Positions 1 through 41,389 of a DNA stretch of 41,389 bases are shown here, in pieces. The stretch spans positions 1 through 41,389 of the forward strand of contig JADLCR010000042.1 in the NCBI GenBank assembly GCA_020847095.1, read 5' to 3'. The notes below the pieces were generated by a model, which was not told the origin of the DNA, did not search any database, and was given only the letters and a program-made list of their open reading frames with translations. Made by a program: the position numbers and the translations under genes. This stretch comes from Oligoflexia bacterium. Lineage in GTDB: Bacteria; Bdellovibrionota; Bdellovibrionia; JABDDW01. Numbering within the stretch: the stretch's first letter is position 1; every line of letters starts with the position of its first letter.

Positions 1-1221
1 AGAGAGAACCGCGCCAAAGACGTCGAAGAAAGACTAAAAGCACAAGAGGCACGCATTCAAGAAACCCTCGTTGACGTGAGAAGAAAACTTGAACACACGT
101 CAAGCATGACACAAGAAGAGGCTAAAAAGACTCTTGTTGAAACGATGGAAGGCGAAGCCAAACTGGATGCTGCAAAGCGAATCCAAGTCATCGAAAACGA
201 AGCCCGAGAGGAAGCTGAAAAACGGTCGAAACGAATTATCGCCATGGCCATTGCCCGCTATGCTGGTGAGTACAGCTCTGAGAGAACTGTTTCCGTTGTG
301 GCTCTTCCAAATGAAGAAATGAAGGGGCGCATTATCGGTCGAGAAGGCCGAAACATTCGTGCTCTTGAAGCGGCTACCGGAATGGACCTTATCATTGATG
401 ACACGCCAGAAGCCGTCATCATTTCGGGGTTTGACCCAGTGAGACGCGAAATTGCCCGGCAAACGCTTGAAACGCTGATGACCGATGGTCGCATTCATCC
501 GGCCCGAATTGAAGAAGTCGTCGATAAAGCAAAAACCACTCTTCTAAAATCAATCAAAGAAGATGGTGATAAAGCGATGTTTGATCTTGGTGTTCATGGA
601 GTGCACCCGGAGATTGTTAAGTTAATTGGATCACTCAAGTATCGCACCAGTTACACACAGAATAACTACTCTCACTCAATTGAGGTTGGGTTTTTGTGTG
701 GCATGATGGCTTCCGAACTTGGATTGAACACCAAATCCGCTAGACGTGCTGGAGTCTTGCACGATATCGGAAAAGCGCTTGATCACACCATTGAGGGCGG
801 GCACGCAGTTATCGGAGCCGATTTCGCCAAAAAATACGGCGAACCTCAAGATATTGTGCACGCGATTCGCGCGCACCACGACGACGAACGACCAAATTCA
901 ATTTTGGCAGAGTTAGTCAAAGCCTCTGACGCTCTTTCTGGCGCTCGGCCAGGGGCCCGTCGTGAAATGATGGAGAGTTATGTGAGCCGTCTCGAGGAGC
1001 TTGAGACCATTGGAAACAGCTTTGATGGAGTCATTCGAACCTTTGCCATTCAGGCCGGAAGAGAAATCCGTGTCTTGGTTGAATCGGAAAAGGTCACTGA
1101 TGAACAAAGTATTATGTTAAGTCGCGATATCGCTCGCAAAATCGAGAAAGAGCTTACTTACCCGGGACAAATCAAGGTCACGGTTATTCGCGAAACTCGA
1201 GCTGTGGAGCACGCGAGATAA
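1..1221 (+). CDS. rny: Ribonuclease Y, 5'-truncated by window edge
   Basis: Endoribonuclease of the RNase Y family, a membrane-anchored enzyme that starts mRNA decay. The reading frame is open to base 1, so the gene begins outside the window; 406 residues are visible against about 520 in the family, and the missing part should hold the N-terminal membrane helix. Visible in order: a charged coiled coil (to about base 260), a KH RNA-binding domain with [12 protein letters not shown] near base 325, and an HD phosphohydrolase domain with [10 protein letters not shown] near base 755 and a further AHHDD near base 875. The stop overlaps the tyrS start by one base (TAATG), which points to translational coupling and one operon. 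The assignment is firm; only the true start is unseen. Confidence 0.95.
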
Positions 1222-2444
1222 TGGGTTTCTTGCCAGCTCAAGAGCAGCTTAAGCGATTGAAGCAAGGGATTGTTGACCTTGTTTCGGAAAAAGAACTTTT
1301 AGCGAAGCTCGAAAAGTCGGTAAAAACGGGTAAGCCCTTAAGAGTGAAGGCGGGCTTTGATCCTTCAGCTCCGGATTTGCATTTGGGTCATGCGGTTTTG
1401 ATCAATAAGATGCGCCAGTTTCAGCTATTGGGCCACGACGTGATTTTCTTGATCGGTGACATCACCGGAATGGTGGGAGATCCATCGGGAAAAAATGAAA
1501 CCCGCAAAGCTCTCACGCGGGAAGAGGTTCAAGAAAACGGACGCACCTATGCCAAACAGATTTTCAAGCTGTTAGATCCTCACAAAACAATCATCGAATA
1601 CAACTCGCGATGGTTTGAAAAATTTGACGTTTTTGAAATCTTTAAATTATGCGGGCAATACACTGTGGCGCGCATGCTCGAGCGGGATGATTTTAGCAAG
1701 CGTTTTAAGTCGAGTAATCCCATCAGTATTCACGAATTTCTGTATCCTCTGTTGCAAGGTTACGACAGCGTTGCCCTTCATGCGGATGTTGAGTTGGGAG
1801 GAAACGATCAGAGATTTAATCTCTTGGTGGGTCGCGACATGCAAAAGTCTTACGGACAAGAGCCTCAAGTCGTTTTGACTGTGCCTCTTCTTGAAGGGCT
1901 TGATGGCGTTAACAAAATGTCCAAGAGCCACCATAATTATATAGGTGTCGATGAAAATTCACGGGATATGTTTGGCAAAACCATGCGGCTTAGTGATGAG
2001 CTTATGATGAAGTATTATGAGCTTTTGACAGATATCACTCCTGATGAATTGGCCAAACTGAAGTCCGATATGTCTTCTGGAAAGACTAATCCTCGAGATG
2101 TAAAAGTACGATTGGCCAAAGAGTTCGTAACTCGATACCACAGCGCCGAAGCGGCTGAAAAAGAAGCTCAGAGCTTTTTCGAAGTCTTTAGCAACAAAGG
2201 AATGCCCTCCGATATTCAAGAGTGGCGGACAAGCCCAATGAATGAAATTTGGATTTGCAAACTGCTTGTCGAAGTGGGTGCAGCTCAAAGTACAAGTGAG
2301 GCGAAACGCCTTGTTGAGGGTGGCGGAGTTACCCGTGACGGTGAAAAAATCGTAGATTCTAAGCTGAAGTTTGATTTGAAGCCGGGAGATCAGTTTATAT
2401 TAAAAGCCGGCAAGAAGAAGTTTGTTAAAGTGGTTGTACATTGA
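1221..2444 (+). CDS. tyrS: Tyrosyl-tRNA synthetase
   Basis: Class I aminoacyl-tRNA synthetase that charges tRNA-Tyr in the cytoplasm. Its 407 residues fit the roughly 400-residue TyrZ-like branch. The HIGH-type motif is HLGH at about residues 52-55, the KMSKS loop is intact at about 232-236, and the last 60 residues look like an S4 RNA-binding domain ([19 protein letters not shown]). The ATG overlaps the rny stop by one base, so it is probably read from the rny transcript. The nuclease gene begins 7 bases after the stop. No sign of decay. Confidence 0.96.
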
Positions 2445-2451
2445 GGGATTT

Positions 2452-3390
2452 ATGATTCGTCCGCTATCGCGAGTTGTTCTGGTCATTGTTCTTATTTTCA
2501 TTTCTTTCGATGTTTGGGCTTGGGGAAGAAAAGGCCATCAAATCGTAGCTGAGTCTGCTGCGAGTATTTTGAAAATGAATGGAAAGGCCCCGTATTTGAA
2601 GGAACGAAGTTTTGATCTAGGGGTTTATGCCAATGTGCCAGATATCGTTTGGAAGAATATTGACGAGGTCCGGGGACCAGAAGGGCCCCTTCATTATTTT
2701 GATTGGAATAAAACTCTCGAATCGGTTTTTGGCCGAATTCAAGACGTGCCGGCCAGCCATGATGACTTTAAGAATCGACTGGGATCCATGTATGACCCCA
2801 AAAATGGTTTAGCTCTCTGGCGAATCAGTGAGTTGGTTGAGCGGTGCAGCGGAATTGCGAAGGCATTAACAGCTGAAAAGCGAGGTCTGTTGATATCATG
2901 CATTGGGATTTTAAGTCACTACACTGGTGATCTTGCTCAACCGCTGCATGCTACGGATAACCACGATGGTCAACTTAGTCAGCCTCCGCAAAAGGGAATT
3001 CATTCATTTTTCGAAGACACCATTGTTGACGAATTGGCTACTGAACTTCATCTCGAGGTTGAGAAGTTTTCATTGAAAGAATATGCAGAAATTGAATCGA
3101 TGAGGCTTGGAACGGATAATCTGATGCGTTGGCTGGTTGAATCAAGTTATAGAGATGTAAAACCCATCTTGGCTATCGATTCTAAAGTGGGAAGAGCTGA
3201 CATTGCATATGCTTCCCGAGCTTACAAGAAACTTGTTCGCAAGCGTCTGGCTATTGGAGCTGCGGTCACGGCCTTGGTTTGGCAAGAGATTTTGGCTCCG
3301 GTTAAGTCCATGGATCTCAATCGCTATTTCTTTTACGATGGGCGACCTGAATATATTTGGTCTGAACTAACTCGTCCTACGGGGAGGTAA
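2452..3390 (+). CDS. Exported S1/P1-type nuclease
   Basis: Zinc-dependent single-strand nuclease of the S1/P1 family, predicted to be periplasmic or secreted. The ATG at 2452 is chosen because GAGGG lies just upstream and a signal peptide follows at once (hydrophobic residues 8-20, then VWA). Cleavage after Ala23 leaves Trp24 as the mature N-terminus, followed by GRKGH; the family needs an N-terminal Trp and a nearby His as zinc ligands, so the processing site and active site agree. Other ligand motifs are HYTGDLAQPLH and HSFFED. The length, 313 residues, is normal. It lies 7 bases after tyrS. In a predatory or scavenging cell it could digest nucleic acids, but that role is inference. Confidence 0.9.
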   Translation: MIRPLSRVVLVIVLIFISFDVWAWGRKGHQIVAESAASILKMNGKAPYLKERSFDLGVYANVPDIVWKNIDEVRGPEGPLHYFDWNKTLESVFGRIQDVPASHDDFKNRLGSMYDPKNGLALWRISELVERCSGIAKALTAEKRGLLISCIGILSHYTGDLAQPLHATDNHDGQLSQPPQKGIHSFFEDTIVDELATELHLEVEKFSLKEYAEIESMRLGTDNLMRWLVESSYRDVKPILAIDSKVGRADIAYASRAYKKLVRKRLAIGAAVTALVWQEILAPVKSMDLNRYFFYDGRPEYIWSELTRPTGR

Positions 3391-3393
3391 CCT

Positions 3394-3735
3394 GTGAAAG
3401 TAAAATTCTTACCAATGAACGAAGAACATGAAGTTAATCCGGGTGAATCGGTTCTGGATTTGTCAAAGCGCGTAGGTCTTCACATTAAATCGGTTTGTGG
3501 GGGTGTGCCCAGTTGCGCTGAGTGTCGTGTAAAGCTTGTGGCCGGAGAACACAATGTGATGCCGCCGACTTTTAAAGAAAAATCACTTATAGGTTCGGCC
3601 TATTTTGTAAATCAGTCGCGCCTAGCTTGCCAATTGCGATGCCTGGGAGATATTACGGTCGATTTGACTGAGCAAATCGAAAAGCAAAAGACGGAGCCGC
3701 CGTCGAAGCGCAATATTCGACCAGCAGACCGTTGA
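3394..3735 (+). CDS. 2Fe-2S ferredoxin, adrenodoxin-type spacing
   Basis: Small electron-transfer protein of the plant/adrenodoxin ferredoxin fold. Cysteines 35, 41, 44 and 79 give C-x5-C-x2-C followed by the distant fourth ligand in RLACQL, which is the adrenodoxin-like spacing. The start is GTG, with GGGGAGG six bases upstream overlapping the end of the nuclease gene. At 113 residues it is a single domain with a short basic tail. The partner reductase is not in the window, so its electron donor and acceptor are unknown. It is probably co-transcribed with the genes on either side. Confidence 0.88.
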   Translation: MKVKFLPMNEEHEVNPGESVLDLSKRVGLHIKSVCGGVPSCAECRVKLVAGEHNVMPPTFKEKSLIGSAYFVNQSRLACQLRCLGDITVDLTEQIEKQKTEPPSKRNIRPADR

Positions 3736-3767
3736 CCTGGAGGTCTTCCTTCGTTAGCCTTTAATTA

Positions 3768-4253
3768 ATGATTAAAGTTGGCGACAAAGCACCGGATTTT
3801 GAATTGCCTGACTCGACTGGCAACAAGGTGAAGCTATCAAGCGTCATCAAAACAAGATCGCCACTCGCACTCATTTTCTACAAATTCAATTGCCCCACAT
3901 GTCAGTTTACGTTTCAGTATTTACCTCGAATAGCCAAAGACCTGGGGCCTGATCACTTTTTACCAATTGCTCAAGACGAACCTCTACAGGCTGAGGAATT
4001 TAAAAAGAAATACAGTTTTTCTCATCAGGTTTTGTGTGATCAAACTCCTTACCCGGTGTCAGTCGCCTACGGGATCTTGTTTGTGCCCACTTTTTTCGTG
4101 ATAGAAAGTGATTTGACTGTTTCGGCGGTCATTGAGGGCTTTGATAAAAAAGCCATCGAAAGCTTTTCAGTTCGCATAGCAAATCTCAAAGGCAAGAACG
4201 GCTACCTCGCTTTTCAGCCCAACGAGCAAGTGCCTCTCTTGAAACCTGGTTGA
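3768..4253 (+). CDS. Thioredoxin-fold protein, AhpC/TSA (peroxiredoxin-like) family
   Basis: A 161-residue thioredoxin-fold protein. It begins with the peroxiredoxin/TlpA-like KVGDKAPDFELPDSTG and has a CPTC motif (Cys42, Cys45) after the first strand, plus the cis-proline element FVPTFFVIE near residue 105. No signal peptide is visible, so it is likely cytoplasmic. Thiol-peroxide reductase or disulfide oxidoreductase activity is expected from the family; the sequence does not decide between them. There is no good ribosome-binding site right before the ATG (the nearest GGAGG is about 25 bases upstream), so the start is less certain than the family. Confidence 0.8.
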   Translation: MIKVGDKAPDFELPDSTGNKVKLSSVIKTRSPLALIFYKFNCPTCQFTFQYLPRIAKDLGPDHFLPIAQDEPLQAEEFKKKYSFSHQVLCDQTPYPVSVAYGILFVPTFFVIESDLTVSAVIEGFDKKAIESFSVRIANLKGKNGYLAFQPNEQVPLLKPG

Positions 4254-4287
4254 GGGGCTCGCAAAGTATGAGGCACGGGCTGCTTCA

Positions 4288-5142
4288 ATGATGACTAAAG
4301 ATTCAATAACCATTGCCGGTGAGGAGATCAAATATCGTCAGTACGGCGATGGAATTCCGATGTACCTGGTGCACGGTTTTGCAGGCGTTCACCAAGATTG
4401 GGATCATGTCATCCCTCATTTAGCCAAATACTATCGCGTGATTGTTCCTGATTTTATTCGAGTGATGGTGAGATACGGAATGGGGCGGAAACCATTGTCG
4501 TTCACAAAGCACGTGGATTTGTTTCATGAGTTTGTTAAAGGCACCACTCCAAATTTTCCTAAACGATTTGTTGTAGGATGTAGCTACGGAGGAGCGCTCA
4601 CCTGGGGAAGCCAAATCAAACACCCCGAAGATTTTACGGCGTCTATTCTCATTGGGGCTATGCCCCCTAACCCGAAAGAACACATGGATTCGGGACTGCT
4701 CAAAACTCTACTCGGACTTTCTACTCGCCCCATGCTCTTGGAAATGTATCTGCGTTCGCCCATGGCTTTGTTGGCATTGCCGTTGGTAGAGAATACCTTT
4801 CATGCACCTTGGGCAAGACCAGCTAAGAATCGTCGGTTAGGGTTTCTCACGCGTCGTAAGCTTGCGCTCTTTTCAGAAGTCATTAAAAGTTTTGGTTGGC
4901 TGATTAAGCAAGAGGACTGGGGAGCGTGGGAGGCAAGCCTTCACAGGATAGAAAATCCAAACCTCATTTTGTACGGGGCGGATGATCGTGTTTTTATTGA
5001 AGGGACCAACGTTAAACTTTCGAAATTGATTTCGGGAAGTACTCTGAAACTTGTGACTGGGGCTTCGCATTTGCCTGCAAAAGAAAAACCCGAAGAAGTT
5101 GTGGAGCTTATCCAGCAATACTTGAGGCCGTTTGAATACTAG
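4288..5142 (+). CDS. Alpha/beta-hydrolase fold protein
   Basis: 284-residue alpha/beta hydrolase of unknown substrate. Seen: the oxyanion-hole motif VHGFAG (residues 28-33), the nucleophile elbow GCSYGG with Ser99, an acidic residue in YGADDRVF near 232, and the catalytic His in GASHLP near 261. There is no signal peptide. Its stop lies 3 bases from the stop of the convergent fabH gene. Esterase, lipase-like or C-C hydrolase activity all fit; nothing here narrows the choice. Two ATG codons stand in tandem at the start with no clear ribosome-binding site. Confidence 0.85.
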   Translation: MMTKDSITIAGEEIKYRQYGDGIPMYLVHGFAGVHQDWDHVIPHLAKYYRVIVPDFIRVMVRYGMGRKPLSFTKHVDLFHEFVKGTTPNFPKRFVVGCSYGGALTWGSQIKHPEDFTASILIGAMPPNPKEHMDSGLLKTLLGLSTRPMLLEMYLRSPMALLALPLVENTFHAPWARPAKNRRLGFLTRRKLALFSEVIKSFGWLIKQEDWGAWEASLHRIENPNLILYGADDRVFIEGTNVKLSKLISGSTLKLVTGASHLPAKEKPEEVVELIQQYLRPFEY

Positions 5143-5145
5143 AGG

Positions 5146-6156
5146 TTACGACCACCTCATCAGATTTGCACCCCAAGTAAATCCAGAGCCAAAGCCGACC
5201 ATTGCGACGAGTTGTCCCTTTTTTAGAAGTCCTTGCCTTTTAGCCTCAGTAATCCCAATCGGAATCGTAGCAGCGGTTGTATTGCCGTACTTTTGAATGG
5301 TGTTGAGCGTTTTATCTTGGGGAATTTCTAATTGTTGAAGCACCATTTGGTTGATTCGCATATTGGCTTGATGGGCAATGACGAAATCAATGTCTTGGGG
5401 CTTTACACCGGCATCTTTACAAGCTTCATGGATGACTTCGCACATTCGGGTGACCGCATTCTTAAAAACAAACTTTCCATCCATCTGAGCAAAAAACGTG
5501 CGATCTATTTTCATATCGCCCTTTGTAAGTCTCGGAAAGTCACTGCTCGAAGGGCGGAGAATGCAAAGTCTTTCAGCATGTTCTCCTTCACTATGTAGAT
5601 TATGCGCCAGAAAGCCAGCATTAACGTCAGATGTGGGTTCAACAACAACTGCACCGGCACCGTCACCAAAGAGCACAGAAACGTCACGGCCCTCAGTACT
5701 GATATCAAGGCCGTTGCTGTGAATTTCACTTCCTACGACCAAAACGCATTTGTACATTCCAGTGCGAATCCAAGCATCTGCAATAGACAGTGAATACAGA
5801 AAACCAGAACATTGATTTCGAACATCTAATGCGGGAACCATTTTCTGAGGGCACAAGTTTTTTTGAAGCAAAACCCCAGAGCCCGGAAAGTTCATGTCAG
5901 GGCTCAAAGTGGCGAAAATAATAGCGTCGATGTCGTCAGGTTTTTTACCGGCGTCGTTGAGTGCGGCTTTTGAGGCTTCAAGTCCCATTCCAGAGGTGGT
6001 CATTCCAGGCTCAGCCCATCGTCGCTCTTGAATACCTGAGCGCTGCTGAATCCACTCGTCAGAGGTCTCCATCAGTTTTTCAAGATCCGTATTCTTGACC
6101 ACCTTTGGTGGGACGAACATCCCGGCGCCTGAAATTCTCGATTTGAGCATGTTCAT
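5146..6156 (-). CDS. fabH: Beta-ketoacyl-ACP synthase III
   Basis: Starts fatty-acid synthesis by condensing acyl-CoA with malonyl-ACP. The 336 residues fit the family, and the Cys-His-Asn triad is in place: Cys116 in NQCSGF, His262 in AHQANMR and Asn292 in YGNTTAAT. The start ATG has GGAGG close upstream. It lies about 100 bases after the cysteine desulfurase gene on the same strand, with a plausible promoter in the gap, so it may be transcribed alone or with that operon. FabH-like paralogues in secondary lipid pathways look similar, so a housekeeping role is likely but not proven. Confidence 0.9.
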   Translation of the reverse strand: MNMLKSRISGAGMFVPPKVVKNTDLEKLMETSDEWIQQRSGIQERRWAEPGMTTSGMGLEASKAALNDAGKKPDDIDAIIFATLSPDMNFPGSGVLLQKNLCPQKMVPALDVRNQCSGFLYSLSIADAWIRTGMYKCVLVVGSEIHSNGLDISTEGRDVSVLFGDGAGAVVVEPTSDVNAGFLAHNLHSEGEHAERLCILRPSSSDFPRLTKGDMKIDRTFFAQMDGKFVFKNAVTRMCEVIHEACKDAGVKPQDIDFVIAHQANMRINQMVLQQLEIPQDKTLNTIQKYGNTTAATIPIGITEAKRQGLLKKGQLVAMVGFGSGFTWGANLMRWS

Positions 6157-6185
6157 TTAACCTCCACTTTAGTCCCTGGTTGTCA

Positions 6186-6214
6186 ATTTAACTAATTGGA
6201 ATAGGCGTTGGCAA
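6186..6214 (-). promoter_or_regulatory. Candidate sigma-70 promoter for fabH
   Basis: Read on the minus strand: -35 TTGCCA, a 17-base spacer, then -10 TTAAAT, ending 30 bases before the fabH ATG. The match is reasonable but unsupported by anything except position and spacing. Confidence 0.45.
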
Positions 6215-6258
6215 AGATTTTTAGTTTGAAGACGAGATTGCGCTCCGGCTTGACTGTG

Positions 6259-7428
6259 TTAATCCGCAAATCCTGACCGTTGGCCCTGTCTAAGGGCTTC
6301 AACGATTTGAGCTAGGCAGCTTACTGCATTTAAAACGTCATTGCTGGTAGTAAGACTTCCGACGCTAATACGTAGGGTGCCTTCATCGGCCTCATCTTTG
6401 ATTCCAAGTGCACTTAAAACATGGCTGTGACTTTGCCCAGAGCTTAAACACGCTGACCCCGCACTAACGGACAATGACTTTGAAACTTCTCGTTGAAGGT
6501 CTTCTCCACGAACTCCTTCAAATGTGAGACTTAGGTTCTGAGGGAGTCTTTGCGTGGGATGACCGTTGAGGCGAACTCCTTTGAGTCGTTGGGTGAGAGT
6601 GGTGTAAAGGAGATGGCTCAGTTCGCGGTACCGTTTTGAGTTTTCGGATCTCATTTGAAGGCAGATTTCAGCGGCCTTGCCTAATCCCACAATGCCAGCA
6701 ACGTTTGAAGTGCCAGGGCGGAGTCCATTTTCTTGCTTCCCGCCAAAACATACCGGGTCGAAATGGGCGTAGGTGGCCCCGCGCTTTACATAAAGCACGC
6801 CAATTCCTTTTGGACCGTAGAGTTTGTGACCTGAAAGGCTCAACGTATCGACATTAAGTTTTTGTGTATCAAGATCTTCAGTAAGCCCACCCTGAACGGC
6901 GTCGCAATGAAACGCCACTTGATGGTCTTTTAAAACTTTGGCGAGTTCGGGGATGTTATGAATGGTGCCAATTTCGTTGTTAGCAAACATAATCGAGGCC
7001 AAAATGGTGTCGGGTCTTAATGCCTTTCTGAGTAGATCTGTTGAAATCAACCCTTGGGAGTCGACTCCCAGAACCGTACACTCAAATCCCTCGTCTTTAA
7101 GATGTTCCATCACAGACAAAACAGATTTGTGTTCCGTCGCCACAGTGATGACGTGGCGACCTCTCTTCATTTGAGTGCGTGCAATCCCATGAATAGCGAT
7201 GTTGTTACTTTCAGTTGCTCCAGAAGTGAAAAAGATTTCTCGCGGAGAACAGTTCAGTAAGGCCGCCACTTGCTTGCGAGCTTTTTCTACTGCCACTTTG
7301 GCCTCCCAGCCATGAGCATGATGAGACGAGGGATTCCCGAAACATTCAGAAAAATACGGCATCATCGCCTTTAAGACGTCGGAGGCTACGGGTGTTGTGG
7401 CGTGATAATCAAGATATATGGGTTTCAT
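6259..7428 (-). CDS. Cysteine desulfurase, IscS/NifS type
   Basis: PLP enzyme that takes sulfur from cysteine for Fe-S cluster and thiolation pathways. In its 389 residues: the PLP lysine Lys202 in SGHKLYGPKG, the N-terminal YLDYHATTP, and the mobile catalytic Cys327 in GSACLSSGQSHSH. It overlaps the upstream Rrf2 regulator by 20 bases, so the two are co-translated. No scaffold (IscU), HscA/B or ferredoxin gene follows, so this is a minimal regulator-desulfurase pair; the ferredoxin at 3394 is nearby but on the other strand. A NifS, IscS or tRNA-thiolation role cannot be separated from sequence alone. Confidence 0.93.
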   Translation of the reverse strand: MKPIYLDYHATTPVASDVLKAMMPYFSECFGNPSSHHAHGWEAKVAVEKARKQVAALLNCSPREIFFTSGATESNNIAIHGIARTQMKRGRHVITVATEHKSVLSVMEHLKDEGFECTVLGVDSQGLISTDLLRKALRPDTILASIMFANNEIGTIHNIPELAKVLKDHQVAFHCDAVQGGLTEDLDTQKLNVDTLSLSGHKLYGPKGIGVLYVKRGATYAHFDPVCFGGKQENGLRPGTSNVAGIVGLGKAAEICLQMRSENSKRYRELSHLLYTTLTQRLKGVRLNGHPTQRLPQNLSLTFEGVRGEDLQREVSKSLSVSAGSACLSSGQSHSHVLSALGIKDEADEGTLRISVGSLTTSNDVLNAVSCLAQIVEALRQGQRSGFAD

Positions 7429-7843
7429 TAGTTGAAACAGCTGGCGCTGCCGGTAAAAGCATTTCGCTTACGGGCACTGAATCAAGAAGGGCTCGCATTT
7501 TATCATTAAGACCCTGGAGTCCCACACGAATGCGGCAATTATCTTTTAAATTGCAGTCTTGACCGGCTTCGCAGTCGGATAAAGAAAGTGGGCCTTCGAT
7601 GGCTTCTATAACGCGAGCACAGCTGATTTGATTCAATGGAGAAGTAAGTCGATAGCCGCCATTTATCCCCATTTGACTCGTGATTAAGCCACTATCGCGA
7701 AGTTTCTGTAGGGTCTTAGCGGTGATTTCATAAGGGAGGTGAAGGTTTTCGGCAATTTCGCGGGCACTGGTAGGATCGGATTTGTTTGCCATGTAGCTAA
7801 GAGCCAGCACGCCGTATTCGCAAACCTTATTTAATCGCAACAT
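7409..7843 (-). CDS. Rrf2-family regulator, IscR-like
   Basis: DNA-binding repressor/activator expected to sense Fe-S status and control the desulfurase that follows. The ATG at 7843 is chosen because MLRLNKVCEYGVLAL is the usual family N-terminus; the frame is open further upstream but reads nothing family-like. It holds a winged helix (TSAREIAENLHLPYEITAKT) and a cluster-binding loop with Cys91, Cys97 and Cys103 in DCEAGQDCNLKDNC. This C-x5-C-x5-C spacing equals that of E. coli IscR (92, 98, 104), so cluster binding is likely. The 3' end overlaps the desulfurase gene by 20 bases. Autoregulation is expected from the family; no operator was identified with confidence. Confidence 0.88.
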   Translation of the reverse strand: MLRLNKVCEYGVLALSYMANKSDPTSAREIAENLHLPYEITAKTLQKLRDSGLITSQMGINGGYRLTSPLNQISCARVIEAIEGPLSLSDCEAGQDCNLKDNCRIRVGLQGLNDKMRALLDSVPVSEMLLPAAPAVSTNETHIS

Positions 7844-8142
7844 GCGGGCACTATGGCCCTGTGGCCGCACAAAGTCAAGGGCTGGTCTGAACCGTAGTTT
7901 GGGTGAAAAATTCTTTGTTCATGGTCCCCGATGACTTTGAAAATCGAGGAATAAATTTCGGGGGCTTCGGCAAAGTATTTCCCAAAAAGGGTTTCCGGAG
8001 TGGTCGAATTAAATAATCTAAAATTGACCGACAATCATTGGAAAGCCTTCTTATTTTTGATAGATATTTTCTCCCTTCAAACACAGACGAAAGTCAGGTT
8101 GTTGGGCCCTGAAATAAGATGCGTGGAGTTAAGTTCGTAGAA
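7844..8142. other. Gap between divergent iscR-like gene and nrdJ control region
   Basis: About 300 bases with no convincing gene. It should contain the promoter of the minus-strand Rrf2/desulfurase operon, but no clear -35/-10 pair could be picked. Open frames of 67-69 codons here (7831-8084, minus) lack ribosome-binding sites and protein-like composition and are not called. Confidence 0.5.
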
Positions 8143-8190
8143 TTACTACATCTAGTGTTTACCGTGAAAATGACCCACTAGATCTAGTGA
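8143..8190 (+). promoter_or_regulatory. Tandem NrdR-box-like operators upstream of nrdJ
   Basis: Two 16-base boxes, 8143-8158 (TTACTACATCTAGTGT) and 8175-8190 (CCACTAGATCTAGTGA), lie with centres 32 bases apart, about three helical turns. Both match the core CwAnATnTwG of the published NrdR box consensus (acaCwAtATaTwGtgt). NrdR is known to bind such pairs upstream of ribonucleotide reductase genes. The only RNR gene here starts 245 bases downstream in the right orientation. The nrdR gene itself is not in the window. No clean promoter hexamers could be picked around the boxes. Confidence 0.75.
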
Positions 8191-8235
8191 ATTTCTCCTT
8201 GACCGATAGAGAACGTCCATGATCTCGTAATGACC

Positions 8236-8420
8236 ATGTAAGACGTTCACGGCGTCTTCGGGAACTCAGGATGAGGAAGCCCAACGGGGGATGTGCCAAA
8301 ACAGTTAAGTGTTTGAGATCAGGAAAAGACCTCGGCTTATCTGTGTGGCAAGAAATCTTAAAAAAACTTAAACGCTTTCAACACACTTGCCCGCCAGGCT
8401 TGGAGCCTAGCGTTGTCTCA
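8236..8420 (+). ncRNA. Candidate structured 5' leader of nrdJ (possible riboswitch)
   Basis: About 200 non-coding bases precede the nrdJ ribosome-binding site. Pairings seen by eye: hairpin AAGACG/CGTCTT (8240-8245 with 8253-8258); AACGCT (8371-8376) with AGCGTT (8409-8414), stacked on hairpin AGGCT/AGCCT (8396-8400 with 8404-8408); and GGCAAG (8347-8352) with CTTGCC (8386-8391). The last helix crosses the AACGCT/AGCGTT helix, so the two together would form an H-type pseudoknot ending about 10 bases before the GGGGGAGG. I see no B12 box of the classic cobalamin riboswitch. A metagenome-derived RNA motif named after nrdJ has been described, but I cannot tell whether this matches it. Confidence 0.4.
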
Positions 8421-8435
8421 AAAGGGGGAGGCTAA

Positions 8436-11400
8436 ATGGAACAAACATCATTGCACACCAACCAGCGTAAAGGGGTGGCCAAGACGGGAAGTCAAAAGGC
8501 CAAGCCTCAAGCCAAATCGGGAGAGGGACTTGAGTTTAAGTCCATCTTTGTCGCTCCGGGGCAAGATCCCTATGGGATGGTCACTTGGGAAAAACGAAAA
8601 AGTAAAATCTCAGGTAGTGACGGTGGCAGTGTGTTTGCGATGGACGATGTCATGGTTCCCAGTACTTGGTCTCAGCTGGCCACGGACATTGCCGTTTCAA
8701 AGTATTTTCGAAAAGCCGGAGTTCCTGGAACCGGTTCTGAAAAAAGCGTCAAGCAACTTGTTCATCGGGTGGCTCACACCATTAGACAAGCGGGCGAAGC
8801 GTTCGGCGGATATTTTAAAACCTCCGAAGATGCTCAGCAGTTCGAAAACGAACTGGCCTACATGTTGATCACTCAGCGCGGGGCCTTTAACTCACCGGTT
8901 TGGTTTAACTGCGGCCTCTATCATCAGTATGGTATCGAAGGATCTGGCGGAAACTACCGTTGGGATGCGGATCTCAATCAAGTTGTTGAAACACATAATG
9001 CCTATCAGTTCCCCCAGTGCTCCGCTTGTTTCATTCAAAGTGTGTCTGATGATTTGATGAGCATTTTTGATCTCTGCAAATCTGAAGCGCGGATTTTTAA
9101 ATACGGCTCGGGCACGGGAACTAATTTTAGCAAAATTCGTGGCCACCAAGAAAAGCTCAGTGGCGGAGGATTTAGCTCGGGACTCATGAGCTTTCTTGAA
9201 GTTTTAGATCGTGGCGCCGGAGCTACAAAATCAGGAGGTACGACGCGACGAGCGGCCAAAATGGTCTGCCTTGATATCGATCATCCTGAAATCGAAGAGT
9301 TTATTAATTGGAAGGTGCGCGAGGAAAAAAAGGTCCAGGCCCTTGTGGATGCGGGCTACCCCAGCGATTTCAACGGTGAGGCTTATCGCACTGTTGCGGG
9401 GCAAAACAGCAACAATTCGGTGCGCCTTTCTGATGAGTTTATGCAAGCTGTAATCGAAGACAAAGAATGGTCAACCAAGTTTCGAACCAACGGTGAAGTT
9501 TGCAAAACCTATCGCGCTCGCGACCTTTGGAAACAGATTTGTGAAGCGGCTTGGAAATGCGCCGATCCTGGTGTGCAGTTTGATACGACAATTAACAATT
9601 GGCACACGGCCGCGGGGACAGACCGAATTTACGGAAGCAATCCCTGTTCTGAGTACATGTTCTTAGACGACACCGCTTGTAACCTAGCAAGCATCAATCT
9701 TGTTAAGTTCATGGATGAGAACGGTAACTTCGATGTTGCGAAATATGAACACGCCTGCCGCGTGTTCTTTACGGCGCAAGAAATTCTGGTGGATATGTCT
9801 TCGTATCCCACAAAGAAGATTGCGCAAAACAGTCATGACTATCGTCCATTAGGATTGGGATACGCCAATTTAGGAACCATGCTCATGATCAAAGGCATTC
9901 CGTACGACAGTCCCGAGGCACTAGCCTGGACAGGGTCGTTAACGGCCATCATGCATGGGGCGGCCTTTAAGGCGAGTAGCGAAATGGCGCGAGAAAAGGG
10001 TCCATTTCCTGCCTATGCAAAAAACCGAAATTCGATGATGAAGGTCATTCGTCAACATCGCGAAGCCGCCTATAAAATCGATGAACGATTTGCTCCGATG
10101 GAGTTGGTCAAAGCGGCTCGTAACCGCTGGGATGACGTCGTTGAAATGGGCGAACATTATGGCTTTAGAAACGCTCAAGCAACGGTTTTGGCACCCACTG
10201 GAACTATTGGTTTGTTGATGGACTGTGACACCACGGGAATCGAGCCAGATTTTGCGCTCGTGAAGTTTAAGAAACTTGCCGGGGGCGGGTATTTCAAAAT
10301 TATTAATCAGTCCGTCCCAATGGCTCTTAAAAACTTGGGCTATGCACAGTCGGAAATCGACGCCATTGTGCGCTTTGCCTTGGGCACAAACTCTCTTGAT
10401 GGGGCTCCTCATATCAATCGGCAAGCGTTGATGGCTAAGGGGCTTAATCTTGAAGATATCGGAAAGATCGAACGAGCACTGCCAGGAGCGTTTGATTTAA
10501 ATTCGGCCATCGCGCCTTGGGTCATTGGAGACGAGGCCGTTAAGCGCTTGGGTCTTGATGCTCAAAAGCTCAAGCAACCGGGCAATAGCATTCTAAAAGA
10601 ACTTGGATTTAACTCGGAGCAGTTGGTTGAAGCCGGTTACGTCATCTGCGGTCGAATGACTGTGGAAGGTGCGCCGTACTTGAAGCCGGAGCATTTGGCC
10701 GTATTTGATTGCGCCAATAAATGCGGGCCGCTGGGTAAGCGTTTTATCGCGCCGATGGCTCATATTCGAATGATGGGAGCAGCTCAGCCCTTTTTGAGCG
10801 GCGCGATTAGCAAGACAGTTAATCTTCCCAATGAATCAACGGTAGCGGAAATTGACGAAGTCTATACGGAAGGGTGGAAGCTGGGTCTAAAGGCCATCGC
10901 AGTTTATCGCGACGGCTGCAAGATCAGTCAGCCGCTCAACTCAAGTGGTGGCAAAGCTGATGCCCATGGCGATTCGGTTCCAAAGGCGGAAGTCGACAAG
11001 CTTGTAGCTCAGGCCGTCGATCAAGCGCTGAAAAAAGCCCAAGCGACGTTAGGGGCTGGCCGTCGTCGAAAAATGCCAAAAAAGCGACACGGGTTTACCG
11101 TAGAAGCTAAGGTTGGTGGACATCAGGTTTATTTAAGAACCGGTGAATACGATGACGGAACCCTTGGGGAAATTTTCATCGACATGCACAAAGAAGGGGC
11201 GACCTTTAGAAGTCTTTTAAACTGTTTTGCGATTTCAACCTCTTTGGGCCTTCAGTATGGAGTGCCGCTCGAAGAGTTTGTTGAGAAAATGACCTTCACG
11301 CGTTTTGAGCCTCAAGGAATTGTTGATCATCCTAATATCAAGCAAGCAACTTCGATCATCGATTATATCTTTAGGGTTCTTGGAATGGAGTACTTGGGAC

Positions 11401-11714
11401 AAACGGACTTCGTTCATGTCCCCCCTTCAGATATTGATTTGGCGATCAACCGAAACGGCTCGAAAATGCCTGTGCAAATGGATATGTCCCTTCAGATGGC
11501 TAGAGAAGAGGCCACCCAAGTGGCAACTCAAGTGGCCGGGCAACTTGAAGCGAAAATGACGACCACGACGAAGACGTCAGCGAGCGTTTTAAGTGCCCAC
11601 CTTCAGACCATGATGGGCGATGCTCCCTTTTGTTCGAGCTGTGGGCACACGACCGTGAGAAACGGGGCCTGCTATAAGTGCTTGAACTGTGGAAACTCCA
11701 TGGGCTGTAGCTAA
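8436..11714 (+). CDS. nrdJ: Adenosylcobalamin-dependent (class II) ribonucleoside reductase
   Basis: Makes deoxyribonucleotides using a B12-derived radical, with or without oxygen. Start ATG follows GGGGGAGG. The 1092 residues match the long NrdJ form. Seen: FNSPVWFNCG near residue 150, QCSACFI near 194 (first active-site cysteine region), YGSGTGTNFSKIRG near 225, NPCSEYMFLDDTACNLASIN near 402 (finger loop with the radical cysteine), and APTGTIGLLMDCDTTGIEP near 586. The C-terminal 30 residues carry a zinc-ribbon-like CSSCGHTT...CYKCLNCG and a final cysteine, as in NrdJ proteins whose tail re-reduces the active site. No nrdAB or nrdD gene is in the window. Upstream NrdR-type boxes and a long leader suggest both transcriptional and RNA-level control. 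Confidence 0.95.
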   Translation: MEQTSLHTNQRKGVAKTGSQKAKPQAKSGEGLEFKSIFVAPGQDPYGMVTWEKRKSKISGSDGGSVFAMDDVMVPSTWSQLATDIAVSKYFRKAGVPGTGSEKSVKQLVHRVAHTIRQAGEAFGGYFKTSEDAQQFENELAYMLITQRGAFNSPVWFNCGLYHQYGIEGSGGNYRWDADLNQVVETHNAYQFPQCSACFIQSVSDDLMSIFDLCKSEARIFKYGSGTGTNFSKIRGHQEKLSGGGFSSGLMSFLEVLDRGAGATKSGGTTRRAAKMVCLDIDHPEIEEFINWKVREEKKVQALVDAGYPSDFNGEAYRTVAGQNSNNSVRLSDEFMQAVIEDKEWSTKFRTNGEVCKTYRARDLWKQICEAAWKCADPGVQFDTTINNWHTAAGTDRIYGSNPCSEYMFLDDTACNLASINLVKFMDENGNFDVAKYEHACRVFFTAQEILVDMSSYPTKKIAQNSHDYRPLGLGYANLGTMLMIKGIPYDSPEALAWTGSLTAIMHGAAFKASSEMAREKGPFPAYAKNRNSMMKVIRQHREAAYKIDERFAPMELVKAARNRWDDVVEMGEHYGFRNAQATVLAPTGTIGLLMDCDTTGIEPDFALVKFKKLAGGGYFKIINQSVPMALKNLGYAQSEIDAIVRFALGTNSLDGAPHINRQALMAKGLNLEDIGKIERALPGAFDLNSAIAPWVIGDEAVKRLGLDAQKLKQPGNSILKELGFNSEQLVEAGYVICGRMTVEGAPYLKPEHLAVFDCANKCGPLGKRFIAPMAHIRMMGAAQPFLSGAISKTVNLPNESTVAEIDEVYTEGWKLGLKAIAVYRDGCKISQPLNSSGGKADAHGDSVPKAEVDKLVAQAVDQALKKAQATLGAGRRRKMPKKRHGFTVEAKVGGHQVYLRTGEYDDGTLGEIFIDMHKEGATFRSLLNCFAISTSLGLQYGVPLEEFVEKMTFTRFEPQGIVDHPNIKQATSIIDYIFRVLGMEYLGQTDFVHVPPSDIDLAINRNGSKMPVQMDMSLQMAREEATQVATQVAGQLEAKMTTTTKTSASVLSAHLQTMMGDAPFCSSCGHTTVRNGACYKCLNCGNSMGCS

Positions 11715-11740
11715 GTCGCGATAGTTGAATCAAAGTACCG

Positions 11741-11770
11741 ACCCCCAAGCGTCTCGCTTGGGGGTTTTTG
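11741..11770 (+). terminator. Rho-independent terminator of nrdJ
   Basis: Perfect 10-bp stem CCCCCAAGCG / CGCTTGGGGG with a TCT loop, followed by TTTTT, starting 27 bases after the nrdJ stop. A textbook intrinsic terminator. Confidence 0.93.
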
Positions 11771-11889
11771 TTTGTGTCTAAACGTTTATCACCTGTTAAG
11801 CCCTCCGTGTCCGGCCTGAATTCTAAAAGAATACAATGCCTCGCCGCATGAGCACAGACTCTGCAATTAGGAATCTGCGGGAGAGAGAT

Positions 11890-13020
11890 ATGGGTAGAAA
11901 ACTATTTTTTTTGAGTGTGTTTTTATGGGCTGCCGTGAATTGCCAGGGCTCGAGTCCCTTTAAATCCCACGGCCTTAAACTTTCAAATCACAGCCTCGAA
12001 GGAGACATATTAATTGTCGAGGGCACTTCACAAAGAAATCGGGTAACAGGGCAAAGCTCTGGACTCCTTGCTTACAACTCGCGCCCATGGCCATCGGGCA
12101 TCGTGCCAGTAGTTTTTGAGCCAGGAATTTCTCAGGAGCGTCAGAACCTATTTTTTGGCGCCTGTCATGATTGGGGATATGCCGCCAACATTGTTTGTGT
12201 CCCACGAACTTTAGAGTCCGAGTACTTGCGCGTGACCACCAACAGAGACTGGGGATGCTCATCGACGGTAGGATTTCAGGGCGGGACAAATAGTGCCGTT
12301 AACTTTGGCCATGACAACTGTTGGCAATATGGAACCGTTCTTCACGAAATTGGTCACACCTTAGGATTAATGCATGAGCATCAACGGCCCGATCGCGATC
12401 AATACGTGCGCGTGGATATGACTCTGGTTGGCCCTGGAAGCGAACACAATTATGAAATACTTCCTGATGGCGACACGACAACTCCCTACGATTTTTATTC
12501 GATCATGCATTATCAAGGTGGCCTTGGAATTGTAACGGCTCTTCCGCCCTATGCGCACTTTAACGATTTTATTGGGCGTTCAAATGCACTCAGCGAAATC
12601 GACCGATTAGACTTGGGCCGAATTTATGGAGCAAAACCGCGTCGAGACACGATCATTTCTATCGATGTGGCCCAGCGCATGGTTCAGCGGCTCTATAACT
12701 CGCTCTTGTTCAGGCAAGCGGACTATCCGGCGGCGATGGGTTATGTGCGAGACATAATGCGCCGAGGAGTTGAAGGGCTAGTGGCTACGGGCCGTGACAT
12801 AGCACTAAGTGAAGAGTATCGAGTTAATGTGCTTGAAGAGATTCAAATTAGCCCTCGCACACAGGCCTATAACCTTTATTTCGGGCTCATTAGTCGCGAT
12901 ATTGACTACGACTATGTGAACCAAGAGATCATTCCGCTCATTGAGCAGGGGCGACTTGCCGACGCTGTAGAGCTCATCTTACGCTCTGACCGCTTCTGGA
13001 GCTCCGAGGGTCTTTTCTAA
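11890..13020 (+). CDS. Exported astacin-family (M12A) zinc metalloprotease
   Basis: Predicted secreted endopeptidase. The ATG at 11890 is chosen because GGAGAGAG lies right before it and a signal peptide follows (MGRKLFFLSVFLWAAVNC); the frame extends 18 codons upstream without support. A Cys ends the signal region, but Asn before it makes a poor lipobox, so lipidation is doubtful. The astacin signature HEIGHTLGLMHEHQRPDR (HExxHxxGxxHxxxR) lies near residue 152 and the Met-turn SIMHY near 204. The last 140 residues form a helical domain of unknown kind (RMVQRLYNSLLFRQ). No propeptide with an aspartate or cysteine switch was recognised. A role in digesting prey or host protein is plausible but inferred. 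Confidence 0.9.
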   Translation: MGRKLFFLSVFLWAAVNCQGSSPFKSHGLKLSNHSLEGDILIVEGTSQRNRVTGQSSGLLAYNSRPWPSGIVPVVFEPGISQERQNLFFGACHDWGYAANIVCVPRTLESEYLRVTTNRDWGCSSTVGFQGGTNSAVNFGHDNCWQYGTVLHEIGHTLGLMHEHQRPDRDQYVRVDMTLVGPGSEHNYEILPDGDTTTPYDFYSIMHYQGGLGIVTALPPYAHFNDFIGRSNALSEIDRLDLGRIYGAKPRRDTIISIDVAQRMVQRLYNSLLFRQADYPAAMGYVRDIMRRGVEGLVATGRDIALSEEYRVNVLEEIQISPRTQAYNLYFGLISRDIDYDYVNQEIIPLIEQGRLADAVELILRSDRFWSSEGLF

Positions 13021-13157
13021 ACTGAGTTTGGAGTGTCAATGCGGCTTACGGCAGCTGTCTAAACTTTGGACAGTAAAACTACGTAATTTCAAATAGTTAG
13101 GTAGTATTTGGCTGGGCCACTTTTTGCGATAAAGGGGTTTAGAAGGGGAGGCCAAAT

Positions 13158-13655
13158 ATGAAACCGAAGAAAAACACATACCGCTTAGAGTCTCTCATCC
13201 TCACGGGCCTTTTATTAATGTTTTTAGGCAACTTCGCTCGGGCCGACGTGGCGCCTATGGACCTCGGATCTCAAGAGCATATTGTCTTCATGCAAGGCGA
13301 GGCGCTCCAGCGCATTGAAAACAACCTTCGAAGTCTTGCTTCCATTTCGGATCCAAGGCTTTTGAAATCTCTAAAACAGCAAACACGCGTTTATCAAGCC
13401 GCCTCAAAAGGGGTTCGAAAAATTCTATCCCAACAATATGTGAATCTAAGTCAAGAACGGGAGCTTTTAGAAAATAAAGTTGAAAAAATGGCGCGCTACA
13501 AACTGATTTTTGTGAATGGGGCAATGATGGCTGTTGATCAGCTGGGAATGTTTCAAAGAAAATTATTTAGCCTGAATATTCGACTCCAGCTCATTAAAAA
13601 TGTCTTATCTCATCCAGCGCCAAAAATTGTAGAGGCCGCCGATGATTTCATTTAA
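13158..13655 (+). CDS. Exported helical protein of unknown function
   Basis: 165 residues, not recognised. A strong ribosome-binding site (AGGGGAGG) precedes the ATG, and a signal peptide runs to about residue 29 (LLMFLGNFARA). The rest is predicted helical and charged, with a heptad-like stretch (LSQERELLENKVEKM), and has no cysteine. The 3' end overlaps the next gene by 14 bases, so the two are co-translated. Since the next gene encodes a HELAH metalloprotein, this could be its partner, chaperone or inhibitor; that is only a suggestion from coupling. Confidence 0.72.
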   Translation: MKPKKNTYRLESLILTGLLLMFLGNFARADVAPMDLGSQEHIVFMQGEALQRIENNLRSLASISDPRLLKSLKQQTRVYQAASKGVRKILSQQYVNLSQERELLENKVEKMARYKLIFVNGAMMAVDQLGMFQRKLFSLNIRLQLIKNVLSHPAPKIVEAADDFI

Positions 13656-14532
13656 GTCGTTCCTGTTTGTTTTTGGATTCCTCATTTTTATTTCGACGGC
13701 CCATGCCGACGGGCCTCAAATACCTAATCCGGATTTTGACGCTATAGAGATCATCATTCAAAAGGCGAGACTCTCTGAAGCTCTAGATCGTGCCATGATT
13801 TACCTCGGGCAAGACACCGCCAAATCATGTCAGCTTGACGCCACTAGCGTTATCAATTTGATCATTCTTAAACTTCAAAGAAAGAGTACAAGTGTTCTTC
13901 GAGTTTACGAACTCACGGAAAAGAAGTTCAATCCCAATGACCTTTTGGACTTTTTATCTCTTTTCTCTACGACGTCGGCCGCTGCCAGAGATGCCGTTGA
14001 GAAAATTAGAAAAGGTGAACTTCTGATCAAGCAAGAGTCCGAGCAGAAGATATTTGAGCTCACCGACTGTCGGGGGCTTGCATGCTATGACCCCGAAAGA
14101 AAAATTATCTATATGGCCAAAGGCTATCAATTTGGAATTCAGGCCGTTGCCCTTGCACACGAACTTGCTCATTTAAATGACAGAAAGTATTTAGCCGAAT
14201 CAAAGCAAGCCTATGAACAGTTGAAGGAAGTAAATCAGTCAGAGGTTTGTCAGAGTGAAAGTGATGGATTTGTCACCGTTGAGTGTATTAAGGCGCGCAA
14301 CCGAATCAAAGATCGACTCGATGATGCAGCTATCGAATCCGAGCTTCTAGGTTACGGCTTTGAGGCGAAGTTTGTGTCTGAGCTTAAAGAGAAATTGCCT
14401 TGCTTTAACGCTTATCGAGAGCACTTCAATAAATATGGCCTTGAACTGGGCCCCCAAGTAACGCGGGCTCAACTTCGCGCCAACAAAGGGCGCATGTACA
14501 CCGGCTCGCTTTCTACTCCCCCGGTCCGATAA
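13642..14532 (+). CDS. Exported putative zinc metalloprotease with HELAH motif
   Basis: 296 residues with a signal peptide (FLFVFGFLIFISTAHA). A single HExxH motif, AHELAHLND at His173-His177, sits after a hydrophobic stretch, as in gluzincin-type peptidases. A third ligand is not certain; the acidic helix DDAAIESELLGYGFE about 50 residues on is a candidate. Several cysteines (SCQLD, TDCRGLACYD, EVCQSE, VECIKA, LPCFN) suggest disulfides outside the cytoplasm. It starts inside the end of the preceding gene (14-base overlap). Peptidase activity is inferred from the motif only. Confidence 0.72.
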   Translation: MISFKSFLFVFGFLIFISTAHADGPQIPNPDFDAIEIIIQKARLSEALDRAMIYLGQDTAKSCQLDATSVINLIILKLQRKSTSVLRVYELTEKKFNPNDLLDFLSLFSTTSAAARDAVEKIRKGELLIKQESEQKIFELTDCRGLACYDPERKIIYMAKGYQFGIQAVALAHELAHLNDRKYLAESKQAYEQLKEVNQSEVCQSESDGFVTVECIKARNRIKDRLDDAAIESELLGYGFEAKFVSELKEKLPCFNAYREHFNKYGLELGPQVTRAQLRANKGRMYTGSLSTPPVR

Positions 14533-14591
14533 GATTATAATTGGCCCCTTAAGGGTTGATTCCGGCCGTATTCGGCTTTATTTCTAGGCCT

Positions 14592-15599
14592 ATGCATATC
14601 GCTCTATTTCATGATTCCAAGCTCCCTCCGCCTCATTATGGAGGAATCGAGCGCATTGTAGTGACGTTGAGTGAAGAGTACGCCAGGCGCGGCCATCAAG
14701 TCTCAGTACTTTGTCGTAAAGGCTCAAAGCTGAGTCATGCTCAGGTCATAGAGATTCCCGAGGGCTTTCACGGAAATATTGAAGACCTATTGCCAAAAGA
14801 TGTTGAATTTATTCATTCTCATCAGCCGTTACCTGTCGAGCCAAAGAGGCCATATCTCATTACCATTCACGGAAATGGTCATGAAAAGGAAAGATATTTT
14901 GCCAATACGAACTTCTTGAGCAAAAGCCACGCGAGAAACCATAGTGCAAGTCACTATGTGTTTAATGGGGTCGACCCGACAAGATATCCGTTTGTCGAAA
15001 ACAAGCAGGACTATTTTATTTTTCTGGCGCGTACGACGTGGAGAGTTAAAAACCTCAAAACGGCCATTCATTGGGCAAACGATCTTAACGTGAAGCTCAA
15101 GATCATTGGCGGAAATGGAATCAGCCGGGGCAATATTGAATACTTGGGATTTGTAGACGACATTGCCAAAGCAAAAGCTCTCGGCGGCGCTCGCGCGCTC
15201 ATCTATCCCACCAATTGGGATGAGCCTTGTGCTGGCGCACCACTTGAAGCCCTCGCTTGCGGAACGCCCGTGATTTCAACCCGAAATGGATGCATGCCTG
15301 AAATGGTTGAGCATGGCGTGACGGGTGTGCTTTGCGACACTTATAATGATTTATTAAATTCACTTGAAGTTTTGAAGACGTGTTCGCCCCAAGAGTGTCG
15401 TAAAAGAGTCGAAATAAATTTTAGTGTTCAGCGCATGGCTTCGGACTATTTAAGTCTTTTCGAGCGCATCATCAAAAATGGGCCTTTAGTCGACCCAAAT
15501 CATTTACCTCACTATGGGTTTAAAAAAGAAAGCGTTAAACTCCTATTTAAGCCAACGTTTAAGAATCGATTAACTCTGGCACTGACGGGAAAGGTTTAG
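14592..15599 (+). CDS. Family 4 glycosyltransferase
   Basis: Retaining GT-B glycosyltransferase, cytoplasmic or membrane-associated, first gene of an envelope-sugar cluster. The ATG at 14592 (MHIALFHDSKLPP) is preferred because it matches the family N-terminus; about 12 codons of open frame precede it. Seen: the acceptor-side glycine motif HYGGIERIVVTL near residue 15, and the donor-site segment EPCAGAPLEALACGTPVIS near 215 with the E-x7-E pattern. Its length, 335 residues, is slightly short for the family. The epimerase gene starts 3 bases after its stop. Acceptor and donor sugars cannot be read from the sequence; a heptose-containing surface polysaccharide would fit the neighbours. Confidence 0.85.
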   Translation: MHIALFHDSKLPPPHYGGIERIVVTLSEEYARRGHQVSVLCRKGSKLSHAQVIEIPEGFHGNIEDLLPKDVEFIHSHQPLPVEPKRPYLITIHGNGHEKERYFANTNFLSKSHARNHSASHYVFNGVDPTRYPFVENKQDYFIFLARTTWRVKNLKTAIHWANDLNVKLKIIGGNGISRGNIEYLGFVDDIAKAKALGGARALIYPTNWDEPCAGAPLEALACGTPVISTRNGCMPEMVEHGVTGVLCDTYNDLLNSLEVLKTCSPQECRKRVEINFSVQRMASDYLSLFERIIKNGPLVDPNHLPHYGFKKESVKLLFKPTFKNRLTLALTGKV

Positions 15600-15602
15600 C
15601 CA

Positions 15603-16553
15603 ATGAAGGTTCTAATAACTGGAGGGGCAGGGTTTATCGGCAGTCATCTCGCTTTAAGACTATTAAAAAACGGTCAAGAGGTTTTGGTCATTGACGACCT
15701 CAGCCTTGGCCAAGAGAAGTTTCTCAAGGACTGCTTTAAGTTCAAAACCTTTCAGTTCGAAAAGCTCAACTTACTTGATTACGATCGCCTGCTTCCTTTG
15801 GTTAAGGGAGTTGATCGCGTTTGGCATATGGCCGCCAACTCTGATATCGCCCTAGGCGGAAAAAATACTGATCGTGATTTAAAAATGGGAACCTTAGTAA
15901 CTTATAACGTGCTCGAGGCTATGAGGTGGAGTCAGGCGCGAGAAATCATTTTTGCGTCGACCAGTGCGGTCTATGGTGAGGCGTCGGTGAGGCCCACACC
16001 TGAAACTTATGGACCGATGCTTCCCATTAGTTTTTACGGTGCCAGTAAACTCGCGTGCGAAGCTTTGATTACGGCTTTTGCGCACAATTTTCAGATGAAA
16101 GCTTGGATTTATCGATTTGCCAACATTGTTGGGAGTCATACTACTCATGGCGCCATACACGATTTCATTAAGAAACTAAAAACCAATTCTAAAGAGCTTG
16201 AGGTGTTGGGCGACGGTAACCAAGAAAAAAGCTATCTGCATGTGAATGATTGCCTCGATGGAATGGAATTTGGCCTCAGCAAGTCCAACAGCGAAGTTAA
16301 TCTTTTCAATCTCTCAAGTCATGGAATCTGCACGGTCGCTCAAATAGCAGAAAGTGTTATTTCTGGTATGAAGCTTAAGGCCCAAATTCGATTTACCGGA
16401 GGAACACGGGGTTGGAAGGGCGACGTGGCGCGGGTCCATTTAGACGGTTCTCGTCTTCAAAAACTGGGCTTTGCCCCTAAACTCGATTCTGCTCAAGCCG
16501 TGAGGGCAGCCGTGAGCGATATTTTGGGTGATTCTGAGCTTGGGATCAGCTAA
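15603..16553 (+). CDS. NAD-dependent nucleotide-sugar epimerase/dehydratase (SDR)
   Basis: Extended short-chain dehydrogenase of the GalE-like group. Rossmann motif GGAGFIGSHLA at residues 7-17, Ser-Thr region ASTSAVYGEAS near 120, and catalytic YGASK with Tyr146 and Lys150. 316 residues, complete. It sits between a GT4 gene and a GHMP kinase with gaps of 3 and 9 bases, so the product most likely remodels the activated sugar made by this cluster. Substrate (UDP-, GDP- or ADP-sugar) is not evident. Confidence 0.87.
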   Translation: MKVLITGGAGFIGSHLALRLLKNGQEVLVIDDLSLGQEKFLKDCFKFKTFQFEKLNLLDYDRLLPLVKGVDRVWHMAANSDIALGGKNTDRDLKMGTLVTYNVLEAMRWSQAREIIFASTSAVYGEASVRPTPETYGPMLPISFYGASKLACEALITAFAHNFQMKAWIYRFANIVGSHTTHGAIHDFIKKLKTNSKELEVLGDGNQEKSYLHVNDCLDGMEFGLSKSNSEVNLFNLSSHGICTVAQIAESVISGMKLKAQIRFTGGTRGWKGDVARVHLDGSRLQKLGFAPKLDSAQAVRAAVSDILGDSELGIS

Positions 16554-16562
16554 ATTGACCCT

Positions 16563-17534
16563 ATGATTTTGTCTAGAACGCCGTTTAGGCTTAGCTTTGC
16601 TGGGGGCGGCACCGATTTGCCAAGTTTTTACAATGAAGAAGAAGGCGCGGTGCTTTCTACGGCCTTGAATAAATACATGCATATTATGGTCACCAAGCGT
16701 TTCGATCAGAGCATCCGGCTGAGCTATTCGAAAACAGAGATAAAAAATCACGCCTCAGAGATTGAGCACCCCATTTTTAAATCGGTGGTTAACCGCTATG
16801 CCCCTCAAGGTGGGATTGAAATAATTTCGATGGCGGATGTCCCTTCAGGAACTGGTTTGGGCTCAAGCTCAAGTTTTACCGTGGGTCTATTGAACGCCTT
16901 GAAAAGTTATTTGGGAAAGTTATCCACAGCCGAAAGCTTGGCTTCAGAGGCTTGCGCCATTGAGATTGATGAACTTAAAGAACCCATAGGGAAGCAAGAC
17001 CAATATATTGCTGCCTATGGGGGGTTACAGTTTATTCGCTTCTTGCCCTCAGGAGAGGTCCGTGTCGAGCCCGTCGTATGTTCGACTCAAAAGCGCAAGG
17101 CTCTGGAAGCGCATACCCTTTTGTTTTTTACTGGCAAAACTCGCGATGCGAAATCCGTACTAAAAGAGCAAAGCGAAAATACTTCGGCCAAGCGGCAAAC
17201 ACTTCGAGAGATGGCCGCTATTGCAAAAAAGCTCCGTGGGTCCCTAGAAAATGATCAGAGTCTTGAGAATTTTGGGCGCCTGTTGCATGATGCCTGGCTA
17301 CTCAAGAAATCCGTGGCCTCGAATGTTTCCACACAAGAAATCGATCAATGGTACGGTAAAGCGATGGATGCAGGGGCATGGGGCGGGAAAATTTTGGGAG
17401 CTGGCAGCGGAGGCTTTCTAATGGTATTTTGTGATCCAGCCCGTCAAGCTCAGGTACGAGAGGCATTGTCTGAGCTTCGACCATTTGATGTTGAATTTGA
17501 TACCCAAGGAAGTCGCCTTTTGTTTGTTGGTTGA
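16563..17534 (+). CDS. GHMP kinase, HddA-like (heptose 7-phosphate kinase)
   Basis: Small-molecule kinase of the GHMP superfamily. The N-terminus SRTPFRLSFAGGGTDLPSFY closely resembles D-glycero-alpha-D-manno-heptose-7-phosphate kinases (HddA) and related sugar kinases. The ATP loop is PSGTGLGSSSSF near residue 95, and the C-terminal GAWGGKILGAGSGGFLM is also typical. 323 residues. The next gene is a GmhA-like isomerase, the enzyme that would supply its substrate. Fucose- or other sugar-1-kinases share the fold, so the heptose call rests on the pairing. Confidence 0.83.
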   Translation: MILSRTPFRLSFAGGGTDLPSFYNEEEGAVLSTALNKYMHIMVTKRFDQSIRLSYSKTEIKNHASEIEHPIFKSVVNRYAPQGGIEIISMADVPSGTGLGSSSSFTVGLLNALKSYLGKLSTAESLASEACAIEIDELKEPIGKQDQYIAAYGGLQFIRFLPSGEVRVEPVVCSTQKRKALEAHTLLFFTGKTRDAKSVLKEQSENTSAKRQTLREMAAIAKKLRGSLENDQSLENFGRLLHDAWLLKKSVASNVSTQEIDQWYGKAMDAGAWGGKILGAGSGGFLMVFCDPARQAQVREALSELRPFDVEFDTQGSRLLFVG

Positions 17535-17551
17535 ATGAAGGAGCCCATCAC

Positions 17552-18127
17552 TTGTTAACGACTCACGATTTTGTTGGAAAGTATCTTGAAGAAGCGCATC
17601 AGATTTTTGAAGTCTATCGTTCAGATGATTTTTCAAAAGCGATGGAGCTTCTGTGGAATGTGTATCAGACCAACAAACAAGTTTTCATCTTCGGAAATGG
17701 CGGTTCAGCAGGAACAAGTAATCACATGGTCAATGATTTGGCCAAAGGAACGGCGGTTGAAGGAAAAAAGCGACTTCGGGTCATTGGGCTTGCTGACAAT
17801 ATGAGTTTGCTAACGGCCCTGGCCAATGACTGTGGTTATGAGACTGTTTTTGCCGAGCAGTTGAAGAATCTCCTTAACCCGGGGGATTTATGTATTGCCA
17901 TCTCCGCCAGCGGCAATTCTCCGAATGTGGTAAAGGCCTGCGAGTACGCTCAGGCTACGGGAGCAAAGGTCTTGGGATTGGTGGGCTTTAGTGGCGGAAA
18001 AGTAAAAGAGCTTTCCCATGTGGCTTTGCATTTTAAAACCGGTAACTATGGAATTTGTGAAGATGCTCAGCTGATGTTTTCGCATCTCAGCAGTCAATTT
18101 TTGTATCAAAAGATTAAGACCTCTTGA
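17552..18127 (+). CDS. SIS-domain isomerase, GmhA-like
   Basis: Probable sedoheptulose-7-phosphate isomerase, first step of heptose synthesis for LPS or capsule. Sugar-phosphate site FGNGGSAGTSNHMVNDLAKG near residue 50, and SASGNSPNVVKA near 115. The frame is open from a TTG at 17531, but AAGGAG at 17537-17542 points to the TTG at 17552 as the used start, giving 191 residues, the usual GmhA length. It follows the kinase with only a small gap. GmhB and the nucleotidyltransferase (HddC or HldE) needed to finish the pathway are not in the window. Confidence 0.83.
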   Translation: MLTTHDFVGKYLEEAHQIFEVYRSDDFSKAMELLWNVYQTNKQVFIFGNGGSAGTSNHMVNDLAKGTAVEGKKRLRVIGLADNMSLLTALANDCGYETVFAEQLKNLLNPGDLCIAISASGNSPNVVKACEYAQATGAKVLGLVGFSGGKVKELSHVALHFKTGNYGICEDAQLMFSHLSSQFLYQKIKTS

Positions 18128-18147
18128 GTCTACGGAGGAGTATTTAA

Positions 18148-18525
18148 ATGTCTAAACTTCACGGCGAAAAAATGATTGAAGAAGCCCAGCTTGAGAGATT
18201 CGAGAATCGAACTCTTGTGCGCCGCTATTGGATTGAATTCACATGCCCAGAATTTACTTGTCTCTGCCCTCGGAGCGGATTTCCGGATTTTGCGACCATT
18301 CACATCCGCTACAGCCCGGACAAATATTGCGTGGAACTTAAAAGTCTCAAACTTTACATCAATAAATTCAGAGACCAAAAGGTGTTTCACGAAGATGTCA
18401 CCAATAACATTATGGATGATCTTATTAAACTTCTAGATCCGTGGGAAATCGAAGTCGTGGGTGATTTCAATGTTCGCGGTAACATCAAAACCGTCATCAA
18501 GGCCCACCACGCTAAGAAAGCGTGA
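18148..18525 (+). CDS. queF: 7-cyano-7-deazaguanine reductase (QueF, short type)
   Basis: NADPH-dependent reduction of preQ0 to preQ1 in queuosine synthesis. The 125 residues fit the unimodular QueF form. The catalytic Cys40 and Asp47 are in [10 protein letters not shown] with the usual spacing of seven, and [20 protein letters not shown] is the family signature segment. GGAGGAG precedes the ATG. Its last 14 bases overlap the 3' end of the convergent gene on the minus strand. No other queuosine gene is present here. Confidence 0.94.
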
Positions 18526-20053
18526 TCCAAAATCCCTTTAGAACGGTATTTCTCTCAAGCGGAAATTCAAAATCATACGGGCTGACCACTTTTTCCAAAA
18601 GTAATGGCGGGAGCTTTAATGTTTGGGCGACGGATTCAATCGTCCGACCTAAGTCGGCACTTCGAACAGTTTCGTCGTTGGTTGTCACAAGCATGCGGCC
18701 ATGGGGCGAAAGCACTTTAAAGGCCTTTTGAAGTAAATCGGGAAGGTCTTTGCTCAGCTGAAAGCCTCCGAGTTTGCTTCTTGAAAAAGTTGGGGGATCT
18801 AAAATTATCAGATCAAACTGCCGCTCTCGTTTGCGGCAAGATTCTAAGAAAAATCGGCTGTCGGCCGTAAAAAACTCAAACTGTTCGGGATTTAGTCCGT
18901 TAATTTCGAAGTTCTTCTTTCCCCACTCTAAAGAAGAAGTTGAAGTGTCAATGCTCACCACATCATGTGCTCCGCCCAAGGCCGCTGCGACGCTAAATCC
19001 GCAAGTGTAGCTAAAAAAATTGGCCACCCGCAGTCCTTCTGAAGAATGCAATACGCGATTGCGGTTATCGCGCTGATCTAAAAACAGACCGCTACTCATG
19101 CCTTGGTTAAGCCTAAGTTCAAATTTCATTTTATTTTCAGCAACCACCCAAGTCTCGGGATGGTCGGGTGATTGATACGAAATGTTGGCCGCGCTTTCGC
19201 TCTTGCCTCTATTGATCATGTCGCGAACGCTAAAGTGAGAACATCCTAGGGCCTGGGCGATGTTTTTAATAAGCCATTCTGGTGGATCGCCTTCGGTGTA
19301 GTTTAGAAATTGCAAACAAGGGCCCAGCTTTTCGACGGTTAGTTTTGCTTGAGCCGTCCATTCACGGTGTACGATCCGAAAGCAGTCGGTTCGATCAGTC
19401 TCGAAGTTGATTAAAAAGCGACGTCGATCGAAACTTGCCAGCAGTTTAATGAGATCGGTGTCTTTTATGTCGGAAGCATTGAAGCAATGAGGCAATGGTG
19501 ATGTGACGGTTGTTTTGTCGATCATGAGCACATGAGAGTGCAAAGCCATGCGCGGCCAAGGAATCTTGCCGTGCTCTAAATCACCTAAAATGGGGACGCC
19601 GCACTCTTCGGCGTGAAGCCGGATTTGATGAGTTTTTCCGGTCGAAATCTCAGCTTCGTATAAAAAACCTAATCCGACCCTTCCGAGCTTTGCAAATTTC
19701 GTATGACTATTGGCGGGACCCGGAACAAGTTCGAATCGATGGTTTCCGGTTTTTTCGATGCGGCCTTCATAGCTCCAAAGTGATTGCTCGGATTCCTTAG
19801 GGGACAAAAAGACGTACTTCTTTTTGGCCTCCGCCAGTTTTTTCGTCCAAGCCTCGACGGCCTGGGCGCTCGTGGTGACTAAAAGGCAGCCGGAGGTTTC
19901 TTTATCCAAGCGATGCACGGCCCATAGCTCTTGTCCCAAAAGCTGTGATGCCATTTCGATAAATCCACGGGTGGCCCCGCTATCCGGTGAATGGGTTGCT
20001 ACGCCTGCGGGCTTGTCGAGGACGTAGGCGTCTTTAAAGCGATGTAGAATCAT
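18512..20053 (-). CDS. Fusion of RluA-type pseudouridine synthase and RlmI/K-like SAM methyltransferase
   Basis: 513 residues with two RNA-modifying modules. Residues 1-200: RluA-family pseudouridine synthase with catalytic Asp50 in HRLDKETSG and [13 protein letters not shown] near 140. Residues about 290-513: class I methyltransferase of the rRNA cytosine-5 RlmI/RlmK kind, with AdoMet loop [18 protein letters not shown] near 342, the acidic end of strand 2 in [13 protein letters not shown], and catalytic-type DPPTFSRS near 417. A linker of about 80 residues joins them. There is no S4 or PUA domain. GAGAGG lies before the ATG. The target is probably rRNA or tRNA, unknown. A merged sequencing frameshift is unlikely because the two modules are usually separate genes and the frame here is clean. 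Confidence 0.85.
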
Positions 20054-20218
20054 AAGAAGTTATCCTCTCATGCGAATAGATATGTTGCAATGCGCCGAAA
20101 AATTCTTAAGCAGTCTTAAAAAATCCTTTACGTTTTTCATGGTTATGCGTTCTAATCTTAGTGTCGGGGAATAAACGTAACTACAGGGAGGGGGGTTACA
20201 GAGCCTCAACTAGCTCTG

Positions 20219-20761
20219 GTGCCCATGGACGGGCGATTCACCTCTATCTCTATGAGCCATTCAATGTCAGAAAAAAAAGGCCTCGTCTTTCAGAAAGTCG
20301 GGATCTTCGTAGATGCAGAAAACATCGAAACGTCGGGTTGGAAACACCATAGCGGAAGAACCGACTACAAGAAAATCTTCGAAGCCGTCGGGGATCGAGA
20401 AATCATTCGCATTATCTACTACAAGCCTGAGTTCAAGGAAATCTCCAGTGAGTTCCAAACCTTTTGGTCTCGCATGGGAGGTGAAATCAAGCGTCCAGTT
20501 AAAAACGCCGACTGTTTTCTCATCATTGATGCGGTCACACTGGCCGAGAAGCTAGATGTCGCGATCATACTTGGCGGTGATAAAGACTATTTACCACTGA
20601 TTTGGTATTTAAAATCTCGAGGCTGCCGCACCGAAATTTGGGCTTGGCCCGAGGCCACCGGAACCGAAATGAAACAAGCCGCCGATGCTTTTTTCCCGCT
20701 CACCAAAGATTATATTATTTCTGGTGAATCACCGACGGGACGCCGTCCCTCGAGAACCTGA
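20219..20761 (+). CDS. NYN-domain (LabA/DUF88-like) putative ribonuclease
   Basis: PIN-like NYN-domain protein. The acidic motif VGIFVDAENIET opens the domain, ADCFLIIDAV supplies the middle acid, and DVAIILGGDKDYLPLI the C-terminal pair, as in metal-dependent NYN nucleases. 180 residues from a GTG at 20219. The start is unsure: AGGGAGGGGGG lies about 25 bases upstream of the GTG, while ATG codons at 20225, 20252 and 20264 are also in frame and the last (MSEKKGLVF) lies closest to the domain. The 3' end overlaps the convergent RDD gene by 33 bases. Substrate unknown. Confidence 0.8.
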   Translation: MPMDGRFTSISMSHSMSEKKGLVFQKVGIFVDAENIETSGWKHHSGRTDYKKIFEAVGDREIIRIIYYKPEFKEISSEFQTFWSRMGGEIKRPVKNADCFLIIDAVTLAEKLDVAIILGGDKDYLPLIWYLKSRGCRTEIWAWPEATGTEMKQAADAFFPLTKDYIISGESPTGRRPSRT

Positions 20762-22420
20762 TTTTGCTGATTTCTTCTTGGATTTTTTTGACTTCGTGCT
20801 CGCGACCATTCGCCCTTCAGGCAGTTTTGTGGGAACCAAATAGGCAAGTTGCGTAGCCTCTGATTTTTTCAAAAGGGCCGACCACTGGGATCCGTATTGT
20901 TGAAGGGCTGCTTGTTGAGCCCAAGCCCAAAGCGGGTTATCCATGGCGATGCGATTGGCCTTGTCTTTAATATCTTGAGGATCTTCGCTCTTCACTGAAA
21001 TCACAAAATCCAGTGCAAGAAAAACATGACGTTCAAATGTTGTGAGCTTGGTGGACTCAAGATTTTTTGATGTTTGAATCCAGTCTTTTAAAGATATTTT
21101 TGATTCGGGGTCGTTCACTTTTTTCCACCAGAAACTTAACTTGTAAGAAGAAGAGGTGTCGGCCGCTGGGGCGCGCTTTTCTTGACATCCGACGGTCCAT
21201 TCTTTCCAGTAAGGGATCGAGGTGCAAGAAGCATTGTCGATTTGGCAAACCGCCAGCGCTTGCGCCTCGCATGCCGCGGTTGTGAGATGGCCATAAACTA
21301 CTTTTTCTATTTTACCCAGTGAACTTTCGGGGATGTGAATAAGATCTTGATTCAAAAGGCTCGTCGCTGTTTGAAAGTCGCCCTTTTTTGAAAGAAGTTT
21401 GGCCTGTGCTGTCTTCAGAGCGAGATACTGGGCAGAATGCAAAAGGGCCTTTTTAGATTGCTCGGCCAAGTATTCAATTTCCTCATTAACATTGGCGAAC
21501 TCTCCCAAACGCTGAATCACTCTGAGTACGGGGAGAGCACCCGCTTTGTGGCTTGTACCCGTTGCATGGGTGAGTAATTCAGCGATTAATTGGGCCGATT
21601 GACAGGGTTGCGAGCCTTCTTGGCCGGCTCGGCAGAGATAATCTTCGTCTGCTTGCATGTGAGTCTTGTAGTAGTCAAATCGGTTAACTTCGGGAAGGAG
21701 GCGGGCCGAACCGAAGTGTCCCAAAAGTCTTAGAAGTTTTTGTTCGGTTTCGGGAAGGCCTTGATCTTTAACTTCGGGGAGACTTCCACTGAGAAGAGCC
21801 CAAGACAACGCTTCAAGGTTGTGGGGAACGGCGGTGATGTTTTGATTGGCGAGCCGTTTAACTTGCACGACGAATAACATGGAAAGAGTCACTATAAGCA
21901 AAACGGAAGCAACGATTCCCCAAGATACCCCAATGGATTTTTCAAAATTCTTAACAGGGGATGAAGGCTGGGAATCGTGCAAGACCACGGTCTCGGCCAC
22001 GATATCGTGCCAGGCGCGACGGTCTGATCGGCTTAGTATCGTGCTCCAACTTGCACCCATCGAAAAAAGGCCAATCCACCAAGATGTCGTGCGCTGCAAG
22101 ATTTGCCAGTGGGAGAGTGGCTTTCCGGGATGAGTTGAAACAACTCGTAAGCCAAGGGCCCTTTTTCCGGGCGTAGTTCCCATGAGAGCCAGACAGAGGC
22201 TGTGACCCGAAATAGAAATAAAGGGCCAAAACAAGAGCCAAGTGAGCCACCAATTGAAGGTCCATGCTTTTTCAGGAAAAAGAAGTTGTAACGCTGACCC
22301 TGTAAGAAAGCCGATCAAGGCCTGATCGATCCCTTGGGCCACAAGCCGCAGCCAGGGATTTGCTATTTTCCATTGATCAAATGCTCTTCTTTTCAGTGGG
22401 ATAACGGACTTGGCTTCCAT
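20729..22420 (-). CDS. RDD-domain membrane protein with large periplasmic or cytoplasmic helical domain
   Basis: 563 residues. Residues 20-155 form an RDD domain: three hydrophobic segments, GTTPGKRALGLRVVS in the loop and RRAWHDIVAETVV at the end. A fourth membrane segment, WGIVASVLLIVTLSMLFVVQV, follows near 170. The remaining 370 residues are soluble, helix-rich and contain several Cys, suggesting TPR-like or solenoid repeats; no family recognised. The C-terminus is Lys/Ser-rich (STKSKKSKKKSAKSG). RDD proteins have been linked to ion transport, but for this long form function is unknown. The start ATG follows AGGGGC. Confidence 0.8.
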   Translation of the reverse strand: MEAKSVIPLKRRAFDQWKIANPWLRLVAQGIDQALIGFLTGSALQLLFPEKAWTFNWWLTWLLFWPFISISGHSLCLALMGTTPGKRALGLRVVSTHPGKPLSHWQILQRTTSWWIGLFSMGASWSTILSRSDRRAWHDIVAETVVLHDSQPSSPVKNFEKSIGVSWGIVASVLLIVTLSMLFVVQVKRLANQNITAVPHNLEALSWALLSGSLPEVKDQGLPETEQKLLRLLGHFGSARLLPEVNRFDYYKTHMQADEDYLCRAGQEGSQPCQSAQLIAELLTHATGTSHKAGALPVLRVIQRLGEFANVNEEIEYLAEQSKKALLHSAQYLALKTAQAKLLSKKGDFQTATSLLNQDLIHIPESSLGKIEKVVYGHLTTAACEAQALAVCQIDNASCTSIPYWKEWTVGCQEKRAPAADTSSSYKLSFWWKKVNDPESKISLKDWIQTSKNLESTKLTTFERHVFLALDFVISVKSEDPQDIKDKANRIAMDNPLWAWAQQAALQQYGSQWSALLKKSEATQLAYLVPTKLPEGRMVASTKSKKSKKKSAKSGSRGTASRR

Positions 22421-22489
22421 AAGCCCCTAATCGGATTTTGAACGCCAATTTTGAGGCTAGGTTAGTGCTTGGACTTTGGGACAGGACCC

Positions 22490-22518
22490 TTGACTTGGGG
22501 CCCAATGGCCGGTATCCA
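22490..22518 (+). promoter_or_regulatory. Candidate promoter of tRNA-Arg
   Basis: TTGACT, a 17-base spacer and TATCCA, ending 15 bases before the mature tRNA 5' end. The only good -35/-10 pair in the short gap in front of the tRNA. Confidence 0.55.
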
Positions 22519-22533
22519 TTTGGGCTTCTATTG

Positions 22534-22610
22534 GCGGCCGTAGCTCAGTTGGATAGAGCATCAGACTTCGAATCTGAGGGTCGCAGGTTCGACTCCTGCC
22601 GGCCGCACCA
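22534..22610 (+). tRNA. tRNA-Arg (anticodon TCG)
   Basis: 77-base cloverleaf with encoded CCA. Acceptor GCGGCCG pairs with CGGCCGC; D-arm GCTCAGTTGGATAGAGC; anticodon stem TCAGA/TCTGA with loop CTTCGAA, so anticodon TCG reads CGA (Arg); T-arm GCAGG/CCTGC with TTCGACT loop. A second, interrupted copy of its T-arm and acceptor 3' half lies at 22776-22867. Confidence 0.96.
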
Positions 22611-22735
22611 CTCAAACGCACAAAATGGCCTCATCTGCTTTGTCGCCTCGTCGTTCCTCCTCGGAGTACGTTTGTGTACACCTGCGTCGTCACATCCTCG
22701 TCTCCTCGCATCTGAGGCCATTTTGTGCGTTTGAG
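22611..22735. repeat. 23-bp perfect inverted repeat starting at the tRNA CCA
   Basis: Arm 22611-22633 begins directly after the tRNA CCA (CTCAAACGCACAAAATGG...) and is the exact reverse complement of 22713-22735. The second arm lies inside the 104-bp direct repeat; the first arm therefore looks like an inverted piece of that repeat. There is no T-run, so it is not a standard terminator. Confidence 0.9.
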
Positions 22736-22771
22736 GTAGTTGTTGGTGGTTTGAGTTGGAACTGGGATCAA
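22668..22771 (-). pseudogene. Left copy of 104-bp direct repeat: truncated 5' end of HTH/recombinase-like gene
   Basis: Matches 25791-25894 at 103 of 104 bases. Read on the minus strand it encodes the same first 34 or so residues (TKWPQMRGDEDVTTQVYTN) as the gene at 25511-25894 and then diverges into unrelated sequence and stops, so it is a 5' fragment of that gene. The repeat's end coincides with the TTG start codon of the full copy. Confidence 0.85.
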
Positions 22772-22775
22772 GAAT

Positions 22776-22867
22776 GCAGGTTCGACAATTCGCCCAGGAT
22801 GGAGCGAATTGGCTGCCGAAGGCCGAGCGAGCGGGAAGCGAGCGTAGCACTCCTGCCGGCCGCACCA
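22776..22867 (+). pseudogene. Second copy of tRNA-Arg 3' end, split by a 62-bp insert
   Basis: 22776-22786 (GCAGGTTCGAC) and 22849-22867 (ACTCCTGCCGGCCGCACCA) together repeat the T-arm, acceptor 3' strand and CCA of the intact tRNA gene. Between them, 22787-22848 is foreign, and AC occurs on both sides as a possible 2-base target duplication. It cannot form a tRNA. tRNA 3'-end copies of this sort are typical marks of integration. Confidence 0.88.
22787..22848. repeat. 62-bp palindromic insert inside the tRNA remnant
   Basis: Begins with a hairpin AATTCGC/GCGAATT (22787-22793 with 22804-22810), then continues as a GC-rich tract with repeated GAGCGAGCG/AAGCGAGCG units. The shape recalls small dispersed palindromic repeats. 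No second copy is seen in this window. Confidence 0.6.
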
Positions 22868-22959
22868 AATTTCGCCTCCGTAAATTATCGGAATCATTCG
22901 AATAAAAAATTGAAAAACAATGCTCTCCCAGACGGACTAGAACACTTGGGATTCCAATT

Positions 22960-24165
22960 CTATCTAGAAAGCACATCTACAGCTCTCTTCAATTGCAAAT
23001 CCTCTTGAAAGACATGATTGATGGGGTATTCAACATGAATATCCGGGGCAATTCCCCTTCCTTCTATTACCTGTCCATCAAGAAGAATCTGTGAAATAGC
23101 GAGATAAAGAAGATAACCCTGATTCTCATCTTTAAAATTAATTTCACCTGTCGAAAAATAACCTGGAGTGGACGTTCCCACTAACGTTGCACGCCTCGTC
23201 TTCTTGAATTGAAATGTGAGCGATTCTTTACCGGATCTAACACCTTCATTTATCAATACTGCCATCGGCTTATCGAAATAATCGTGTGACTCAATCGGAT
23301 CAGCACCATACTGGGTTTTCTGTCCATCACGCTGAACCACCGTAAACTTAAAATATTCATTCCTATCCTTAAAGAAGGGATCCAGGTATTCATACCAGGC
23401 GCCACCATAACCATCTCGGAGATCCAAGATCAATCCTTCGGCAGTCTTGAAATCTTCGGCAACTGCGCGCGCCAACTCTTTTCTAAAGGACTCATGGGTG
23501 CCTGCCCATAGGTGAATGTAGCCTAGAGTTTTCTTTCCAGTGGAAATAAGCCGAATGCTATTTTTCATAGCCTTAAAAAACGACTCGTGAATTGATTCAA
23601 ACACTGGACTCACTTTCACAAGTAACGTTTTTCCATTCCTGCCGATTTTTAAAGTGCGCTCTCTGCCACTTTTAAATGAAGAAATAGGTTGAAACTTCTC
23701 TCCATCCGCAGAAAGGATTAAGTCGCCCCTTTTTAGCCCAGCCAGATCCGCTGGATATTTCTCAAGGACCGAGCGAACTCGATACAGTCCCTCTAATTCT
23801 GAAAAATACTGCGCACCAATGTGATGGAGGCGAGGCTCTTCAATTTTTCGAGCGGTAAAGAGAGATTGAAAAAAATAATAGTCCTGATCAAAATGAGTTA
23901 GAAATTGCGTATGAGAAATATTTAGCGATCTAAGGAATGGATTAATGATGCCCGATAGCTCTTCTAAGCCATCCGCTTTTTCAGCTTTTTTTCTTAAATT
24001 TCTATAGTTCTTTTGGGTAAAAAACTTAGCTTCAAGCTTTTGAGGTGAAATTTTCGAACTAGCCCTACTCCATACCTTGTCGAAAACATCAGCCATCTCT
24101 TGGGAAGCCTGTAATGAGTGAGAACTGATCAATGACACTAAGAGGAGGAATAAGAACCTAGTCAT
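22960..24165 (-). CDS. Exported S41-family serine protease (C-terminal/tricorn-type)
   Basis: Predicted periplasmic protease. Start ATG 24165 (MTRFLFLLLVSLISSHSLQA) gives a clean signal peptide; an ATG four codons upstream is possible. Order: N-terminal helical part with SHTQFLTHF near residue 85, a PDZ-like segment (YPADLAGLKRGDLILSADGE near 145), then the S41 core with GLILDLRDGYGGAWYEY near 245 and the nucleophile Ser311 in NEGVRSGKESL. The residue 25 positions further on, where Ser-Lys dyad CTPs have Lys, is Tyr (TSTPGYFS), so it resembles the S41B branch. It overlaps the preceding membrane-protein gene by 8 bases and ends a minus-strand operon. Base composition is AT-richer than flanking housekeeping genes. 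Confidence 0.85.
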   Translation of the reverse strand: MTRFLFLLLVSLISSHSLQASQEMADVFDKVWSRASSKISPQKLEAKFFTQKNYRNLRKKAEKADGLEELSGIINPFLRSLNISHTQFLTHFDQDYYFFQSLFTARKIEEPRLHHIGAQYFSELEGLYRVRSVLEKYPADLAGLKRGDLILSADGEKFQPISSFKSGRERTLKIGRNGKTLLVKVSPVFESIHESFFKAMKNSIRLISTGKKTLGYIHLWAGTHESFRKELARAVAEDFKTAEGLILDLRDGYGGAWYEYLDPFFKDRNEYFKFTVVQRDGQKTQYGADPIESHDYFDKPMAVLINEGVRSGKESLTFQFKKTRRATLVGTSTPGYFSTGEINFKDENQGYLLYLAISQILLDGQVIEGRGIAPDIHVEYPINHVFQEDLQLKRAVDVLSR

Positions 24166-24748
24166 TAACACTTCCAACTTTTCTCGAATACCAATGAAAG
24201 GTACCGAGTTGCCACAGTAGTATTCCTAACAGTACCGCCGATGTGCTCAAGGGAAACCGGTAACCAAAACGTTCACTTTCGGGAGCAGGTTCTTTGAACT
24301 CCTTGTCCCAGGGGGAAAATTTTAAACCTAAGGACAAAACATGTTTCTTCCCATTTATAATTTTGCCTTCTGGCAGACGACTGACGTTAATTTGAAATAG
24401 GGTCAAAACAAGCAGGAAACTGATAATAGCGATTGTAGAAAAGAACACTTTTTTTGCTGCCGCTCCGGCAATGGCAACTTCGCGCTCATCCCGTTCTTTA
24501 ATTCGAACGAGCCGCCGCACGAGCTCTTCTCTAAATGCAGATGATCCAATCAACGCAACTCCTAAATAAATTGCACTCAGCATCCAAAAGCCCATACTGA
24601 AACCCAGTGCACTATTAACCCAGTCAGCCCACCCTTCAGTTTTTGCCATTTCATTTAATTTCTCCGAAATCTCAGAGAACACCATGAATGCGATGATGGG
24701 AAGCGCACACAGGAAATAGATGATTACAAACTTATTTATCTTTTTCAT
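24158..24748 (-). CDS. Membrane protein of unknown function, DUF2178-like
   Basis: 196 residues with four hydrophobic segments: FVIIYFLCALPIIAFMVF near 7-24, GFWMLSAIYLGVALIG near 53-68, FFSTIAIISFLLVLTLF near 102-118, and SAVLLGILLWQLGTF near 170-184. The cytoplasmic loop RIKERDEREVAIAGAAAKK recalls the ERDER...IA..A signature of DUF2178-type proteins, which often sit next to small XRE regulators. It starts 17 bases inside the regulator gene (GAGAGAG before ATG) and ends inside the protease gene, so all three are translationally coupled. Possible roles are sensor or immunity partner; unproven. Confidence 0.72.
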   Translation of the reverse strand: MKKINKFVIIYFLCALPIIAFMVFSEISEKLNEMAKTEGWADWVNSALGFSMGFWMLSAIYLGVALIGSSAFREELVRRLVRIKERDEREVAIAGAAAKKVFFSTIAIISFLLVLTLFQINVSRLPEGKIINGKKHVLSLGLKFSPWDKEFKEPAPESERFGYRFPLSTSAVLLGILLWQLGTFHWYSRKVGSVND

Positions 24749-24989
24749 TTTCTCTCTCGATCAGAAAAATATTCTCAATACTTGTGTCAAAGAAAAAGCT
24801 CAGCTTGAATGCAAGTTCGAGGGTTGGGTTATAGTTTCCCTTTTCAATGGCAATAATAGTCCCTCTAGTAACACCGATCTCTTCTGCTAATTCTTCCTGA
24901 GTAATCCGTCTCTCTGCTCGAAGAATGTGCAGTCGCGTCTGGATGTTGAGCTTTTTGTTCTTTAACTTCATATGGTTTCTAGTTTTCAT
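24732..24989 (-). CDS. Small XRE-family (Cro/CI-like) transcriptional regulator
   Basis: 85-residue single-domain DNA-binding protein. HTH: LRAERRITQEELAEEIGVTRGTIIAIEKG near 23-51, then NPTLELAFKLSFFFDTSIENIF, as in the YozG-like group. The start may be ATG 24989 or ATG 24971 (MKLKNKKLN); neither has a clear ribosome-binding site. It overlaps the membrane-protein gene by 17 bases. A perfect 10-bp palindrome one base upstream of the first ATG could be its operator. Confidence 0.87.
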   Translation of the reverse strand: MKTRNHMKLKNKKLNIQTRLHILRAERRITQEELAEEIGVTRGTIIAIEKGNYNPTLELAFKLSFFFDTSIENIFLIERENEKDK

Positions 24990-24990
24990 A

Positions 24991-25015
24991 GGTCAGGGGA
25001 ATTTATCCCCTGACC
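24991..25015. promoter_or_regulatory. Perfect palindrome before the XRE regulator gene
   Basis: GGTCAGGGGA (24991-25000), loop ATTTA, TCCCCTGACC (25006-25015). It fills the 32-base gap between the exported-protein gene and the regulator start. No T-run follows on the minus strand, so an operator or an mRNA processing/attenuation hairpin is likelier than a terminator. Confidence 0.65.
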
Positions 25016-25021
25016 AAACAG

Positions 25022-25423
25022 TTATTTCAAATACATACTCATTAAAAAGTTAATACCAGTAGCCACACCCGTGCTGCCTGATGCACCAGCTGAAATATTC
25101 CCCTTCAAAACATCTTGAATGGGCTTAAAGTTGATCCCGTCGAAGCTCAATAAAATATTGCCCTGATCTTCTCTTAAGAAAAACTCTTGTTTAACCGTGA
25201 CGAGACTTGGTGATGACTGAGTCGTTTCTAGGAGGTCGCCATTGGTTTCGACCTTGAGAGTTATGACATCGCCTTTTACAAATTGGATTACATCGCCTGT
25301 TTTCAATAAATACTGTAGAGAGTAGGCATTGCCGTCGAACTCGGAAACCCTCTTTACTTTAGCCTCAGAAATCGAAGTGGATGAAACGATACTGAATAAT
25401 ACAAGTGCAAAGAATGCTTTCAT
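25022..25423 (-). CDS. Small exported protein of unknown function
   Basis: 133 residues, not recognised. AAGGAG lies before the ATG, and a signal peptide ends near SISEA (residue 21). The mature part looks beta-rich (VIQFVKGDVITLKVE) and ends in a Gly/Ser-rich stretch followed by a hydrophobic INFLMSMYL. No cysteine. It is followed after 32 bases by the XRE regulator on the same strand, so it may be the first gene of a four-gene operon with regulator, membrane protein and protease; it could be the protease's substrate or partner, which is speculation. Confidence 0.65.
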   Translation of the reverse strand: MKAFFALVLFSIVSSTSISEAKVKRVSEFDGNAYSLQYLLKTGDVIQFVKGDVITLKVETNGDLLETTQSSPSLVTVKQEFFLREDQGNILLSFDGINFKPIQDVLKGNISAGASGSTGVATGINFLMSMYLK

Positions 25424-25468
25424 TGTTTTCTCCTTCTGCTCAATGGCAGTTTGTTATCCTTAAAAGCA

Positions 25469-25515
25469 TAAGTATTATTTACCGCACTAAATGTCAAATA
25501 TACTGAACATTTAGT
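25469..25515 (-). promoter_or_regulatory. Candidate promoter with overlapping 9-bp inverted repeat
   Basis: On the minus strand a perfect -35 TTGACA (25492-25497) is followed after 17 bases by a weak -10 TACTTA, 46 bases before the exported-protein ATG. The repeat ACTAAATGT (25486-25494) / ACATTTAGT (25507-25515) overlaps the -35 box and would suit an operator. Confidence 0.5.
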
Positions 25516-25894
25516 TTAAAATATACGACATTTGATGTTGAAAAACGGCAAATCGAATGTGTTCAACGATGAAACGACAAATTTTAAGCTCCTTTTTATT
25601 TAAAATTAATTTGCCGTCTTGAACTGAGTAGCCATACGGAGGATTACTGATGCGGTAATTTTCAGGGTTTTTGGATCTTAGTTGGTAAGACTGATCTACC
25701 AGAATTCCCATCGCCCGCAGTCGACTGGCAATGGTCATTCTTGAGACCTGAAATCGTTTGGCGATTTGGACAGTGGAAAGTCCTTCTTCCACGTTTGTGT
25801 ACACCTGCGTCGTCACATCCTCGTCTCCTCGCATCTGAGGCCATTTTGTGCGTTTGAGGTAGTTGTTGGTGGTTGGAGTTGGAACTGGGATCAA
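25511..25894 (-). CDS. HTH protein with recombinase-like C-terminal segment (probable recombinase fragment)
   Basis: 127 residues from a TTG, or 107 from an internal ATG (MRGDEDVTTQVYTN). A resolvase-like HTH (LSTVQIAKRFQVSRMTIASR) is followed by ISNPPYGYSVQDGKLILNKK and ELKICRFIVEH, which resemble the 'recombinase' domain of large serine recombinases (xPYGY...dGkl...E...). The catalytic resolvase domain with its serine is absent, so it is a fragment, a derived regulator, or a small member of this group. The first 104 bases are duplicated beside the tRNA-Arg gene (22668-22771). Confidence 0.6.
   Translation of the reverse strand: MIPVPTPTTNNYLKRTKWPQMRGDEDVTTQVYTNVEEGLSTVQIAKRFQVSRMTIASRLRAMGILVDQSYQLRSKNPENYRISNPPYGYSVQDGKLILNKKELKICRFIVEHIRFAVFQHQMSYILN
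25791..25894. repeat. Right copy of the 104-bp direct repeat
   Basis: 103 of 104 bases equal 22668-22771, in the same orientation; the one mismatch is near the right end (GGTTGGAG here, GGTTTGAG there). The two copies bound a 3,123-bp unit holding the interrupted tRNA remnant and five minus-strand genes. Recombination between them would excise the unit as a circle. Confidence 0.93.
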
Positions 25895-25952
25895 ATTTTA
25901 GCTTCAGATCTCTATCGCCATATATCGTCAAACTCAGTCGTCCCTAGGTCAT

Positions 25953-25968
25953 GTGCGCTTGTGCGCAC
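25953..25968. promoter_or_regulatory. 16-bp palindrome upstream of sigma-54 promoter
   Basis: GTGCGC-TTGT-GCGCAC, about 36 bases before the -24 element. It could be an activator (enhancer-binding protein) site, although these usually lie further upstream; it could also be a hairpin, since CCCTTTGGGATTTTTT follows. Confidence 0.4.
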
Positions 25969-26003
25969 GCCCTTTGGGATTTTTTCGTTTTTCCTTTCAC
26001 TGT

Positions 26004-26020
26004 TTGGCACATCCCTTGCC
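26004..26020 (+). promoter_or_regulatory. Near-consensus sigma-54 (-24/-12) promoter
   Basis: TTGGCACATCCCTTGCC matches the RpoN consensus TGGCAC-N5-TTGC, with exactly 10 bases between the invariant GG and GC. Orientation is toward the exported-protein gene at 26153; transcription should start near 26031, leaving a leader of about 120 bases with a GAGAATCT/AGATTCTC pairing (26055-26062 with 26103-26110). Confidence 0.72.
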
Positions 26021-26152
26021 GTTCAAGTTCCAGGGGACTCTATAAAATAATAAGGAGAATCTCCCCCTTCCGATACTGAACTAATTGCTCAGGTTGGCTG
26101 TAAGATTCTCAGTTGGGGACCAAGTCAATTTATTTTTTATTGGAGTAACAAA

Positions 26153-26584
26153 TTGAAAAGCTCACTCAAGATACTCTTAATACTTTTGCTGTCGTGTGCT
26201 GCGAAAGCTCAGCAGGATTCCGTGTCTTCAAACAAAACCATTTATTTAGGCTGCGGAGGCGTTAGTGGATCAATGATTATTAACGGGCAAGGACGCGGCT
26301 GTATTAATTTAGCAAACGGTCAGTTTCATTTTTTAGCGGGGATGGGCGCTGGAATTTCGTTTGGTGCATCCGCCCATGCGACAGTTTTAATTTTTCGTGG
26401 AGATGATTCTGAGGGAATTAGTGGGACTTACTGCGGCGGCCGTGTGGATTTTGCTGAAGCTCAATATGGTGCTAATTTAAATATTTATAAGCGCGTGAAG
26501 GGCAAGTCAGGATTCCTTTACGGGATAGGCTGGAGTGGGGGGGCTTCTACTTCATTGTCCGTAGATTGTATCAATATTAATTAA
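26153..26584 (+). CDS. Small exported Gly-rich protein, unknown function
   Basis: 143 residues from a TTG start with TGGAG nine bases upstream. Signal peptide KSSLKILLILLLSCAAKA; a Cys at residue 15 is not in a good lipobox. The mature part is Gly-rich and beta-like, with paired cysteines (LGCGGVSG, GRGCINL, GTYCGGR, SVDCIN), and recalls small outer-membrane or adhesin-like beta proteins (DUF992-like shape), but no family is certain. Transcription probably depends on the sigma-54 promoter at 26004, suggesting expression in a special phase or stress state. The gene stands alone. Confidence 0.65.
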   Translation: MKSSLKILLILLLSCAAKAQQDSVSSNKTIYLGCGGVSGSMIINGQGRGCINLANGQFHFLAGMGAGISFGASAHATVLIFRGDDSEGISGTYCGGRVDFAEAQYGANLNIYKRVKGKSGFLYGIGWSGGASTSLSVDCININ

Positions 26585-26715
26585 CTTCACTTGTTATTGT
26601 CTCTGTCTGAACTTGCGAAGAAAGTAGAGTGGTCCGATCAGGAGATAGATGGGATTACGCAAAAATTCTGGCCAAGTTCTTCGAATACTAGTCCAATAAT
26701 CGTGAAATCGACCTG

Positions 26716-26807
26716 GGCGCTAAGTCGCCTTACGGCTGACTCGAATAAATAGAATGGTCAAGACTGGAACAATTGCCGCTCCGTGAGGCGAAAAGCGACT
26801 TAGCGCC
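26716..26807. repeat. 92-bp imperfect palindromic element
   Basis: Perfect 13-bp ends GGCGCTAAGTCGC (26716-26728) and GCGACTTAGCGCC (26795-26807), with an inner near-match CCTTACGG/CCGTGAGG. The right end overlaps the stop codon of the minus-strand gene. It resembles a small palindromic repeat or MITE relic, or a long terminator-like hairpin without T-run. Confidence 0.7.
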
Positions 26808-27957
26808 ATTGAGTTAGAATCTCCAGGATCGCTGATCGTTGGGCTGTGGTGATCTGGGGAAGCTCATCCATTGCCTTCAGTAATGCCGGTTCGATATCAC
26901 TTGGAAGTGCCTCTCGAGCGGAGTGCTTATTATTTCCTAAATATTTTATGGAATTCCAAATCAATTGATCACCTAAACGGACCACTATGGGAAAAGAAGT
27001 GAGCGTGAAGGCATTCGGAGGAATCTGAAGCTGCGCATTTAGAATTTTTCTGATTTGCCAAAATAATGATGGAACAAAAGATGTATCGTTGTAGGCCCCT
27101 GACTCAATCATTTTTGATGCTTGCCCAGAGCGACCTTTGAGCCGATCGAAATTCTTTCTAAAATGAGGAGCCGCATACGCCTCCGATTCAGCTCTCAACG
27201 GAGCATCGATCATGGCAGCTCCGAAGTAGTTGGCGTAATCTTCGGGGATCCAGTGATAAACTTGAGACTCCGGAAAAAGATCCCCTCGATCTGAAGCCCA
27301 ATGAAAGGCCTCATGATAAATGACCGATGGAATTTTGGCCGCGTCTAAGCCCCCGTTGGAATTTGAAATAACATTCGCGGGGAGCAAAGTTAATCCAATA
27401 CCTGGGACTGTGAGTGAAAACAGTATCGTATTTAGAATTGAACGTGGCCAATTGACGCTGGGCTTCGGAAGATGAAACCAAGTTTCTGGGCCCCATTGAC
27501 CGTCAATCGCTTCGGGAATGTGTCGAGCATTGTTGTAAGAGTTGCGGCTTGAGAAATGAGTGACGGGATTATAAGCGTGCGCCATTCGGATTCGAATGGT
27601 CATGGATTTTGAAAGCGCGTGGTTGGTTGCCTCAAGACCCTGAAAGAACAATCGCGCCCGCATGAAGTGATACAAGACGTTGCGCCCATCAAAATCGGAA
27701 AGCGGCAAGGCCTCATCACCTGTTGCTTCCACAATTCTAAAAAACCGATTCTCAAGTTTTGAATTTTCCGAATCGGAGAGTTCGAGGGCGGCAATCAAAA
27801 CCGATCGGGGTAGAATGCTTTTCCCAAACTCCACACCCGTTGTAGACACAATAACTTGATTGACGGCAAATTCGTCGTCTAAAGAAGACGAGCCGGCATG
27901 ACTAAACTTTGAATACGATAGGGAAATAAGTATGGCGATGAGTAAATTAACTGCCAC
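26800..27957 (-). CDS. Exported putative zinc metalloprotease with HEAFH motif
   Basis: 385 residues from a GTG that overlaps the preceding gene by 11 bases. Signal peptide VNLLIAILISLSYSKFSHA. HExxH motif IYHEAFHWASDRGD with His215, Glu216 and His219; Glu239 in IPEDYANYFGAA, 20 residues on, is a possible third zinc ligand. A hydrophobic stretch lies near 175-195 (LNTILFSLTVPGIGLTLLP). No disulfides are expected. Family not recognised; peptidase activity is inferred from the motif and export. The stop codon TAA lies inside the palindromic repeat at 26716-26807. Codon use is AT-leaning, as in its partner gene. Confidence 0.7.
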   Translation of the reverse strand: MAVNLLIAILISLSYSKFSHAGSSSLDDEFAVNQVIVSTTGVEFGKSILPRSVLIAALELSDSENSKLENRFFRIVEATGDEALPLSDFDGRNVLYHFMRARLFFQGLEATNHALSKSMTIRIRMAHAYNPVTHFSSRNSYNNARHIPEAIDGQWGPETWFHLPKPSVNWPRSILNTILFSLTVPGIGLTLLPANVISNSNGGLDAAKIPSVIYHEAFHWASDRGDLFPESQVYHWIPEDYANYFGAAMIDAPLRAESEAYAAPHFRKNFDRLKGRSGQASKMIESGAYNDTSFVPSLFWQIRKILNAQLQIPPNAFTLTSFPIVVRLGDQLIWNSIKYLGNNKHSAREALPSDIEPALLKAMDELPQITTAQRSAILEILTQWR

Positions 27958-28666
27958 ACTGACCTAAAGCACATTTCAAAACATGTTTCATGATGAGTCC
28001 TACAACCAAAATTCCGGCTGCGGCTCCTCCAATTGACAATAACGCCTTTGAAGCTGGCATGCTGTCAAATGTGGCGACAATAAGTGCCACCCCAATGGCA
28101 ACGCCGCCAATGGTCATGGCTAAGTCGGCTCCATCAAAGGCCGAACCAGTGGCCTTTGCGTGAGACATGATGAAAGCTAATTGTTTTTGATTAATAGCTT
28201 CGATCTTAGCCTTCAAGTTTTCTTGGGGAACTTGCCCTGGTTTAAACTTTGAAACAAACTGTTCTAACTCAAGAAGGGCTTCTGACTTGGAAGCTTCGAA
28301 TCTGTTCACGAAACGCTCAACGGCCACCTGATTTTGTTCTTTGGTGAACTGGCGCGACCCAATAAAGTCCATGGCGTGAAGTGCAAGCGCCCATCGACGA
28401 CTACTTTCATCGTTATTATAATTTAGGGAATCATTTTGGTAGTCAACGAGAAGTAGCTCCAGCTCATTTTGCATTTCGATTTTGCTAATCGTCCTCGCTT
28501 CGAGTTCAAATAACCCTTTTAGAAATCGGCTTTCAGGAAATTCGCCAACTACTCGAATGTCTTCCATTGAGACCTCAAACGTGGAATTCGTTGGAATGAA
28601 TGCAACAGCAGGAACTGTTCGCCCTACTAAGCAGATCGAAATCAAAATCGAAATTAGTGAGCGCAT
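27947..28666 (-). CDS. Exported/membrane-anchored helical protein, partner of HEAFH gene
   Basis: 239 residues, family unknown. GGGAGA precedes the ATG; signal peptide ISILISICLVGRTVPAVA. A charged helical region (residues 40-165, e.g. EASKSEALLELEQFV) is followed by two hydrophobic helices (MTIGGVAIGVALIVATF and LSIGGAAAGILVVGLIM) and a short tail with two Cys (KCALGQCGS). The glycine-zipper-like helices are the sort seen in small pore or anchor proteins. Its stop region contains the start of the HEAFH gene (11-base overlap), so the two work or are at least made together. Confidence 0.68.
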   Translation of the reverse strand: MRSLISILISICLVGRTVPAVAFIPTNSTFEVSMEDIRVVGEFPESRFLKGLFELEARTISKIEMQNELELLLVDYQNDSLNYNNDESSRRWALALHAMDFIGSRQFTKEQNQVAVERFVNRFEASKSEALLELEQFVSKFKPGQVPQENLKAKIEAINQKQLAFIMSHAKATGSAFDGADLAMTIGGVAIGVALIVATFDSMPASKALLSIGGAAAGILVVGLIMKHVLKCALGQCGS

Positions 28667-28943
28667 TTAGTTCTCCCGAATTCTTTTCCCTATTTGTCTT
28701 GGTAGCCAAATAGTCGAGGCAGAGTGCAAAAACAAGCCACTTTTTCGCTAAGCCTCAAGTCCGTAAGTATTCAAATGTATTCAAATATTCGCCGTCTGCT
28801 TGTTCAATGATCGTGACAAAAGCAGTCACTCCTGTAGTCGCCTTAAACAGCAACTTCTATCCATGTGCAATACGTTTTGCCAGACGGAAGTTCAAAGTTT
28901 GCAACACATGCGCAACGAATCCCTAAGAAAGATAGGAGAGCAA

Positions 28944-30725
28944 ATGAAATCGGGTTTGTTAATGTTGACGCTTATTTTGATAACTCTTGGTTTTAGGCAA
29001 GGCCATGCAGCTGAAGCTCCCACTCCTAAGGTTGTGGGCATTGTTATGCCCAAATCTTTTGGAGCGTCAAATATTCCGCGATGGATGGGAATTTTGACTT
29101 TTGGGGCGCAGTTTGAAAACTTTTACGAAGATGATCGAAAAAGTGAGTCGGTGACTTTCGTCTATAATAATGGGGCACGGCAGGAAGTGTCCGGAACTGG
29201 TTTCGGCTATTTCTTTGTCTCCTCTAAAGATGCTCAAGAAGCCATAAGTTTTTTTGTTGAGAATCAAAATAAACAGAATTTCAAAGTTCTAAAAGGGCCG
29301 AAGGTGCTTCCTCAAAATGTAGGTCGTGTTAAAAATAGGATATTTATTTTGGGAACAGAATGGTGTGCATTTTGTAAACCACGCGCCGGAATGTTCGGAC
29401 GCGCACTTTTTGGCCATTCATCGGTGGAGGTAGTTTATCTAGATATTACTGATAGTGAGGCTGATCCTGAACAGGTTCCCTTTTTAAAGGCATGGAAAGA
29501 CTCTGGTGCCTATCGGGAGGACGCGGGTTTTCCTCAAGTCATTGTCGAGGTGGACGGCCGTCCGCTTCTGGATAAAGAACGGGATGATTATCTCAACAAA
29601 CTTTTGACAGTCCAAAAGGTGGCTGTCTCCAGTCAATCAATTGATCAACAAGCGAGGTTACGACAAGACGCCCAGCTCATACAGTCAGTTCTCATGCCTT
29701 CAATGTTCACTAATGCGGGGAAAGCTGAAGAGGACTTTATTACAAAAATAAAACCAGCCGGCGTTCTGGTTTATCACCACGCAAAAGGGGCAGAAGAGAG
29801 ATCATCAATTGAGATAAAGCAAATGTTTGACCGGATTCATAAGGGTGTTGGTCGCAGTTTATTCGTTGCAGTCGATCAAGAAGGTGGAAACGTTCAACGT
29901 ATTCGCACTAAAGAATCTTGTCGGTTGCCTTCCGTGGAAATATTAGCAGGCAAGACCGACAGTCAGATTCGTCGATTTGCAGAAATAATGGCTCGGGACT
30001 TAATCCGCGCTGGTGTAAATATGAATTTCGCCCCTGTGTTAGATCTTAAAGACAATCGCAATCGAGATATCACTGGTAATCAACGTGCGATTTCAGAAGA
30101 TCCCTTGGAGGTGACTCGTGTGGCAAGTATTGTCAACGACGTTCTGTTATCAAAAGGGATTTTGACCGTCTCTAAGCACTTTCCTGGAATAGGGGCGACT
30201 GTCGATACGCATGGACAATCTGAAATCATGGATAAATCACTTCAAGAGCTCAAAGCTCGTGAACTAGTTCCATTTGTTAAAATCATGGAAAGCGGGCAAA
30301 TGCCGGGCATGTTATTGGGTCATGTAACATTGAGCGCCATTGATCCACGTTACCCAATTCCATTTTCTCGGATTGTAATAAATGATTTCATTCGAAAGCA
30401 GCTTAAGTATGATGGGTTAATTATCAATGACGGTTTTCATATGAAGGCTTCTTCAAATTTAATTCCAGAAGAAGAGGCTCCGTATCGCTCACTTATGGCT
30501 GGTGTTGCTCCCATTTTTGTTAACGCTAATTATTTGCTCAGCAGCGTAAGATATATTTTAAAGCAAATGGAAGATCCTGCGTTGCGTCCAAAGATTATTC
30601 AAGCCCTTGAATATGCGCGCACGAGGATTAATAAGGCGAGAAGCTACCTCAAACCGCACGACGACCAATCTGTTGAACCATGCAGTGCAGACGACGTCAA
30701 ATTCCTTACAGATTTGGCAAGTTGA
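28944..30725 (+). CDS. Exported thioredoxin-like domain fused to GH3 NagZ-like beta-N-acetylhexosaminidase
   Basis: 593 residues from ATG 28944, chosen for AGGAG seven bases upstream and the signal peptide that follows (LLMLTLILITLGFRQGHA); an open frame further upstream has neither. Residues about 90-230: thioredoxin fold with WCAFC (Cys141, Cys144) and a cis-Pro element GFPQVIV near 195. Residues 235-580: GH3 hexosaminidase of the NagZ kind, with VDQEGGNVQRIR near 310, KHFPGIG near 411, the His of VDTHG (His423) and nucleophile Asp496 in IINDGFHM. NagZ normally cuts N-acetylglucosamine from muropeptides in the cytoplasm; this copy is exported and redox-linked. Cell-wall cutting in the periplasm of self or prey is plausible. 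Confidence 0.83.
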   Translation: MKSGLLMLTLILITLGFRQGHAAEAPTPKVVGIVMPKSFGASNIPRWMGILTFGAQFENFYEDDRKSESVTFVYNNGARQEVSGTGFGYFFVSSKDAQEAISFFVENQNKQNFKVLKGPKVLPQNVGRVKNRIFILGTEWCAFCKPRAGMFGRALFGHSSVEVVYLDITDSEADPEQVPFLKAWKDSGAYREDAGFPQVIVEVDGRPLLDKERDDYLNKLLTVQKVAVSSQSIDQQARLRQDAQLIQSVLMPSMFTNAGKAEEDFITKIKPAGVLVYHHAKGAEERSSIEIKQMFDRIHKGVGRSLFVAVDQEGGNVQRIRTKESCRLPSVEILAGKTDSQIRRFAEIMARDLIRAGVNMNFAPVLDLKDNRNRDITGNQRAISEDPLEVTRVASIVNDVLLSKGILTVSKHFPGIGATVDTHGQSEIMDKSLQELKARELVPFVKIMESGQMPGMLLGHVTLSAIDPRYPIPFSRIVINDFIRKQLKYDGLIINDGFHMKASSNLIPEEEAPYRSLMAGVAPIFVNANYLLSSVRYILKQMEDPALRPKIIQALEYARTRINKARSYLKPHDDQSVEPCSADDVKFLTDLAS

Positions 30726-31080
30726 GGTTTTGACTAAGAGCCAAATACCAGATTAAGCCGGCATTTGGTTTTGTATCGTATCCGTGCGTATTCAAAACTT
30801 GTTCAGCAAATGCAAGTGAGAAAAATGTACTTAAGCTACCGATCGTTGACCCCATCTTAATTGTATTTAGTCGGCATTATTTTGGCTCCGTACGCAATCG
30901 TCAAAATTTGGAGGAATGATTTATGCCGAAGTTCGTATTATGCGGCGGCAAAAAGAGAAGGGTGGCAAATGAGCTTTAGGCAAATCAAACTTCCCGATGA
31001 AACTTTAAATATTCAAGAAATTTACAACAACATTAAAACCGAATGCTCAAGTGTTAACCCTTGTATTTTAGCTCGGTAAA
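30726..31080. other. Gap of 355 bases with a weak terminator and two tiny open frames
   Basis: After the GH3 gene, CCAAATACC (30741-30749) pairs with GGCATTTGG (30760-30768) with one mismatch, followed by TTTT: a modest terminator. At 30923-30979 an 18-codon frame (MPKFVLCGGKKRRVANEL) has a fine GGAGG eight bases upstream, and a 36-codon frame from ATG 30969 overlaps its end. They may be a decayed small gene or a leader peptide; not called as genes. Confidence 0.4.
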
Positions 31081-31584
31081 CTAAAACGCGTATCCAAAGC
31101 TGAAGCCCGCCCAGAAGGCAACGCCTCCGCCTCCGACTAACAAATAGGGGGCAGCCCGAAATAAGAATCCGGAGTCGCCCCGAAATTCGTAACCACCGCC
31201 AAGAACAGCGGCCACGCCAGAAGCCGATCCGCTAAATCCGCTCCCGCTTACTGTGGCCGTCACAATATCAATGCCGGCTGTCGCAAACGGGCGGTGGTTG
31301 TTGGTTTTAAAATAATAGTTTCCGTAAACAGGAATAATCAGGGCCGATGCAGAGGAACTTCCGCTGCTCGCCGAGACGTAACTGAATCCACCGCCAAGGG
31401 CGATATCTTCGCTCACCATATGATCATAGTTTATGCTCCAGCGGCCCGCGCGTCCCAAAAGCTCAATTGAAACCGCTGACTCTCGTCCAGAGGCGCTAGA
31501 ATCCGAGTAGCTGGTTTTTCGTTGCGCCAATGCGGGAAAAGTAAATGTCCCAACAACAAGTATAATTAATAAGGATCGCAGCAT
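31081..31584 (-). CDS. Putative outer-membrane beta-barrel protein
   Basis: 167 residues. GAGGAG before the ATG, signal peptide LLIILVVGTFTFPALA. The mature part alternates polar and hydrophobic residues with many Gly/Ser/Tyr (VYGNYYFKTNNHRPFATAGID, VLGGGYEFRG) and ends in GYAF, the C-terminal aromatic that BAM recognises. Size suits an 8-strand OmpA/OmpW-like barrel. Function unknown. Confidence 0.75.
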   Translation of the reverse strand: MLRSLLIILVVGTFTFPALAQRKTSYSDSSASGRESAVSIELLGRAGRWSINYDHMVSEDIALGGGFSYVSASSGSSSASALIIPVYGNYYFKTNNHRPFATAGIDIVTATVSGSGFSGSASGVAAVLGGGYEFRGDSGFLFRAAPYLLVGGGGVAFWAGFSFGYAF

Positions 31585-31724
31585 CTTTGAATCTCCTCTG
31601 TTGGCAAAAGCTTAGGCTCGAAAACCTCTTTTACGCAAATCAAAACGTAAATTGGCGTGTAGCTCCTTGCCTGAGGCCCTGATCTTGCAATACTCCCGTG
31701 AGACGGAAGCATAGGAGTTTGTAA

Positions 31725-32165
31725 ATGAAGTATATTGTAACCCTTGGACTTTTGATTTTATCAGTTTGTAGCGTTTTCACGGCCAAAGCCGAAAATTTGA
31801 TTACACTCGACGACATTGTCCTGGTGCAGGATTATTCCGATCCGGAAGAACCCTATTCATTCCCTGGAGTCATGTTAGCTCACTCGGGTCAGGCCTTTTT
31901 GGACAGAGCAAATATTATTGTAAGTGCAAATTGTGAGGGATTTTTTGTTATAAAGTTCGAACAAAATAAACCCAAATCCATTTATTGTGCCCCCAAAGGT
32001 GATCACAACGCCGCTTTCAAGGTTGCCGATGTTGAGAGGTCGGTCGAAGAATCTGAAGGACCGAGAGTGTTTCACCTGTTGAAGTATGACCAGAATCGAG
32101 TACAACTTCGTTATGAATTGGATTCAAAAAAAGCCAAACTTAGCTATTTTCTCGATATTAATTAA
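31725..32165 (+). CDS. Small exported protein, unknown function
   Basis: 146 residues; AGGAG before ATG; signal peptide IVTLGLLILSVCSVFTAKA. The mature part is acidic and beta-like (IVLVQDYSDPEEPYSFPGVML) with two cysteines (SANCEGF and SIYCAPKG) spaced for a disulfide. Not recognised. The next gene begins inside its 3' end, so the pair is coupled. Confidence 0.68.
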   Translation: MKYIVTLGLLILSVCSVFTAKAENLITLDDIVLVQDYSDPEEPYSFPGVMLAHSGQAFLDRANIIVSANCEGFFVIKFEQNKPKSIYCAPKGDHNAAFKVADVERSVEESEGPRVFHLLKYDQNRVQLRYELDSKKAKLSYFLDIN

Positions 32166-32628
32166 AGCTCAAACGGTAGTTTTTCTTGGGCACGTGTTGG
32201 CATTGCCAGCCGTGGGGTCGCGAGAGCGGCCTATTCAGCCCCAGTTTTCTTGGTGCACTTGGCCAGAGCAAAAGTGGGAATTGGATGCTCAAAGAGGCGA
32301 AACCGGCAGGCCCGTTGCGCGGTTGACGATTGACTCGGACTTTTATCATTCCGAAGCTACAAGCTCCGATGGAAAGGTCTTGTGTTTTGTCGCCACCGAA
32401 GGAATTCGAGATCGCTACTTCATCAGTTCGGACTATTTGTTGCGGTTCGTTTGTCGGGTGTTCGTCGAACCCGGAACGGTGTTGTCAAAAGAGATTTTAC
32501 TACTCAAAGATCGGGAATATTCGTCAAGCCTTCTTGCCGATGCGGTCGTTTTTCTTGATCACGATCTGCGAAAAGAATCTGGAATTGTTCGTTGTCGGGA
32601 GTCGCGCCCTAGAGTCGAAAATCAATAA
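32113..32628 (+). CDS. Small exported protein, unknown function
   Basis: 171 residues from ATG 32113, chosen because a signal-like hydrophobic stretch follows (LAIFSILIKAQTVVFLGHVLALPA); an ATG nine codons upstream is also possible. It overlaps the preceding gene by 53 bases in another frame, which is long for bacteria, but the reading frame is maintained to 32628 with protein-like composition. Four cysteines (FSWCTWPE, KVLCFVATE, FVCRVFVE, IVRCRES) suggest two disulfides. Its last bases overlap the convergent lipoprotein gene by 7. Function unknown. Confidence 0.58.
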   Translation: MNWIQKKPNLAIFSILIKAQTVVFLGHVLALPAVGSRERPIQPQFSWCTWPEQKWELDAQRGETGRPVARLTIDSDFYHSEATSSDGKVLCFVATEGIRDRYFISSDYLLRFVCRVFVEPGTVLSKEILLLKDREYSSSLLADAVVFLDHDLRKESGIVRCRESRPRVENQ

Positions 32629-33077
32629 CGACAGGTGCAGTCGTCCAAAGGTAGAGCAACTTGCGCTACGTTTGAAGGGTCTTCGGGCTTGTACTTGATG
32701 CGATACCAATATTTCTTTCCTGGCTCGACCGCTGAATCGGTTAATTCAGTTGTGGGGTGCTGCATGTCGGGATCCATAAACAACCAACCCCAAAAGTTCT
32801 GAGGGTCATTGGGGTACATATCGCCCTTTTGAACGCTATTTGAATTGGGGTTATGAGTGCACGATGAATCTCGTCTCCATTTTAAATAAATAGAAGGATT
32901 CGTGAGGGGACCAACACATTTGGCGACGAGGCAGCCATTGGGATCTGGCTCCTCGCCGGGGCAAGCGGGACCACCATGGAGGGATACATTTGACTTATCA
33001 GAGAATTGGTTTTCACCACATCCCGTATACAGCCCCAGTCCAATCAAAAATGTAAAAGCCAAAATCAGCTTCATCAC
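32622..33077 (-). CDS. Predicted lipoprotein, unknown function
   Basis: 151 residues. AAGGTG precedes tandem ATG codons. Signal peptide KLILAFTFLIGLGLYTGC with a lipobox-like YTGC, so Cys20 is the likely lipid anchor. The mature protein has several cysteines (GPACPGEE, NGCLVAKCVG, SSCTHN, DDCTCRY) and a fibronectin/Ig-like WYRIKYK near the C-terminus. Not recognised as a family. Confidence 0.72.
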   Translation of the reverse strand: MMKLILAFTFLIGLGLYTGCGENQFSDKSNVSLHGGPACPGEEPDPNGCLVAKCVGPLTNPSIYLKWRRDSSCTHNPNSNSVQKGDMYPNDPQNFWGWLFMDPDMQHPTTELTDSAVEPGKKYWYRIKYKPEDPSNVAQVALPLDDCTCRY

Positions 33078-33252
33078 ACACCTTCGAAACTAAAACAGAG
33101 CATTTGGCGTACCAGCCCAGTAAGTAACCTAATAGCTCTAACTGACAACGTTACAGTCTGATGTTCAAACTTGGTGACAGTTTTGGGCGCTGCCATGGCC
33201 TAGTTTTTGGATATATTTAGACTTGCATTGAATGACAGGAGAAAAGTTAGGA

Positions 33253-33729
33253 ATGATTACTATTCGTAAAGCGAACGTTGACGATTGCCCGCTGATTTTG
33301 GAGTTCATCAAGGGGCTGGCGGAATTTGAAAAGTTAAGTCATTTGGTTGTGACCGATGTGAAGACCTTAGAGCAATCGCTCTTTGGCGAAAGGCAGGCCG
33401 CTGAAGTGGTCTTGGCTTTTTTGGACCAGAGGCCCGTTGGGTTTGCCGTTTTCTTTCATAACTTTTCAACATTTCTGGGCCGACCCGGGGTTTACCTTGA
33501 AGATCTTTTTGTGAAACCAGAACAGCGCGGTCAGGGAATCGGGCTCGAACTTTTAAAGCATATTGCCCGCATCGCTTTAGAGCGAGGCTGCCCCCGGTTT
33601 GAATGGGCGGTGCTTGATTGGAATGAAGACGCCATACGCTTTTATAAGCGCCTTGGAGCTGAGCCTCAAAGTGAGTGGACCACCTATCGCCTTAGCGGTG
33701 ACGCTTTAAAAAAACTTGCTCAGTCCTGA
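33253..33729 (+). CDS. GNAT-family N-acetyltransferase (SSAT-like)
   Basis: 158 residues from ATG 33253, with AGGAG 11 bases upstream; an ATG seven codons earlier lacks one. The N-terminus ITIRKANVDDCPLILEFIKG is typical of diamine/spermidine acetyltransferase-like GNATs. The acetyl-CoA loop is PEQRGQGIGLELLKHIA near residue 95, and the C-terminal WNEDAIRFYKRLGA matches the family. Likely substrate is an amine or amino-acid derivative. Converges with the SRAP gene with a 10-base overlap. Confidence 0.87.
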   Translation: MITIRKANVDDCPLILEFIKGLAEFEKLSHLVVTDVKTLEQSLFGERQAAEVVLAFLDQRPVGFAVFFHNFSTFLGRPGVYLEDLFVKPEQRGQGIGLELLKHIARIALERGCPRFEWAVLDWNEDAIRFYKRLGAEPQSEWTTYRLSGDALKKLAQS

Positions 33730-34385
33730 GGAATTCGTTTTTGCCAACCCGGTTTCATAGGCCTGAAGTTCTCGACCTCCCAAACTTTTTTCACACGATG
33801 ATTGAGGAGTAGCTTTTTAAGATCAGAAGCATTGTGCTTTTGGCCATCGAGCCAAATCGAAACACCCTTTTCGTCCAAAAAAATGGGCTGCCGGTCGTGG
33901 CCCACTTCCGCAACAAACGGGTCCGGATCACCGGTGATGATGGCAAACGAGTCAATGACCTCACCAGTTTCTTTATTCACCCAATGATCGATTACGCAAG
34001 CGGCCGCCAAAAGCTCATGATGCTTTTCTTGAAAGGCCACCATAAAGCCCGCATGCTCACCCTTATAAATGGGTTCAATAAACTGATGAAGCGGCAATAT
34101 GCCATGCTGAGAAAGAAAGGGTCGCTTCCAAGTGGCTTTTTCATCAATCGTCTCAAGTCTGGCATTATGGGTAGCGAATTTGACTTTAGGTTCTTTTGAC
34201 CAAGACGGGAGCAATGAAAACTTCATGGGCTTAACCTCTAAGCCCGCTTCCGTCCTACAAACCACCGGTGCCCTTTGATGGGGAGCGACGACTAAAGAAA
34301 TGTCCTCATCGTCCCAGTGCACCGTGGCCCGAAACTTTTCGTTAAGCTCTTTTTGCGAAGATTTAATCGTAAAAATGGCGCACAT
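33720..34385 (-). CDS. SRAP-domain protein (YedK/HMCES family)
   Basis: Crosslinks to abasic sites in single-stranded DNA and shields them. Family chemistry needs Cys2 exposed after Met removal, so ATG 34385 (MCAIFTIK) is the true start although the frame opens 18 codons upstream. Seen: THNARLETI near residue 90 (the NAR-x-E motif), FIEPIYKG near 120 for the catalytic Glu region, and GHDRQPIFL near 175 with the conserved His. 221 residues, normal length. No lexA, imuB or dnaE2 gene is near. Confidence 0.9.
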   Translation of the reverse strand: MCAIFTIKSSQKELNEKFRATVHWDDEDISLVVAPHQRAPVVCRTEAGLEVKPMKFSLLPSWSKEPKVKFATHNARLETIDEKATWKRPFLSQHGILPLHQFIEPIYKGEHAGFMVAFQEKHHELLAAACVIDHWVNKETGEVIDSFAIITGDPDPFVAEVGHDRQPIFLDEKGVSIWLDGQKHNASDLKKLLLNHRVKKVWEVENFRPMKPGWQKRIPQD

Positions 34386-34511
34386 TTTTAGCTCCAAAGC
34401 TGACTGATACATAAGAATCAAAATATCACCAGTTGACAAGGGGAATAAGACTCGATCTGATGACGATGTCTAATAGGGAAGTTTTGAAAATAACTTAACG
34501 GAGGAGAATCC

Positions 34512-35078
34512 ATGAGAAAGCTCGCAATCGCAGCAATGCTGTTGGCCGTTCCCGGATTAGCAAACGCCGGACGACTGACTGAACTTAAACAAGAATTCAA
34601 AAAAGTTGTTCCAATGAAATCTATGCTGAAAGGCAAGTCTTCAGCAAAATCCAACGCCCTAGTTCCTGCGGCTTGTACGGATTTCTCCGGAAAATGGGAA
34701 GGCACATGTAAAGATGGTGATGGAAATTCAGGAAAAGCTTCCATCACAATCGCTCAAGACGGCTGCACAGGCTTTAAGCAAGGGATTCCTGATTTGATCG
34801 GTAAGATCGAATCCGGCAATTCATTTGACGGCGCTGCAACCGAAGCTCTTTGGCTAACCATGGACTGGGACAAAGACGGTCGCAACCTGCACTGGACCTA
34901 CGGCGTTTCTGGAAAAGAGCTTGGAAAAGCGTCTAACTACTCTGGCGCAGTGCTCCGAACCATGGCCATTCAAGACGGTGACCTCGTTATGCAAACCCAA
35001 GGTCTCATCGTTGGAATGCAAGATGGTCAAGCTGGTGGCGGCGAAATCAAAGAAAGCTGCACTTTCGACAAAAAGTAA
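34512..35078 (+). CDS. Exported protein of unknown function
   Basis: 188 residues. A strong GGAGGAG precedes the ATG, and the signal peptide is LAIAAMLLAVPGLANA. A basic Lys-rich linker (residues 20-50) is followed by a beta-rich domain CTDFSGKWEGTCKDGDGN...QDGCTGF...ESCTFD with four cysteines, shaped like a small lipocalin-type or META-like barrel. The gene has codon use like highly expressed genes and its own strong terminator, so it may be abundant. Divergent from the SRAP gene. Confidence 0.73.
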   Translation: MRKLAIAAMLLAVPGLANAGRLTELKQEFKKVVPMKSMLKGKSSAKSNALVPAACTDFSGKWEGTCKDGDGNSGKASITIAQDGCTGFKQGIPDLIGKIESGNSFDGAATEALWLTMDWDKDGRNLHWTYGVSGKELGKASNYSGAVLRTMAIQDGDLVMQTQGLIVGMQDGQAGGGEIKESCTFDKK

Positions 35079-35102
35079 GCTCTAAAAACATCGGACTTAC
35101 CC

Positions 35103-35138
35103 AAGCGGGGAGGCAAATTTGCTTCCCCGTTTGTTTTT
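35103..35138 (+). terminator. Rho-independent terminator
   Basis: A 15-bp stem with two G-T wobbles (AAGCGGGGAGGCAAA against TTTGCTTCCCCGTTT) runs straight into GTTTTT, 25 bases after the stop of the gene at 34512. Confidence 0.85.
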
Positions 35139-35234
35139 CCTCTACAGTGAAAAAAATTCATTGACTGACGAACTAGACCAAGATCTGATTGTCCCCAGTC
35201 AAAAGTCTAGCTCTTAGGAGCAAGGGGGAAACCA

Positions 35235-36176
35235 ATGAGGGTAGTACTAGGGGTAATATTAGGATTAGTGTTTTCAGTTAACTCTTGGGCAAAAATCTTG
35301 CCCGATAATAATCTTCATTTGTTCGACAACTATATGCTCGTAAACGATCCAGTGAAGGAGCGTCAGTTCAACGAGATTATCGACCACATTATCGAAATGT
35401 GGAAACCGCTCGCTCAAGCAAATGGTGCCACACTGGTTGCTGAAAAGCGCTGGAATGATCCCACTGTTAATGCTTACGCCCAACAATCTGGTAGCACCTG
35501 GAAGGTGACCATGTTTGGCGGACTCTTTCGAAGGCCTGAAGTCACACCTGACGCATTTGCGTTAGTGGTTTGCCATGAGCTGGGCCATCATTTTGCCGGA
35601 TACGCATTTTACGGTCACGACGACTGGGCATCTTCAGAAGGTCAATCGGACTACTGGGCCACCCAAGTATGTGGTCGAAAGATTTTCGAAAAGACCTATT
35701 CAGGAAACAGCAAGTACCGCTTCAATTTGAACACGGGCCGAATGGTTCCACCGTATGTTCAAGAGCGATGTAACGCCACCTGGAAAGACAGCCCTTCGCA
35801 AGATCGTTGCTATCGATTGGCTGCGGCTGGATTGAGCCTGGCGACATTGCTTGGAAAATTGGGCAGCAACCCGGCTCCAAAATTCGAAACACCGGATCAG
35901 AGCCGTGTGAGCAAAACAGTCCCAAGCCATCCAAAAGCGCAATGCCGACTGGACACCTATTTTTATGGAGCGTTATGCCCCATAAACTTACCCGATCTCC
36001 GATTGATTCCTGGTAAAGGTGCACCGGGCGGAAACAACAGCATTCAAGCTCAGCGTGTGGCCGCAGAAGTTTCTTGCATGGAAAGCAAGGGCTTTAAAAT
36101 CGGTCAGCGCCCCGCATGCTGGTTTGGCGAGCTCAAAGGTGACGCCGACGCTGGATTTCAATGGGGTTGGAACTAA
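35235..36176 (+). CDS. Exported M48-like metallopeptidase
   Basis: 313 residues; AGGGGGA before the ATG; signal peptide VVLGVILGLVFSVNSWA. HExxH motif VVCHELGHHFAGYAF with His114 and His118, and an acidic helix SSEGQSDYWATQVC about 20 residues on, as in M48-type gluzincins (Glu134 or Asp138 as third ligand). Many cysteines in the second half (QVCGRK, ERCNATW, DRCYRL, AQCRLD, ALCPIN, VSCMES, PACWFG) imply disulfides and life outside the cytoplasm. There is no membrane anchor, unlike HtpX or Oma1. It ends at a strong terminator and stands alone. Peptidase call from motif; target unknown. Confidence 0.82.
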   Translation: MRVVLGVILGLVFSVNSWAKILPDNNLHLFDNYMLVNDPVKERQFNEIIDHIIEMWKPLAQANGATLVAEKRWNDPTVNAYAQQSGSTWKVTMFGGLFRRPEVTPDAFALVVCHELGHHFAGYAFYGHDDWASSEGQSDYWATQVCGRKIFEKTYSGNSKYRFNLNTGRMVPPYVQERCNATWKDSPSQDRCYRLAAAGLSLATLLGKLGSNPAPKFETPDQSRVSKTVPSHPKAQCRLDTYFYGALCPINLPDLRLIPGKGAPGGNNSIQAQRVAAEVSCMESKGFKIGQRPACWFGELKGDADAGFQWGWN

Positions 36177-36203
36177 GTTACCAATAATTTAAGTAAATGC
36201 AGA

Positions 36204-36231
36204 TCGGGCGGCTTTCGAGCCGCCCGTTTTT
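36204..36231 (+). terminator. Rho-independent terminator
   Basis: Perfect 9-bp stem CGGGCGGCT / AGCCGCCCG with a TTCG tetraloop (36205-36226), then TTTTT, 28 bases after the peptidase stop. Confidence 0.93.
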
Positions 36232-36434
36232 ATTGACTTAAGCCGTATGAGGATTCGACGGGTGACAACTCCGCTCACATTCAATAAAACATAGTAAAAT
36301 CAAATATTTAGGTGATAACTTGAGAGTGTTCGCTCTAGTCGATTGAACATTGAACAGCACCGGGGCCGCTAACCCATTGAAAGCATTGATGGGTCTAACA
36401 CTTGCTCTAAGTGAGGGTGAGCGAGGAGGTCCCA

Positions 36435-37016
36435 GTGACAGAAAACATGAAGGTTTTTGGATCCGCCATTTCATTGGTCATTCTATTGGCCCTTAGCATT
36501 TGGGGAAATACTCAATATGTGAGCGGGCAAAGCCTCAGCTATCGTAGCCCCGCCAGCGAATGGATTGTCGAAATGCGCTCGTTGAGCTCCCTTGAAGACC
36601 AATCGACTCTTGCCGACCATTTAGCCGAGTCTAAAGAGCGTTCCTCAGCAAGTATCGGACGGCCAGCGGATCCTTTTGAATCTCTTCGCTTCGGGCTTCT
36701 CGAAGGCAAATACGCTGTTACTTTGGCTGGAGAAAAAATTTCTGAAGTGCAGTTTGTCGATAATCCAAATACCGAAGGCCGGCCCACAGCAATTAGCAAT
36801 CGCTCCGAATTTTTAAAGGAGTATCGCAAGCTCTTCGACTTAGGAAGCGATCCTGAAAAGGTTGATGTGACGGTTCGAGGAACTAAAACGACAGAGACTT
36901 ATCGAAGTGCGTCCGCTGATGGCAAAAACGATGTGCTAGTGCATATCACCTTTGACGATCTAAATCGTTTGATCAGTCTTAAAACTGAGACGGTCACTCA
37001 CATGAAATACTTTTAA
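36435..37016 (+). CDS. Exported or membrane-anchored protein, unknown function
   Basis: 193 residues from GTG 36435, chosen for GAGGAGG (36423-36429) five bases upstream. ATG 36447 is the alternative. A single hydrophobic helix FGSAISLVILLALSIWG lies near the N-terminus and is signal or anchor. The soluble part is acidic and has a repeating beta pattern (YAVTLAGEKISEVQFVDN, DVLVHITFDDLNRLISLKTE). Not recognised. Its stop abuts that of the convergent putA with no spare base. Confidence 0.68.
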   Translation: MTENMKVFGSAISLVILLALSIWGNTQYVSGQSLSYRSPASEWIVEMRSLSSLEDQSTLADHLAESKERSSASIGRPADPFESLRFGLLEGKYAVTLAGEKISEVQFVDNPNTEGRPTAISNRSEFLKEYRKLFDLGSDPEKVDVTVRGTKTTETYRSASADGKNDVLVHITFDDLNRLISLKTETVTHMKYF

Positions 37017-39965
37017 TTAATCTTGAGATGGCGCAAAGCCTCGGCGCATGGTGTTTTCAGTTACCGTGCGTGGTTCAAGAAACTGAGTGAGATAGTCGGG
37101 GCCTCCGGCCTTGCTTCCCATGCCGGACATTTTGAATCCGCCAAAGGGATGGCGCCCAACAAGAGCTCCGGTGATTCCCCTATTGATATAGAGATTTCCC
37201 ACTTCAAATTCTTTCTTAGCCTTTTCGATATGGGCCGGGCTGCGTGAATAAACTCCGCCGGTCAAGGCAAACTCAGTGCCGTTTGCGATTTTCAGAGCTT
37301 CATTGAAATCTTTTGCTTTAATAACGGCCAAGACTGGGCCGAAAATTTCTTCTTGGGCAATTCTAGAAGTCGGTTTCACATCGACAAAAATAGTTGGTGG
37401 TACAAAGTAACCTTGTGAGGGGGCCTGAGCTTGATAGGCAAGCTTCGCCTCGCTCTTACCAACTTCAATCATGTCCATAATTTTTTTGTAAGCTTGGTCA
37501 TCGATGACTGGGCCAATTGCGGTGCCAGGATGTTCAGGTTGACCCATCGTGAGGCTTCTTGCGCCTTCGATGAGGCGAGCGACAAATCGGTCATAGTTTT
37601 CTTCAACAACAATGAGTCTAGAGCAAGCGGAGCACTTTTGACCCTGAAATCCAAAGGCCGAATAAAGCGTACCCAGTACGGCTTCATCCATGTCCGCATC
37701 GCTATCAATGATGATGGCGTTTTTTCCACCCAACTCAGCCACCACTTTTTTAACCGATCGTTGGCCGGCAGCTCTCATGGCCGCTCGAGACATGATGTGA
37801 AGTCCAACTTCTTTTGAACCCGTAAAAACAATAAAGTCCGTCAGCTTGTGATTAACGAGATGTTCTCCAACAATTTCCCCTCGACCAGGAAGGAAATTAA
37901 CAACTCCCGGAGGAAACCCAGCCTCAGTGAGCACATCCATAAACCATGCAGCAATCACGGATGATTGTTCGGCAGGTTTCATAATGACCGAGTTGCCACA
38001 CACAAGGGCACCTACAGTCATTCCGCACAAAATAGCCAACGGAAAATTCCATGGGGCAATAACAACTCCAACGCCTCGGGGTTGGTAGTGATATTGACTA
38101 TCTTCGCCCGGCACAAAGCTGCATCGTTGGGCGGTGCTCAATTGGCGTCCTTGGCGTGCATAGTAGCGGCAAAAATCAATAGCTTCGGCCACATCGCCGT
38201 CAGCTTCGCGCCAAGTTTTGCCGACTTCTAAAACTTCAAGAGCGGAAATTTCAAATTTCCTTCGAGTCAAAATTTCAGCCACTTTTTCTAGGAGTTGAGC
38301 CCGATGCTCAAATGATGTCGAGCCCCAAGTTTTTTGGGCCTCCGTTGCGGCGCTCAGTGCTTGCTCCGCTTCTTCAACTCCCGCCAAGTGCACCATACCA
38401 ACAACTTCTTTGGGATTAGCTGGGTTAACGGATTGAATGACTTCTGGCGTTTTAACTGATTTTTTGCCGATGACGACCGGGTAGGTTTTGCCAAGTTTAG
38501 ATCGTCGAAGCTCACTCAAAGCTTGAGTCATTTGCGATCGGTTAGTTTCTAAATTGAAGTCCAACGGCGCTTCATTCACAAAGCCCTTGAGTTGAGGCAT
38601 GTCTGACGAAGCCTTGCCGTTAATTAGTTGTCTCGGGTCGCGCATTAATTCTTCAGTAGAGACATGGCTTGAAAATTTGGCCCGCAAGAAAGATTCGTTA
38701 GAGGTGTTTTCTAAAAGTCTTCGTACTAAATAAGCCATTCCCGGAATGAGTTCTCCAACGGGAGCGTACTCGCGAACCCGGAGCCCCATTTTTGTGAGCG
38801 CCGATTTTATAGAAGCGCCCATTCCGTAAAGCATTTGGATCTCAAAACTTCTCGGGTCTACGCCTAATTTTTCGGCGGTTACAAGAGCATGAGCCACTGA
38901 TCGTACGTTATGGGAGCCAAAGGCCGCTTTGATATAGCGATCATTTTCCAAAAGAATTCTTGTGAGATTTTCGTAGTTGGCATCCGATTCGGCCTTGACG
39001 GTGTAAACGGGGATCGGCCAACCTTTTTGTTGAGCGTTAACCGTTTCGTAATCCCAATAGGCCCCTTTCACGAGTCTGACTGTGATGCGACCAGTTCGCT
39101 TCTTGGCCCATTCTATGAGTTGGCGAAGGTCCTTTTCAGAATCTCTTAAGTAGGCCTGAATGACGATACCTACGTTGTTGTGATCTTTAAATTCGGATTC
39201 TTCGAGTAGAGAAGTGAATAGCCTGAGCGTAACATCTTTATGAAAGTAGGATTCCATATCGAGATTGACAAAAGCACCAAGTTCTTTTGCTCGTCTCAAA
39301 ATAGGTCGGAGTTTTTCTTTGATGGCCGTTAAAGTGCCCTCTGGGGTGATTGGATCAAATTGTGAATAGAGGGAGCTTATTTTGACAGAAACATTAACTT
39401 TTGAAATGGGGCCAAGGTGATCGCGATCAATGAGTGGAATCTCAGGCCAATTCGCGGCTTCACGGGACAGAGTTTCAATGAGATCCATATAGCGGCGCTG
39501 ATAATCCCATGCTTCGGCTTCGCTCACGGCCGCTTCGCCCAAAATATCCACGGTAAAGCAGATTTTATTTTGGCGCATTTTAAGTAAAACTTTAATGGCT
39601 TCATCACCGTTGGCTCCGGTAATAAACATCTTTGCCATTTGAGTGACGTTCTTTTTAATGGCCGAGGCCATGAGTCCCGGAGCTAACGATCCTAGTCCGA
39701 GTCCAAAACCTAAAATCGGTGGGACATCTTGATTATCGCCGCTAAAATATTCGCGTAAATGGCGCGCTACTTCATCTGAAGAGTTTAAATAAGGAAGCAC
39801 ATCCACAAAACGAAACATTTGAATCTTAAATGTTTCATTTTTCATGGACCAGTCCATGATTTGGCCGTACCACCAATCTTTGTTAAAAATAGAACCGGAA
39901 TCCTCGCCTAAGAGATTGAGAATCTCCTGGCCCCTCTGCAAAATTGGATCGTTATTTGTCGCCAT
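37017..39965 (-). CDS. putA: Bifunctional proline dehydrogenase / delta-1-pyrroline-5-carboxylate dehydrogenase
   Basis: Oxidises proline to glutamate, feeding electrons to quinone and NAD. 982 residues from ATG 39965; a TTG 13 codons upstream is possible, and neither has a good ribosome-binding site. The N-terminal half is the FAD barrel (RLVKGAYWDYETVNAQQ near 300, RSFEIQMLYGMG near 375). The C-terminal half is an aldehyde dehydrogenase (VIAPWNFPLAILCGMT near 640, general-base ELGGKNA near 745, catalytic Cys in GQKCSACSR near 780). The DNA-binding ribbon-helix-helix of enterobacterial PutA is absent, so it is the non-regulatory form. Expected at the inner membrane. The FAH gene lies just upstream on the same strand. 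Confidence 0.95.
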   Translation of the reverse strand: MATNNDPILQRGQEILNLLGEDSGSIFNKDWWYGQIMDWSMKNETFKIQMFRFVDVLPYLNSSDEVARHLREYFSGDNQDVPPILGFGLGLGSLAPGLMASAIKKNVTQMAKMFITGANGDEAIKVLLKMRQNKICFTVDILGEAAVSEAEAWDYQRRYMDLIETLSREAANWPEIPLIDRDHLGPISKVNVSVKISSLYSQFDPITPEGTLTAIKEKLRPILRRAKELGAFVNLDMESYFHKDVTLRLFTSLLEESEFKDHNNVGIVIQAYLRDSEKDLRQLIEWAKKRTGRITVRLVKGAYWDYETVNAQQKGWPIPVYTVKAESDANYENLTRILLENDRYIKAAFGSHNVRSVAHALVTAEKLGVDPRSFEIQMLYGMGASIKSALTKMGLRVREYAPVGELIPGMAYLVRRLLENTSNESFLRAKFSSHVSTEELMRDPRQLINGKASSDMPQLKGFVNEAPLDFNLETNRSQMTQALSELRRSKLGKTYPVVIGKKSVKTPEVIQSVNPANPKEVVGMVHLAGVEEAEQALSAATEAQKTWGSTSFEHRAQLLEKVAEILTRRKFEISALEVLEVGKTWREADGDVAEAIDFCRYYARQGRQLSTAQRCSFVPGEDSQYHYQPRGVGVVIAPWNFPLAILCGMTVGALVCGNSVIMKPAEQSSVIAAWFMDVLTEAGFPPGVVNFLPGRGEIVGEHLVNHKLTDFIVFTGSKEVGLHIMSRAAMRAAGQRSVKKVVAELGGKNAIIIDSDADMDEAVLGTLYSAFGFQGQKCSACSRLIVVEENYDRFVARLIEGARSLTMGQPEHPGTAIGPVIDDQAYKKIMDMIEVGKSEAKLAYQAQAPSQGYFVPPTIFVDVKPTSRIAQEEIFGPVLAVIKAKDFNEALKIANGTEFALTGGVYSRSPAHIEKAKKEFEVGNLYINRGITGALVGRHPFGGFKMSGMGSKAGGPDYLTQFLEPRTVTENTMRRGFAPSQD

Positions 39966-40006
39966 AGCAGGCAAATGAGTAACCCTTGGGCTTGGGCTTT
40001 TCAAGA

Positions 40007-40585
40007 CTATTCAAAGCGCCAAGTGGCTTTCGTGACTCCGACGATTTCCGCTTGGATTTCGTCTCCAGGACGAACCATACCCACGCCCTCCGGGGTACCG
40101 GTTAAAACGATGTCGCCCGGCTCCAGAGGAAAGTTTTCTTTCAGATAATTTAAGAGTCTTGGCACCGGAAACAAGAGATCCTTTGTGAAGCCCCGCTGCT
40201 TAAGTTCACCATTCAAGAGGAGTCGTATTTCCAGGGCTCCAAGATCTAAGCCATCGGCCTTTACCCAAGGACCTAAACCGCAGCTTTGCTTAAAGCCCTT
40301 GGCAAGACCCCAAGGGGACTTGGAATTTTGGGCCTCCCGTTGAATGTCGCGGGCTGTCAAATCGTTGGCTATCGTAATGAATTCCACTTGTAATGATGGG
40401 CCGAGTTTTAATGCCAGCTCGCCCTCATAATGAACCTCATTTGAGAATCGCGGAAGTCTAGTAACTGTACTGTCGGGGGTGGCCGCTGCCGGAGGCTTGA
40501 AGAAAACCACGGGCCGATCAGTGGGAGCGACGTTTCCCAATTCTTGGGCATGTTTGGCGTAGTTGCGTCCTATGCAATAAATCAT
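40007..40585 (-). CDS. Fumarylacetoacetate hydrolase (FAH) family protein
   Basis: 192 residues; ATG 40585 overlaps the stop of the phosphatase gene as ATGA, which fixes the start. Core motifs: IYCIGRNYAKHAQELG, FFKPPAA, and metal ligands in VHYEGELALKLG (E-x-E pattern near residue 55), then NDLTARDIQ and TGTPEGVGM near 170. Short FAH proteins of this type act as acylpyruvases or oxaloacetate decarboxylases; the exact substrate is not readable. Followed by putA on the same strand. Confidence 0.88.
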   Translation of the reverse strand: MIYCIGRNYAKHAQELGNVAPTDRPVVFFKPPAAATPDSTVTRLPRFSNEVHYEGELALKLGPSLQVEFITIANDLTARDIQREAQNSKSPWGLAKGFKQSCGLGPWVKADGLDLGALEIRLLLNGELKQRGFTKDLLFPVPRLLNYLKENFPLEPGDIVLTGTPEGVGMVRPGDEIQAEIVGVTKATWRFE

Positions 40586-41034
40586 GAAGTCACCCATTTA
40601 CCGTTTTTAAATTCCAATTGCAGGGCCTCAGCCTTTTTTAAAGCAAACGATTTGGACAGTAACAGCTCAGTCAGCTCTGGAATAACGTCGCCATGACTAC
40701 AAATATAAACGACGCCATTGAGTCCTTCTAAAGCCTCAGAAAATTCAATGAGCCTTTTGATGAAATCACGGGAGCTTTCTGAATCGCGCTGTTCGTCAAG
40801 GCGGTTTTCAACTTCGACAGATTTTTCGCAAAGCATTGCTAGCGGTTCGAGAGTGTCGCGGCAGCGCGCTTTGGGGCTAGTCAGAAATCGGGATCCCTTT
40901 GGCAACCGACCCTTTTCTAGATCTTTGACGAGATCCTGAACTTGTTTGGTTCCTTTTTCAGATATTCCATTATCTAGAGATCGCTCAAAGGTATCTCGAT
41001 GGGCGTGTCTCACAATAACTAGCCTGGTTGCCAT
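40582..41034 (-). CDS. Histidine phosphatase superfamily protein, SixA-like
   Basis: 150 residues. Phosphohistidine motif IVRHAHRD near residue 6, second arginine region TSPKARCRDTLEP near 50, and the C-terminal catalytic His in CSHGDVIPEL near 115. The short length matches SixA-type protein-histidine phosphatases, but sugar-phosphate phosphatases share the fold. Its stop overlaps the FAH start (ATGA), so they are translationally coupled; a direct functional link is not evident. Confidence 0.83.
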   Translation of the reverse strand: MATRLVIVRHAHRDTFERSLDNGISEKGTKQVQDLVKDLEKGRLPKGSRFLTSPKARCRDTLEPLAMLCEKSVEVENRLDEQRDSESSRDFIKRLIEFSEALEGLNGVVYICSHGDVIPELTELLLSKSFALKKAEALQLEFKNGKWVTS

Positions 41035-41080
41035 GGCCTATCTATAAGGCCGAATTGGCAACTCAGGCAAGTCCTGCTTT

Positions 41081-41389
41081 TTAAGGGCAGGGTGAATCAG
41101 ACCCGCATTGAGTGGACTCGCAGGCAGAATATCCTGCCGGAGCTACTGGACAGCTGCAGTCGGTATTTGCCGGCATTGTGATAACATCATCATGACAGGT
41201 GACGTTGTTTTGAAAGCACTCTTCGCGGTTACATCGGCCTTCTAGGCACTTTCCGGCTTCATCGTAACGAACGCATTCTTCTTCAACGCACTGGATTCTT
41301 GAATTGATCATCGTCTTCGCTGGTCCCCGACAAAATGTACAATCGCTACAAGGATTGTTTTCATTTCCACCAGGAGGAAGAATTGTTCC
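41081..41389 (-). CDS. Cys-rich protein, 5' end beyond window
   Basis: The frame is open from the window edge to the stop, so the N-terminus is missing; 102 residues are visible. Cysteines recur every few residues in pairs such as NPCSDCTFC, ECVRYDEAGKC, NREECFQNNVTC and DCSCP, giving at least 14 in 102. Such spacing suggests a disulfide-rich exported protein or a lipoprotein tail. An internal Met (MINSRIQC) could mimic a start but the Cys pattern begins before it. No family recognised. Confidence 0.65.
   Translation of the reverse strand, partial: GTILPPGGNENNPCSDCTFCRGPAKTMINSRIQCVEEECVRYDEAGKCLEGRCNREECFQNNVTCHDDVITMPANTDCSCPVAPAGYSACESTQCGSDSPCP

What the first reader, a model, noticed from the sequence alone, without database searches (positions are those of the whole stretch)
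22534..25894. tRNA-Arg-linked 3.1-kb unit bounded by 104-bp direct repeats
The repeats at 22668-22771 and 25791-25894 differ at one base and have the same orientation. Between them are five same-strand genes plus a second copy of the tRNA-Arg 3' end. The right repeat ends exactly at the TTG start of a HTH/recombinase-like gene, and the left repeat is the 5' fragment of that gene. Recombination across the repeats would release a 3,123-bp circle carrying a tRNA 3'-end copy as a possible attachment site. This does not match a standard tyrosine-integrase island, since no integrase is present. It may be a small, non-autonomous or degenerate integrative unit with exported-protease cargo.
Basis: partly seen in the sequence, partly recalled or inferred. 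Interest (0 to 1): 0.78.

Follow-up and report, generated by a model that had tools for sequence, protein, structure and literature searches.

The report
tRNA-linked repeat unit with trapped cargo
The repeats behind this arginine tRNA gene belong to structured repeat units that carry a copy of the tRNA's end; related structured units sit behind many tRNA genes in this bacterial phylum and are missing from the RNA-family catalogue, and a 3.3-kb piece of DNA is lodged between a whole and a broken unit.

Summary
In detail: 104-bp direct repeats at 22668-22771 and 25791-25894 (one mismatch), and a 19-nt tRNA-Arg 3'-end copy at 22849-22867. The reading as a small integrative unit holds only in part. 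The left repeat is part of a complete 257-nt tRNA-linked unit (22611-22867): a long hairpin, a linker, a T-arm copy split in its T-loop by a structured insert, and the tRNA 3' end. The right repeat is a truncated copy of hairpin plus linker. Removing 22612-25895 joins tRNA and flank gap-free (162/174) against the paralogous tRNA-Arg(acg) locus, so 3,284 bp are inserted at the tRNA end. The 'recombinase-like gene' is a fragment; no integrase lies on the contig. Eleven of 38 tRNA genes here carry such units, against 0 of 102 examined in four relatives. One unit type is a strongly covarying structure (32 of 40 pairs) found in 78 of 369 genomes of the phylum and absent from Rfam 15. The window's type resembles E. 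coli rtT repeats: a model from this genome's units ranks all four E. coli copies as its best outside hits (E 0.03-0.21). How units spread, and whether they act as RNA or DNA, is open; an integrase-site model failed.

The parts
22534..22610 (+). tRNA-Arg(tcg), host of the insertion
   Evidence: ARAGORN; Rfam tRNA
22611..22867 (+). complete tRNA-linked repeat unit (257 nt), RtT-like type 1
   Evidence: architecture shared with units at tRNA-Ser(gct), Arg(cct), Pro(cgg), Pro(ggg); model R3, built from four such units including this one, matches 22771-22867
22611..22735 (+). hairpin B directly behind CCA; arms 22611-22638 / 22708-22735
   Evidence: inverted repeat; fold z -5.2
22668..22771 (+). 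left 104-bp repeat: 3' part of hairpin B plus linker
22777..22786 (+). copy of the 5' half of the tRNA-Arg T-arm (GCAGGTTCGA)
   Evidence: sequence
22787..22850 (+). structured insert of about 64 nt in the T-loop of the tRNA copy; a 91% identical insert lies in the T-loop of a tRNA-Ser 3'-end copy on contig C57
   Evidence: only in this genome among 144 of the class
22849..22867 (+). 19-nt copy of the tRNA-Arg 3' end incl. CCA
22612..25895 (.). inserted segment, 3,284 bp
   Evidence: removal restores a gap-free 162/174 alignment to the tRNA-Arg(acg) locus
22960..24177 (-). S41 (C-terminal processing type) peptidase with PDZ domain, signal-like N terminus (inference)
   Evidence: Pfam PF03572 E 5e-22
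24158..24748 (-). 196-aa membrane protein (inference), no family above cut-off
24732..24989 (-). XRE/HTH_3 regulator, overlaps the membrane protein gene
   Evidence: Pfam PF01381 E 2e-13
25022..25423 (-). 133-aa exported-looking protein, no family in Pfam
25556..25792 (-). fragment of an HTH/recombinase-DNA-binding-like gene (both ends lost); ORF 25511-25894 is a fusion with the repeat
25791..25894 (+). right 104-bp repeat: truncated copy of hairpin B (3' half) plus linker
25896..25996 (+). 5' part of another tRNA-linked hairpin (A), which on contig C19 starts directly behind tRNA-Arg(acg)
   Evidence: 90% over 101 nt

Best explanation
Positions 22612-25895 are a 3,284-bp insertion directly behind the CCA end of tRNA-Arg(tcg). 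It opens with a complete tRNA-linked repeat unit (hairpin B, linker, T-arm copy with structured T-loop insert, tRNA 3' end), carries four cargo genes and a gene fragment, and ends with a truncated second copy of hairpin B plus linker, which makes the 104-bp repeats. Such units are modules that insert and rearrange at tRNA 3' ends of this genome, each bringing a copy of the tRNA end. I infer that the 104-bp shared sequence then acted as homology for recombination (host RecA or an enzyme acting in trans), so that DNA became held between a whole and a broken unit. Shown: boundaries, unit anatomy, recurrence at other tRNAs, and swapped unit order between two tRNA-Pro genes. Inferred: unit mobility as the cause, the recombination step, and any circle.
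For: Gap-free paralogous empty site. Conserved left side and replaced right side at the same tRNA-Arg in two sister genera. 3'-end copies of 17-21 nt, starting in the T-loop, behind 11 of 38 tRNA genes here and 0 of 102 in four relatives. Units as modules: tRNA-Pro(cgg) has U1-U2, tRNA-Pro(ggg) has U2-U1, with U1 285/297 and U2 263/268 identical; a 182-nt unit begins to repeat in tandem behind tRNA-Arg(cct). A second case of a large segment between a whole and a broken unit: 12,190 bp between identical 63-nt ends behind tRNA-His on C33. The window's T-loop insert recurs in a tRNA-Ser copy. Type-2 unit sequences resemble each other more within a genome than between genomes (0.698 vs 0.582; 0 of 5000 label shuffles).
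Against: No enzyme that moves the units was found. The tyrosine-integrase link suggested by contig C45 failed: 0 of the other 29 closest homologue loci have a unit within 1.5 kb. The empty site is paralogous, and flank A is itself a tRNA-linked hairpin that could have been copied. Contigs of this genome tend to end in these repeats (C19, C21), so a mis-join at a 104-bp repeat cannot be excluded without reads. The cargo could have entered by an unrelated route.
Confidence: 0.6

Rival explanations
1. The units are functional RNAs, as rtT was described in E. coli: made with or behind the tRNA, folded, and ended at the tRNA-like CCA. The direct repeats and cargo are a by-product of duplication of a useful RNA gene.
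For: Type-2 units show strong covariation (32 of 40 pairs changed on both sides, 94.4% of cells paired against 75.4% shuffled and about 40% when slid). Units are on the tRNA's strand and end at the tRNA 3' end. E. coli RttR is annotated as a small RNA ending at that CCA.
Against: A terminator-like hairpin followed by a T-run lies between tRNA and unit in many cases, so co-transcription would be weak. Sister genera lack units at all 78 tRNAs examined, so any function is dispensable. Unit sequences group by genome rather than by tRNA.
Confidence: 0.35
2. A self-contained small integrative element: a circle of 3,123 bp recombines across the 104-bp repeat, with the tRNA copy as attachment site.
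For: Direct repeats, tRNA location, gap-free paralogous junction.
Against: No integrase on the contig, the HTH ORF is a fragment without catalytic domain, no tRNA 3' end at the right end, and the tRNA copy is explained by the repeat unit.
Confidence: 0.1
3. The units are attachment sites of a tyrosine-integrase family, and solo units are scars.
For: On contig C45 an integrase gene is followed after 145 nt by a unit with a tRNA-Val 3' end; a similar order in genome G185.
Against: 0 of the other 29 closest integrase homologue loci have a unit within 1.5 kb; most units lie behind a tRNA without an integrase next to them.
Confidence: 0.07
4. Assembly artefact: the 104-bp repeat let the assembler place a 3.1-kb piece (plasmid, or other locus) behind tRNA-Arg.
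For: Draft genome in 112 contigs; contigs C19 and C21 end inside such repeats.
Against: The contig runs through both copies, which differ at one base; the left copy continues into tRNA-Arg-specific sequence (T-arm copy) that fits this locus.
Confidence: 0.12

Closest known systems
E. coli tyrT/tyrV rtT repeats (Rfam RF00391, RttR)
   Same: 178-nt repeat units behind a tRNA, each ending in the 19-nt tRNA 3' end (AATCC...CCA), with a direct T-arm copy AAGGTTCGAC split in the T-loop by small hairpins such as CCCGAAGGG. Model R3 from four local units, built without E. coli, ranks all four E. coli copies as its best outside hits at the exact positions (E 0.03-0.21).
   Different: The Rfam RtT model does not reach E 1 in the window stretch. 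Here units occur behind many different tRNAs, carry long hairpins or terminators at their 5' side, and one bounds a cargo insertion.
tRNA-integrated genomic islands with attL/attR (tyrosine integrase)
   Same: Insertion at the tRNA 3' end, tRNA fragment downstream, direct repeats, variable region. PMC9897764 describes such partial tRNA copies as attR remnants.
   Different: No integrase, no tRNA copy at the far end, repeats are hairpin sequence rather than tRNA, and tRNA copies occur in structured units of 160-300 nt, some in tandem.
Type-2 tRNA-linked structured units of this phylum (models R1, R2; not in Rfam 15)
   Same: Same place behind tRNAs and same tRNA 3'-end copy at the 3' end.
   Different: Type 2 has a closing helix whose 5' strand is the reverse complement of the tRNA end and a conserved P5 hairpin; the window's unit scores only 13.3 bits, E 0.12, with R2.

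Membership tests
Rfam RtT (RF00391) | reaches the family's gathering score | tested here: not met
   no RtT match in 22400-26100 at E up to 1; positive control in E. coli 133-138 bits
Rfam RtT (RF00391) | unit ends with the tRNA 3' end from the T-loop to CCA | tested here: met
   22849-22867
Rfam RtT (RF00391) | direct T-arm copy interrupted in the T-loop by hairpins | tested here: met
   GCAGGTTCGA + insert + CTCCTGC
Rfam RtT (RF00391) | upstream strand complementary to the tRNA 3' end | tested here: inconclusive
   seen in the folds of the Ser and Arg(cct) units, not evident for the window unit
Rfam RtT (RF00391) | stable small RNA released | not testable with these tools
   needs RNA data
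Tyrosine-integrase island | integrase gene in the element | tested here: not met
   5 PF00589 genes in the genome, none on contig C42
Tyrosine-integrase island | tRNA 3'-end copy at the distal end | tested here: not met
   right end is GGGATCAA joined to ATTTTAGC; no tRNA sequence
Tyrosine-integrase island | insertion exactly at the tRNA 3' end | tested here: met
   against a paralogous locus
Type-2 tRNA-linked structured unit (model R2) | clear covariance-model score | tested here: inconclusive
   window 22760-22865: 13.3 bits, E 0.12
Serine-recombinase element | intact recombinase with catalytic domain | tested here: not met
   ORF is a fragment; the full-length homologue has PF07508 but no resolvase catalytic domain match
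REP/RAYT-type palindromes | linked Y1 transposase | not tested
   PF01797 was not searched in the genome

The most novel reading that the evidence does not exclude
A widespread, previously uncatalogued class of mobile structured element at tRNA genes: each copy is a 140-300-nt unit whose closing helix is built from the host tRNA's own 3' end (a direct copy on one side and, in type 2, its reverse complement on the other). Copies move between tRNAs, re-adapt the helix to each tRNA, and can bracket cargo DNA. E. coli rtT would be one relic of the same class.
Probability: 0.35. Interest if true: 0.85.

Novelty: new variant of a known kind. Interest (0 to 1): 0.6.

Why it matters
To my knowledge rtT repeats have been treated as an oddity of one E. 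coli tRNA operon. The evidence here shows that tRNA-linked units with a copied tRNA 3' end are a recurring genome feature: 11 of 38 tRNA genes in this genome, and a covarying structured family in 78 of 369 genomes of the phylum that Rfam 15 does not hold. This gives a clear system in which to test whether such units are RNAs that affect tRNA maturation or DNA elements that move between tRNAs, and how tRNA genes become insertion hot spots without an integrase.

Tried and rejected
Integrase-site model: homologues of the C45 integrase were sought in 369 genomes and 30 loci scanned with R2; apart from C45 itself none had a unit. Rejected. Defence or phage cargo: PADLOC and PHROGs gave only generic HTH matches for the XRE protein and weak matches to the fragment. 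Phage records: only tRNA matches. Search of 144 class genomes with the window's tRNA-copy stretch including the T-loop insert: no match outside this genome. Search of about 85,000 species genomes for the hairpin-B core: 40 exact hits, none next to a tRNA, i.e. chance. Two patterns of the type-2 P5 hairpin in 2.9 million viral contigs: none. Rfam at loose thresholds for the units: only tRNAs and chance hits. Paper searches found no description of such units; RtT is mentioned once, for a tandem-GA motif.
Full report
OBSERVATION. tRNA-Arg(tcg) lies at 22534-22610. The 104-bp direct repeats 22668-22771 and 25791-25894 differ only at T22752/G. A 19-nt copy of the tRNA 3' end is at 22849-22867. One search also shows a 28-nt inverted repeat, 22611-22638 with 22708-22735, so a 125-nt hairpin (B) starts directly behind the CCA; the stretch folds with z -5.2. 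The left 104-bp repeat is the second part of this hairpin plus a linker. The right repeat is a hairpin B without its first 57 nt.

WHAT THE tRNA COPY IS. The sequence GCAGGTTCGA (T-arm 5' half) at 22777-22786 and ACTCCTGCCGGCCGCACCA at 22849-22867 are one T-arm plus acceptor copy split in the T-loop by a structured insert. The same insert, 91% identical, splits a tRNA-Ser(gct) 3'-end copy behind the tRNA-Ser gene on contig C57. Scanning the flanks of all 38 tRNA genes found in this genome showed direct 3'-end copies of 17-21 nt behind 11 of them, always starting in the T-loop and running to CCA in the first copy, and an inverted copy behind one more. In four relatives, 0 of 102 tRNAs have one within 1 kb; that includes all 78 tRNAs examined in the two sister genera. 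Downstream sequence was short for some tRNAs because contigs end there.

UNITS ARE MODULES. Behind tRNA-Pro(cgg) the order of two units is U1-U2, and behind tRNA-Pro(ggg) it is U2-U1; U1 is 285/297 and U2 263/268 identical between the loci, whereas U1 and U2 differ strongly. A 182-nt unit begins to repeat in tandem behind tRNA-Arg(cct) where the contig ends. This is recombination or movement of whole units with borders at CCA.

TWO UNIT TYPES. Type 1 (Arg tcg, Arg cct, Ser, Pro) has a direct T-arm copy interrupted by hairpins. E. coli tyrT/tyrV rtT repeats have the same plan: 178-nt units, 19-nt 3' end, AAGGTTCGAC, CCCGAAGGG hairpin, and the Rfam RtT model covers that plan. The Rfam model does not hit the window. 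Model R3, built from four local type-1 units without E. coli, gives the four E. coli copies as its best outside matches at E 0.033, 0.043, 0.15 and 0.21, in register and ending at CCA. I take this as RtT-like, not as proven membership. R3 rests on a weak four-sequence alignment.

Type 2 (Gly, Met, Leu x3, His here) is closed by a helix whose 5' strand is the reverse complement of the tRNA's 3' part. A 47-position model of its P5 hairpin found further units in eight other genomes of the class; of the 30 best hits (which include the training sequences), 27 lie behind a tRNA and 26 of these continue into that tRNA's own 3' end. The closing helix is tRNA-specific: 18 of 30 units pair 8 or more nt with their own tail against 13% of mismatched combinations. 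A 21-sequence alignment has 32 of 40 pairs changed on both sides, 94.4% of cells paired against 75.4% in shuffles and 34-44% when slid, and covariation 0.573 against 0.237; the structure was derived from this alignment. The full model R2 matches 78 of 369 genomes and 52 of 182 genera of the phylum. Of 22 tested new loci outside the training genomes, 11 show the tRNA plus matching copy; several others end in tRNA-like CCA tails without a tRNA within 1.5 kb. No Rfam 15 family matches. The phylum is unnamed in the tool; Bdellovibrionota is my inference and was not tested.

THE 3.3-kb INSERTION. Right of the second repeat, 25896-25996 is 90% identical to the sequence that follows tRNA-Arg(acg) directly on contig C19. 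Joining 22534-22611 to 25896-25996 aligns to C19 without a gap over 174 nt, 162 identical. So 22612-25895 is inserted at the tRNA end, with the caveat that this empty site is paralogous. It contains the complete unit, an S41 peptidase with PDZ domain, a membrane protein overlapped by an XRE regulator, an exported-looking protein, a gene fragment, and the broken unit. The fragment (25792-25556) corresponds to residues 72-149 of a 193-aa homologue; the full protein matches the PF07508 recombinase DNA-binding domain but no catalytic domain. GC falls to about 41% in the cargo against 44-50% upstream.

A VARIABLE REGION. In sister genus genome G002, window blocks from about 15.6 to 22.6 kb upstream and 36.6-40.7 kb downstream both match contig C34, with 21 kb of other DNA between the tRNA and the downstream block, against 14 kb here. 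In G001 the upstream side matches too and the DNA behind the tRNA differs. The finding is therefore the tRNA-proximal end of a larger variable region.

SECOND CASE. Behind tRNA-His on C33, two identical 63-nt ends (P5 plus tRNA-His 3' end) are 12,190 bp apart; the far unit is complete and the near one is cut to P5. A segment between a whole and a broken unit thus occurs twice in this genome, which supports recombination between units as the general route (inference).

MECHANISM. Shown: structure, recurrence, tRNA specificity of the type-2 closing helix, module order swap, insertion at CCA. Inferred: that units move; that the shared 104 bp was the crossover region. An integrase next to a unit on C45 and in G185 suggested integrase sites, but 29 other close homologue loci lack units. 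Terminator-like hairpins between many tRNAs and their units argue against simple co-transcription, while the strong covariation argues for selection on a folded strand, RNA or single-stranded DNA. I cannot decide between these.

VERDICT. The integrative-unit reading is partly right as to insertion, wrong as to the tRNA copy and the recombinase. The repeats are parts of rtT-like units, and their wider family is the more interesting result.

Noticed in passing
G000:C33:18388-30642 (L296): 12,190 bp of ordinary-looking genes lie between two identical 63-nt ends (P5 hairpin plus tRNA-His 3' end) behind tRNA-His.
   Followed up: partly
G000:C45:2997-4700 (L297): Tyrosine integrase gene, a tRNA-like T-arm end, then a complete type-2 unit with a tRNA-Val(cac) 3' end, directly followed by a second partial copy of the unit's start; tRNA-Val(cac) itself is on C96 and has no unit.
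   Followed up: partly
tRNA-Pro(cgg) C100 and tRNA-Pro(ggg) C7 (L113, L114): Two units in swapped order behind two tRNA-Pro genes.
   Followed up: yes
G000:C51, L098, about 129 nt behind tRNA-Met: A 20-nt inverted (reverse-complement) copy of the tRNA-Met 3' end behind a long hairpin.
   Followed up: no
L045:9185-9829: In sister genome G002 an ORF that looks like a REP-type Y1 transposase (by eye, no family search) lies directly behind the same tRNA-Arg, in opposite orientation.
   Followed up: no
G137, 12 P5 hits: A genome of about 1.5 Mb has 12 type-2 P5 hits, most of them behind different tRNA genes; tRNAs and copies there often lack an encoded CCA.
   Followed up: partly
several loci, e.g. 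L315, L325, L328: Type-2 units without a tRNA within 1.5 kb upstream still end in tRNA-like CCA tails; they may mark far ends of larger insertions.
   Followed up: no
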